Assembly: GCF_026210795.1 (NCBI RefSeq) | Contig: NC_089433.1 | Coordinates: 5,295,001-5,359,000 of the forward strand | Origin: Rhizophagus irregularis | Taxonomy: Eukaryota; Glomeromycota; Glomeromycetes; Glomerales; Glomeraceae | Length of the DNA stretch: 64,000 nucleotides | Direction of reading: 5' to 3' | Shown here: in pieces, positions 1 to 64,000 of the stretch | Layout: each line of letters opens with the position of its first letter | Numbering within the stretch: position 1 is the first letter of the stretch | Translations under genes and position numbers: made by a program | Notes under the pieces: generated by a model | The model's database searches: none | Seen by the model: only the letters and a program-made list of their open reading frames with translations | What the model was told of the DNA's origin: nothing

Positions 1-1022
1 TTCTTGCAATTTGTTATATATATTTTCGGTACGAAAAAAAAAACAAAAAAAAAAGAGAATTAAAGGTTAAAAATATTTTAAAAATTATTACAAAAAATGA
101 TTTTCTCATTTTATGGCAAATGGATTGATAAAAATTCTGATTATGGATACAAATCGGGGACATTGACCTTGTAAAAGGAGTAAGATAGGGATAAAAAATA
201 ACCCTTTTTTTTTGTGTCATTATCAGATATTTGACGAATTCATGTACAGCCATATGAAAAAAAATGTATCTATCGTATGATTAATTTTACAAATTTTTAT
301 GTTGTGAAATGCGGTAGTTGTTTTTTATAAACGTTCCGATACCGGGAAATTTTGCCACATTTAACAAGAAATAAAGCCACAGTTACAAAATTGTAATGTT
401 TCTTTCAAGCGTAGATTTAATAAATTTTATATTTTTAAAAAGACATGAAAAAAAAAACGGTGGCTTAGTTGTGCCCCTGATGTTGGTACAACGCGGTTAC
501 TAAAAAAAATCATAACCGATCAGCGGCTCATAGCCACGTTATTCTTTTTTTTAAAAAAAAACGTACTGTCAAATCCAATGGGCTGAAAAAAAATGTTTTT
601 TTTGGGGGTTGTAATTTATTTTAACGAAAAAAAAAAATTCATAGAATATTTTAATTAATGTAAGAAGTTTCTGTCATTTTTTAATAAAAAAAAAAAATTT
701 TTTCTCATTTAATATTTATTTCAGCCACATCATCTGCGTATCACAAACAAGTGTTTTTTTTGTTGATCGTTTACCTGTTTATGGGATCATGAAATATTTT
801 TTGTTCAAATATAAAAGGAACCTGAGATCAGGGTATTTGTAAATTGTAATTCTATAAAAAAAATTCTTTCTTTTAATTAACTAGAAAGGGAGATTTAAAG
901 AATACCAACGAATTATTTGTCCATTTTTACCCTTTTTTTGAACAAACTACAAAAATTGGGTTCTTTTTTTTTATTAATAACCTATCAAAAATTAAAAATT
1001 AATTTTAAAAATTTATGAGCCT
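1..1022. other. AT-rich intergenic DNA, no gene seen
   Basis: The stretch is dominated by A and T homopolymer runs. Short ORFs on both strands have no recognisable motif, splice pattern or codon bias. I see no RNA gene and no repeat shared with the rest of the window. Confidence 0.6.
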
Positions 1023-1528
1023 ATGAATATCAATCAGGCTCGAAAACCAAGATGGCTGAAATGCAACAAATGTAACGATAGAAGATATCAGAAAATTTTT
1101 CGTGAATTATATCTTTTCTGACAAAATTGATATGATCGCGAGAACTCATTACGTATTGCACAAATATATTCTAATGCCGTGGATTTTCTTAAAACGGCCC
1201 AGATTTTATGGAAGAAAAATCATGAATCTCTAAAAGTTCTAATTCAAATTTATAAAATTTCGATCAAAGATTATATGGATTTTTGGATTACGCACGAAGA
1301 TTAATGATTCAATTTGGAATTAAGACCGAAATTGAAGTAACTAGTTGGGGACGCATTGTGAATATTATTACAAAAGTTTATAAAAAGAAACTTCGCGATG
1401 TAACAAAATCTGTGATGGAAGCAGTAATTCCAATTAAAAGACATTATAGAAAATTATTCAAACAAGAATTTTTATTGAGGCCCATAGTAGAGTCCATGGA
1501 AACTAATGGATTTATTAGGACCTTGTGA
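1023..1528 (+). pseudogene. Decayed coding sequence of unknown family
   Basis: One frame starting at 1023 reads like protein (M-N-I-N-Q-A-R-K-P-R-W-L-K-C-N-K-C-N...). It contains a CxxC pair and a long Lys/Ile-rich helical stretch, but has in-frame stops near 1122 and 1131 and again near 1303. A second open stretch (1283-1528, 81 codons) follows in another frame. The amino-acid texture resembles real coding sequence more than the surrounding A/T runs do, so I read it as a gene relic. I do not recognise the family. The alternative is a chance ORF. Confidence 0.3.
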
Positions 1529-1541
1529 CTAGTTCAAACGG

Positions 1542-1823
1542 TAATTATAATCTTGATCAAGATTTAATTGATTTATGGTGTATAATTGGGGGTATTATTT
1601 ATTTCAGCTAGGATCATAGTTATTTTGGGAATTTTTTTTTATTTTTTTTATTTTTTTATTTCTTAAATATCTTTTTTTTAAATATTTCTCCATTAAAAAT
1701 ATTTTAAATAGATTCTTAAAAAGTTTTTTAAATAAATTTTATAAATTTTTTAAATAAATTTCTTAAATATTTTTTTTATTTTTTAAATTATAATTATGAT
1801 CAAGATTTAATTGATTTATGGTG
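1542..1823 (+). repeat. Pair of direct repeats about 245 bp apart
   Basis: A segment of about 38 bp containing GATCAAGATTTAATTGATTT and ending TATGGTG occurs at 1542-1580 and again at 1787-1823. The DNA between is T/A homopolymer. It is probably a small local duplication in a gene-free stretch. Confidence 0.6.
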
Positions 1824-2323
1824 ACCTTATGACCGATACGAACTTATAATAGCTAGTTATTTTGCAATTTTTTTTTTCAAAAAAAAAGAAAAAAAATAAG
1901 AAATAAAAGAAGGGAATTTTTTATTTTTTAAATATTTATATCTTATCAAAATTATAAAGTTCGCGACCATAATTAAACTCTGTTCAATAATGCCAGCCTC
2001 TAACGTAGTCCAACGTAGGTTAGATGATAATAACTATACGTAAGGGTTTTTGACAACACTAACACTAAATCTCCTACTAATTATATTCATATGATTTTCC
2101 AAATTGGTAAAAATCTCAGGTCATAAAATTCAAAGCATAACATGATGCAACATATAATATGGAAAAAAATTTTTTTACAAATTTTTCAAAAATTTTAAAT
2201 AAATACTAACCGGTGTAAGTCCGGAGCGAAAAGCGATTTCACTGGTGATGATCACGTGGCGGACAGAGAAATTCACGTGATCATTTTTTTTCCATAGCTG
2301 ATAGTGCGTAATTGTCCACTTTC
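1824..2323. other. Intergenic DNA with a paired CACGTG site
   Basis: No gene is visible. Two CACGTG hexamers (2253-2258 and 2274-2279) lie in an inverted arrangement: GATGATCACGTG on the left and CACGTGATCAT on the right. This is one of six close CACGTG pairs in the window. Confidence 0.5.
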
Positions 2324-2545
2324 AATTTATGATCGGAATTTATATTGCCTTTGTTCGTTCACTGCTATGGTGACTAGTTCTCCATTAGTCAGTCCATTCC
2401 AACGAAGGGTGGGTCTGCTTGTTAGATTTTGTGCATTTAGTTTAGATCAATATTCTTTATGTCTAGTTTCTATGCATAATGTTTTCGTATCTTTCTGACT
2501 TTCTTAAGTAAAAATAAAATAAATAAAAAAATTTATGATCGGAAT
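2324..2545 (+). mobile_element. Short retroposon (5'-truncated LINE or SINE) with TSD
   Basis: The body spans 2340-2529. It ends in an A/T tail built from AAAAT/AAAT units and is bounded by a 15-16 bp direct repeat, AATTTATGATCGGAAT, at 2324-2339 and 2530-2545. This is the target-site duplication expected from target-primed reverse transcription. The body (TTGTTCGTTCACTGCTATGG and onward) matches the 3' part of the element near 45,360-45,569, so it is a truncated copy of the same family. The 64-codon ORF across it is not taken as a gene. Confidence 0.8.
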
Positions 2546-2761
2546 GTCGATCATAGACCCGGGTATTTTAGTCAATAAATAAATAATAATCTATTTCAAT
2601 TTTCAAAAATAATATTACTTCCTGAAATTCATTTCGGTATTTCATCATACATTTATGTCGAACGTTTATCCCTAACCCGTATGATGACAGTTCACGGCGC
2701 TACTCAATGTTGATATTTAAATTACCATTAATTACTTTACTATTATTATCTGGTAATTAAC

Positions 2762-3060
2762 ATTACTATACTAAATTTTGGATCACCTCCGCGGCTCCGC
2801 CATAATAAAAGCTTTTCACAATTTTTTCCCAATCTTGTTCACAAATTTTACGTCTAACTGTTTCAAACGCATAAACCAAAGAACCATCTTTCTCCTAATC
2901 GTATCAAACTTGCTTAAAATGGCTTCTAATTTCTTCAAGAGATATGTGATCGGTTTGAAGTTTCAGATTGGCTAGCCACGCTCAGCTGATCAGTTTCAAT
3001 TTTTCATCAATGGAAGCATTAATTGTGCTGCCAAAGTTATTACAGCAGAATGGCCTAAAT
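2762..3060 (-). pseudogene. Relic of a protein-coding gene, minus strand
   Basis: On the minus strand one frame reads H-I-S-L-E-E-I-R-S-H-F-K-Q-V, stop, Y-D, stop, then D-G-S-L-V-Y-A-F-E-T-V-R-R-K-I and on to E-V-I-Q-N-L-V, stop. Two in-frame stops and a frame change further upstream show decay. The composition is convincingly coding. I do not recognise the family. The plus-strand 65-codon ORF over the same bases is a shadow. Confidence 0.4.
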
Positions 3061-4116
3061 TTTAATATTTTTTTTTTATGTGATATCTGGGATTTATTAA
3101 TATTATTTCATAATATAATAAAATTTAATACAAATATTTAATGTATACAATGTCGGAAAGTAACGTCCGATTTGAAATTGAAGTCAAACACAAATATTTA
3201 TATTTTTTTTTTCATTAGTCTACACATTAATAAAAAAATCTATATTTAATTTTCTTTTTAATACTGCATCAAATTTTCATAACGCCAGAGCAGTAGCTTT
3301 CTTTCTATATATTATTAATGTTTTTCTCTTGTTTTGAGAAGTAAAAAAACGAAAAATGGAAATAAATGACTCAATTAGACGTCACTTTTAACGTGACTGA
3401 ATACGTATAATTCCGTATCATAGGAATTTTCAAAAATAAAAACATATAACATGGATAACCTCAACAATAATATTAGTTATAAACTAACTGAATCACAGGA
3501 AGCTTAGATATTAATTTTAAATAAAAAATTATTATTTAATTAATTTCCTATTATTTTATGATTTAATTTAGATTATTTCTATTCTGTAAGAATGGTTACA
3601 GTTTCTTTTTATTAGTGATTAGTCTGTGAAGAGTTTTAGTTGTTTCAAAAATTGTAAATTTAAAAAAAAATGAAATTATTTTCTTCGACACGAATAGTCA
3701 CGTGATCGGCATTTCGTAATTTATTGGCTGATCGACGTCGATCATCACGTGAAATTAAACCAATAAACAGATTTTTATCTATGCTACTTTAAGTATAAGC
3801 AGGATAACATTCTCTTTTAGAATATGTTGTTTACAATATGTATACTGGAAATTTTAGGGCTTCCTTTAACTCTACAAAAACAAACAATTTATAGTTATTG
3901 ATATTCTGATTTATTTTAAACATGATGATTATATGGTTGGGCTAAATGGCCGATCTGTATATCGGAAAAAATATGGCCCGAAATAAATAACTTATATATT
4001 CTGCTTTTGGTTAAATAATCCTTTTTAGTAACTCAATGACGCATTAAATAAAAAAAATTGTCAAAAAATTTCGTCTAAAAAAATTTCACCTAAAGAAAAT
4101 AAAATTTTCCAACTAA
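3061..4116. other. Intergenic region upstream of the Sel1/kinase gene
   Basis: AT-rich with no coding signal. A CACGTG pair lies at 3699-3704 and 3746-3751, about 370-420 bp upstream of the next start codon. I cannot assign a TATA box with confidence. Confidence 0.5.
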
Positions 4117-7100
4117 ATGGATAAAGATACTGATATAGTAAACACCAAAAATTGTTTCTATTGCAATAAACCTTTTACTGAAGAATTACAGTGTGAAGAA
4201 TGTATTAATTCTTTAGAAAAATTAGCAGAAAATGGTAATAGAATGGCAATGTTGAATTTAGCCAATAGCTATAAAAGTGGAGTAGGAACAGAGAAGAATT
4301 TAGAAAAAGCCTTTTATTGGTATCAAAAAGCAGCAGAAAATGGTATTAAAGAAGCAATGTTTTATTTAGCCATATGTTATAAAAATGGAGAAGGAACAGA
4401 AAAGAATTTAGAAAAAGCCTTTTATTGGTATCAAAAAGCAGCGGAAGATGGACATGAAGGTGCAATGAATGATTTAGCCATATGTTATAAAAATGGAGAA
4501 GGAACAGAAAAGAATTTAGAAAAAGCCTTTTATTGGTATCAAAAAGCAGCAGAAAATGGGCTTGAAATTGCAATGAACAATTTAGCCATACGCTATGAAA
4601 ATGGAGAAGGAACAGAAAAGAATTTAGAAAAAACCATTTATTGGTATCATGCAATGAATAATTTAGCCACATGTTATTTTTATGGAGTAGGAACAGAAAA
4701 GAATTTAGAAAAAGCCTTTTATTGGTATCAAAAAGCAGCAGAAAATGGGTATAAAAGAGCAATGTTTAATTTAGCCCCATGTTATTTTTATGGAGTAGGA
4801 ACAGAAAAGAATTTAGAAAAAGCCTTTTATTGGTATCAAAAAGCAGCGGAAGATGGACATGAAGGTGCAATGAATGATTTAGCCATATGTTATAAAAATG
4901 GAGAAGGAACAGAAAAGAATTTAGAAAAAGCCTTTTATTGGTATCAAAAAGCAGCAGAAAATGGGAATGGAGGTGCAATGGATAATTTAGCCACATGTTA
5001 TTTTTATGGAGAAGGAACAGAAAAGAATTTAGAAAAGGCCTTTTATTGGTATCAAAAAGCAGCAGAAAATGGGCATGAAGGTGCAATGAATAATTTAGCC
5101 ACATGTTATTTTAATGGAAAAGGAACAGAAAAGGATTTAGAAAAAGCCTTTTATTGGTATCAAAAAGCAGCAGAAAATGGAGATGAAGGTGCAATGTTTT
5201 ATTTAGCCATATGTTATAAAAATGGAGAAGGAACAGAAAAGAATTTAGAAAAAGCCTTTTATTGGTATCAAAAAGCAGCAGAAAATGGGTATAAAAGAGC
5301 AATGTTTAATTTAGCTTCATGTTATTTTTATGAAGTAGGAACAGAAAAGAATTCAGAAAAAGCCTTTTATTGGTATCAAAAAGCAGCAGAAAATGGACAT
5401 GAAGGTGCAATGAATAATTTAGCCATATGTTATAAAAATGGAGTAGGAACAGAAAAAAATTTAGAAAACTCCTTTTATTGGTGTCAAAAAGTAGCAGAAA
5501 ATGGCTATACTGTTGCAATGTTTAATTTAGCCATATGTTATAAAAATGGAGAAGGAACAGAAAAGAATTTAGAAAAAACCTTATATTGGTATCAAAAAGC
5601 AGCAGAAAATGGACATGAAGATGCAATGTTTAATTTAGCCATATGTTATGAAAATGGAGAAGGAACAGAAAAGAATTTAGAAAAAGCCTTATATTGGTAT
5701 CAAAAAGCAGCAGAAAATGGGGATAAAGTTGCAATGAATAATTTAGCCACATGTTATAAAAATGAAGAAGAAACAGAAAAGAATTTAGAAAAAGCCTTTT
5801 ATTGGTATCAAAAAGCGGCAGAAAATGGTGTAAAAGTAGCAATGAATAATCTAGCCTCATGTTATAAAAATGGAGAAGGAACAGAAAAGAATTTAGAAAA
5901 AGCTTTTTATTGGTATCAAAAAGCAGCAGAAAATGGGCTTGAAATTGCAATGAACAATTTAGCCATATGCTATGAAAATGGAGAAGGAACAGAAAAGAAT
6001 TTAGAAAAAGCCTTTTATTGGTATCAAAAAGCAGCAGAAAATGGAAATGAATATGCAATGAATAATTTAGCCATATGTTATAAAAATGGACAAGGGACAG
6101 AAAAGAATTTAGAAACTGCCTTTTATTATTTTCAAAAAGCAGCAGAAAATGAGTATAAAGATGCAATGAATGATTTAGCCATATTTTATTTTTATGGAGA
6201 AGGAACAGAAAAGAATTTAGAAAAAGCCTTTTATTGGTATCAAAAAGCGGCAGAAAATGGTGTAGAAGTAGCAATGTTTAATTTAGCCATGTGCTATAAA
6301 AATGGAGAAGGAATAGAAAAGAATTTAGCAAAAGCTTTTTATTGGTATCAAAAAGCAGCAGAAAATGGGCATGAAGGTGCAATGAATAATTTAGCCATGT
6401 GCTATAAAAATGGAGAAGGAACAGAAAAGAATTTAGAAAAAGCCTTTTATTGGTTTCAAAAAGCGGCAGAAAATGGGCATGAAGGTGCAATGAATAATTT
6501 AGCCATATGTTATAAAAATGGAGAAGGAATAGAAAAGAATTTAGAAAAAGCCTTTTATTGGTATCAAAAAGCGGCAGAAAATGGGTATGAAAGTGCAATG
6601 TTTAATTTAGCCATATGTTATCTTTATGGAGAAGGAACAGAAAAGAATTTAGAAAAAGTCTTTTATTGGTATCAAAAAGCAGCAGTAAATGGACATAAAG
6701 TTGCAATGCATAATTTAGCTATATTTTATAAAAATGGAGAAGGTACAAAAAAGGATCTAGAGAAATCTTTTTATTGGTATCAAAAAGCAGCAGAAAATGG
6801 GCTTGAATATGCAATGAATAATTTAGCCATATGTTATAAATATGGAGAAGGAACAGAAAAGAATTTAGAAAACGCCTTTTATTGGTATCAAAAAGCAGCA
6901 GAAAATGGGGGTGAATATGCAATGTATAACTTAGCCACATTTTATAAAAATGGAGAAGGAACAGAAAAGAATTTAGAAAACGCCTTTTGTTGGTATCAAA
7001 AAGCAGCAGAAAATGGGCATAAAGATGCAATGAATAGTTTAGCTATATTTTACGAAAATGGAGAAGGTACAAAAAAGGATCTAGAGAAAGCCTTTTATTG

Positions 7101-8522
7101 GCATCAAAAAATGATAGAAAGTAATGAAATAGGTTCTAAAAATGAAGTTGAATGTGATGAATGTAAACAACCATATATTGATCACCAGTGGTGCCAACAA
7201 TGTAATACTAAACGTTTTCAACAAGATTTTTCCAAGTGGACAAGTAAAAATAAATTTATTGATAAATTTATTCAAGATGCACAACTAAGTGCTAAAAGTA
7301 GTTATGAGCTTTTAGAATGGATACCTTATAATAACTTGACAAAAATTAACTATTATGATAAAGGAGGATTTAGTGAAATTCATAAAGCTATCTGGTTGGA
7401 TGGACCTGTTTATGGTTGGAATGCTGACAAACAACAATGGAATAGACAAACAGACTATGAGGTCATTCTTAAAACACTTAATAATTCATCAAGTTTAAAT
7501 AGTAAATTTCTAGATGAGGTATAGTATTTTTATGTTTAATAATGATTTTATTTTCTTCGTAAAAATGAAAGTTTTGATAATTTTTTATATTTATATAGTG
7601 GAAATATCATTATAATTGTCAGAAACAATCATTTTCAAAATTCATTCAATTTTTTGGGATTACTCAAGATCCAAATAATTTAAATTATATAATAGTAATG
7701 AGTTATGCAAAAAAAGGAAGTTTAAGAAAATGTTTATCTAATATAATTAAATTTAAGTGGCAAGACAAGTTGCAATTATTGAAAAAAATTATACTAGGAC
7801 TTAAAATAATTCATGAGTCAAATTTAGCTCATGGTGATTTTCATGATGGCAATATATTAATGTCAAATGATTACAATGAGTTATTTATTATTGATTTAGG
7901 ATTGTGTAAACCTGTAAGTGAATTACAAGATTCTGATAATGAAATTTATGGAGTTCTGCCTTATATGGCGCCTGAAATATTAAGAAGATATTCCTATACT
8001 CCAGCAAGTGATATTTATAGTTTTTCAATGATAATGTGGGAATTTACATCAGGTCATCCTCCATTTAATTATGAAGAACATGACCAAAACCTTGTCTTAG
8101 ATATTTGTGAAGGAAAACGTCCTGGAATTATAAAAAACACTCCAAAATGTTATATAGATTTAATGAAAAAATGTTGGGATTCAAATCCTTCCAATAGACC
8201 AACCATAATGATGCTTGAAAATGTTATATCTGAATGGATTAGATGTATGAATGAATATTATAGATTAAATAGTGATGGAAATCATAGATATGAAGTACCT
8301 AATATTTATGATCAATTAAAAAATGATTTGATGGAATTTGTAAAAGCAAACAGAGCTTTAATACAAGAACAAGTAAATACTTCTATCATATATTCTCATC
8401 CACAAGCATATTATGCAAGTCGCAAACTTACTGAAATTTTGAATCAAAAAAGTTTTGAATACATTACTGAAATTTCAGATCAAGAGAAAACTCAATGTTA
8501 TGAATGTATAATTGAAAATTAA
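4117..8522 (+). CDS. Sel1-repeat protein fused to a TKL-type protein kinase
   Basis: Two exons, 4117-7518 and 7599-8522, joined in phase 0 across an 80-bp GT-AG intron, give about 1441 residues. Residues 13-29 hold two CxxC pairs. Next come 27 Sel1 units of 36 residues (consensus start A-M-N-N-L-A-I-C-Y-K-N-G-E-G-T-E-K), helical hairpins that normally act as protein-binding scaffolds. Unit 4 lacks nine residues. A second Cys ribbon (C-D-E-C, C-Q-Q-C) and the family W-T-S segment precede the kinase. Exon 1 carries the glycine loop (GGFSEIH) and the VILK lysine. Exon 2 carries HGDFHDGN, DLG in place of DFG, and an APE motif. The catalytic loop is HGD rather than HRD, so this is a non-RD kinase. 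The repeats are nearly identical at DNA level (108-bp period), suggesting recent unit turnover. Substrate unknown. Confidence 0.9.
4200..7115 (+). repeat. 108-bp in-frame coding tandem repeat (27 Sel1 units)
   Basis: Each 108-bp unit encodes one Sel1 motif. Units differ mainly in the last three or four codons (HEG, YKR, LEI, DKV and similar). Units 2-3 and 6-7 share a distinctive EDGHEG/MNDLA junction, implying a multi-unit duplication. Unit 4 is shortened by 27 bp in frame. Long antisense ORFs across the array result from the repeat composition and are not genes. Confidence 0.9.
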
Positions 8523-8568
8523 TGATTATATTGATTATTCTTTATTTAGTGGATTATTTATCAATTAA

Positions 8569-8800
8569 AGTGCCATTCATTATAATGACATCTTGGTAAA
8601 CTGATGTATACTAAAATGACAAAACTATTAAGAACAAATTCCATTATTTAAATTTGCTCGTTATAATGACATTATTATGAATATTACTATATAATAACTG
8701 TGACATGAAATTTTGATAAACTAATTTTTACAAAGCCACAATCAAGCTTGATATAATAATGACATCATGAATATAATGATAGTCGTCAGTCATTATAGAA
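8569..8800. mobile_element. Degenerate pogo/Tc-type miniature element
   Basis: Motifs such as CATTATAATGACATCTTGG near the left end, further ATAATGACAT copies inside, and GTCAGTCATTATAG near the right end resemble the CGTTATAATGACA-type termini of pogo/Tigger-like elements. No transposase frame and no clean TSD remain. The call rests on recognition of the terminal motif type. Confidence 0.35.
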
Positions 8801-9399
8801 ATGTATTAAAGTTTATACAACAGCAGGATGAAAATTTGAAATTGATGACAAATTAATGAATGGTTTAAAAAAATTACAAAAAAAAAATATATAATATAAA
8901 ATATAATAATAAAGTAGTATCAGCAAAACAGACTAGTTTTTTCACTAATTAATTCTTAGTAGCTTTATTAATTATACTAGTATATTGCTAATAGCTATAT
9001 GGTTTATAAATTTTAAATAGTCTTTTTAATTATGATCAAACCCCAAAATATAGTTCCATGTTTGCAAAAAGAAGAAGTTTTTGCTATAACATGACATAAG
9101 GTATAAATAAATATTTTAATTTGCATTGATAGTTTTTCCTTATATGAAACGAACAAATCACATGCTAATGCAAAATAATTATATGATAGTAAAAATAAAA
9201 TAGCTTATATATGTATATGAAAGGCGTCTACATAATAACTAATATAAATACATTATTCAATATCTGAATTGACATAATGCAAAACTCACAGTCATGTAAT
9301 CATATAACTTAGAATTGGGAATTTTTAAAACAACTTCCATTTTTTTTAAAATTCTGTAATTTAATATTTGTTACAAGATAAATTTTTACCCTTAAGTAA
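8801..9399. other. AT-rich intergenic DNA, no gene seen
   Basis: No ORF, splice pattern or structured repeat could be supported. Confidence 0.5.
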
Positions 9400-9850
9400 T
9401 AGGAACGAGATAGTGGACCACTTGGTAGCTACTAACGGAAAGTTATCTCGTTACATTACAACACTGACCTCAGAGAAAGCTGTTTTATTACATTATGAAC
9501 CTTTCAACTGACAATAACTGGTTCCTTTTAATAAATGATACACTTTATTTAGGAACAATTTATTCGTCTGATAATACTACTACCATTACACTTGAAAAAT
9601 TTAGTAATCACAATAATGATGACCCTTACAACTCATATTTAATAAAGAGGAAGACCTTGAGAAACTACAGTTTGTTACTATACAACACCAAAAATATAAA
9701 CTCACAGCTACAGGCACCCATGTCATACAGTATTCCCTAACTGCTGGACACACTACAATTATATATTATAATCCCAGCCCTTTCCAAAAGTCAAAAGAAA
9801 AACTTCGAAGAAAACAAAAGACCATACAACCATATCCTAAGAGGATCTAG
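9400..9850 (+). other. GC-richer fragment with an 81-codon ORF of unknown origin
   Basis: Base composition rises relative to the flanks, and an ORF at 9495-9740 encodes a Thr/Asn-rich peptide. A short inverted repeat (AACGAGATA near 9402 and TATCTCGTT near 9446) lies just upstream. Coding-like composition continues past the stop, suggesting a relic gene or transposon fragment. I do not recognise it. Confidence 0.25.
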
Positions 9851-9887
9851 GCTCGTTATATATTCCAAGCATTCATTACGTTACACC

Positions 9888-10835
9888 AAGTTGGCTTAAT
9901 TGAAAAAAATTTAATGCGCAAAAAATATAATAAAGAAATAAATAAATGTTATATCATGAATATAAAATAATAAATAGATATTATACCATAACAATTTAAG
10001 CGCTTCAAAAGTTGGATAAAATTTCTTGAGTCCTTTCACCATAGAATCTCCATATAAGCTGGTATTAATAATTTTTTGAGAAGCGACTTCCAGGCGCTAT
10101 GTTCGCCTTATCTAAAAGTCAGAAAACTTTGATCTCCAACCTAGAAAATTAATAGTAATTTTTCTTGGAATTATATACAGAATAGGGTTATAATATCATA
10201 AAACAGTTAACACGCAAAATTTGATACTCACAGTATAAATAAAGCCGATTTACAGTATATTGCTTTTATACTCTTTGTGAAGATATCAATTGTACTGTAC
10301 GTAGAGTCCTAAAAAAGTTGGATCAAAACATTAGTAATCCGACTGTTGCATAGAGTTATTAGTCAATTATTGATCTTGAACTTACAGTATGTATTCTCTT
10401 TTTTTATCAGAAAACACGATTTTTCCAACTTACAATTCGTCATATGCTGAAATCAAGTACGTTTGTTTTAGTCAAATACTCAACCCATTTTTGAACAATA
10501 TGGGAGAAACTATAAAAAAAAAAGAAAAGTTCTAAGTATTGTTAAAAAACAAAATACTAATTTATTACTTCCATGGTAGGAGTCATGGCAGTTATATGAT
10601 GGCTTAATTGAAAAAAACATGAGGCGCATAACGGCATAAGTATAATAAAGTAATAATAATTTTCATAAACTGGTATTAATTTTTTGAGAAGCAACTTCCA
10701 GGCGTTATGTTCAATTTCTTGCATGAAAAATCAGAAAACTTTGACTTCTAACCTAGATGATCAATCTGAAGGCTCAAGAATTTTTTCTTAGAATAGTTAA
10801 CACACAAATTTGATACTCACAGTGTACACTTGTGA
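9888..10835 (+). repeat. Two diverged direct copies of a 240-350 bp unit
   Basis: Segments 9888-10245 and about 10597-10835 share, in order, GGCTTAATTGAAAAAAA, a GCGCA/ATAATAAAG block, TTTTTTGAGAAGC-ACTTCCAGGCG, a CAGAAAACTTTGA block, and AGTTAACAC-CAAA-TTTGATACTCACAGT. They diverge by substitutions and small indels. This is most likely an old dispersed element present twice, or an old tandem duplication. No ORF. Confidence 0.7.
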
Positions 10836-11464
10836 AAAATTTTATAAGTGTTTTTTATGTTCTTTGCAGAAATAGTATAACCATTAACTAGAAAAAAAGA
10901 AAAAAGATAAATGCGTGATATATAATGTTCTTAAAATAATTTTCAAATTAATTATTTACCAAATATTTATTCCTTTTAAAATTGAAATTTCTTCATTCTA
11001 CCAGTGATTGTAAATTTCTGCATTTACCTATTATGAGAAAGAAAAATTATTAATAGTGTGCTAAATTTTTATTTAATCATAAAGAAGACATAGCCAATTC
11101 CTCCTTTAGAATTAGCAGACTTTACTAATAACAAAGTAGGATGTTATCTGCTTGAGTTGGTTATCAAGTGAACAAAAGAAATAAAAAAAGAAAAAAAAAG
11201 AAAAAAAAGGGAATAAAAAAAATAAAAATAAAAATAAAATAAAATAAAAAAAGCAGGTAATTTCATAGGAATTACCCACTTTGCTCACCCTTACCCAACT
11301 CAAACAAATAAATCCAGTACCCTCCTAAGTAAAATTTGTGAACTCCCCGACTCAATGAGTTATCCGTTCTAATTTTGACTTAGGAAGTTACTCACTTTGC
11401 AAATAAAAAAATACACACCTCTTTTAAAGTCTCCTAACCATTTTACACACGTCTAGTAAACTGA
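10836..11464. other. Intergenic low-complexity DNA
   Basis: Contains a purine-rich tract of about 90 bp (11,174-11,255, A with interspersed G) that creates a spurious minus-strand Phe/Leu-rich ORF. No gene supported. Confidence 0.5.
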
Positions 11465-12302
11465 CAATACTCCATTTAGAGAGCTTTCGTCTGTTGCCTA
11501 GTGTTTCAATGCTGTAACTGGTAAATAATTGCCCATAAATTTTTGATCAGATTTAAGTCAAGGCTGTTGGATGGCCACTCTAACACTACTGAAACATTTT
11601 CCTTAAGAAAGACGGCTGGTATGCTTGGGATCATTGTCTTGTTGGAAGCACCAATGACCACCAAGCATTGTACGAAGAATTTCCACAATCCACATAAAAA
11701 TTTGGCATTCATAATTTGTTTAAAACAAAATAATTTTGTTTTTCCTTTCATGCAGAAACTACCTCATGCCATAATCTTCGTACGATCTTTAGGCATACAC
11801 CGAACTGGTCTTTCTCCTTTATACCATCATTCAACAGTGTTTCTAAAGATTTGAAAAGAAGTTTTATCGTAAAATCAGTTTTGTCTCATCAGTTATTAAT
11901 ATGTTTTTTTGCCTACTTCACATGCTTTACCTTGTGTATTTCGGTCAGTATAGGGTTGCGTTAGGCAGTCTTTTTACATAACTTGAAAGATGCCTTCCAA
12001 CGGTTCTATACGATACTTCTACACCTATATTTTCTCCAAAGTTCTTGTGGAAAGAGACGTATCATGCCTTACATATTGACCAAGTACATGGGAGACATTT
12101 GCGGTAATCTTTTTGGGTCTCCAGCATGCTTTATAGTCCCATTTTCTTTTAATTTTTTTATATTATCGTAAATAGTGGACTTTGGGATGTTTGTTAACCT
12201 ATGTAATACCGTTATTCCATAAATGTAATAGACTTCACGAGACGTTTTTAAGACATTACGATAGGAATTTTCTTGCGAAAGGAAAGGTGTAGGTAAACAC
12301 AA
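11465..12302 (-). pseudogene. Dead Tc1/mariner transposase
   Basis: Read on the minus strand, fragments match the intact transposase at 16,998-17,978 in order. The N-terminal helix-turn-helix segment includes IPKSTIYDNIKKLKE (12,302-12,069). A central piece retains QQDNDPKHTSRL (around 11,640). The C-terminal piece ends with S-L-D-L-N-L-I-K-N-L-W-A. Frames are broken by stops and indels, and the third catalytic residue is Lys where the active copy has Glu in PIENLW. I could not find terminal inverted repeats. An immobile fossil of the same superfamily. Confidence 0.8.
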
Positions 12303-14943
12303 AGGTTGTTACTGTAAACGTAAAACACAACCATATTATTTATTATTTGTTATGTTCGGATTTTTGGAAAGAACGTTCCGAAAAAATGGTATTTTTTTTT
12401 TTGTTAGAGAAAACTGATGGTATATATATATTTTGAAAGTATATATATACTTGTTTACAAGTAAAAAAATCGCGACTCGCGACTCGTGAGTAAAAAATGA
12501 TCGTATCTCATGATTCTGCAATTGATGATGTGCGGAGCTTGTATATCGCGCCTATCAATATTATCGATGTATAGTATCAGTATTTAATAAATATATTTAA
12601 AAACTCTCATAATATATTAAGTGGCTTAGTGATTAAAATAGTATAATTTTATGTCCGACATGATTATTTTAAATAATTGAGACATATTGTGATATTGTGG
12701 GAATAGGTGTGGGAATACAGTGATGGAAAAAAGATGATGTCAAAATCATTGTACTACATCACTTGAAATAATAAATCGGCAAAATCATCTAAATTTTTTG
12801 ATTTACAATTTTTTATATAGAATTATTTAAACACTAAGAATAGAGTAACGTCCCTTAGTTTGTAATTTGAATAATATCATTTTATTAACACTTTAAATAA
12901 ATTATATATTATTATACAGTTGATTATTCATAAAAATTTATTTATTGCAATGTAACGACTAGTGAGTAACGAGTAGTACCTTGAATTGAGAACCAAAATT
13001 AAAGTCGTTCAAATTCACAAAGATCTTAAATTTAGACGAAATCCGAATAACAATAAATGAATTAAATGTCATTAAGTCATGTCTTGGTATCATTTTTTTC
13101 ATATCTAATCATAAGAAGCCAATTTACTTTTTCACCAAATTAATGAAGAAAAATACAATATTAAATCAATGCGAAAATTATTTATTCCAATAAATATAAT
13201 GTAATAATTTTAAATATATATATCATGAAAAATAACCTTTAGCATTATACAAGTATAGTATAAAATATGATTATAAAGATAAGATCATTACTGGAAGATG
13301 TAATTATTACGTGTAACAAAATGGTAAAAATGATAAGCGGAATTATTTATTAATTTATTTACTATGATATGATAAAAAAAAAAGTATTATGAAAGCTATT
13401 GAAAAAAAAATTACCATATGAAAGTTTACGAAATATAATTTTAAAAATCGATGCGTAAACGAGGTCAATGTAGAAGAAGAAAGAAATAATATGTATAATG
13501 AAAGGATAGAATATATAGTTAGAATAATTAGTTCCAATAGTTATCAATTACGCAAAACAAATAAGCTTAGTGTGTGTTATTAAATAGTTAAATAAATTAA
13601 TACGTTTGGAATTCCGAGCGTTTTAGGATTGTTTCAAAAACCCTTTTCTTAAAAATTCTAACTTTATAAAGCTACTAGAAAAAACAAATATGTTTAGGTT
13701 GAGTTTATGTTTTTATGCAAACTCACGTCGATTTTCTTTTTACAGATCGTCTTTATGCGCAGTAACTGCATATAACGCCGACGACGATTGTTGTTTGTTG
13801 AGAAGTACCCCAAAAAACTATTGATGATTGTGCATATATCATCATATTATCTCGTGTTGAACAATTTTAACCTAATTAGTTAGTGTAATAATTTAATGTT
13901 AAACCTTTATAGGTAAAATACTAGAGTGCCACACAGACTAATTTATGAGCGACATTGAAATGTACTACAAATAATACTCGATTGGTAATAGTTTATTCAT
14001 TATTTTTTTATATAGAACATATTGTTAAACTACCATCCAACCTGCTTCGCATTTCAGCGATATTTCAATAATATGTTATACCGATAATTAATTTATATAA
14101 GCTTTTGTACAATATTGTTATAATATTGATCAGCTAAAAAACATCAGTCAATATAGTCTAAATAATCTTACTGGCTGAACGATAAGTCATTCGAATAATA
14201 GCAATTTAAGTAACGATTATTGATTTAACCATTTTATAATGGACAATAAAATAATAAATAGTAATATGAAAATTTTTTTTTTTAAGTTGGATCAAACTCA
14301 AATTGAAAAGTAAAACCGAAAGATTGTTCTAAAAGAAACCAAGCGGCGTTTTCATCAAATTAGTTCAACAATAATTATCATCTACAATTCGGTATCTACC
14401 GATTTAAAAGTTATTATCTTCAAATGGTGCAGTCAATTCTGCCAAACTTGGTTTCATGCTTTATCAGGTGTTATGCATTTTTCTATTGGCGTTTATATGA
14501 CTAATCATGCAATCTCTACAAGATTTAAATATAGACCATTTCGAAACTTCCATTTTTTTAGAAATTACATTCCAAATTTAGTATTTATTAATAGCGATTT
14601 AAAATGGATAATAAGTTGCTAGTCGTTCAATTAATATATTGTAATCCAAACAAACAATTTTTGTATGGGCTGAAACATTTTACTTGAAACATTTATTTGT
14701 TCGCAAATGTTGTGCGTAACAAGATAATTGATAAAAATAATATATAAATTATATAAATGAACCTACAGTATCTCATTTCAAAATTATTTTATTTGATTCT
14801 AAGATTCTAGGACAAATAACAATATATTTTAACGGTTATCTATCTTATTCACTAACGTTCCGATTTTTTTAACTTATTTTTTGCGAAACTATTACTTTAA
14901 ACAAAAACGTTTTCTAACGTTTTTTTATATTGTAATTTCGTCT
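12303..14943. other. 2.6 kb gene-poor AT-rich DNA
   Basis: Small ORFs on both strands have no supporting motif. The only structured signal is the hairpin repeat at 12,820-12,876, listed separately. Confidence 0.5.
12820..12876 (+). repeat. Copy 1 of the shared hairpin element
   Basis: GAATTATTTAAACACTAAG, then a short loop containing TAGAGTA, then CTTAGTTTGTAATTT. The arms are imperfectly complementary. This is the only one of five copies without an identifiable kinase exon next to it. Confidence 0.7.
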
Positions 14944-16107
14944 ATGAATCAAAGAAATATGATGAATAATTTTACTGATAACGTACCGATTTCTCAAGCT
15001 ATTCAAATGAATGAATGTAAATTCTTTCATTATACACCAGAAGATAATAATTTCTATCATATAACTTGTCAAATTATTTTACGAGGTTCTGTCTTAGATG
15101 ATCATGATTACGATCATGGATTTTGTTATCATGGCTCTACAATAAATTATTATGTTAAGTGCAAATTATTTTCACATCCTTTGATCATAAAAGTATTGAA
15201 TAAAGAAATATACGGGATGGATATTGACATGAATAACTTTGAACGAAAAAAATCATTGTCTTTGGATCAAATTTTAAATCTAGAACGAGACTTGAAACAA
15301 ATTCTTCCATTTTATCTTATGCAAAATCATATTCCTAAAAGTGAAGCAATAAGGATGGATTCTAATATAAATATGAATCAGATGAATGATAATCAAAACA
15401 ATTTTGGCAACGGAAATGGATTTTATCAAAATGGCATCGTAGACTATATTTACAATGTCACTCAACCACGGCAACTAATTGATTTCAACAATATCTCGCC
15501 TAAAAGAGAAATGAGACCAGGCTTCAATAGAAATTCAGATTCATTGTATAGAAATATTGGAAATAACATAATGGCGACACCGATGAATGACAATCAAAAT
15601 AATGTTAATGAAGTTGGAGGTTACATTCAAAATGTTATTCATCCGCAACAACAAGTTGATTTCAATAATGTGTCACCAGCTGAGAGAGAAATGAGACCAG
15701 TACATAATAATAATAGAAATACAAACATATCTCATGAGAATATTAAGGATAATTTGATGACAACACAAGTGACTTCAATAATGGATAATCAAAAAAATTG
15801 CTTACCTTATCAAAATGAAGTTGAAGATACTCAACAAACTGATCTCAATAATTTTCCACAATGTCAAATCCCTGAAAGAGGGACGATGTCAGATTATAAT
15901 TCACTTCAGAATGATGTATTAGCATATGATGTTTCAACTACTGATAATCATCGAGATACTCGCATCGCATCTCCACAGCCTGGTGAGAATATAACGACAC
16001 GAGATATTCCGATAACAGCCGTTGATCGAAATTATGATGATATAAATGGTATGCCATCCAATGATAACCACGATATAAATATTAACTCATCCGTAACAAC
16101 AGATTGA
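14944..16107 (+). CDS. Asn-rich protein of unknown function with degenerate internal repeats
   Basis: Single uninterrupted frame of 387 codons from the ATG at 14,944. An in-frame TTG lies upstream at 14,881, but the ATG is preferred. The N-terminal 120 residues look folded, with Cys, His and Tyr positions (K-F-F-H-Y-T-P-E-D-N-N-F-Y-H-I-T-C) and an amphipathic L-D-Q-I-L-N-L-E-R segment. The rest is Asn/Gln-rich and probably disordered. It holds about three degenerate copies of a 60-65 residue unit marked by M-N-D-N-Q-N-N, a Gln-rich Q-N-V-I-H-P-Q-Q stretch, D-F-N-N-x-S-P and R-E-M-R-P. No catalytic motif, signal peptide or membrane segment is visible. Family not recognised. Confidence 0.6.
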   Translation: MNQRNMMNNFTDNVPISQAIQMNECKFFHYTPEDNNFYHITCQIILRGSVLDDHDYDHGFCYHGSTINYYVKCKLFSHPLIIKVLNKEIYGMDIDMNNFERKKSLSLDQILNLERDLKQILPFYLMQNHIPKSEAIRMDSNINMNQMNDNQNNFGNGNGFYQNGIVDYIYNVTQPRQLIDFNNISPKREMRPGFNRNSDSLYRNIGNNIMATPMNDNQNNVNEVGGYIQNVIHPQQQVDFNNVSPAEREMRPVHNNNRNTNISHENIKDNLMTTQVTSIMDNQKNCLPYQNEVEDTQQTDLNNFPQCQIPERGTMSDYNSLQNDVLAYDVSTTDNHRDTRIASPQPGENITTRDIPITAVDRNYDDINGMPSNDNHDININSSVTTD

Positions 16108-16703
16108 TTTCCGATGAATACCGAAATTTTATCAAGAAATTAGTTTTCTCAACTCGTTTTACAAATTCTTCGTAAACATTTTTAAAAATTTATATTTAAA
16201 ATTGGCAAAATCCGTGAACATTTAAAAAAAATTCGACTTATACTTTAAAATTGGAAAAAATTTCACAACAATTTAAAAAAAATTCGATTTATACTTTTAA
16301 ATTGGCAAAATCTTCACTTAAAAATTCGTTCTAAACTGTATAAAATTTATGAATGTTACAATCGGTTTTATAGTTTATAGCAAATAATTAATTATGATGA
16401 TTCCTAAAAGGATTAAGCAATAAGAAAATAGAAAATGCGACTGAAAAATATTATTTTCAAATTTATGTTAAGAAATTAAATAAGAAATTAAATAATATCA
16501 ACACTTAAGTTTTTATAATCGCTATCATTAAAAAGTTTATTATGAAAATAAATTCGTACTATATCTGTAGCAAAATAATAATACCGCAATATACATATAT
16601 AATGCTTTATGCTTTGAAATTTCAATATCATTCTTTTAATTTAAGTACGTATTACTGTAATACAAGCATATGATTTACTATTCTAATTCTTTTATAAAGT
16701 AGT
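16108..16703. other. Intergenic; three short direct repeats after the stop codon
   Basis: Just past the stop, three loose copies of TTTAAAATTGGCAAAATC/T with AAAAATTCGA occur between about 16,180 and 16,320. Otherwise nothing is supported. Confidence 0.45.
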
Positions 16704-16796
16704 GTAATAACATTTTTCTAGGTTTATATCGTGATAAATATTATATAATTATTATATAATATTTATCACGATATAAATCTAGCAAAATGTTATTAC
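16704..16796. repeat. 93-nt near-perfect palindrome
   Basis: The left arm from GTAATAACATTTTTCTAG pairs with the right arm ending TCTAGCAAAATGTTATTAC. The symmetry centre is near 16,750 and there are only about two mismatches in 46 bp. It ends 22 bp before the left terminal repeat of the Tc1 element. It could be a palindromic miniature element or a fold-back scar. Confidence 0.85.
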
Positions 16797-16816
16797 GCGT
16801 TGTCAATCATCAAAAC

Positions 16817-18102
16817 TACAGTGTGTTGCAAAAAAAACCGGAATTTTATTCACATGACATAAATCGGACTTACGTACCCAATTTGTATCCGATTTGGAAA
16901 ATCTAAAATGGAAAATCGACATGACGATCATGACCATAAATCCCGACCTAATTCGTAAATAATATATTTATGTTTTTCCGAGCTACTGCGCCGCAAAATG
17001 ACAGTTTCAAAGAAAGAAAGGCAGCGACAAACAATTTTACAATTGTGGAGTGAGGGTATGCGTAAAGGGACTGAAATACACAAGATTACACGCATCCCAC
17101 TCTCCACTATATATGATAATATTAAAAAGTTAAAAGAGGATAACATAGTAAACCGAAAAAAGGGAAGTGGTCGCCCAAGGAAAATTACCGGCAAATTTTC
17201 CAGGTCCCTTGGACAAAGTATCCGAAGAGATACATCAGTTCCAACGAGGACTTTGGCCAAAAAATTGGGCCAAATGGGCCTTGAAGTATCCCACTCGACA
17301 GTTTCAAGGCACTTAACTGTCCATGGCTATAAAAAATCACTTCCAAGGGCGACCCCAATGCTTACTGCTGCGCATAAGCAAAAATGTATCGAATGGGCGC
17401 AGCAGCACATTAATGATAATTGGAACACAACACTTTTTTCGGATGAAACAGCCTTCCAACTCTTCCGGAACACTGTGAAGCGTTGGCATAAGAAAATTCG
17501 GCCAATACGCCCCATGCCAAAAGACAGAACAAAGATTTTTGCATGGGGCGGATTTTGCGTAACGGGCAAAACAAGTTTGTTTTGCTTCCGTCGAATAATG
17601 AATGCTGAATTTTATGTTGAGATCCTTGAAAATCATATTCCGGAGATTGATGCAATGCTCGGTGATGATTGGCGGCTCCAGCAAGACAATGACCCGAAGC
17701 ATACTAGCCGTCTTGCTAAAGAATTCCTCCAAAACAATGTCCCGGAAGTCATGGATTGGCCCTCAAATAGTCCTGACTTAAATCCGATAGAAAATTTATG
17801 GGCTATTGTTAAGGGGAATGTGGAGCGCCGAATGCCAAAAAATCTCAATGAATTGGAGAGTTTTATGGCAGAGGAATGGTCGGCAATTCCGGATACCATG
17901 ATAAAGAATCTCGCCGGTTCAATGAAACGACGTTGCGAGCTAATTATCGAAAATAATGGAGAACGAATCTCCTATTAAATTATATTAATAGAAAGAGCTG
18001 GTTTCTAGCTCTTAAATAAAAAAAAATTTACTATGTTTTTATATTCTCAATGTGAAGTTATGGCCGTTTACTTTATTCCGGTTTTTTTTGCAACACACTG
18101 TA
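16817..18102 (+). mobile_element. Complete Tc1/mariner element
   Basis: A 1282-bp element (16,819-18,100) has 26-bp perfect terminal inverted repeats starting CAGTGTGTTGC (16,819-16,844 and 18,075-18,100). It is flanked by TA on both sides (16,817-16,818 and 18,101-18,102). It carries one intact transposase gene. The perfect ends and open frame suggest recent activity. Confidence 0.95.
16998..17978 (+). CDS. Tc1/mariner transposase, DD34E type
   Basis: 326 residues, the usual length for Tc1 transposases. An N-terminal helix-turn-helix (about 10-50, including IPLSTIYDNIKKLKE) is followed by a GSGRPRK AT-hook-like linker (56-62) and a second helix-turn-helix (about 75-110). These bind the terminal repeats. 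The RNase H-like catalytic domain has D149 (FSDE), D230 (QQDND) and E265 (PIENLW), with 34 residues between the last two, giving a DD34E triad. It cuts and pastes the element at TA sites in the nucleus. No frameshift or stop. Several antisense ORFs over it are shadows. Confidence 0.95.
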   Translation: MTVSKKERQRQTILQLWSEGMRKGTEIHKITRIPLSTIYDNIKKLKEDNIVNRKKGSGRPRKITGKFSRSLGQSIRRDTSVPTRTLAKKLGQMGLEVSHSTVSRHLTVHGYKKSLPRATPMLTAAHKQKCIEWAQQHINDNWNTTLFSDETAFQLFRNTVKRWHKKIRPIRPMPKDRTKIFAWGGFCVTGKTSLFCFRRIMNAEFYVEILENHIPEIDAMLGDDWRLQQDNDPKHTSRLAKEFLQNNVPEVMDWPSNSPDLNPIENLWAIVKGNVERRMPKNLNELESFMAEEWSAIPDTMIKNLAGSMKRRCELIIENNGERISY

Positions 18103-18669
18103 TATATGGTATCATATGAAAATTTACTATTGAAGATTTTTTTGTAATCCCAATATAGTTTGAATTATTAGTATGGTTTATTCCGGCATTTTTTTCGAAA
18201 TTTACATTACGTTGCAGATTTTTTATAAATTTATTATTTGTAAATTAGCAAATATTTGAATGGCTTTTCTTTTGAGCTTGAATTTCACGTGCTCTTTTCA
18301 AGTGACGGGCTTGTTTTATTACAAAATTGCTATAAAATCATATCACGTGATAAAGTCAATTACGAAATTTTATTATTAAAAATTATTGATAATAATGTAT
18401 TGATTTTACCCAAATAGTATATATTTATAATAATATAAGCTACTTTAATGCAAAATATTTATTTGCAGTAATTTTATGAAGATTACCACTATTACCATTA
18501 AGTTTTCAGTAAACAAAGAAATATGTGAATCGTGTGATGTTGCACAAAGGTTGATCAGTAGACAATATTAAAGTTTAATGTTGCACAACTAATTTTGTAA
18601 ATAAATTTTTTTTTCCCTTTTACGCACCGTTTAAATAAAATTCAAATAAATGACTATATTATTGACGTC
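18103..18669. other. Upstream region of the kinase pseudogene
   Basis: No gene. A CACGTG pair at 18,286-18,291 and 18,344-18,349 lies about 320-380 bp before the pseudogene start. Confidence 0.45.
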
Positions 18670-19751
18670 ATGTCTACCATTCGAAGAGAATTAGTTTATC
18701 AAGCAACCAATAGAGCAAGGTCATTGCTTGATTATAACATTTACAAGGGACTCCATAACCAATATGAATTTATAAAACAAACAATTCTTACTGATAGCTC
18801 TCTTACGGAAGATGAAAAAACTGAAGCAATAAGATTAACTACTAAAGATTATGACCGAAATAAAATTCTTTTTAATGAAGGAATAAGAAGAATTTGTGAA
18901 AATTGCAACAAAGAATGTTTAGCTACATTATATTGCGAATATTGTGTTCAAGATTATTTAAAAGAAAGATTTTCAAATTAGACATCTGGAAATAATGATA
19001 TTGATAAATTAATACAAAATTGTCAATTGGAAGCACTTAGCCCGAATATGATAGTAGAATGGATCCCATATAATAATTTAAAGAATATTAAATACCTAAC
19101 TGAAGGTGGATTCTCTAAAATTTATACAGCAGACTGGATTAATGGACCGTATGAAGAATGGGATTCTAAAAAACAGCAATTAGAAAGAATGAAAGTGCCC
19201 GGAATACAAAATTTAGTAGCTAATACTTAAAGAATTAGAAGATATTGAAGGCGCAAGTCAAAGTTTGTTTGAAGAGGTTTGTGATCTAAACATTTAAAAA
19301 ATTCACACTTAAGAATTTTTTAATTACTTACAAATATAAAAAATATTTTATATAGGCTAAATCACACTTAAATATAAGCAGTAAATACCCAAGAATTGTC
19401 GATTGTGCTGGTTTAACAAAAAATCAATCAAATGGTAATTATATGCTAGTAATCATGAGAATGGATGTAAATTTAAGAGAATATTTATTACAAAATCATA
19501 ATCAATTTAAAACAATAAAAAGATATTATTGGGCGTTTTTTATAAAACTAGTAACGATTTTGTTGATCATTTGTTGATCATTTATTTTAAATTTATTATA
19601 AAATTTTGTCACGAGATTTTCTATGGAAATCATTTCTCAATTTGTTATTAAAACACCTGCTGAATTGCCTCGAAATTGAAAATCATTTCCCTTTTTATAA
19701 AAAAATTTCCTTTTTGGTAAAAAACTCTCAGATTAATCTTATATAACTTTA

Positions 19752-19850
19752 TTGTCAATGACAATGTCAATGTCAGTGACAATGTCAATGACAATGTCAA
19801 TGTCAATGTCAATGTCAATGTCAATGTCAATGTCAATGACAATGACAATG
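19752..19850 (+). repeat. Hexanucleotide array (GTCAAT/GACAAT)n
   Basis: About 16 tandem copies of a 6-bp unit, GTCAAT with GACAAT and GTCAGT variants. It produces a spurious Ser-Leu-Thr-rich minus-strand ORF. Confidence 0.95.
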
Positions 19851-20169
19851 AAAAAAACTTCTAATGCCAACTTTTCGCAAAAACTCTTCCTGTGCCACTA
19901 AAAGTCCCTGTTAAATTGTTGCATCATTCAATATTTGCATAATTTCATTTTTTTGTTGATCATTAAAATTTCATAAAATATTGCAAAAAAATAAAAAAAT
20001 TGTAAAAAAAACGTTTCAGCGTTTTTTCATATAATATTATTAAAAAAAATGCCAAAAACTTTTTTTTTTGCATTACTATTAAGAAAAAAACGTTTTGGAA
20101 TTTTTCCATATAAAATTATAAAAAAAATAACACAAAAACGTTTTTTCTTCATTTTTTATTTTTTTAACA

Positions 20170-21890
20170 AAAAATGTCAAGACTGACGTTTTTAATTAAA
20201 AAAAACCAATATTTTTTTGATTTTTAATCACAAAAATGTCAAGTCTGACGTTTTTAATTAAAAAAATCATTTTTTTTTGATTTTTTAATTAAAAAACGTC
20301 AAGTCTGACGTTTTTAATTAAAAAAAAACCAATATTTTTTTGATTTTTATTTTTTAATCACAAAAATGTCAAGTCTGACATTTTTTAATTAAAAAATCAT
20401 TTTTTTTGATTTTTTAATTACAAAAACGTCAAGTCTGATGTTTTTAACTAAAAAAATCAATTTTTTTGATTTTTAATTACAAAATTGTCAAATCTAACAT
20501 AAAAAATAATTTTTTGAATCATAAAAATGTCAAATCTGACGTTTTTAATTAAAAAATCATTTTTTTTTATTTTTAATCACAAAAATGTCATGTCTGACGT
20601 TTTTTAACTAAAAAAATCATTTTTTTTTGATTTTTTAATTAAAAAACGTCAAGTCTGACGTTTTTTAACTAAAAAAATCATTTTTTTTTTTGATTTTTTA
20701 ATTAAAAAACGTCAAGTCTGACGTTTTTTAACTAAAAAGTCATTTTTTTGATTTTTTAATTACAAAAACGTCAAGTCTGACGTTTTTTAACTAAAAAAGT
20801 CATTTTTTTGATTTTTTAATTACAAAAACGTCAAGTCTGACGTTTTTTAACTAAAAAAGTCATTTTTTTGATTTTTTAATTACAAAAACGTCAAGTCTGA
20901 CGTTTTTTAACTAAAAAAGTCATTTTTTTGATTTTTTAATTACAAAAACGTCAAGTCTGACGTTCTTTAACTAAAAAAGTCATTTTTTTGATTTTTTAAT
21001 TACAAAAACGTCAAGTCTGACGTTTTTTAACTAAAAAAGTCATTTTTTTTTGATTTTTTAATTACAAAAATGTCAAGTCTGACGTTTTTTAACTAAAAAA
21101 GTCATTTTTTTGATTTTTTTAATTACAAAAACGTCAAATCTGACATTTTTAATTAAAAAAATCATTTTTTTTATTTTTAATCACAAAAATGTCATGTCTG
21201 ACATTTTTTAACTAAAAAAGTCATTTTTTTTTGATTTTTTAATTACAAAAACGTCAAGTCTGACGTTTTTTAACTGAAAAAGTCATTTTTTTTGATTTTT
21301 TAATTACAAACACGTCAAGCCTGACGTTTTTTAACTAAAAAAGTCATTTTTTTGATTTTTTAATTACAAAAACGTCAAGCCTGACGTTTTTTAACTAAAA
21401 AAGTCATTTTTTTTATTTTTAATTACAAAATTGTCAAATCTAACGTAAAAAATAATTTTTTGAATCATAAAAATGTCAAATCTGACGTTTTTAATTAAAA
21501 AATCATTTTTTTTTATTTTTAATCACAAAAATGTCATGTCTGACGTTTTTAACTAAAAAAATCATTTTTTTTTTATTTTTTAATTAAAAAACGTCAAGTC
21601 TGACGTTTTTTAACTAAAAAAGTCATTTTTTTGATTTTTTAATTACAAAAACGTCAAGTCTGACGTTTTTTAACTAAAAAAGTCATTTTTTTGATTTTTT
21701 AATTACAAAAACGTCAAGTCTGACGTTTTTTAACTAAAAAAGTCATTTTTTTTGATTTTTTAATTACAAAAACGTCAAGTCTGACGTTTTTTAACTAAAA
21801 AAGTCATTTTTTTGATTTTTTAATTACAAAAACGTCAAGTCTGACGTTTTTAATAAAAAAATCAATTTTTTTTATATTTAATTATAAAAA
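20170..21890 (+). repeat. 60-bp minisatellite with a palindromic core, 29 copies
   Basis: The core ACGTCAAGTCTGACGT and its variants occur 29 times by my count, at close to 60-bp spacing. It is separated by TTTTTTAACTAAAAAAGTC and TTTTTTTGATTTTTTAATTA tracts. Between 20,761 and 21,060 the period is exactly 60 bp and several units are identical. Each core flanked by A5/T5 can fold into a hairpin with a 4-nt loop. A set of variant units (AAATCTAAC, AAATCTGACG, ATGTCTGACG) recurs 945 bp apart (from about 20,486 and 21,431), showing higher-order duplication. No ORF, and not a CRISPR array. Confidence 0.95.
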
Positions 21891-24025
21891 CGTTTGATGA
21901 CCCGACCCAAAATTTTCGAGTCAATCTGACAGTATAATGATTATAACTCACTAATAATTACCAAGTTACTCTAGTTACATGGAAAGAAAGAATTAAAATT
22001 GCTTTTTTAATAATTAATGCACTTCAATGGATTCAGGAAGAGAATTCAATTCATAGAGATTTGCATTCTGGAAATATATTATATTCACAACATAATGATT
22101 CTTGGTGTATTAGTGATCTTGGTTTTTGTGGTCATGTAGATAAATCACCAAAAAGTATATATGGAAATCTTCCATATATTGCACCTGAAATTATTTCTGG
22201 AAGAAAATATACTTTTGCATCTGATATTTATAGTATTGCAATGCTTATGTGGGAAATTTCATCTGGACGACCTCCTTTTAATAATCATGAAAATGATTAC
22301 TATCTTGCAATGAATATAGTTAATGGTATAAGACCAAGAATAGTATCAGGAACTCCTTTAGAATATAAAAATTTAATGAAACAATGTTGGGATGCCGATC
22401 CATTAAAAAGGCCCGACATTTATACACTTGTAAACAAAATGAGTGGAATTAATGCATTATTTCAAAATATACCAAATTAATTAGATGCAGACAACGATTT
22501 AGAAACAAATAATTCAGAAACAAATTATTCATCAAGCAGCAGATTATTTAATACAAGTAAAATTCATCAATTTGAAAATTTCCCTGAACCAAGAAATGCA
22601 ACAGAAGGTATTAATATTTATTGCTAAATTTTTTATTACCAGTTATTTTTATTAGTATTTTTTTTTTTAAAAAAAAATCCATTAATAATAGAAGAGCAAG
22701 AAGGTAACATAAAATTAATGGTTTATTTATTTATGGCTGAAGCTTTTTATTAAATAACTTAAAAATTTATTTTAATAGCATTTCATAGTAAATCCTATAA
22801 ATTTAGCATTCCTCAAAATAGTAAGTAAACTTTACTTAATTTTTACATATGATAATACATTTAAATAATTATTTTTTTTTATTTTCAGTCAATGACTTTA
22901 GCAATTCAAGTAATCAAAATTATGATAATACATCTAAATCAAACAGTGTTTCAAAAGGTATAATAATTAGTTATTAAAAATTTATTGACATAACCTTTGT
23001 ATAAAGTACTAACATAATGTTTTAAAATGTATAATAACAACACATTGCCTAAAGTATTTAACAATCTAAAAATAAATTCAAAAAATGGTAAGTAAAATAT
23101 TTAATACATATTGTAAGAATTTTGATAAAATATATTAGTTTCTAATTAAAATTATTATAGATATTTTTAAAGAAGATGCAATAAAACAGAAAATTAAAAG
23201 ACAAGATCGTGATGTTAATGGTACTAATAATTAAAATATAATATAATATTAGTATTTTTTGTAATGTTATTTACTAATATTAACTTTTTTCTTTATTCTA
23301 TTTTAGACATGCAAATTGAAGAATTTGCTTTTGAACAATCTGTATCCCAAACTGATCAAATTACAATAATTGGTAAAAAAGAATACAATTGTTTGTTAAT
23401 TATAATAATCTATATAATTTAATACTTATCAAAAAACAAATTTATAGATAACAACAATGAGGAAAAGGGCAAATCTAAAAGAATTTATTCAGTTATTATG
23501 ATGATATGAAAATTGTATTATTTAAAATAAACTATATTAAAAAACAAACTTTTTGTTTATTTAATAATAAATCCAAAAAGATTAAATTAAATATCAATAA
23601 GGGTAATTAATTATTTTAAATAAAATTTTAATTTATTATAATAATGTGTATAAATTTAAATATACTATATAAAATTATGCTAGCCAATTTTCAATATATA
23701 CAAAGAAATTATATTGCAGATGATGGTAAGGAATTATTATTTATTCCTTTCATTACTGAATTAAACATAATTATATTTATAATATATATAGATGAAAATG
23801 ATATTTCTAATAACCCAAACTTACATTCGGAGGGTCAAGATGAATTTGAAATTCCAGAAGGTAATTTAATAATTTATCAACATTATTTGATTTTATTTCA
23901 ATAATACTACAAAATGTTGACTTTTTTACGATTTATTTATTTCCATTTTTATTAGATGGGTTTGAATAGGGAATATTTTATAAATTTCTGATTTAAATTT
24001 CTATCTTTATTATGATTATTGCCTG

Positions 24026-24097
24026 GAATTATTTAAACACTAAGTCTAGAGTAGTGAAATTTAACGCGAGTTACTTAGTTTGTAATTTAAATAATTC
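24026..24097 (+). repeat. Copy 2 of the shared hairpin element
   Basis: GAATTATTTAAACACTAAG, loop with TCTAGAGTA, then CTTAGTTTGTAATTTAAA. It lies about 70 bp beyond the last exon of the kinase pseudogene. Confidence 0.8.
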
Positions 24098-24375
24098 ATT
24101 TCATTTTGTCATTCATTTATTTTTTTTTTTATATTTTATGATTTGTTCAATTATAAGCTTTAAAGAATAACACTTTTATATATGCGAATAAACTTGAACA
24201 AATTGAACTATATAAATACATATCCTGTTAAAATAAAGTGTATTACAATGCGAAATTAAGATATTTTACACCTACAAATCAATTTTGTTTCATTATTAAA
24301 ATATACTCTTTTTAATATTTTTTTTATATAAATTTTTTTTTTTTAACAATTTCTAAAAAAATAAAAATTTAAAAA

Positions 24376-25756
24376 AAAAGGGGATTGCTAACGGCAATCA
24401 TCGCCTGGGGGATTTTTGGGATTTTTTTTAAATATGTCACATGATGTACAATATATAGTAAATCGGCTGATGGCTGATTTTTTCGAACTTTTGATCGGTT
24501 AAACTTAAAATTTTATTGCGAAGATATTTTTAAAAAATTTTTTTGCAAACATATTTATTCAAAATAATTTTATTAATGAAATTTTATTTTTATTTGCAAA
24601 TGTTAAAATTTAAGTCACACATTTTAAAGAAAAAAATCACCGTGTTTATTTTTAATGAAGCGATACAAATAAAAAAAAAATAATAATTATTAAAAAAGAT
24701 ATGTAAATTACAATGATCAAGGAGAAAGATGCTAATAAAAAATGAAACAACAATGGAGTAATGGAAAGTAATAGAAGATGAAAAAGAATAATAAGTGATA
24801 GGAAACAAAAAGGAGAAATAGGACATGATGAGAGATGAAAAGGAGTGATGGGAGACGAAAAGAAGTAATGGGAAGATGAAGAGGAGTGATGGAAGACGAA
24901 AAGAAGTGATGAGAGACGATAAGGAGTGATAAGAGACAAAAAGAAGTGATAGGAGACGAAGAGGAGTGATGGAAGGTAAAAAGGGTGATGGGAGACGAAA
25001 AGAAGTGATAGGAAGATAAAGAGGAGTGATGGAAGACGAAAAGAAGTGATGGGAGACAAAGTGGAGTGATGGGAGACGATAAGGAGTTGATTAGGGACAA
25101 AAAGAAGTGATTGGAGACGAAAATTAGTGATGGGAGATGAAAAGGAGTGATGAGAGGCAAAAGGAAATGATGGGAAGTTAACAGGGGAGAGAAAGAGATA
25201 ATAGAAAATAAAAGTTGTAATAGAAAATAATGGGAGACGAAAGGATGGAATAATGAGAAGTAATACAAAAAAAATGATCATGAAACCAAGTAAAGAATAA
25301 AACCATAAAGTAAAAAAAAATGAAGTTAGTAAGGATCGAAATATAAGATAGAAACGAAATAAAAAAAAGTAAATGAAAAATAAAAAAACATACCTTTATT
25401 AATTGTGTATGAAACAGAAACAAAATAAAAAAAATAAAAAAATGAGTAAGAAACGAAACGTAAAGTGAACCTTAATTGCAGAACCGGAAGGACTAAAGGA
25501 CCTAAAAATAATGAAATAGAGTAGTAAGAAATAAAGTGTAAGCAGAATCTAAGTTAGAAATAAAAAGAAAAGAAAAGAAAAATACCTTGAGGCCGAAAAA
25601 ACCGAGGAAACGGACCTATACTGAAAACGAGATTCGATAAACAAACATGACGCGATCATGTGGCCAATCTGGCCAATCAAAAATATTAAATCTGTCACGT
25701 GATCGAAGTCTCAGGCGACAATTACCCAGGCGACGGTTAGCAATTCCCTAAAAAAT
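24376..25756. mobile_element. Non-autonomous DNA element with degenerate terminal inverted repeats
   Basis: The left end, GGGGATTGCTAACGGCAATC with ATCGCCTGGG, pairs as an inverted repeat with the right end CCCAGGCGACGGTTAGCAAT, and GTCACATGATG inside the left end pairs with TCACGTGATCG inside the right. The interior has no transposase. It is mostly a 20-bp minisatellite. Its right end is where the retroposon at 25,757 inserted, so the right flank is duplicated at 28,359-28,376. Confidence 0.55.
24830..25175 (+). repeat. 20-bp minisatellite (GAGACGAAAAGAAGTGATGG-like)
   Basis: About 17 imperfect copies of a 19-20 bp purine-rich unit containing GAGACGAAAAGAAGTGAT. Open frames in two minus-strand registers (Ser/Phe/Leu-rich) are by-products of the pyrimidine-rich complement, not genes. 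Confidence 0.9.
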
Positions 25757-28376
25757 GATGATTCGTGAAAAAAAAAAACTCTTTCCCCTTTCCATTATTT
25801 CATATAGAAATCCGCTGTTTTCTCACTTTACACCCCTTTTACGTTTTTAACGTTCGAGAAGAGAGAAGACCACTGGGTGGCTTCTTATGGAAAGGTCCTT
25901 CTCTTTATTACCCGACCTCTGAAAGAAGTTTTTACTATATTCTTACCCTACTTTTCCTCAAAATATATTGAAAATATGGTTCTTACTTTTCAAAAACCTA
26001 TTCCCTTGGGAAAATTTTCTTTCAACGTCTCATTTCACAAATTTCACGTGACTAAACCCAATCGGGCTGGATGTAACAAGATTTACGAAATCAGAAGATC
26101 AAAAAGTTTCTTTTTTGAGTTAGCTGATCTTTCAGCAAACACCAATGATATTCATCTTAAAATACACACAAATGATTATCACATGAAATCAACCCCTATT
26201 AGCTACTCTTCCACCTGTAGCTTTCCTAATCTGAAGTTTCAGATTAGTAAGATGTTACAACATTTTTTTTCTCATCAAAAAGTTATCCCACGCTCCATCC
26301 AAAAGAAATATTTTAATCTTATTCGTTCTAAATTACTCGATAGATGTTTTCTTGTCAAATCACGTGCTGATAAAGTCACACAAAGAAATTCACAGACAAA
26401 AACTTTCTTTAACTTTTCATATAAACGTTACCGTTTTCACTTTGGTATTTTCACACCGTGTAATTTTCTCACCACTTACAACTTTGGTACTGATCACACA
26501 CAGATGTGCCGTGTCCCTTCACCCTATATTATGTCTCATAATAGACGCGCTTGCATATCTCACCAAAAAAATTTAAACATATTTCATTATACAAAGAAAC
26601 CGCTTACCCCATTATCGAATGATAACAGCAACAACAAACAGTTTCATGCTACCCTTATTCACAAAGAATGGCAACTTCGCACCAAAAAATGTGTTTACTC
26701 AAACCGTCTTGGAATCTCGTACAACATCTCATATTTAGCTAATGAACAAAAATCTTTTCAGACACACAAAGAACGCTGCATGTATCAAAAACGATTGACC
26801 AATTTTCAGTCACATCACTCCGACAGTAGTAAACGGAGCAAAAATCAAAAATTACGCTTTCAACGGGCATGTAGATCTACTTTCTACAACCGTGGCCGGA
26901 AACCAAAGAAAACACCTCACAAACGTTCGATCACTAAGGAAGAAAAGCTTCATCGTGCTCGGCAACATCACTTCCTTTTTTTACCTTCACTAGTTATTAC
27001 TAAACCTATAACACATTTAAAATATTACAAAGGGTTTATGCGCCGAACTGAGGATGATTATAAATTTCCTATACCTCCCGAGCGATCTAGAGGACCTGTA
27101 GGCGCAGGAGCTGTTATAACTACGATACAAGATCGACTCTCTCGACAACATCCTGGGAATAAGTTACCTAGTACTTCACATACTCACTCACCTGCCACCC
27201 ACTTACAACCCATTCTCCTCAATGAAGAGAAAACGTGGCATGAGAAGTTGGGCATTTGGATTCCTAACGACCTTTTCCCCTACGTAACTGAGGAACCTAT
27301 CTATATCTCTAAAAGACAAGAAAAACTTAAAGGCCAACAATATGAACCAGGTTGTATATACTGGTTTGATGCTATCAGAAAACGTAAAAATGCTCATGAA
27401 TTAGCTATGCAACGACAAAAAGAACACGAAGCAGAAGAAGTTACACGTCTTGCCCATGAAGCAGACCTTTCCACTAGAGCAAAACTCTGGGGTACTTCTG
27501 CCGATCGTATAGAATATCGTGAAGATATGATCAAAGATCTTACTAAATTTCAAGATCACTTCCACAAGAAAATCACACCTTTAATCGACCGCCGTTCCGT
27601 TCTAGAGAATAGACTCAATCAAGGCAAAAACGTCTACAAAACTAACAAACAATTACTCCAACTAGAGTATGAAATAGGTCGTTTTAACATCGACTATTTT
27701 TCTGTCATCGACGACAACGGGCCTCACTACCGTTATAAAGGACACACCTCGGACGACACAAAACAATTAGAACTTAGACCACACAAGCGTCCCCCTATCT
27801 TAACTACAAATCCAGATAGGCACAGTACTGACATCAAAAAATTGAGACTCGATATGATGTCTCCTGAAGACTTGAAAGTCTTCACTCTTCCTTAACTCCG
27901 TTCGGTTACAACTTTCAGCTTTTTTTTTTTACCTAGTGGCACGCTGATAGTTATAGATTTGTTTTATTCCTGCCACACTTATATTCTTGACTTGTATTTT
28001 AATACATCTTTCTTTCACGGGTAACCCCCATGTACAACTTTTTATCATCGTACAACAATTAGAATAGTGCTGAACCATTCCACCTATGACAGTATTTACA
28101 GGTGGCGGTCTTAATTGACCGAAAGAAAAATACGGATCGTTTCTTTTTTAGATTTGATTGTGCTAGCCTTTACTTTGGTTTATTGGGATGACGTTAGGGA
28201 CTCCTCCGGGTTCGTTAAAAGTACCAGAGTGGCGCTGTCCTCGGGCGGTTTGATTATAGCTTAGTATTAGATAGCGTTCGACTTTTGTTTTATCTTTTGT
28301 TCTTGTCTATCTTTCTGTAATCTTGTTCACGTGGTTTTAAAAATAAAAATAAAAATAAAGCAATTCCCTAAAAAAT
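25739..28376 (+). mobile_element. Single-ORF retroposon, copy A, with 18-bp TSD
   Basis: The element body is 25,757-28,358. AGCAATTCCCTAAAAAAT occurs directly before it (25,739-25,756) and directly after its (AAAAT)n tail (28,359-28,376), a textbook target-primed insertion. It has a 5' leader of about 220 bp, one long ORF, a 463-bp 3' untranslated region and the tail. No reverse transcriptase or endonuclease is encoded. Copy B at 41,888-44,653 (minus) shares the protein and 3' region, including a block around ACAGTATTTACAGGTGG. Confidence 0.9.
25976..27895 (+). CDS. Retroposon ORF protein, RT-less (copy A)
   Basis: 639 residues from the ATG at 25,976. The frame is open from 25,877 but has no earlier ATG. 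Blocks shared with copy B: K-F-H-V-T, RRSKSFFFE, LHLKIHTNDY, KTFFNFSYKRYRFHFGIF and a C-terminal TSDDTK followed by E-x-R-P-x-K-R. The N-terminal 350 residues are basic and aromatic-rich, as in nucleic-acid-binding proteins. Residues around 480-600 are charged and helical, probably coiled coil. No RT Y-x-D-D, endonuclease or zinc-knuckle motif is seen. By analogy with LINE ORF1 proteins it may coat the element RNA. That is inference, and the family is not one I can name. Confidence 0.75.
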   Translation: MVLTFQKPIPLGKFSFNVSFHKFHVTKPNRAGCNKIYEIRRSKSFFFELADLSANTNDIHLKIHTNDYHMKSTPISYSSTCSFPNLKFQISKMLQHFFSHQKVIPRSIQKKYFNLIRSKLLDRCFLVKSRADKVTQRNSQTKTFFNFSYKRYRFHFGIFTPCNFLTTYNFGTDHTQMCRVPSPYIMSHNRRACISHQKNLNIFHYTKKPLTPLSNDNSNNKQFHATLIHKEWQLRTKKCVYSNRLGISYNISYLANEQKSFQTHKERCMYQKRLTNFQSHHSDSSKRSKNQKLRFQRACRSTFYNRGRKPKKTPHKRSITKEEKLHRARQHHFLFLPSLVITKPITHLKYYKGFMRRTEDDYKFPIPPERSRGPVGAGAVITTIQDRLSRQHPGNKLPSTSHTHSPATHLQPILLNEEKTWHEKLGIWIPNDLFPYVTEEPIYISKRQEKLKGQQYEPGCIYWFDAIRKRKNAHELAMQRQKEHEAEEVTRLAHEADLSTRAKLWGTSADRIEYREDMIKDLTKFQDHFHKKITPLIDRRSVLENRLNQGKNVYKTNKQLLQLEYEIGRFNIDYFSVIDDNGPHYRYKGHTSDDTKQLELRPHKRPPILTTNPDRHSTDIKKLRLDMMSPEDLKVFTLP

Positions 28377-28439
28377 AATACCTAAAAATATATATAAAAT
28401 ATCCAGTAAATATGATGGAAATGAATAATTTAAGAAATA

Positions 28440-28900
28440 AGATAATTTATTTCTTGAGGCTAATTCCATAAACGTTAAATGAAAAAGCTGGAGCTGGAAT
28501 GATGCTAGTTAGCATGTGATAGAACTCTGGTTGGTATTAACATATCAAACATAACTTTTTCAATTAGTTTTCTTATTTCAGAATTATAATAATTAATTTA
28601 TTTCATTCGTGATAAATGATTTAAATAATCAAATTATGTTAATACATCTAAAACAAGTAGCCATTTAAAAGGTTAATCTTTTAAGTATTAATTTACTTTT
28701 TAATGTTAGAAATAAAAAAATCACTGATTAAAAAATATAGATCCCAAAAATGATTATAAGGGAAATAATACAACAAATAATTAAAGATAAGAAATTATTG
28801 ATATTTATAGCTGGTAAAATAAAGCAATTTTTTATTATTAATAAATACTTTCGATATTGATTTCATGATTATTTTATTATTTATAAAGAAAATAAAGCAA
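28440..28900 (+). pseudogene. Decayed kinase 3' tail
   Basis: Around 28,610-28,675, GATTTAAATAATCAAATTAT and ACATCTAAAACAAGTAG followed by AAAAGG match a small 3' exon of the kinase family (compare 22,890-22,957 and 60,963-61,019), but no frame is kept. It is probably a fragment of another kinase copy left behind by local duplication. Confidence 0.35.
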
Positions 28901-29253
28901 TAACCATAGTATACAATAGTAATTCATGATAAATTCTTAGTTTGTTTTTTGGATAGAATTTAAATTGCTTTAAAAAATTGTACTCCTCGGTTTCATCTTA
29001 ATTTCATTATAGAATTTAATTAGCTGTTGAGGATATTTGACGTATTTGATTGGTTAAATATCACATATTAGGAAAAATTGTTGAATAGGGTTTTCCTTTG
29101 TTGAATATATTTCAATTTAAAAACGGATAATTATAAAAGGGTTAAAATAAGTAAATTTTTTCATATAACATAATTGAGTCTCGTTAGTTTCAAATATAGA
29201 TATAGGTATTTATTTATATAATCCAATAAGTACAAATAAATAAATAATAAAAT
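28901..29253. other. Intergenic AT-rich DNA, no gene seen
   Basis: No coding or structured signal beyond short A/T tracts. Confidence 0.5.
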
Positions 29254-29323
29254 GAATCATTTAAATTACATACTAAGATAACTTATAAAGCTTATTACTC
29301 TAACCTTAGTGTTTAAATAATTC
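29254..29323 (-). repeat. Copy 3 of the shared hairpin element
   Basis: On the minus strand: GAATTATTTAAACACTAAG, loop with TTAGAGTA, then CTTAGTATGTAATTTAAA. It lies downstream of the minus-strand kinase gene, in the same orientation relative to transcription as the other kinase-linked copies. Confidence 0.8.
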
Positions 29324-29462
29324 TGGGTGATAATATTGAAATAATAATAAATAAATATATTTATCTTAAAATATTTAACTCACTAACCAATTTAAAACCC
29401 ATCCAATAAAAAATAAATCAATGTCAAATGTTAATACTTTATAATACGCCTTATAATATTTT

Positions 29463-31831
29463 TCATAAATAATTACCTTCCGGAATCTCTAATTCATCTT
29501 GATCTTCTGAATGAAAGTTTGGATTATTAAAAGTTTCATCATCTTCTACGTCTATTATAAATATAAATTATGTCAATTCTAATTTGGTAATAAGAATAAA
29601 TAATAAATTTCTTACCATCATTTACAAAATAATTTCTTTGCATATATTGGAATTCGACTGTAAAATTGTACGTATAATTTTAAAATAAATTTAATTACCA
29701 AATAACCGAAGAAGTTTATTTTAAAATGGTTAAACAATTAATTACCTTTATTACTATTCAATTTGATCTTTTTGGATTTATTATTATCAGTTACTAAATC
29801 TTCTTTCTCGTCTTCTGTTTAAAATAAATAAGAAAATTATTTTTATTTAAAATATATACGTATATAATAATAATTTTAGCATCGTTTATAATTACCTGAA
29901 TAAATTCTCTTAGATTTACCCTTTGTCTCATTTTTATTATCTATAAATTGATTTTTGAAAACAGTAAATATTAATTTATAAAAATTAATTTAAATTATAT
30001 TTATTTTTCTTTATTTGTTTACCAATTATTGTAAAATTATTCTGTTTGACTTGACATTCAGACTGTTCAGATATAATATCGCCAATTTCTGAATAAAATA
30101 AAGAAAATTAACTTGTTAAATTTAATTACAATTTATTAGTATTCATATATAAATTATTACTTACTGTGCGGAATACTTAAACTAAGTTGTAAACTATGAT
30201 AAGCTTTAAATACAAATAATTAACCAATTTTGCATAAATATTTTTATAAATAAGCAATTATAATAATTACCTTGTTGTTCTTCTGTTAATTTAATAAATA
30301 GAAATATAAAAAAAATTAGTTAAATATGATCAAATATAATCTTAAATACACCTAAAATAACGTAATTTTAAAATAATATATTATACCTTCAGTGGCATTT
30401 CTTGGTTCAGGTAAATCTTTAAAAATATGAACTTTACTAAGATTTCTAATTAATGAATTTGTAGAATTAGAGTTTGCATAATTTGTTACAAGTATATTAT
30501 TATTTATTTGCGGTTCAATATCTTCATTTTGATAATATAATCTACATAGTTCTCGAATTTCATAATTAAGATGATTAATATCAGGTCTTTTTGTTGGATC
30601 AGCATTCCAACATTGTTCCATTAGTCTTTTATATTCTAAAGGAGTTCCCGGTATTACTCTTGGTCTCATTCCATTTATAATTTTTAATGCTAAATCACAA
30701 TCATGTTCAAAATTAATAAAAGGTGATTGTCCTGACGAAATTTCCCACATTAACATTGCTATACTGTAAATATCAGACTTAAAAGTAGTTTCTTTTCCAG
30801 AAATAACCTCTGGTGCTATATAAGGAAGATTTCCATATATACTATTTAATGGTTTATCAGCTGGTCCGCAAAATCCAAGATCACTGATGAAGTAATCAAT
30901 TTGTAAAAGTAATATATTTCCTGAATGTAAATCTCTATGAATTGCATTTTCATCTTGAATTTGAGAAAGTGATTCAATTATGAAATAAGCAATCTCAATT
31001 CTTTTTTTCCACGTAATTTTATGATAATTTTGTTGTAAATATTTTCTCAAATCCATATCCATTTGTTTAATTACAAGCATATAATTACCATCTAATGGAT
31101 CTTTTGTTAGGCCATAACATTGTACTATACTTTCCCATTTGTTACTTAGAGTGAAATGAGATTTACACTAATAATTATAAAAATGTATTTTAACTATAAT
31201 TTAATTAATATTGCATTACAAATAAGTTTGTTATATATACCTCATCAAACCAACTTCTATTAGCATTTTCAATATTTTCCAATTTTTTAAGTATTACTTT
31301 TTTTGTGCCATTTCTAAATAATTGTTGTTCTTGATTATCCCATTTAATGTATGGTCCATCAAGCCAATCTGCTGTATAAATTTCTGAGCATCCTCCTTTA
31401 GTTAAATATTGAATATTTTGTAATTTGTCATACTGGATCCATTCTATTATCCTATTTGGTCTCACTGTTTCCATTTGACATGTTTTTAAAAGATCATTTA
31501 TATCATCATTTTTAGACGTCCAATGTGTAAATTTTGCTTTTAGGTAATTTCGAATGCAATATTCACAATATAATTTAGCCAAACATTCTTCTTGACAATT
31601 TTCACAAATTCTTTTTGTCCCTGAATTATTAAGAATATTATACATGTCAGATGATAAATTTATTGATCTTATTGCTTCTAATTTTTCATCTTCTGAAAGT
31701 GATTTATCAGCAAGAACGGTTTGCCTCATAAATTCATCTGCTTTTTCTCGATTATTATGAATATTTATATCTACTAATGCAAATGATTTATTCAATACAA
31801 TATTAACTATTTCATATCGAATATTATCCAT
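29463..31831 (-). CDS. TKL-type protein kinase, nine or more exons
   Basis: Exons in transcript order: 31,831-31,241; 31,167-30,387; 30,282-30,271 (12-nt micro-exon); 30,203-30,165; 30,088-30,023; 29,940-29,896; 29,814-29,746; 29,657-29,616; 29,551-29,477. Exons 2-9 are joined in phase 1. Reading on from the last donor gives a stop at 29,463-29,465 (about 577 residues). Paralogues splice to one more exon encoding D-G-F, but here its acceptor is TTGG, not AG. Exon 1 has a Cys ribbon (C-E-N-C, C-E-Y-C), the W-T-S motif, a G-G-C-S glycine loop and VILK. Exon 2 has HRDLHSGN, DLG and APE. The tail is acidic and Ser/Asn-rich with a K-K-I-K segment, probably disordered. A cytosolic Ser/Thr kinase is expected. 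Partner unknown. Confidence 0.85.
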
Positions 31832-34042
31832 AGTGAAATTTTTAAATTTTGTGAAATGGTTTATAAATTCTGAAGATAAAAAATAAGCGAATTCAATGAG
31901 AATAAAGCAACAAAACGGAATTTATTTGTGTAACAGAACGGATCGTCAATGATCGTCGTATTTCTAGAATTCCAACGAAGAACTCGAATTTAATGAATGA
32001 GATCAATTCTTATTATGGTTAAGATGGACAGATATCACGTGATTATTATATTTGGTACCTTGTTTATAAGAAAATGCAACGAATATCCGATATAAGTATG
32101 GAATATTGTATAAAGTGCAAATATAAATAAGGAAAAGTAGTGAAGTACATTAATTTTCTACAATCAAAAATAGTCTTCTTTTAAAGTTTTAATTTTTTTC
32201 TTTCAAAATATTTTCTACTAAAGTTGTTTAAGTTGTTTAAATGATAAGACTACAAAATATATATCATAATTTATTTTAAGTTTAAATTTAAAATTAAAAT
32301 CCTTATTATTTTATGTAATTTATAAAGTAGACGTTCTATAATTTTGATTTGAAAGAAAATATAAAATAAAATGGAATATGGCAATCATTTTATGGCAAAA
32401 TTTTGAATGAGCTACTAGTATTTATAATTATATAATATAAAACGGAACCGTTGGAATAAAAGCGCCATTAATTATAATATATAAACCTTGACGAAACTAA
32501 ACCTTGACGAGATTAAACTTTGACGAAACTTAAAGTTTTTTATTCATTGATATTTTAAATAATTAAGTTTATAAGTCGCTACTAATAATTAGATATACAG
32601 TATTAATGTTAACCGAAAAAGTGAATGAACTTCAACTTATATTAATAAAAACGGGATATTGATTCTTCACTGTTTCAACTGCTTCAGCTTCAAGTGTAAA
32701 AAATATAATATTTAAAGTTAACAAGATGACATGATGCCTTTGAAGTATTATAATTCTATATTTTTATTGGTTCATAACGTGGCGGGAAACAGAATTCTGA
32801 TAATGCAATATTTTCGCATAAAAGCCCTGCCTCTGATAATAACACATTTCCATAACCCTTTAATTTAATTAAAATGATAAAATATTAATTTATTAATAAC
32901 AATAAAATGACAATAAAATATAATTTTTTTTTTTGCTTATAATAAAAAATCATTCTCTTAATGAATAAATTATTACTCAAATAATTTTTTTTCACTTTTT
33001 TGACAGAATTCAAAATTAAAATTTTGACATTAAATAATTTTAATAACTAACTTAATTTTCAATTTATTAATATACTACAGTATGTATAAAGAAATAATTT
33101 GACTAATAGTATAATCAATTTTCTACGTACAATTATTTATAAAAAATAAATTTTATTAATTACTATAATGAAACCATTCTTTTTTATTTAATATAACAAT
33201 GAAATTTTACAACTGAATTTATTTTCAAAATTCGCTCTTAAGATAGAATTCAAAACTAGCCAATCAATTTTGATAATTTTAAAATAAAAAAAAACATTGA
33301 TAAGAGGTATAAAGAAAAAGTAAAGAAACAATCAATCGAAATCATAAAAAATTTGATTAAAACAAAACTAATATTTTAAGAAAAATATCAAATATGTTTT
33401 ATCATGTCATTATTAGGTAACTGTCAAATAAAAGTTTATAAATAGTTAGCTTAACCAAAGAATCAAGTTTTTGTATAGTAATTTGTAGTGACACATATAC
33501 CTTAAGTAACTAATTATAAAAATATTTATAAATATATATATATTTAAGTAGGAACTGGCACGTAAATCAGTATCTGGTATAGTTCGATTTAGTAAATATC
33601 ATATTATGTGATACAATAATAAGACATGTACAATACAATAAAATAATAATATCAAGTGAGATCCTGTAAGCAAAATCCTGCTGTAAGCAAGACCAAATAT
33701 TTTAATTTAATTAATTTATTTCTTTCAATGTTTCTTAAAGGAATATGTAATGGAGTTGATTAATTTATAAAAAATGAGTCTTCAGAATTTCTTTAAAATA
33801 ATGTGATATTACAATTATTACATGTAAATTTATATTAAAAATAACACAAATAAAATTATTAAAGAAATCGCGAAATCATAAAACTAGATTTTATTGGTTC
33901 TTTAATTTAGTATGTACAGTAGTTAATAAAATAAAAGAATCGTACATAATAATTAAGATTTATTTATATAGTAAATTAAAAGTACATGTTACTTTAAAAA
34001 CATTACATACGTAGATCATATTAACTGCACTATTCATACATA
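31832..34042. other. 2.2 kb intergenic DNA, no gene seen
   Basis: AT-rich with one CACGTG at 32,036-32,041, about 205 bp upstream of the kinase start. GACGAAACTAAACCTTGACG and similar short tandem units (ACCTTGACGA, about 12 bp) occur near 32,485-32,535. Nothing else is supported. Confidence 0.5.
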
Positions 34043-34396
34043 TTAATAACCTTCTGTACATCCATATAGACCTTCAACGAGTACGCAGGCTTGATTTTGA
34101 AGACAACAGGTTGAACCATCAGCGCAATAATTATCATCAGGCCCGCATTCAATACTGCAATGGTTAGGACCAATGCAAGTTGACGATATTGGGCAACATC
34201 CGATACCATTTTCACATAAAAAATATGTGGGATCACCGCCACACTGAGAAGCCTGTCTTGATACTAAAGATGGTTTTCCCTTAGGGACTGTCACCGCTCT
34301 AAACGCAGTGCCTCTTTTCCAACTAGTTGGCGTAGCAGAAGTGAATGCAATGAAGGTTACGATTGCTAGAACAAGTATTAAGATAAGCTTTTTCAT
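34043..34396 (-). CDS. Small secreted Cys-rich protein (granulin-like spacing)
   Basis: 117 residues in one exon. Residues 1-20 form a signal peptide (K-K, then a Leu/Ile/Val/Phe core, then T-S-A). K27-R28 is a plausible Kex2 processing site. The C-terminal half has 12 cysteines in two similar modules, each with a CC pair (N-G-I-G-C-C-P, D-G-S-T-C-C-L), reminiscent of granulin or other disulfide-knotted peptides, although granulins have more CC pairs. The protein is likely exported and oxidised. In a mycorrhizal fungus it is a candidate symbiosis effector or cell-wall-associated peptide, which is inference. A TATA-like TATAAAT lies about 85 bp upstream. Confidence 0.85.
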   Translation of the reverse strand: MKKLILILVLAIVTFIAFTSATPTSWKRGTAFRAVTVPKGKPSLVSRQASQCGGDPTYFLCENGIGCCPISSTCIGPNHCSIECGPDDNYCADGSTCCLQNQACVLVEGLYGCTEGY

Positions 34397-34480
34397 AATG
34401 ATTTGGAATTATTTGGTAATTAAAGGTTGTTCAGTTTTCTTTGAATTGTGAGATTTGGAGTGAAGGAATTTAACACTTGT

Positions 34481-34487
34481 ATTTATA
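34481..34487 (-). promoter_or_regulatory. TATA-like box of the secreted protein gene
   Basis: TATAAAT on the minus strand, 85-91 bp before the ATG at 34,396. This suits a core promoter with a short leader. Confidence 0.5.
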
Positions 34488-34499
34488 AGTGATGGGATG

Positions 34500-35329
34500 A
34501 AAGGAGCTAGGCGTTATTATACCAAAAAATGCATCATAAAGGATTTTAAAATATTTACACAATCTCGAATTAGTATGTGTAGCAAAGGAGATTATTTTTT
34601 GTTTGTTGTGTTGTACTGTAAACGGATGGTAAAGTTTGCGAAGTGGTGTGTTAAGCCTAATATACAAATTTATATAATTTATAAAAATACATTATTTATT
34701 CACAAAAGGATAAACGCAAGTATACGTGATCCATAAATCTGCTTCAATTTACAACGTTACAATAATATTACAATGAACAACCAATAAAACCAATTTTATT
34801 CATGAATAAGAAAATACAAAATTTTCCGGTTATTGTTCGCAAATGTTGTTCTATGATTAGATCAATCAACTGATATCTTGTAATTGAAGAACCTTAATTA
34901 ATCTTTTTACTAATTCCTTTTTTAAATAATTTCAAGATTTCGCTATTTAAGAAATGATTTTATTAAAGAAATCACATTAAACTTGTCGTTCATTTAATAA
35001 ACATTCGACAACAATTGTAAAACGAGTCAAATTATAATATATGGTTATTTCGATAGAATTTCTGTGATTGATTAAAAAATATTATATTCATAAATAATAC
35101 ATAGTAAATCACGTCTTACGTTGAAGCAACTATGCAGTAGAGTTCTTTGGTAGAAACTTTTTGTCCGAATTCTTCTGTATTACAAATCAATAAAATCAGT
35201 TGATATGTGGTGTAATTCTATATTAGACTATATTAGGAAAAATGCGCATTCGTCATGATGATAAAAAATCTAGAATCCTTTTTGAATTAAAAATTAAATT
35301 GAGTTTGATTCTTGTTTTACCTATAAAAA
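34500..35329. other. Intergenic DNA, spurious ORFs only
   Basis: The short plus-strand ORFs here (34,497-34,736 and the start of 35,242-35,574) show no motif or homologue in the window and overlap repeat DNA. Confidence 0.45.
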
Positions 35330-36495
35330 ATTTATTCCGTGTTTTTTGTTCCATATTATTTCCACAAAAATGTATCATACCCAACGGGATTTATAGCCTC
35401 AATGCACGGAAATTATCCAAATTGTTTAAAGTTTTAGTAAATGTATCATATTCACGGAGTTTTACAGAAATTGCGGATAAAAATTTTCAGTTACAGGTTA
35501 ATATTTATTTTAATTTGAAATATTTAAATAATTGCTTACTAAAGCGCACCATTTTTGTCAATTTTATTATGTGATATTGTGCATTATTATTCTTCAAAAA
35601 TATGTGCAATGACGGAAAAATCTATAGTAATTTTCTGTTGATCATAGGCGGATCGGATCTTAAAAAAATTTCCCTGTTACCATAAAAAATTAAAATTAAG
35701 GTTAAATCCGACACCTCCGTGTTTTAAATATTCATTATTCAGTAAAAATTGGTTCACTCATGAAAATTACTCAAATTTTATTGTCAAAGTGATGGTTTTT
35801 TTGGCTAAAAACAAGCGTAACTAACGTACAAATAGAAAAGATCTAAAAATGAAAAAAAACATAATTTTAAATGTTCATATTTGTTAAAAAAACGTAGTAT
35901 ATGACTTGAAATTCTCGCATACATATATATATATACCTGTCAAATCTGACGCTGCCTCAAAATAAAGTTTTAAATAAATAAATTTTATTTATTTTATTTT
36001 TGACATTTAAGGATTCATCATGTCCAATTTTGGCCGAATTTATATAGTAATTTTCTGTCGTTCGTAGGTGGATCGGCTCTTAAGGTTATTCATAATGTAC
36101 GGGGCGCTTGAGTGACTTTACAACCCGACCAGCCGGCAAGCTAGCATAAAATTTGTCAAGTAGCCAATCAATTTATACTCTGTGAATAGTCACGTGCTAT
36201 TTGAAATCACGTGTTTGATTTCAATTTCCTGACAATCCAACAAGCCGGCAAGTTCTGAGCTTTCGACATAAAATTTGCCAAGTATCCCGTACATTACCCT
36301 GTAAAAAATCTGATCCGTGTTTTATCTTTCCATGTTTTTTCCGTGAATGTATCATTTTCATGGAATTTATAGCCTTAAATCATGGAAATTTTCATCTCGC
36401 TAACACGGATATCCGTGAATGTACCATTTTCACGGAATTTTTACGGAAGACACGGAGAAATAATGGAAATATTCGGATAAAAATTTTTTATAGGG
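35330..36495 (+). repeat. Two dispersed repeat pairs
   Basis: Pair 1: 35,335-35,490 and 36,315-36,495 share CCGTGTTTT, a TTCC/TATTTCC block, AATGTATCAT, GGAATTTATAGCCT, GGAAATT and CGGATAAAAATTTT. Pair 2: 35,622-35,665 and 36,032-36,085 share ATAGTAATTTTCTGT and GTAGG-GGATCGG-TCTTAA. Both are old repeats. The 110-codon and 72-codon ORFs across them are not supported as genes. Confidence 0.65.
36085..36303. mobile_element. Miniature inverted-repeat element
   Basis: The left end AATGTACGGGGCGCTT pairs with the right end AAGTATCCCGTACATTACCC. Subterminal blocks GCCGGCAAG and CATAAAATTTG(T/C)CAAGTA occur in both halves. A CACGTG pair lies inside (36,191 and 36,208). There is no ORF. TSD not resolved. 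Confidence 0.55.
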
Positions 36496-36599
36496 ATTAT
36501 GAATCCGCTGTGATATTAAAAATTTTTTTTGATTGTAAATTGTACCGATTTTTGGCATATTTAGCTGTAGGAGTTTAGAAAAAATAAAAACTTCGAGTT

Positions 36600-38475
36600 T
36601 AGAGAACACGAACGATGTCTCTTGTTCACATTATACATATTTGACCAGAATTATGGTCAAATTAGTTTTGACCAATTAGCCGGTTTTTAAGATGCCTTAA
36701 CTGGTAGCATTAACCGGTTTCAAACCTCTAAACTAAAAATATTTGTTATCAAATACTGCGAACTTCACATATGTTGCACAATGTAATGCGGTTGAACAAC
36801 AAATTATTATTGGATAAAACTAAATTAATAGATTAAGAGTATATTATTAAAAAAAAAATCTAAATAATTATGTAATATTAATTTGTTAACAACTTATATA
36901 TATATAACTGAATAGTTTCAAATCTTTTGTTAACGTAACTTCACGTTAAAAATTCAAAACACAAAAATTTGATGTTAACTTTCTCTATAAATCCCTTGTA
37001 AAGCTGATAACTAGATAACAATACGTAATTTCTAATATTTTTTTTTTTCACAGTTTAATAAATAAAGTTATTAAATCTTTGAATAAAAAGTCGATTTAAT
37101 GATTTAATGATAGTTAATGTTTAGTGCTTCTTAAAAATTGTTAATTAAACAAATATATTAAGCGAAGAAAATATATTTTGAAGCGTTGAAATAATGATTG
37201 GATGTTGAATGTTGGATGGTAATTTTTCTATAGTTTAAGATTTAAACTCATTAGTAAACGACAAAAAAAAAAAATAATTAACGAAATGTTTAAATTGAAA
37301 CCACACCAGCAATTTCATTTCACGTGATTATCTGGCCAGATTTATTGTAATAATTGCGTTATAGAAATTTACTATACGTGAAAAAATAAAATTTCGTCGA
37401 TCTTTATGTATACGAAAAAAAAAAATAAAAATTGGATATAGATTCATAAAAAAGTCTTGAACGTTTCGATCATTAATTAGAAAACCTTTGAAGTAGCTAA
37501 TAAAATTCAAAAGTTCCTTTCCTAGGTAAACGATATTAATTAGGCATAAATTAAACATGTATTATTTGCTTGTTTTGTAATCAAATATTTTTATTTTTTC
37601 CAGAAATGGCGGGAGATGCTCATTAAATTATTAGTGAATCAGAAATTTATTACGATAACTGTTAAAAGTATTTATGAAAGAATACTAAAATGTTACAAAA
37701 TATTATCTGATATAAAAATTCTCTTTGGTTTATGAAGCTGACTTTAGGTTTGCTCAACTTTCGAGCATTGCTAAAAAAAATAATGATTGACTGAATCAGA
37801 AACACACTGTTCACTATTTTCGGACTACTGATAAAATCACTACTGACTCTCGGTCATCAAAGTAATTCTAATTGGCCGCCCTTTTTAAAAAATAAATATT
37901 ATCTTAAATTTTATTTTCATGTGACTTCGCCATATCGCTACTTGTTCCACCTTCATCAGAAATTTTTTAATCAAATAGGAAAAAACGCTATGTTCATAAT
38001 TTTACTGGATCAGCGAATATTTGATTTTCATTTGAGATATCACAAAAGCGTTGGATAAAATTTGTTAAAATTTTCAATTTTAGCGGTCTTTATTTATGAA
38101 AGGGTAATAAAAAAAAACAGATCAATGAGAACTATTAAAGTCAGAAATTCAGGAAAAAAAAAATCACACACCTTGGGTATATGGCCTAATATAATCTGAT
38201 TAATCTCGTCCACGTGATATTATCAAAATTAGACGTCATCACCAACAAAATTTGCTTTTCGATGGCACTATGGCATTGAATCATTTAAAATGTGGCGTTT
38301 TGTATTTCACATACCGAAAAAAATTCAAATCCCCAGAATACTTAGTAAAAATGGAGGGTGACTCGAGACGCCAAGTGGATAATATTTTACTATGATTACG
38401 TGAATGGAAAATTTTGTTGTGAAGATATAAAACTATAATAACTATTATATAGATGACACAGTATCATGTGTTTTA
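36600..38475. other. Gene-poor AT-rich DNA
   Basis: Single CACGTG sites at 37,321 and 38,211. Small ORFs, including a minus-strand 76-codon frame at 37,328-37,558, lack support. Confidence 0.45.
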
Positions 38476-38479
38476 ATTT

Positions 38480-38720
38480 TTACGAAATATTGGGGACGCA
38501 GCCCGTCGTACATGTCGTTTCAACCGCAATGAAAACCGCCTATTCATAAATTTTATAACAAAATGCGCAGCTTTCCAAGCCTGTTCATATATTTCTTTTT
38601 CAGTCCATGAAAGAGCGAAGTAAAGATGTCTTTCCAGAATTCTTCTTCAATATTTCTCACCGGCAATCCTTCATACACATTTTCGCAAATATTAATGAAT
38701 AAAGTAAACTATCTTTTTCT
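38480..38720 (-). pseudogene. Relic coding sequence, minus strand
   Basis: The minus strand reads N-I-C-E-N-V-Y-E-G-L-P-V-R-N-I and then E-E-E-F-W-K-D-I-F. After a one-frame shift it reads S-W-T-E-K-E-I-Y-E-Q-A-W-K-A-A-H-F-V-I and R-F-S-L-R-L-K-R. The amino-acid pattern is strongly coding, but the frame is broken and no start is seen. Family not recognised. Confidence 0.4.
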
Positions 38721-40101
38721 GAGCATTGAGAAGAAAAAAGATGAATGTGTTGGAACGAAATAAAAAAAATTCAAATACGAAAATTAACGTTAATATTTAC
38801 GTAAGAAAACTTCATTATAAAATAATAAACTAGACTAATATGTCGAACTACACATATTATGCTGCGTGGAATTATATATTTTTATGATAGTACTTAGTAT
38901 TGTTTTATAACCCGTATATTAACGTTAATATATTAACTGATTGTTACATAATAGATATTGCGTCAGTCATACTAAAAAGTATAACTAAACTGTAAAACTT
39001 ATTAAAGATTTACATGATTGCAAATATATTTGATATTTACTGTAGCTGATAAAAAAAAATATCAATTATTTAGCCATTAACAAAAAAATATCAGTCCGTC
39101 AAATCAGCATGACGGATAATCATTGTTCAGTCGATTCATATCATTTGAAAAGGGAGGGAAAACTTTTTCCGTTAATAAAAATATTTAATAATTGTAAATA
39201 ATAACAAAATTCGTTCGATTGTATTACATAAGAGTACTCGAAAAATTCTGGGATACAACTTCTATGGCGAAAAAACTACTTTTGCAAAATAATAATAGAA
39301 AAAATAAAAGCATATCATTGTGATTTAAAATCACTAAAAAAGGAAATACAAAAAAAAATTACAAAAGATGTTATTGTTTCATCTTTTAAAGAAGTGTGTA
39401 ATCTATTTGTTAATGGGATTATAATATTTTCATATTGTCGTACAAAAAAAAAATTATGAAAATTATCGGGATAATCACTTTAAAAGTATATGGAGTAATC
39501 AATTATGCAACAAAAAAGAAAAAAATCCTTGGCAATATTAAAAGGCAATACTGTAAAGGGAAGGTATGACATCATTTTTTTTGGCGGTCAAGTGATAAAA
39601 TTTCATTTATTTCGTTTAATAACCTAAATATGGTTTCAATCAATAACTGATCATAACATATACATACAGTACATACACATGCATATTTTTCTTCTGTACA
39701 GGAATTTAAATAATTTTGATAAAAAATTTAGTTATTTAAATTTACGAAAACTGATAAACCGTATGATTATGTATGTATTATTGGCTAATTAGATGTATCG
39801 TCTGTAATAAATGTTACATCTTATGCATCGTATATTCAGTTAAGAAATTAGAATAATAAGATCGGTTATACACGACATAAAATTTCTGGAATCCAAATTT
39901 CCGGAAAGTAAACGGTTATCGAATTCCGCTCTTCCATCTAATCTATCATTACAAATTCGTTATTACAAATGAAAATGTTTGCATTGTTTAATATTTTATG
40001 CATATTTTTTTTATACAAAAAAAATAACGACAATAAGTTTTAATTTTAACGAACAATAAACTTTTATTTGATTTTATCTTTTAAATATAAATCTCGAATT
40101 A
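38721..40101. other. Intergenic DNA, no gene seen
   Basis: AT-rich with no coding signal on either strand. Confidence 0.45.
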
Positions 40102-40109
40102 TATAAATA
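40102..40109 (+). promoter_or_regulatory. TATA-like box
   Basis: TATAAATA about 175 bp before the ATG of the small two-exon gene at 40,283. The pyrimidine-rich TCTTCTCTTTCCCTC just downstream is a plausible initiation region. Confidence 0.35.
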
Positions 40110-40282
40110 AGCCATCTTCTCTTTCCCTCATGTACATACAAAATTATCATATTTTGCTTCATATACTTACAATCATATCATAAAATTATCATACTTTGCA
40201 TATCATACATTTATTTATTCTGCATTCTACGTCTTAAAAAATTCAATTTTTAAACAACAAAATCTTAAAATAATCACTCATC

Positions 40283-40616
40283 ATGTGGCAAAGATTTTTG
40301 GGAGCTTCTTCAGTTGTCGCAGTTGTCGCAACAAATTCTTCAAGAGCCATTCAACCACAGGATAATCATAATATTAATAATGTTAAAAAGTAAGTTATAT
40401 TTATATATAGTTCAAACCGTCGTTTTTATACAGTATGAAATTTATAATTAATAATGAATTTATTTTCTTTATAGAGTAAATTGTTATGATAATCATTATA
40501 ATAATCGTTCTCATTATCATTTTGCGTTCTCAAGATATGGTCAATCTCAACATACAAACAATACTAAATCAAAAAAAACAAAATATGGCAAACGATTTGT
40601 AAAAAACTACTTATAA
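40283..40616 (+). CDS. Small two-exon gene, 82 residues
   Basis: Exon 1 40,283-40,389 ends at GTAAGT. Exon 2 40,475-40,616 begins after TTTATAG. The join keeps one frame to a TAA. The N-terminus M-W-Q-R-F-L-G-A-S-S-V-V-A-V-V-A is basic then hydrophobic and could be a mitochondrial presequence or a short membrane or signal segment. The rest is Asn/His/Tyr/Lys-rich (Y-D-N-H-Y-N-N-R-S-H-Y-H-F), ending K-Y-G-K-R-F-V-K-N-Y-L. Support comes from canonical splice sites, clean frame closure and an upstream TATA. I do not recognise the family. Confidence 0.55.
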
Positions 40617-41164
40617 TTTTTTTTTTTTTTTTGATATTTTGGGACATTTTATTACGTTTTAATTTTTTATTTCTTTGACACTTCCTTTTTGTAACATAAA
40701 AAATTTCTTTCTTTTTTTTCTTTATCTTTTTTTTTTTTTTTTGGAAAAAAAAATTAGATGAAGTGTTATATTTGTAATGCAATTTAAATAAAAAAAAAAT
40801 CATTTCATATATAGTATTTTTTTTCTGTCGGTTTACCAAATTAATTTTTGTCTTTAAAAAAAAGTAAAAAAAATTCTAAGTCCAGAAAGTAAACGATAAA
40901 CTACCAATCACATTCAATGGATCGACGCTCATTACTAAAAGGTCAAACACTTTTTTTTTGAAACAGTTAATAGTAAACATAAAGCGGGAGGGAGCTCTCA
41001 TTTTTTCACTATAAAAAAATTTATTTAAAAATTAATTTATAAAAATTTTTGAATGTTTCTGAAATTTTATACGTTTTTTTTTCCTTTATTTAGTTTTGAA
41101 GAAAATTACCAAAGTAACCAACCCCAAAGTCAACGTACATACATACATTGTGTTAATAAAGTAC

Positions 41165-41269
41165 ATATCTAATACAAAATTTGAACATATAGATTTTAGT
41201 ACTATATTACACGAGATTCAAATTAGCTTAGGTCTTCTATAGTATATGTTCAAATTTTGTATTAGATAT
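41165..41269. repeat. 27-bp perfect inverted repeat around a 51-nt spacer
   Basis: Arms at 41,165-41,191 and 41,243-41,269 are exact reverse complements (core CTAATACAAAATTTGAACAT). It could be the two ends of a very small fold-back element. No ORF. Confidence 0.85.
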
Positions 41270-41871
41270 CACTCTCACAATCCCCTAGTCACCTGACCTA
41301 TCGCAACACGCTTTTGCTTTCATTTATAACCTCTTCATCTTTCTTTTAATACTTTACCCGTTGATACCCCATTCAATTTATTAAAAGTTATAACCTTGTC
41401 ATCCTTCGGACCCCGTAAACTTTCCTTGTATCTTGAGTTTGTTCGTATTTCGACTTGTCAGATACCTTGTTGTTTGGCTTCGTCTTGTGGATCCTCCGAG
41501 ACCTTCTTTACCTATAAGCTCATCTTGACTTTTCAATTGTAATCTTGTAATCCTTTTCCTAACTCATCTTCCATCCCTGATTTGTATATCGCGTTCATCA
41601 TATCATTTTCGTTTTTAAAGTATATTAAGATATATTTCAATTTGTTGATTCTAATCACTTTTTTGAAAAAGCCTCCGTATTTCTTGTTGTACTATCACAA
41701 TTTCACCATCCGTTATCTCATTTCCTATAGAAATTTGTTTACATGCTTGCCAACAAAATTTTTTATTTATCTCCTGTGGCGTTCGTTAACTTAGAATCAA
41801 ACATCCGGAAAAAATACTGACGACCGTTCTTGTTAATTGTGATATTGGCCCCTCCTCGCTTATAATTTCTT
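41270..41871. other. GC-richer segment of unknown origin
   Basis: Base composition is less AT-rich than the flanks and pyrimidine-biased, as in the untranslated parts of the nearby retroposons. The ORF at 41,582-41,794 has no supporting motif. It may be a fragment of another retroelement. Confidence 0.3.
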
Positions 41872-44669
41872 CATAGATTAATGTGAATTTATTTATTTTA
41901 TTTATTTTATTACTAAAAGAGTGGCAGAACCCAGGCTATTACAAATAGAAGGAGAAAGATTTCGAAAAACTTAAGACTAATATATGTGCATAGACCTTTG
42001 TTCGTCATCCCCTACGGGACCTCACTCTTCGATCTGTACTATTTGATAAAGTAGGACTACGCTAATAAATCAAATGTGAACCAATCAAAAAAAAACTAAA
42101 CTAAAAAAAAAGAGAAGTTAATTGATCCATATTTTTCTTTTGGCCGAGGCCACCACCTGTAAATACTGTCATAGGCGGAATGGTTAACACTATTCTTATT
42201 GTATATACTATCATACTAAATAAAAAAGAAACATAAGAAATAGACAACGTCTATACAAAAAATTGATTCCAAAATAATGAAAAAAAAAACTATATATAGA
42301 TAAAAAAAAGGAACATTAAAAGGATGATTTGGACGATCCCGCCTGCTCAGAATCAAGAGCTAGAGGAGAATCTAGACGGGAGCGTTTATATATATCATGA
42401 GATCTGTGAATATTACTAAAGGTATGATCAGCTCGTTTTAAAGGACGAGTTTCAATTTCCTTGGTGTCATCAGACGTGTACGGTTCACTATCAAACGTTT
42501 TATATGGGTATTCGAACGGAGAACGCGTGGTATTACGCTTTAAAGATAGAGGAGCGGATACACCTGGATAGTTGATCAAAAAAGAATCCATTTCCGATTG
42601 TAAAAGTTTCTTCTTTTGTTTACTTTTCTTTTTCTGGTATTTCGAAAGGGTAGGACGTTGAGGGTTCGACATATCATAATGAAAATCATTATTCCATTGA
42701 GTTAAATCCACCGCTTGACGTTGTCGATATAACACATGGTTAGAACTAGTGCCATGATATCGGGCCAAAGTTTGAATTCGAGCGGCTTCTTCTAATTGAA
42801 GCTTCTTGATATTAAGTGAACGTTCTTCTTGATGTTGTTGATAACGAAGTTTAGTAGCCTGATTTTCGGCATAGAGTTCATCCATTCTAGCGTTAAATTT
42901 AGTGGCCTCAGCTTTTTCAAGGCGTTCATCACGGGTATTTAAATCCAATTGATACATATAAGTAAACCATTCCCTAGAACCAGGGACAATAAAAGAACCA
43001 AAATTATCATAAATAGGATCAGGCGGTATGATATCCCGATATTTAATAGAAATAAACATATCCGGAGTAGGATTATAAGGAGCGACCGTATATAATAAAT
43101 CATCATTAGAAGCCGGAATTAGAGTCGACTCTGTGACATTAGAAGTATTCCTTGTAGTCCTTAATTCCTTGGACGTGTTCGTATTGGCGCTAAAATAATG
43201 CGGAATGGTGAAGTTATAATCCTTTTGTTTGGGGATATCAGCAGTTTTCTTATAATGTAAGTGTCTGAGAGGAGCCGTAAATTTTTGAGATGGTAAAAAA
43301 AGAAATCGTCCTTTTTTAGCTGCAGCCAGTTTCGTCGATGTACTGGAAACAGCACCTGGTTTAATAACTTCTTGTGATAAAATACGACGACAAGAGCGTT
43401 CGAATCTGACTTGTTGCTTTTTAGCTGTCCTCGAATTTGGACTTGGAGTTGAACGGAAGTTATTCATAAGTTTGTGGTAAATGTGAGTACGTCCAGGGTT
43501 GATTTTACGATTCGAATTACAAACAATATATCTAAAATTATAAGAAATCCCCGTTCTTGTAGAGAAAATAGATTTTGATTCTTTTTTTATCCATCGGTCA
43601 AATGTCAATTTAGCGTGAAGCTCTTTGTTCTGAGGGTGGATCTTAGGTGTGAAATCACCATTATCATTTCGTATAAAAGTTAACCCATCTGGATATTTCT
43701 TAAAAAAGTGTAAACCGCATCCGTATCTATTATTAGACATAACTATAGGAGAAGGAACCTCACAACATCGAGGTGGAAGAGATAAGCCTTTCGACTCAAT
43801 TCTGTGGTCGCAAGAAATAAAGATACCAAAATGAAATCTGTATCTTTTATACGAAAAATTGAAAAAAGTTTTCGTTATTGTATTCTTATTGTTGATTTTG
43901 TATTCACGTGATTTGATAAACGTGATTCTATCTAATAATTTTTGGCGTAGCATATTGAAATATTTATGTTGGATACGGCGTGGAATAACTCTTTGTGAAG
44001 AAAAAAAATGCTGAAGACCTTTGCTAATTTGATATTTGGCGTTCGGTAGTGCACTTGTGGAATGATACTCAATAGGGGTAGTTGACATGAGATAATCATT
44101 TGTGTGTATCTTTAAATGAAGCTGATTGGTGTCCAAATGGTGATCAACAATCTCAAAAAAGAAACTTTTTGAACGTCTAAATTCATAGATCTTGTTATAA
44201 CCGGATTTGTATATTCGGGTCACGTGAAATTTTTTGAAGGAAATGAGAAAAGAATTATTTTCACACGAAGGTGGTGAAAGACGTAAAGGAGTGTGGACTG
44301 GTATAGTCAAGAGTGAAGTATCCTGTAGTTGTATATTTGTGCCTAAAACATTATTTTCAGCAAGTCCATCTTCAGCAATATTACTTCTGATATTGGAAAT
44401 AGCGTCCAACTGGCTATAAGATTTCAGAGACTCATATGAAACCGAGGAAAAATCTATCTCGATAAAGTTTGAAGAAGTCATATCCCTAATATATGGGTAT
44501 TAATAAGAACAAAACCTCGTATTGTGACCGAGGCGCCCTACAGGGCCTCTTAACCCTTTGGGTGTTTCAAATAGAAACTAAAAAAAACCTTGCGTTAAAT
44601 TACTGCGGAAAACTAACAAAAATAAAAAAGGGGAAAGAGTTTTTTTTCAGTTCCATAGATTAATGTGAA
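41872..44669 (-). mobile_element. Single-ORF retroposon, copy B, with 16-bp TSD
   Basis: The body is 41,888-44,653 on the minus strand. CATAGATTAATGTGAA is repeated exactly on both sides (41,872-41,887 and 44,654-44,669). At the 3' end (left on the plus strand) is a TAAAATAAATAAA tail. The 5' leader can form a GAGGCCCTGTAGGGCGCCTC hairpin (plus 44,548-44,567). One ORF and no reverse transcriptase. The 5' end (AAAAACTCTTTCCCCTTT) and a 3' block match copy A. Confidence 0.9.
42316..44481 (-). CDS. Retroposon ORF protein, RT-less (copy B)
   Basis: 721 residues from the ATG at 44,481, with a longer N-terminus than copy A (about 80 extra Ser/Asn/Leu-rich residues). Order: shared core F-K-K-F-H-V-T, RRSKSFFFE, LHLKIHTNDY, FNFSYKRYRFHFGIF; a variable Pro/Thr-rich middle; a charged helical segment (about 540-600) rich in Glu, Lys and Gln, likely coiled coil; and a C-terminal TSDDTK...R-P-L-K-R region. 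Identity to copy A looks near half over the core, yet both frames are intact. That argues the protein is under selection rather than drifting. Function inferred only: RNA or nucleoprotein binding. Confidence 0.75.
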   Translation of the reverse strand: MTSSNFIEIDFSSVSYESLKSYSQLDAISNIRSNIAEDGLAENNVLGTNIQLQDTSLLTIPVHTPLRLSPPSCENNSFLISFKKFHVTRIYKSGYNKIYEFRRSKSFFFEIVDHHLDTNQLHLKIHTNDYLMSTTPIEYHSTSALPNAKYQISKGLQHFFSSQRVIPRRIQHKYFNMLRQKLLDRITFIKSREYKINNKNTITKTFFNFSYKRYRFHFGIFISCDHRIESKGLSLPPRCCEVPSPIVMSNNRYGCGLHFFKKYPDGLTFIRNDNGDFTPKIHPQNKELHAKLTFDRWIKKESKSIFSTRTGISYNFRYIVCNSNRKINPGRTHIYHKLMNNFRSTPSPNSRTAKKQQVRFERSCRRILSQEVIKPGAVSSTSTKLAAAKKGRFLFLPSQKFTAPLRHLHYKKTADIPKQKDYNFTIPHYFSANTNTSKELRTTRNTSNVTESTLIPASNDDLLYTVAPYNPTPDMFISIKYRDIIPPDPIYDNFGSFIVPGSREWFTYMYQLDLNTRDERLEKAEATKFNARMDELYAENQATKLRYQQHQEERSLNIKKLQLEEAARIQTLARYHGTSSNHVLYRQRQAVDLTQWNNDFHYDMSNPQRPTLSKYQKKKSKQKKKLLQSEMDSFLINYPGVSAPLSLKRNTTRSPFEYPYKTFDSEPYTSDDTKEIETRPLKRADHTFSNIHRSHDIYKRSRLDSPLALDSEQAGSSKSSF

Positions 44670-44879
44670 GCGAAGTTTAGCCTATATTTATTGATGCTCA
44701 TTTTCTCCACGTGACCTATACTTCTCAAAATTTTCTTCATCCAAGGAAAATCGTAAAATGCACCATCACGTGATCTTTCAGCATAACTAATTTCCGGCAA
44801 TTTCATTGTTTCCTGGACTCGAAAACCGATGTCAGAAATTTTATTAACAAACATTTATTAACATTTATAAAATTTTTTT

Positions 44880-45569
44880 GTTAATTTTTTTTACTCATTT
44901 ATATTCCTAATGAACTTTTGGCACCTTTTCAAGCGGCTATTAAATCAAAGAAGCGCATTAAACGTTTGTTATTATCATTCGTTCATTATTTACATGTTGA
45001 AATTTACAACATCATTTGGAAAACACGCAGCTCAAAATTCAAAGAATGGAAATCCTCCAACAATATATCTAAAAAGACCTTCCAAAACTACCAACGTAGG
45101 CAAACACATAATTCGCTACCCTTGAGGGATCATTCACGACGACAACTTACACAATCGTCTTGGCAGTATCGATGTCCGTATAGCGATGATAGACGCATCC
45201 TTGACATTACCGTCGTGTGGATTTATTTTACTTCTTCGAATTTCTTTCACAATTTACCGAGGTATCATTAGCTAGACTTTTCTGTTTTTATAGATATTTC
45301 TTCTTTAATTAATTCTTCTCGGTATGCTTTCCTCTATTTTTACTTTAGCTTCTAATTCCTTTGTTCGTTCACTGCTATGGCGACTATGTCTCCATTAGTC
45401 AGTTCGTTCTAACGAAGAGTGGGTCCGCCTGTTGGATTTTGTACGTCTAGTTTAGCTGTGTACTTATATTGTGTCTTGTAGTCATAACGAGTCTGTAACT
45501 AAACGATGTATTCACCTCTTATAAGTAAAAAATAAAAAATAAAAAATAAAAAATAAAAAATAAAAAAAA
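44880..45569 (+). mobile_element. 3' remnant of a LINE-type retrotransposon
   Basis: A 117-codon frame (44,918-45,271) has the basic, Trp-containing texture of LINE C-termini (I-W-K-T-R-S-S-K-F-K-E-W-K, then an Arg/Gln-rich tail). It is followed by an untranslated region (TTTGTTCGTTCACTGCTATG from 45,359) shared with the short retroposon at 2340. It ends in an (AAAAAT)n tail at 45,525-45,569. The 5' part, including any RT domain, is missing. No clear TSD found. Family assignment is inference. Confidence 0.5.
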
Positions 45570-45652
45570 AGTTACGTTAACCATTTTGATTATCCTGTGT
45601 ATCCGAATTTTTCCGATTTTTACACCTTTTACTTGAAAAATTTTTTTCTTAC

Positions 45653-46011
45653 CTGAGCTATCTTTAACTTTCTTGTTAGATAAACTCGTGTCTATTTTCT
45701 TCTTCTTTGAATTTTCCGGTCCGGTAATAATTTTAATTTCTTCCTCTTTCTCTAAATTTATTCGTTCTTTGACTGTTACATCATCAATGTTCCTATTTTC
45801 CAATTTTGTAATTTCCGCTTCCATAACCTTTTTACTTTCTACTAATTTTGTCATTTGTACTACTTGATGCATTAAAAATTCATCTTTCTCTTGCACTCTT
45901 TTCAATACTATTATTTTTATTCCTTGTCGGTTACCTCAGTTTTCAATTTTCTTCCAGCTCACGTGATTTTATATCATTGCTGCGCTCGCTTTGGGTAGAC
46001 GAAGAATACAT
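45653..46011 (-). pseudogene. Broken coiled-coil protein gene, 5' part
   Basis: The minus-strand ATG at 46,011 opens M-Y-S-S-S-T-Q-S-E-R-S-N-D-I-K, running into a TGA. After small frame breaks the reading continues as K-R-V-Q-E-K-D-E-F-L-M-H, V-Q-M-T-K-L-V-E-S-K-K-V-M-E-A-E-I and a Lys-rich stretch. It ends at a perfect CAG/GTAAGA donor (45,653). The heptad-like charge pattern suggests coiled coil. The next exon is not visible. The LINE remnant and copy B of the retroposon lie just downstream and may have separated or destroyed it. A frameshift error in assembly is an alternative. Confidence 0.45.
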
Positions 46012-46297
46012 TCAAAATTTTATTTATATTATATGGTTTGAAATTATTGAATAGTACGCAACACACAAAGATCAGCAATCATATGATAATACATTACCAA
46101 TCAAAATGTATAATTTATATATATATATATAAGAATCGAACACATTAAAAAGAATTTGAATAATTTATAAAATAATAAATAAAGTAAAAAAAGAATTAAT
46201 TGGTTACCCTTAACTTTATTTATGATTGTTTGTAAATAATATTTGCGAAAATATAAAATCTATATATAAAATGGATTTAATAATTTTTCGCATATGC

Positions 46298-46614
46298 TAT
46301 TCGTTCAAAAGATTTATTACCCGTAAATTTGTACAATGCAAATTTTTTTTTTTTTTTAGAAAGTTCTATTTTAAACTTTAATTATTTATAAAACTTCGTG
46401 TGTAATAATAAATAATATGCATGTTTAATTGCAACGTTATTTAATTTGTTGATTAACGTACACCCGAAAGATTCCGTAATCCGAAAAAAATTTTGTTACA
46501 CAATGCAACGTTATATAATTTGTTAATTAATGCACATCCAAAAAATTCCGTATACTTACTTTTTTGTCGTATTCTTTAGTATCTATTAATCTGAATTCAT
46601 TTGTAATTTAAAAA
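46298..46614 (+). promoter_or_regulatory. Duplicated kinase promoter block, copy 1
   Basis: This whole upstream block is repeated at 61,811-62,121. It contains ACTTCGTGTGTAA 222 bp before the ATG, then ATAATATGCATG, then two tandem copies of a unit of about 62 bp (GCAACGTTAT-TAATTTGTT and ATTCCGTA). Finally TTTTTTGTCGTATTCTTTAG leads up to the start codon. Confidence 0.6.
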
Positions 46615-49600
46615 ATGAATTTTTTTATCAAGAAGTTATTTAAGTCATTACATATTAAGAAATGTAAAATATGTGAAATATGTGAATATGCATGTCATGC
46701 AATGTATTTTCAGCGAAATTTCAAAAATTGGACTAGTGGTAATAGTGATATTGATAAATTTATTCAAAATAATCAGCTATCAGTTCACAAAGATAATGAA
46801 ATATCACATGTGTTAGAATGGATATCTTATGATAGATTGTATAATATTAAATATATTGCAAAAGATGAATTTGGCGAAATATATCGAGCAAATTGGATTG
46901 ATGGAAATATAAAAAGTTATGTGAGTGTTACATATCAAAATTGTGTTACATATCAAAATTGGGAAAGACATAATAAACATATGGTTGTAGTTCTAAAAAG
47001 TTTAAATAATTTAAAAAATATTACAACTGAAATTGAAAATGAGGTATAATGAATTTATTAATAAAATTTTGAAGTTTTTAATTTTTACTAATATATTTAC
47101 ATTTGTAGATCTATAAACCTTATGGCATAACTCAGAATCCAGCAACAAAAAATTATATCATGGTTTTGAATTATAATAAATGTAAAAAGTGTGATACTAT
47201 ATGTAATGCAATACTCTTTAAACATAAATTCATAGATTGGACTAGTGGTAGTAATGATATTGATAAATTTATTCAAAATATCCAGCTATCAGTTCACAAT
47301 TATTATGAAATGTCACATGTATTAGAATGGATACCTTATGATAGATTGTATGATATTAAATATATTTCAAAAGATGAATTTGGCAAAATATATCAAGCAA
47401 ATTGGATTGATGGATATATAGTTATTAGGGATTATAAAACACAAAATTTGATAAGATATAATCGAAATATGTTTGTAGTTCTAAAAAGATTGAATAATTT
47501 AAAGAATATTACAACTGAAATTAAAAGTGAGGTATAATGAATTTATTAATAAAATTCTGAAGTTTTTAATTTTTACTAATATATTCATGTTTGTAGAATT
47601 ACTATAAACCTTATGGCATAACTCAGGATCCAGAAACAAAAAATTATATCATGGTTTTGAATAATATTAAATGTAAAAAGTGTAATAGAATATGTAATGC
47701 AATACACTTTCAACATAAATTCATAGATTGGACTAGTGGTAATAATGATATTGATAAATTTATTCAAGATACTCAGCTATCAGAACATACTTTTTATTGG
47801 GTAACAAATGCATTGGAATGGATACCTTATGATAAAATGTATAATATTAAATATATTTCAAAAGATGAATTTGGCGAAATATATAGAGCAAATTGGATTG
47901 ATGGATATATATACAATTGGAATAATACAAATAAAAATTGGATGAGAAAATATCAAAATATGTTTGTAGTTCTAAAAAGATTAAATAATTTAAAGAATAT
48001 TACAACTGAAATTGAAAATAAGGTATGATGAATTTATTAATAAAATTTAAAGTTTTTAATTTTTACTAATATATTTATGTTTATAATAGTATTACTGTAA
48101 ACCTTATGGCATAACTCAAGATCCAGAAACAAAAAATTATATCATAGTTTTGAAAAATATTAAATGTAAAAAGTGTAATGGTATATGTAAAGCAATACAC
48201 TTTCAACATAAATTCATAGATTGGACTAGTGGTAATAATGATATTGATAAATTTATTCAAGATACTCAGCTATCAGTTCATAATAATATAAATATTAAAG
48301 TATCACAAGCATTAGAATGGATACCTTATGATAGATTTTATGATATTAAATATATTTCAAAAGATAAATTTGGCGAAATATATAGAGCAAATTGGATTGA
48401 TGGAGAAATAGAGTATTGGGATAATGGAAATTGGAAAAGATATAATCAAAATATGTTTGTAGTTCTAAAAAGTTTAAATAATTTAAAGAATATTACAAAT
48501 GAAATTGAAAATGAGGTATAATGAATTTATTAATAAAATTTTGAAGTTTCTAATTTTTACTAATATATTTACATTTGTAGGTCTATAAACCTTATGGCAT
48601 ATCTCAGGATCCAAAAACAAAAAATTATATTTTGGTTTTGAATTATAAATGTAAAAAGTGTAATAGAATATGTAATGCAATACACTTTCAACATAAATTC
48701 ATAGATTGGACTAGTGGTAATAATGATATTGATAAATTTATTCAAGATACCCAGCTATCAGAACATACTGATTTGGTAAACAATGCATTAGAATGGATAC
48801 CTTATGATAGATTGATTTATATTACAAAAGATGAATTTGGCAAAATATATCAAGCAAATTGGATTGATGGAGAAATAGAGTATTGGGATAATGGAAATTG
48901 GAAAAGAAATAATCTAAATATTTTTGTAGTTTTAAGAAGTTTAAATAATTTAAAGAATATTACAACTGAAATTGAAAATGAGGTATGATGAATTTATTTA
49001 ATAAAATTTGAAGTTTTTAATTTTTACTAATATATTGTACATTTGTAGGTCTATAAACCTTGTGGCATAACTCAAGATCCAGAAACAAAAAATTATATCA
49101 TGGTTTTGAATTATGAATGTAACGAATGTGATGATATATGTAATGCAATACACTTTCAACATAAATTCATAGATTGGACTAGTGGTAATAATGATATTGA
49201 TAAATTTATTCAAGATACCCAGCTATCAGAACATACTGATTTGGTAAACAATGCATTAGAATGGATACCTTATGATAGATTGTATAATATTGTAAAAGAT
49301 GAATTTGGCAAAATATATCAAGCAAATTGGATTGATGGAGAAATAGAGTATTGGGATAATGGAAATTGGAAAAGATATAATCTAAATATTTTTGTAGGTT
49401 TAAGAAGTTTAAATAATTTAAAGAATATTACAATTGAAATTGAAAATGAGGTATGATGAATTTATTTAATAAAATTTGAAGTTTTTAATTTTCACAAATA
49501 TATTTACATTTGTAGGTCAATAAACCTTGTGGCATAACTCAAGATCCAGAAACAAAAAATTATATCATGGTTTTGAATTACTATAAATGTAAAAAATGTA

Positions 49601-51690
49601 ATGGTATATGTAATGCAATACACTTTCAACATAAATTCATAGATTGGACTAGTGGTAATAATGATATTGATAAATTTATTCAAGATACCCAGCTATCAGT
49701 TCACAAAGATATTGAAATATCACATGCATTGGAATGGATACCTTATGATAGATTGTATAATATTGTAAAAGATGAATTTGGCAAAATATATCAAGCAAAT
49801 TGGATTGATGGAGAAATAGAGTATTGGGATAATGGAAATTGGAAAAGATATAATCAACATATGTTTGTAGTTCTAGGAAGTTTAAATAACTTAAAGAATA
49901 TTACAACTGAAATTGAAAATGGGGTATAATAAATTTATTAATAAAATTTTGAAGTTTTTAATTTTACTAATATATTTATATTTGTAGGTCTATAAACCTT
50001 GTGGCATAACTCAGGATCCAGAAACGAAAAATTATATCATGGTTTTTAATAATAATAAATGCAAAAAGTGTAATAGAATATGTATTGCAATACACTTTCA
50101 ACATAAATTCATAGATTGGACTAGTGATAATAATAATATTGATAAATTTATTCAAGATACCCAACTATCAGTTCATAATAAAATTGAAATATCACAAGCA
50201 TTAGAATGGGTACCTCATGATAGATTTTATAATATTAATTATATTGCAAAAGGCGGATTTGGCAAAGTGTATAGAGCAAATTGGATTGATGGAAATCTAA
50301 TTAATTGGGATAATGAAAATCAAAATTGGATGAGATATAATCAAAATATGTTTGTAGCTCTAAAAAGTTTGAATAATTCAAAAAATGTTCCATTAGAATT
50401 TATGAATGAGGTATAATATGATTAATTATTTACTATTATTATACCTAAATTATTAATTTTACTATATTTTTTCTTTTGTATAGATTATATTGCATAATAA
50501 AGGAGGCATAGATAATGATTTTATTGTTAGATTTTATGGAATAACTCAAGATCCAGAGACAAAAAATTATATGATGGTTTTAGATTATGCAGAAGGTGGG
50601 AGTTTACGAAATTATTTAGATAAAGAATATAATAAGCATAATTGGGATAAAAAGATTGTTTATTTACGATATATTATAGATGGACTTAAATGTATTCATG
50701 AAAAGGAATTAGTTCACCGAGATTTGCATATTGGAAATATATTAAAGTTTAAAAATAAAACTGCTATAACTGATATGGGATTATGTAAACCTGCAAATTA
50801 TAATGCATTAGAAAATACAAATAATAATATATATGGTGTTTTGCCTTATATTGCTCCTGAGATTTTAAGAGGACAAAATTATTCTAAAGCTGCTGATATT
50901 TATAGTTATGGTATAATTATGTATGAAGTAATTTCCGGATTACCTCCATATTATCATTTAAGCCATGATAATAATTTAGCAATCAAAATTTGTCAAGGTC
51001 TTAGACCAAGGTTTAGCATTGAAGTACCACAATTAATTGTGCAATTAATTAAAAGATGCTTAGATGCCAATCCATTAAATCGACCAATAGCAAAAGAAAT
51101 TAATAGTATTTTATACATATGGAAATATATTTCAACTAATGAACAAAGCAAAATATTACAAGCACAAATTAATAAAATAAACAAATATTCATTAGATAGC
51201 TGCATAACTCCAATTAACTTAGGAATATCAAATAATACACATTCAGGAGCTATTTATACAAGTAGGTTACTTGATTTTAATAGTCTTCCTGAACCAAAAA
51301 ATTCAGACGATTATTATGAGCAATATGATAATATTATAAGCAAGGAATTTTCAGGTATTATTAATTGTTTTATTATCTTAAATATAAATCAGGTTTAAAT
51401 ATACTAATAAACTTTTATTAAATAGATTCTTTACAAATCGATATATCTCAATTAAATAATACACATTCAGGAGCTATTTATACAAGTAGGTTACTTGATT
51501 TTAATAGTCTTCCTGAACCAAAAAATTCAGACGATTATTATGAGCAATATGATAATATTATAAGCAAGGAATTTTCAGGTATTATTAATTGTTTTATTAT
51601 CTTAAATATAAATCAGGTTTAAATATACTAATAAACTTTTATTAAATAGATTCTTTACAAATCGATATATCTCAATTAAATATTAATTAA
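46615..51690 (+). CDS. Tandem N-lobe cassette kinase, 11 exons
   Basis: Exons 46,615-47,043; 47,109-47,531; 47,597-48,022; 48,090-48,515; 48,581-48,982; 49,049-49,450; 49,516-49,923; 49,988-50,410; 50,484-51,354; 51,426-51,578; 51,650-51,690, about 1467 residues if all are joined. Exons 1-8 each encode a Cys ribbon (C-K-K-C), W-T-S-G-N-N-D-I-D-K-F-I-Q, and a kinase N-lobe. Exons 2-8 open with G-I-T-Q-D-P-E-T-K-N-Y-I-M-V-L, which normally opens the kinase-body exon. All cassette junctions are phase 0. Cassettes 1-7 have a degenerate loop (K-D-E/K-F-G) and V-V/G-L-K/R. Only cassette 8 has GGFGKVY and VALK. Exon 9 supplies HRDLHIGN, DMG and APE. Any cassette could in principle splice to exon 9. 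Expression pattern unknown. Confidence 0.85.
47044..50483 (+). repeat. Tandem exon-intron repeat, period about 467-493 bp
   Basis: Seven internal exon starts are spaced 488, 493, 491, 468, 467 and 472 bp apart. The separating introns are 64-67 bp and nearly identical (GTATAATGAATTTATTAATA start, TTTGTAG end). Differences concentrate in two coding loops. Confidence 0.9.
51231..51678 (+). repeat. Exact 224-bp tandem duplication creating an extra exon
   Basis: 51,231-51,454 is repeated at 51,455-51,678 with no difference I can see. It copies the end of exon 9, the next intron and the start of the last exon. Because the intron is phase 1 on both sides, the copy forms a 153-nt in-frame exon (51,426-51,578) duplicating I-Y-T-S-R-L-L-D-F-N-S-L-P-E-P-K. 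Confidence 0.85.
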
Positions 51691-52440
51691 GATGCAAGAT
51701 TTCAATTTAATTATTTGTATTCAATATATTATTTTATTTTTTTTTTTTTAGGTGCAAAAAAACGAATATAACATTATTATATACTGATATTACTATGTTT
51801 TTTTGTAAATCATTACAATTTAAAATTCTGTTTAACATAGATTTCTTAACATTGACGTTAAAATACAGTATTTTGAAATTAGAGTCAGTGAGAATTGCGC
51901 TAAATAGGATTTAAATTTTAACGACCATTTTTTTTTAAATTATATATTTATTTTATATTTGTTAGTTAAATAAAATTTTCAAATTTAAGCAATTATAAGA
52001 TGTTTGGCTTATCATTTTTCAAGTTCAATTCACAATTGTAATAAAAAAGAGAAAGAAATTTTTTTTGATTCTGTCCTGGTAAACTGGCGAATATCCATCA
52101 CTCCTCTGAAATAGATTTAATTATATAGTGAGCGATTTCAACTTCATAATTGTACAAGATCAGCCCCAAAGAAACTGCAGACATAGCCACCTGGTCACAT
52201 GTCAACGTTCAAAATTAAATAAACAAGATCAGAACGATCCTAAGGATAAAATATACAAGGTTAGAACAAATAATCAAATGAAAGATGAAGAAAAAACAAC
52301 TGGTTAGTTGCTATAAAGTGTAATGAAAATAGATTCTGAAATTCTAAAAAACCTAAAACATAATCATTTACTAGGGTACCAATGTTGAAAACCTATAAAA
52401 AAAAATGGTTATAAGGAACTGTAGCAATAAAAAAAGAAAA
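51691..52440. other. Intergenic DNA after the cassette kinase
   Basis: No gene supported. A/T tracts and fragments only. Confidence 0.45.
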
Positions 52441-52449
52441 CGAATATAT

Positions 52450-52619
52450 TAAAAAAAGCTTACCTCTAGGAATATAAAAAGAATAGGAAAGGACGTTAAA
52501 AAATTATCCATATTTGATGAACAATCAGGTAGTATCACCAGAGTTACTATTCCACCCGGGTTAAAACTAGATATATTCAAAATTAGTAAGATACTATTGG
52601 AATTTGGATACATTGAGTG
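52450..52619 (+). pseudogene. Isolated coding fragment of unknown family
   Basis: One frame reads N-I-K-R-I-G-K-D-V-K-K-L-S-I-F-D-E-Q and then P-P-G-L-K-L-D-I-F-K-I-S-K, ending L-E-F-G-Y-I-E and a stop at 52,617-52,619. It has no start codon or splice acceptor that I can place. A terminal exon or relic; family not recognised. Confidence 0.35.
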
Positions 52620-53169
52620 AACTTATTTTTAAAAGTATATTTATATTTTATTAAATTATTGAAATTATTGAAAAATAGTATTTATACAAATAGATACACA
52701 GAGTTACCAATTCTATTAACATTGCATTATCCACTTTTATTACATCTTGATCAAAAGAGCAAATTTCTAAATTTTGACAAGAAATGTTTTTTTTTTTTTT
52801 TTTTTGAAAAAAAAAATAATAATTGTCTAACAGCTTTATCCATCATTAATGGTAAATTAAAAAATAAAAATATTTGTTATAATATTTTAAACTAAATTCT
52901 GAAGTTTATATACACAATAACCAAAGTTCACCAAACCTATTTAGAAACTTTACTCAGCTAAATAACAGACTGTTTGCTCAAACTCTAAAAATATAAACTT
53001 GTATTTGATTACGTAATGTTATTATCAAATACTCAACAGATGTAGAAACAATTTCATTAATAGAGAAAATAGAAGACACCTTCGATTACGCTTGCTAAGT
53101 AGTATTTATTAAAATATTTTGTCAAATTTAATATATGGTAATATACGTTAGCGATAGTAGTAATTATTT

Positions 53170-53608
53170 TTTTTTTTCATTTTTAGTTGATGATTTCAAT
53201 AATTCAAATTATACTAGTAAATCTAAAACAAGCAGTTAAATTAAAAGTAATTATTTATTTTATTACTTATATACTATTACTTAATTTATTTTTGAATATT
53301 AACCTATTTCTTAATTTTGAGTCTTAGTAAAAGTTTTAAAAGTATTTAAAACCCTGGATATAAATTCTATATTTGTTGCAGAAAATTTTATTAAATATAC
53401 TATAATACTAATCAAAAAAAAATGTTTAACATTCAAAATAATCATAAAAGGATAGGAAATTATGCAACTGCAGATTAAATGACAAAACATTGATATTGAT
53501 GGTATTAAAATGAACGAATTTTAAACATTAATGTCTTTATATTGATTTCAACCAACACAGTATTTGGTTTGATGAAATTTATATATCTTTTACAAATTAT
53601 ATATTTTG
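53170..53608 (+). pseudogene. Decayed 3' exons of a kinase gene
   Basis: 53,187-53,249 matches the small exon D-D-F-N-N-S-N-Y-T-S-K-S-K-T-S-S of the kinase family but has an in-frame TAA. 53,322-53,375 matches the following exon (L-S-K-S-F-K-S-I), also broken. 53,461-53,515 resembles another decayed exon. The same order as in the 59,205 gene, ending at a hairpin copy. It is a leftover kinase tail without its kinase domain. Confidence 0.65.
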
Positions 53609-53658
53609 GAATTATTTAAACACTAAGGAAATTTCTTAGTTTGTAATTTAAATAATTT
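53609..53658 (+). repeat. Copy 4 of the shared hairpin element
   Basis: GAATTATTTAAACACTAAG and CTTAGTTTGTAATTTAAA separated by only about 7 nt. This is the shortest loop of the five copies, lacking the TAGAGTA motif. Confidence 0.8.
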
Positions 53659-54107
53659 TCTTATATTCATAAATCTATTAAATATGTAAATATATAAATT
53701 ATTAACAGAATTATCTCATTATAAAATATGTTTAATGTAATTAATGCGTATTGTTTAAATAAAGTCGTCAACTGAAGTCTAATAATTTTAATTAAAAAAA
53801 TAACTTTTGTTCTATTTTTAATAAAAATGTTTTAAATATTTATCTAATAGAATGTAACAATAATAAACTACTTCATTACAGTTACATATTAAAAAATTCT
53901 TCAAAGGATTATTTTATTATATTTGTACATTTCTAACTTAAAAACCTCCAAAATAAAAATTAGGTACTTAACAAACTAAATATACCAAATTAAAAAAATG
54001 AAATAAAAGTTAGTGTTATTCAAATCAATGAAATAACCGACAGTCTTTTACATATTTCTTATCATAGGCAGTAAAGTTACATAATTTAACTAGTAATTAT
54101 TACTAAT
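53659..54107. other. Intergenic AT-rich DNA, no gene seen
   Basis: No ORF or repeat of note. Confidence 0.45.
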
Positions 54108-54423
54108 TAGTCTAATCTCGATATAAAAACGAACTCACAATGTAACAAATTCTCAACTTACCGAACTTTTTCTTAAAAAGCCAGTTTCATATTATTTAAA
54201 AAAATCTCAATATACCGATTTTCATATAAAGCTTGATATAACAGTGATATAACATTTACCGAACTTTATGATTTACTGTTTATAAAGTATATAAAAAATT
54301 CTCGAACTGTGATCACGTGGTTTAAATTTCATATTCTTAATCACGTGACAGATTTACTTGAAGCTCGGTATATAAAAAACTTATGAACCATGAGTTCAGT
54401 CGGTATATCGAGATTTGACTGTA
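54108..54423. mobile_element. Degenerate pogo-type miniature element
   Basis: The left end TAGTCTAATCTCGATATA and the right end CGGTATATCGAGATTTGACTG are imperfect inverted repeats. The right end is followed by TA. Internal TCTCAATATACCG and CTTGATATAA motifs echo the ends. Length about 314 bp, with no ORF. A CACGTG pair (54,314 and 54,342) lies inside. Confidence 0.55.
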
Positions 54424-54589
54424 TCCAAATATAAAATTTTCTCACTAAAAGTATGAATCTCATTAATAATACAAAAGATTTAAAAATTTCTACTATCTTA
54501 TATTTAATTACAAATGTGATATCTAACAAAAATTTTACATTTTTCCATTTTTCGAAATATTTTTATAAAAAGTTCTAGATTATTACTAG

Positions 54590-56400
54590 CCGCAACCTGT
54601 TGCGTTATGATCTTATAATATTAACATATTTTTTTTATTTTAAGTAAGAAAAAAAATATATTTATTCTAACTAAAAAAAATCAAAGTATATTTATTCAAT
54701 AAAAAAGTATTTTATTTCCGATCAAAACCTAAGAGGTGAAAAACGAAAAAAAAGAAAAAAAAATTAGTAAAATAATTAAAATAATAAGAAAAAAAATTAT
54801 TAAAATAAAAATCATACTTACTGTAGGATTGCAGACTTGCAGTGTTAGTGCGTCAGTCTAACCTGTGAATTTTCTTCCTTTTCTTTAGTTGTTTTAATCT
54901 ATAAAAACGAATTATTAAAGTAAATTGTTAATATTATTAGTAAAATTAACCATGTAGTAAGCAAGTTAATGTAAATGAGTACCTAGACTGGGTTTAGTGA
55001 AATTTATTTTTTCTATGGATTCTAGGAAATAAAAAATAATTGTACGTTAAAGGTCCAATCACTGATCTAGATCTAAGCCTAAAAGACGAAATAAATAATA
55101 ACGATAATATCTATATATAAAAAAAAAATTACATAAAAACATATTTGTATAGATTATTATAAAGAGAAAAAAACCAGGATGAAAAATATTGAAAATTTAA
55201 AAAATTTTTATTAAATCTCGGTTTTAAAAAATAAAAAAAAAATATTAAATATTATAAGAATCCGGTCTAAACAAAAAGAAACCAAAAAAAATATTAAAAA
55301 AAATGATCCAGTCTAAAAAAAAACTGAAAAAAAGATCCAGTCCCAAAAAAAGGAGACCAAAAAAAAATATTATTAAAAAAAAAAAAAGATATAGTCTAAA
55401 AAGGCCGAAAAAAAATATTATTAAATAAAAAAAAGATCCAGTCTAACTGAAAAAAAATCCACATTCGGATAGTTACGGTAATCGATCTGCTGGCAGCAGA
55501 TTGAAAGGGTGGGTGGGAATGGCCAAAAATGAAACATTATTAGTAAAACAAATTAAGTTTTTTTCGTTAATTAGCAAAAAAAACTATTTGATTAAACTTT
55601 CATTAACCGGAACTGTATTAGTGATCAGATTGGCCATCGAATGTACACATGACCCACTAATAATTATGGAATAGATCAGCCGCAGATGTGCTGTTTAGCT
55701 CATATTAAAAGTTATTAAAAAAGATTTTTGTGAACCATCCGGATGAATTTCCTTATTGCACTTTTCTAAAAATGATTCTTTTTATTAAAAATGCAATTTT
55801 TATAATATATGATATTTTGCTTTATAAACAGAAATATTCTTATTCTTTATTATTTGTTAAATAGTATAACCATTAATTAATGGCTTAAGTGCCTAATAGT
55901 TTATTAAAAAGATATCGATGCAACTTTAATACCAAATGGTTGTGGCTGAATATTTTGAAATGATGATTCCTCCCTATTGTTATTGATTAAAAAAAATATA
56001 ATTTAAAATAAGAATACTACTAATATTAAAAAAATAATATTATTTAAAACCTGTTGCGGCCTATTGTTATTGACAAAAAAAAAAATATAATTTTTTAATA
56101 AAAATCGGCGTGCCCATTGTTATCGGGACAAAAAATAAAAAAAAAATTTAATTGCAGTTTATTTTAAAAAAATTGACCATATCAGAATTTAATATAGGCT
56201 CTTATATTTTTGCGAAATGAACTTGATTCAAAACTTGATGAAGTATATAAATCTAGAAAATATGATGGTAGTTCAAGTAGAGGTAGTAAACTGACTTTAC
56301 TACCAGCACAGCACATTGCGAAAGATGGAAAAGTTTGGCTGCTATTATGGTTTCTTTCGTCTATCCAAAATTTAGCACCACAATGAGTGCAAATCTGACT
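54590..56400. other. A-rich repeat DNA, no gene seen
   Basis: 55,260-55,450 carries repeated GATCCAGTCTAAAAA / AGGCCGAAAAAAAATATTAT units, a family that reappears at 58,190-58,330 with AAAAGGCCGAAA. A GC-richer spot around 55,455-55,535 (CTGCTGGCAGCAGATTGAAA) is a small imperfect hairpin. No gene supported. Confidence 0.5.
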
Positions 56401-56404
56401 AATC

Positions 56405-57331
56405 CTTCCCAGTAGTGCTTCGATCCGTGCACGGATAAAACCGCGGTATCCGGATATCCGAAAAAAAAAATAGCTATCCGGATACCGCGGTTTTATCCGG
56501 ATAAAATATCCGGATAGAAAATATCCGGTTTGAACCGTTATCCGGATAAAAAAAATTATAAAATATTTTTTTTAATCATTTAAATTACCTTATTTATTGA
56601 AATTATTATCTATTAAATTACCATTTGTTAAAATCATAATCTATCTTACTAAAATTACTAGTAGAATATTCAATGGTCGGTAGTAATTCAGGCCATCTAT
56701 AATGCCAGCCCGAATTTTGTGAATTGATATTTGTCAAGAGGCAGCAGTATCCGGCCCAGCTTAACAAAATTTGGGATTTTTGTAATTTTGGCCGCCATTA
56801 TATGTTTGGCCCAAATTACTGTTGATCCATGATTTAAAAAAAAAGATTTTTTCTAATAGTTAGGCTGAATTGATTAATTTTATGTTACAAAATGGTATAT
56901 AAATATAATAAAAATAATTAATTTATGCCTAATCTTCCATTATTTTACGATTTTAATGTGCTTTTTATATTTATAATAATGTATTTATTGCGAAATTTTA
57001 CGTTTCTCAAATTTTCAAAAAATTGACATAATTCAGGCAAAATTCGTAGTGCCGGCCGAAATTAAAATTTTATTTTATTTAAAATTAATAAAATGTCACT
57101 AATTTCGTTAAAAATATTAAGTCAAAATTTAATTAAGTTAATGCCACTGATATTATTTGTTAAGATCGATCAATGAAAAAAATTATTTATATATAATCTT
57201 ATCCGGGTTTCGGTTTCTATCCGGATATATCCGGATTTATATCCGAACCGGATAATCCGGATAAAACCCGGATAATTTTTTTAATTTATCCGGATAACGG
57301 TTTCTACCCGGATCGAAGCACTACTTCCCAG
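56405..57331. mobile_element. Non-autonomous hAT-type element with 8-bp TSD
   Basis: CTTCCCAG is duplicated exactly at 56,405-56,412 and 57,324-57,331. The 911-bp body begins TAGTGCTTCGATCCG and ends with its reverse complement CGGATCGAAGCACTA. Subterminal regions hold many ATCCGGATA copies on both strands, as expected for transposase-binding sites. There is no transposase ORF. An 8-bp TSD and TAGTGCTTCG-type end fit the hAT superfamily. Confidence 0.85.
56692..56820. mobile_element. Small inverted-repeat element nested in the hAT element
   Basis: AGTAATTCAGGCCA...TAATGCCAGCCCGAATTTT on the left pairs imperfectly with the right side AATTTTGGCCGCCATTA...TGGCCCAAATTACT. The composition (GGCC-rich) contrasts with the host element. 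A half-copy motif, GTGCCGGCCGAAATT, is near 57,050. TSD not resolved. Confidence 0.5.
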
Positions 57332-58600
57332 GTCATGATGCTCTATGTTAATATACTGCCTATCTATAAGGCTTATACCCAATTTATGTTTGGTCTTTTT
57401 TTGCCTCTTTTCATAGTGATAATGTGCTTGTCTTTAATTATGTAATCTCTTTTTACGTTGTTCAGGTGCTTCACCTTCAAATATTTCCTGGAAAAAGACA
57501 TAGATTTTAGTATTAACGATATTAATAATATTACACATTATATTTGTAGAAATTGTATTTTTATTTTTACATAAAAAAAGTATCATAGTAACATCATTAT
57601 ATATAAATTTTCTTTATTAGCATTAATATTATAGTTAATAATAAAAAAACAATATTTAAATAAGTATTATTATATAGTCATATTAATTAAATGTATTTCA
57701 TTTTAGTTATATAGATTCAAATAAAGAAACAATATATTTATTTCAATTATTTCGCGGAAATGATCTTGTAGTAAAAAAAAAATCCTAAATTTACCAATAA
57801 GAAAAAAAGAAACAAAAAAAAGGTGCTTACCGTTGCCTGCAGAACCGATCCGATCACCCGATCCAAACCTAAATGGTGAAAAATTCGGTTGGAAAAAAAA
57901 GTCAAACTGAAAAAAGAAAAAGTGAAAAAAAATTTTTCGGATTGGAAAAAAAGCCAAAGCCAACCCGAGAAAAGAAAAATGTTTAAAGAATTCGAAAAAA
58001 AAAACCGAAAAAAAAAATTGGGAAAGAGAAAAATCGGTTGAAAAAAGAAACCGAAAGGTAAAAAGAAAGAAAAAATAAAAAGAAAAAAAGAAAAAAAACC
58101 AAAAAAAAATTTGGGGGAAATAAGAAGGATAAACAAAGAAATTGGTTAGAAAAAAGGGAAATTTCTGAAAGAAAGGAATCCGAAAAAAAAAATAAGTATT
58201 GAAAAAAAATTCTGAATAATTCGGTCTAAAAAGATCGAAATTTTTTTTTTTAAAAAAAAATAATATAAAAAAAAATCGGTCTTAAAAGGCCGAAACAATA
58301 GGATTATTTAATAAAAAAAAAATTTATTCTGTTTGGGAAAAAAAATTAAACCTAAATGGAAAAAGAATGAGAAAAACAAATTTTTCGATTTGAAGCTAAA
58401 AAAATATTTGAAAAAAAAATCGAAAATAATCAACAAAAAAATTTCCGATTAACGTTAACTGTTAAGGTAAAAATCTCATTAACTGAAATTGGATTAAATA
58501 GATCAGGTGGAGGCATGTCACGATTGTCACGGGTTTTAATTATATGGAATGGGATTTTAAGTTACATAATTCTAATTATTTATACGGAGACTAATCCAAA
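57332..58600. other. A-rich low-complexity DNA, no gene seen
   Basis: Long A-rich tracts with GAAAAAA and CCGAAAA units generate minus-strand Phe/Leu-rich ORFs (for example 57,747-58,136) that are composition artefacts. Confidence 0.5.
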
Positions 58601-58639
58601 CGTCAGACTAGTTATATAGATTTAGAAGTTTCAATTAAT

Positions 58640-59204
58640 TGTCTATAAATCCTCTTAAATTTTAGTATTCATAACAAATAGATTCGATTTTCTCTTTTTT
58701 TGGACATTTTTTTTGATTTTTTTAGAAAAATATTAATCAAAAAAAAAATAAGCGACAGAAAAAAAACAGGAAGTTTTAAGAAATAAATATATTTTTTTCT
58801 CGTAGACGATCATACGCCTTAAGTATCTGTTTATGTTGATCAAATACAAAACCTCTTCGTATGATGATAGTCATGATACGATTATGACCCTAAGAATGAG
58901 TTCAAGATTTGTTATACAAAAATTTCTACAATACAAAAATATTTATTTTAAGCAATTTTTTTTAAAAAAGTTTCTATTTTAAAACTTTTATATTATTTTT
59001 AAAACTTCGTGTGTAAAAATAAATATGCATGTTCATTGATGCGCCAGATGCGGTGATGCAGTGTCACTCTGTCATGTGGTATATCAATAGAAATTCAGCC
59101 GTTACACCATCAATTTGTATATAATTTGTATAACTTCGGTTTATTTGGTTTTTTTTTGCACCCCGTTTAAACAAATTCATATAAAAAAACATTCTATAAT
59201 CATT
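58640..59204 (+). promoter_or_regulatory. Upstream region of the 59,205 kinase, part of the shared promoter block
   Basis: Segments near 58,640-58,680 and 58,820-58,860, and TCTATTTTAAAAC...ACTTCGTGTGTAA...ATATGCATGTTCA (58,972-59,035), match the region upstream of the second cassette gene (61,660-61,930). The ACTTCGTGTGTAA motif starts 201 bp before the ATG. Confidence 0.5.
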
Positions 59205-61442
59205 ATGTCTACCATTCGAATGAAACAAGTTAGTCAAGCAATTAATAGAGCATGGGCATCACTTGATTATAATACTCACGGAGGCTTACATGCTACATAT
59301 GAATATATACGACAAACAATTCTTAATGATAGCTCTCTTACAGATGATGAAAAAACTGAAGCAATAAGAGAAAGTAATAAAGATTATGACCGAGATAAGA
59401 TTAGATGTAATATAGGAACAAGAAGAATTTGTGAAAATTGTAATCAAAAATGTTTGGCTACATTATATTGCGAATATTGTGTTCAAAATTATTTAAAAGC
59501 AAGATTTTCAAATTGGACGTCTGGAAGTAATGATATTGACAACTTAATACAAAAATGTCAATTGGAAACTCATGAACCGGCAATGATAGTAGAATGGATC
59601 CCATATAATAATTTACAAAATATTAAACATCTAACTAAAGGGGGATTCTCTGATATTTATACAGCAAATTGGATTGACGGATATTATATTGAATGGGATA
59701 CTAAAAAGCAACAATTAACAAGATTCGGAACTCAGCATGTAGCACTTAAAGAATTAGTAAATGTTGAAGGTGCAAGTCAAATTTGGTTTGAAGAGGTTTG
59801 TAATCTAATGACTTTTATTTAAACTTTTTTTAATTATTATCAATAAATTTAAAATATACTTCCATAGGCCAAATCTCATTTAAATATAAGCAATAAATAT
59901 CCAAGAATTGTCAAGTGTTGTGGTTTAACTCAAAATCCATCAAATGGAAATTATATGCTTGTATTAAATTGGAGGGATGCAAATTTAAGAGAATATTTAC
60001 AACGAAATCATAGTCGACTTACGTGGAAAGAAAGAATTAAAATCGTTTTTTCAATAATTGATGCGCTTCGTTGGATTCATAAAGAGAATTCGATTCATAG
60101 AGATTTGCATTCTGGAAATGTATTATATTCACAATATGCAGATTCTTGGTGTATTAGTGATCTTGGATTTTGTGGTCCTGCAGATAAATCATCAAAAAGT
60201 ATATATGGAAATCTTCCTTACATAGCGCCCGAAGTTATTTCTGGAAGAAAGTATTCTTTTGCATCTGATATTTATAGTATTGGTATACTTATGTGGGAAA
60301 TTTCGTCTGGACAACTTCCTTTTTGTAATTATGAACATGATTATAACCTTGCAATGAACATAGTTAATGGCGTAAGACCAAGAATAGTACCAGGAACTCC
60401 CTTAGAATATGAAAATTTAATTAAACAATGTTGGGATGCTGATTCACTAAAAAGACCTAACATTAATACACTTTTGTATGAAATTAGTGAAATTAATGCA
60501 TCATTTCAAAATGTGTCAAATGAATCACAAGCAAATAATAATTTAAACAAAAGTAACTTAGAAAAAAATTATACTAGTAAAATGTTATTTACAAGTAAAG
60601 TCCATCAATTTGAAAATTTTCCTGAACCAAGGAATGCGACAAAAGGTATAATTACATTATATATTTATTGGATTTTTATCAATGTTATTTTTATTAATAT
60701 TATTTCCTTAATTATACAATATGATAACAGAAGAACAAGAAGGTAACGCCAATTTAATGGGTTTATCTAAAATTGATCTATTAATAAATTGATTTGTTTA
60801 TTATAATAACTTAAAATATTACTTATTTATAACAGCATTTTATAGTAAATCGTATGACTTAAACATTCCTGATAACTGTAAGTATTTTTTAAAATATTTC
60901 GTCAAATTTTAATGTATGTTAATATTTATTAATAATATTTTTTCATTTTTTCCCATTTTTAGTTGATGATTCCAACTCAAATTACGCTAGTACATCTAAA
61001 ACAAGTAGAAAATTAAAAGGTAGTCATTTATTTTATATATTATTTGATTTATTTGATGTATTAATCTAATTTCTTAATTTTAGGATTTAGTAAAAGATTG
61101 TCTAAAATATTTAAACCCCTGAATCTAAATTCAAAAAATGGTAAGTAAATATACAGTATTAATGCATTTTATATTGTTAGTACAAGCGTTTTATTAAATA
61201 TAATTTAAAAAAAAAAATTGATATTCAAAAATGATTAAATGATTATAAAGGGATAGGAAACAATGCAACTACAGGCTGAATGACGTAAATTGATATTGAT
61301 ATTAGGTGAGATATTTTTTTATATTAATATCTTTATATTGATTTCACTTCATAATTAAATTAAAGTTTTAATGAGTAATTATAATTAGTTTGTTTATTAC
61401 TTTACAGATTATATGTCTCATTTTATTTTGGAATTTTTTTAA
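59205..61442 (+). CDS. TKL-type protein kinase, seven exons
   Basis: Exons 59,205-59,795; 59,868-60,645; 60,731-60,742 (12-nt micro-exon); 60,836-60,877; 60,963-61,019; 61,084-61,140; 61,408-61,442 give 523 residues in one frame. The upstream in-frame ORF start at 59,115 was rejected because paralogues begin M-S-T-I-R. Residues 76-92 hold the Cys ribbon, 104-107 the W-T-S-G motif, 146-152 the loop GGFSDIY and K182 the VALK lysine. Exon 2 has HRDLHSGN (274-281), DLG (295-297) and APE (317-319). Features look catalytically competent, apart from Leu in DFG, common to all kinases here. The tail is Ser/Lys-rich. The stop codon lies inside the hairpin repeat. A decayed exon relic sits near 61,260 in the last intron. 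Confidence 0.88.
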
Positions 61443-61499
61443 ACACTAAGACTAGAGTACAGTATAAAGAAATCTCTTAGTTTGTAATTTAAATAATTC
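61431..61499 (+). repeat. Copy 5 of the shared hairpin element, overlapping the stop codon
   Basis: GAATTTTTTTAAACACTAAG, loop ACTAGAGTACAG, then CTTAGTTTGTAATTTAAA. The TAA of the kinase gene is at 61,440-61,442, within the left arm. Confidence 0.85.
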
Positions 61500-61810
61500 T
61501 CCTATATTTATATAAATTTAAAATTATTAATATATAAATTATCAACTTATCTCAGTTTAAATAACATAATGTAAATGGTATATTTATGATATCTAACAAA
61601 TATTTTGTATTTTATCCTCAATTGAAATATCTTTTATAAAACATTCTAGATTATTATTTAGGAGTTTCAACTTTCAATTAATTGCCTGTAAGTCCTCTTA
61701 AATTTAGTAGTATTAATAATTCAAAAAGGAAAATTTTAAGATATAAGAAATAAAATTATGTCAAGTGCGAACGCTTTTTAGTATTAATTTATGTAGATCA
61801 AATACAAAAT
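61500..61810. other. Intergenic DNA between kinase genes
   Basis: Part (61,660-61,800) is paralogous to 58,640-58,860. No gene. Confidence 0.45.
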
Positions 61811-62121
61811 CTATTCGTTCAAAAGATTTGTTACCCAAAAATTCGTACAATGCAAATTTTTTTTTTAGAAGTTCTATTTTAAACTTTAATTATTTATAAT
61901 ACTTCGTGTGTAATAATAAATAATATGCATGTTCAATTGCAATGTTACATAATTTGTTGATTAGCGTACGCCCGAAAGATTCCGTAATCCGAAAAAAATT
62001 TTGTTACACAATGCAACGTTACATAATTTGTTTACCCAAAAAATTCCGTATACTTACTTTTTTGTCGTATTCTTTAGTATCTATTAATCTGAATTCATTT
62101 GTAATTTTAAAAAAAAAGTCA
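61811..62121 (+). promoter_or_regulatory. Duplicated kinase promoter block, copy 2
   Basis: Near-identical to 46,298-46,614. ACTTCGTGTGTAA is 221 bp before the ATG, ATAATATGCATG follows, then the tandem unit with ATTCCGTA and TTTTTTGTCGTATTCTTTAG. Confidence 0.6.
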
Positions 62122-64000
62122 ATGGATTTTTTTATCAAGAAGCTATTTAAGTCATCACATATTAAGAAATGTAAAAAATGTAAATATGCATGTCATGCAA
62201 TGTATTTTCAGCGAAATTTCAAAAATTGGACTAGTGGTAATAATATTATTGATAAATTTATTCAAAATACTCAGCTATCAGAACATACTTATTGGGTAGA
62301 AAATGCATTAGAATGGATACCTTATGATAGATTGTATGATATTAGATATACTGCAAAAGATGAATTTGGAAAAGTGAATAGAGCAAATTGGATTGATGGA
62401 TATCTAACTAATTGGGATAATGAAAATCAAAATTGGACGAGAGTAAACCAAAATATGTTTGTGGTTCTAAAAAGTTTAAATAATTTAAAGAATATTACAA
62501 CTGAAATTGAAAATGAGGTATAATGAATTTATTAATAAAATTTTGAAGTTTTTAATTTTTACTAATATATTTATATTTGTAGGTCTATAATAAACCTTGT
62601 GGTATAACTCAAGATCCAGAAACAAAAAATTATATCATGGTTTTGAATTATAATAAATGTAAAAAGTGTAATAGTATATGTAATGCAATACACTTTCAAC
62701 ATAAATTCATAGATTGGACTAGTGGTAATAATGATATTGATAAATTTATTCAAGATACCCAGCTATCAGAACATACTGATTATATTGTAAAAAATGCATT
62801 AGAATGGATACCTTATGATAGATTGTATGATATTAAATATATTTCAAAAGATGAATTTGGCAAAATATATCAAGCAAATTGGATTGATGGAGAAATAAAG
62901 TATTGGTATAATGGAAATTGGGAAAGATATAATCAAAATATGTTTGTAGTTCTAAAAAGTTTAAATAATTTAAAAAATATTACAATTGAAATTGAAAATG
63001 AGGTATAATAAATTTATTAATAATTTTTGAAGTTTTTAATTTTTTATTAATATATTCATGTTTGTAGAATTACTCTAAACCTTATGGCATAACTCAGGAT
63101 CCAGAAACGAAAAATTATATCATGGTTTTGAATAATATTAAATGTAAAAAGTGTAATAGTATATGTAATGCAATACACTTTCAACATAAATTCATAGATT
63201 GGACTAGTGGTAATAATGATATTGATAAATTTATTCAAGATACTCAGCTATCAGTTCATAATAATATAAATATTATAGTATCACAAGCATTAGAATGGAT
63301 ACCTTATGATAGATTTTATGATATTAAATATATTTCAAAAGATAAATTTGGCGAAATATATAGAGCAAATTGGATTGATGGAGAAATAGAGTATTGGGAT
63401 AATGGAAATTGGAAAAGATATAATCAAAATATGTTTGTAGTTCTAAAAAGTTTAAATAATTTAAAGAATATTACAACTGAAATTGAAAATGAGGTATAAT
63501 GAATTTATTAATAAAATTTTGAAGTTTTTAATTTTTACTAATATATTTATATTTGTAGGTCTATAATAAACCTTGTGGTATAACTCAGGATCCAGAAACA
63601 AAAAATTATATCATGGTTTTGAATTATAATAAATGTAAAAAGTGTAATAGTATATGTGATGCAATACACTTTCAACATAAATTCATAGATTGGACTAGTG
63701 GTAATAATGATATTGATAAATTTATTCAAGATACCCAGTTATCAGAACATACTGATTATACTGATTATAGGATAAAAAAGATAAAAAATGCAATAGAATG
63801 GATACCTTATGATAGATTGTATATTGCAAAAGATGAATTTGGCAAAATATATCAAGCAAATTGGATTGATGGAGAAATAGAGTATTGGGATAATGGAAAT
63901 TGGAAAAGATACAATCAAAATATATTTGTAGTTCTAAAAAGTTTAAATAATTTAAAGAATATTACAACTGAAATTGAAAATGAGGTATAATGAATTTATT
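62122..64000 (+). CDS. Second tandem N-lobe cassette kinase, cut by window end
   Basis: Exons 62,122-62,517; 62,583-63,002; 63,068-63,493; 63,559-63,984, all phase 0; the fourth intron runs off the window. The start M-D-F-F-I-K-K-L-F-K parallels the 46,615 gene (M-N-F-F-I-K-K-L-F-K). Each exon has the C-K-K-C ribbon, W-T-S-G-N-N and a degenerate glycine loop (K-D-E-F-G or K-D-K-F-G). No canonical cassette or kinase body is reached within the window. Cassette 3 is almost identical to cassette 4 of the first array, including the loop H-N-N-I-N-I. Cassette 4 has a lengthened loop (D-Y-T-D-Y-R-I-K-K-I-K) made by a 9-bp duplication. Confidence 0.85.

What the first reader, a model, noticed from the sequence alone, without database searches (positions are those of the whole stretch)
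46615..51690. Interchangeable tandem kinase N-lobe cassettes upstream of one kinase body
Eight consecutive exons each encode a Cys ribbon plus kinase N-lobe. All junctions are phase 0 with 64-67 bp near-identical introns, followed by a single C-lobe exon. Only the last cassette keeps a canonical glycine loop and VALK. The others have K-D-E/K-F-G loops. The arrangement permits either a giant protein with seven decoy-like N-lobes, or cassette choice resembling mutually exclusive splicing. Exon structure is seen directly; both functional models are inference.
Basis: partly seen in the sequence, partly recalled or inferred. Interest (0 to 1): 0.88.

Follow-up and report, generated by a model that had tools for sequence, protein, structure and literature searches.

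The report
Kinase with stacked degenerate half-kinases
A gene of a root-symbiotic (arbuscular mycorrhizal) fungus appears to encode one giant protein in which seven copies of half a kinase, with damaged ATP-binding motifs, sit in front of one complete kinase; sister genes share the plan, which may be an unrecognised type of sensor or regulator.

Summary
The exon array is real and correctly mapped, and it is not a one-off: 19 arrays sampled in the same assembly (very probably Rhizophagus irregularis) hold about 4 to 20 cassettes, and protein models of three Rhizophagus species and Glomus cerebriforme show the same plan. "Interchangeable" is not supported: position decides role. The cassette before the C-lobe has canonical GG loop plus VALK in 16 of 18 arrays; internal ones in 1 of 153. 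Catalytic motifs are constrained in last cassettes and relaxed upstream, while a ribbon-helix module with a probable CCCH zinc site is conserved throughout. Of 169 in-series junction peptides 57 occur exactly in public gene models; of 574 skipping junctions 4 do, none to the C-lobe. Best reading: one protein of about 1,467 residues, seven ATP-incompetent N-lobe modules before one kinase. A recognition or regulatory role is inferred, partly from a hypervariable linker. No transcript data were available.

The parts
46615..47043 (+). Exon 1: start codon, Cys ribbon, WTSG-helix, N-lobe beta1-alphaC of cassette 1 (loop KDEFG, VVLK)
47109..47531 (+). Exon 2: beta4-beta5 of N-lobe 1, then ribbon and N-lobe of cassette 2 (KDEFG, VVLK)
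47597..48022 (+). Exon 3: cassette 3 (KDEFG, VVLK)
48090..48515 (+). Exon 4: cassette 4 (KDKFG, VVLK)
48581..48982 (+). Exon 5: cassette 5 (KDEFG, VVLR)
49049..49450 (+). Exon 6: cassette 6 (KDEFG, VGLR)
49516..49923 (+). Exon 7: cassette 7 (KDEFG, VVLG)
49988..50410 (+). Exon 8: last cassette, canonical KGGFGKVY loop and VALK
47044..49987 (+). Introns 1-7 (47044-47108, 47532-47596, 48023-48089, 48516-48580, 48983-49048, 49451-49515, 49924-49987): phase 0, 64-67 bp, 91-98% identical
50411..50483 (+). Intron 8 into the C-lobe exon, 73 bp, different sequence
50484..51354 (+). Exon 9: alphaC end, beta4-beta5 and kinase C-lobe (HRD at 50715-50723, DMG in place of DFG), start of tail
   Evidence: Pkinase E 4.9e-36
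51426..51578 (+). Exon 10: duplicated tail exon, 51 residues
51650..51690 (+). Exon 11: end of coding sequence with stop codon
51227..51674 (+). Two 224-bp direct copies, 100% identical, that created exon 10

Best explanation
The locus is one gene of a Glomeraceae kinase family. All cassettes are spliced in series into one protein of about 1,467 residues: seven modules, each a zinc ribbon-helix plus an ATP-incompetent kinase N-lobe with a shortened alphaC, followed by one complete, probably active TKL-like kinase and a tail. The array grew by tandem duplication of a symmetric phase-0 exon unit, which keeps the frame whatever the copy number. Proposed working (inference): the pseudo N-lobes form a multivalent arm that binds partners or ligands, through the conserved ribbon-helix face and variable loops, and so regulates or feeds the single kinase. 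Shown by computation: anatomy, position-dependent role split, conservation pattern, series joining in public gene models, N-lobe fold of one module in a relative. Inferred: the transcript here, zinc binding, loss of ATP binding, recognition or regulatory function.
For: Role split: GG loop in 18 of 18 last and 4 of 153 internal cassettes; VAIK Ala 16 of 18 and 2 of 153; both 16 of 18 and 1 of 153. In 240 public proteins both motifs in 169 of 192 last and 15 of 642 upstream units. Glycine loop dN/dS 0.08 in last and 0.65 in internal; WTSG-helix 0.25 and 0.36. Series junctions 57 of 169 in public models, skips 4 of 574, none to the C-lobe. Beta4-beta5 of each N-lobe lies in the next exon. AlphaFold2 of P0123: pLDDT 83.2, pTM 0.79, pseudo unit with the same element order as the last unit. 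CCC plus His/Cys complete in 139 of 153 internal and 18 of 18 last cassettes. 169 of 171 located introns phase 0; 148 of 150 scored genome matches open.
Against: No RNA or peptide data. Gene models may join exons by algorithm alone; only 1 of the window array's 8 junctions was found, and in another array's protein. Catalytic Lys is kept in 138 of 153 internal cassettes, and in the wider protein set Ala of VAIK occurs in 118 of 642 upstream units, so ATP binding by some modules is not excluded. The window array has dN/dS 1.35 overall, compatible with weak constraint. Four cassettes in the fetched regions appear split by a stop or frameshift. The variable linker is not unique: the exon start scored higher in a sliding scan. 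Zinc, ATP and partner binding are untested.
Confidence: 0.6

Rival explanations
1. Cassette choice: alternative splicing joins one cassette at a time to the C-lobe, giving kinases with different N-lobes (mutually exclusive exons).
For: All cassette exons are phase 0 at both ends with similar flanking introns, so any choice keeps the frame.
Against: Catalytic motifs are position-locked to the last cassette; only exon 1 begins with the start of the protein and it is itself a cassette; internal exons carry beta4-beta5 of the previous N-lobe; no skip to the C-lobe among 574 skipping junctions tested in public models.
Confidence: 0.07
2. Relic array: only the last cassette and the C-lobe are a working gene, and upstream cassettes are decaying duplicates.
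For: Catalytic motifs relaxed upstream; window array dN/dS 1.35; four split cassettes in the fetched regions.
Against: 148 of 150 scored genome matches have no stop; 169 of 171 introns phase 0 with splice signals; WTSG-helix dN/dS 0.33, above 1 in 0 of 19 arrays; CCC plus His/Cys kept in 139 of 153 internal cassettes; the plan recurs in several species.
Confidence: 0.12
3. Silent archive: upstream cassettes are donors for gene conversion into the expressed last cassette.
For: Tandem similar copies with variable segments beside one canonical copy.
Against: Last cassettes are not closest to internals of their own array: nearest neighbour in ribbon-helix is same-array internal for 3.7 of 18, in loop-beta3-alphaC 0 of 18 and another array's last for 14 of 18; an archive needs no intact splice sites.
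Confidence: 0.04
4. Assembly artefact.
For: Tandem repeats are error-prone; the 224-bp repeat at 51227-51674 is 100% identical.
Against: Cassette exons differ by 5-20%; such arrays appear in models from other assemblies, strains and species; the neighbouring array matches public protein P0003 at all six junctions.
Confidence: 0.03

Closest known systems
Expanded kinase-like repertoire of Rhizophagus (2,533 members in PMC10234402, passages; PF07714 the most frequent motif of inflated genes in PMC6123716, passages)
   Same: Same genus and kinase domain family; this gene belongs to that expansion.
   Different: The passages seen count kinase domains and do not describe N-lobe-only arrays.
Plant tandem kinase proteins (kinase-pseudokinase, e.g. 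Pm57, PMC11153570, passages)
   Same: Degenerate kinase module beside a kinase; relaxed constraint on the pseudokinase (Ka/Ks 0.77 against 0.14) as here; an integrated-decoy role is proposed there.
   Different: Those repeat whole kinase domains, usually two; here only N-lobes repeat, about 4 to 20 times, each with a zinc ribbon.
Pseudokinase-kinase tandems such as JAK (recalled; JAK dimer 7t6f among the fold matches)
   Same: A catalytically impaired module N-terminal to one kinase.
   Different: The JAK pseudokinase has both lobes; the modules here have no C-lobe.
Mutually exclusive tandem exon clusters of the Dscam type (recalled)
   Same: Tandem, similar, frame-neutral exons.
   Different: Here the copies are split in role by position, and each exon completes the fold begun in the one before.

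Membership tests
Protein kinase (PF07714/PF00069), cassette 8 plus exon 9 | Whole kinase domain by profile | tested here: met
   PF07714 E 2.3e-42, residues 15-280 of the joined domain
Protein kinase (PF07714/PF00069), cassette 8 plus exon 9 | Glycine loop, VAIK Lys, HRD, metal-binding D of DFG | tested here: met
   KGGFGKVY, VALK, HRD present; DMG in place of DFG keeps the Asp
Protein kinase (PF07714/PF00069), cassette 8 plus exon 9 | Phosphotransfer activity | not testable with these tools
   needs assay
Pseudokinase, cassettes 1-7 | Loss of ATP-binding motifs | tested here: met
   KDEFG/KDKFG loops; Ala of VAIK replaced by V or G, Lys replaced in cassettes 5-7
Pseudokinase, cassettes 1-7 | Bilobal kinase fold | tested here: not met
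   No C-lobe between cassettes
Tandem kinase protein | Two or more whole kinase domains in one chain | tested here: not met
   One C-lobe for eight N-lobes
Mutually exclusive exon cluster | Copies equivalent in function | tested here: not met
   Motifs position-locked
Mutually exclusive exon cluster | One copy per transcript | not testable with these tools
   No RNA data; gene models join in series
Zinc ribbon, CxxC..CxxC type | Four Cys ligands | tested here: not met
   Cassettes have CxxCx3C plus a conserved His instead; zinc itself not tested

The most novel reading that the evidence does not exclude
A protein architecture not described in the papers searched here: poly-N-lobe kinases. Half-kinases serve as a tandem repeat module (zinc ribbon-helix plus ATP-dead N-lobe with variable loops) forming a repertoire of recognition arms in front of one kinase output, amplified into a family in Glomeraceae fungi and working like a receptor or immune-type repertoire for self/non-self or partner sensing.
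Probability: 0.35. Interest if true: 0.85.

Novelty: new variant of a known kind. Interest (0 to 1): 0.68.

Why it matters
Rhizophagus irregularis carries thousands of kinase genes (2,533 in PMC10234402) whose purpose is largely unknown. If a subset are poly-N-lobe kinases, the expansion is not just more kinases but a distinct modular class with a positional rule (degenerate modules, then one canonical kinase), a probable zinc-clamped repeat and variable loops that can be tested. It would also show that half a kinase can be re-used as a repeat domain.

Tried and rejected
Diversifying selection over whole exons: introns looked more conserved than exons in the window, but over arrays dS is close to intron divergence (120 close pairs pooled: dS 0.113, intron 0.112, dN 0.085), so only some segments stand out. 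Nei-Gojobori ratios in a sequence of 27% GC are rough; differences between regions are more reliable than values above 1.

(region dN/dS) had an offset error in my script and is discarded; one search repeated it correctly for all arrays but stopped in its second half, and finished it. In one search the rows for beta4-beta5 and for the motif columns contain a missing-data code of 9 and are not used. In 'stops inside: 0' is true by construction (matches were sought in stop-free frames), so I use (148 of 150). The 194 matches include a few halves of broken or cut cassettes.

The first AlphaFold2 model (P0044, 11 sequences, pLDDT 46.7) was too poor to use. Pfam gave no hit above threshold for single cassette exons and weak hits to unrelated families in whole proteins, which I disregard. 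Gene names such as Ypk2p or Tpk1p on public models I take for automatic names.

Literature: searches and 60 of open-licence PMC papers listed no paper that I recognised as describing N-lobe-only kinase arrays; only listings and the passages cited were seen. Kwon et al. 2019 on pseudokinases, cited in PMC10234402, is not held, so an earlier mention there is not excluded. Of the three protein searches only the best 120 of 465, 3,417 and 1,213 hits were seen.
Full report
WHAT IS THERE. The window is C5:5295001-5359000 of a 146.7-Mb, 32-contig assembly. I take it to be Rhizophagus irregularis: the array at the window's right end (L031) matches public protein P0003 of R. irregularis DAOM 181602/197198 at all six junction peptides, and the 120 best listed relatives are Rhizophagus except one Glomus and one Diversispora. 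The gene has eight cassette exons (46615-50410), a C-lobe exon (50484-51354) and two small tail exons ending in a stop at 51690; in series it encodes 1,467 residues. Introns 1-7 are 64-67 bp and 91-98% identical; cassette exons are 80-95% identical in DNA.

Exons 2-8 start with a KPYGITQDPETKNYIMVLN-type segment, a copy of the beta4-beta5 and hinge start that the C-lobe exon carries, followed by the Cys ribbon and the next beta1-alphaC. So exon i+1 finishes N-lobe i, and the exon unit is a shifted N-lobe. N-lobes 1-7 lack about 13 residues (alphaC end and alphaC-beta4 loop) present in the last.

IT IS A FAMILY PLAN. With the window they give 19 arrays (adjoining stretches merged) and 194 cassette matches: 18 first, 158 internal, 18 last. 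One array, in L034 and L035, has about 20 cassettes before its C-lobe. Of 171 introns located, 169 are phase 0 (59-118 bp, median 70); a strict CTAAY branch motif was found in 75 of 171. The regions were chosen by similarity to cassette 8, so they are not a random sample. The DNA pattern for WTSGNxxID has 749 + 919 exact matches in the genome and 0 for the reversed pattern; these include single-unit kinases. Of 150 scored genome matches to cassette 8, 148 have no stop inside; in the fetched regions four cassettes appear split by a stop or frameshift (L032, L045, twice L049).

THE POSITIONAL RULE. Of 189 matches aligned (5 partial ones dropped), the glycine-loop GG is in 18 of 18 last and 4 of 153 internal cassettes; Ala of VAIK in 16 of 18 and 2 of 153; both in 16 of 18 and 1 of 153. 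First cassettes have neither the second Gly nor the Ala (0 of 18 each). The final cassette of L049 has both motifs but counts as internal because the fetched stretch ends before any C-lobe, so the one exception is probably a last cassette. Internal cassettes have mostly N, I, T, V or D in place of that Ala; by established kinase structure (recalled) it lines the adenine pocket. The Lys is kept in 138 of 153. In 240 public proteins (units of proteins without a recognised C-lobe set aside) GG is in 180 of 192 last and 22 of 642 upstream units, both motifs in 169 and 15. Ala alone separates less well there: 177 of 192 against 118 of 642. Diversispora is an exception (GG in 7 of 8 upstream units); P0112 there, for one, is two whole kinases in tandem. 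Fisher tests for the genome set are below 1e-17 but ignore shared ancestry.

CONSTRAINT. Within arrays dN/dS is 0.33 in the WTSG-helix region (above 1 in 0 of 19 arrays), 0.61 in beta4-beta5, 0.64 in beta3-alphaC, 0.89 in the glycine loop, 1.00 in the beta2-beta3 insert (above 1 in 10 of 19) and 1.91 in the linker before beta1 (above 1 in 14 of 19). Against a special place for the linker: in a sliding seven-column scan the exon start scored highest (1.91), then the linker (1.75), and columns 80-84 also exceeded 1.3. Across arrays the glycine loop is 0.08 in last cassettes and 0.65 in one random internal cassette per locus (a single draw), beta3-alphaC 0.28 against 0.66, the WTSG helix 0.25 against 0.36. 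So catalytic constraint is confined to the last cassette and another constraint is shared by all. The window array is an outlier: 1.35 overall against 0.47-0.89 in 15 other stretches, but 0.31 in the WTSG helix, 2.55 in the linker and 4.17 in the insert, from small counts.

A PROBABLE ZINC SITE. Units with CxxCx2-4C have His at QLSxH in 367 of 383 cases and Cys in 8; units with a four-Cys ribbon have His there in 0 of 112; 109 units fitted neither pattern, 57 of them with His. Replacement of His by Cys in 7 proteins (8 units) fits a metal ligand. No protein holds both ribbon types, so part of the correlation is ancestry. In the genome set CCC plus His/Cys is complete in 139 of 153 internal, 18 of 18 last and 15 of 18 first cassettes.

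SERIES OR CHOICE. Of 169 phase-0 in-series junction peptides (16 residues), 57 are exactly present in the 240 public proteins then held; of 574 possible skipping junctions (those identical to a series junction left out), 4 are, all to another cassette and none to the C-lobe. Similar cassettes make such matches ambiguous. For the window array 1 of 8 in-series (in P0004, another array) and 0 of 25 skipping junctions were found. These are gene models: Maeda et al. built theirs with strand-specific RNA-Seq (PMC6123716, passages), but I could not see which junctions are RNA-supported. With the role split and the shared beta4-beta5, I favour series at about 0.85.

EVOLUTION. Units of this array and of P0003 or P0004 match without collinearity: internals resemble internals, last resembles last (84-87%), C-lobe resembles C-lobe (88-89%). 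So last cassette and C-lobe seem to descend together while internals multiply locally. Arrays also occur in a subfamily with the IGKGGF[AS]TVY-type last loop, with the same rule, including Glomus cerebriforme P0110, P0286 and P0293 (6-7 units). Among 55 further Diversispora proteins none has more than two units; among 12 one had three. Single-unit kinases are common and are probably the ancestral form.

HOW IT PROBABLY WORKS. Inference: the array is a multivalent arm of zinc-clamped pseudo N-lobes. The conserved ribbon-helix face serves packing or a common partner, the variable segments specificity; engagement alters the single kinase. I rate the architecture about 0.85 and this function about 0.35.

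NOVELTY. Papers record the kinase expansion (PMC10234402, PMC6123716, PMC8647823; passages only). Searches listed no account of N-lobe-only arrays that I recognised. The nearest idea is the plant tandem kinase protein with a relaxed pseudokinase as possible decoy (PMC11153570, passages), but that repeats whole kinases.

Noticed in passing
window 62161-64000 and L031: A second array begins at 62161 and runs past the window end: six cassettes, then a C-lobe; it matches public protein P0003 at all six junctions.
   Followed up: yes
window 7192-8237 (+), 59472-60479 (+), 30565-31564 (-): N-lobe followed by C-lobe matches of single-unit kinases; those at 7192 and 59472 have four-Cys ribbons and GGF loops.
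   Followed up: partly
window 18982-19176 and 21977-22417 (+): A kinase N-lobe whose WTSG motif reads as stop-TSG, and 2.8 kb on a C-lobe piece: probably a broken copy.
   Followed up: no
window 51227-51674: A 224-bp direct duplication, 100% identical, adds a tail exon of 51 residues with the frame kept: very recent, or an assembly error.
   Followed up: partly
public proteins P0251, P0255, P0257: A different Rhizophagus architecture: three N-lobes and three C-lobes in one chain, i.e. three tandem kinases.
   Followed up: no
G000 C2:4.84-5.86 Mb: About 1 Mb in which the best cassette matches crowd on both strands: a possible cluster of such genes.
   Followed up: partly
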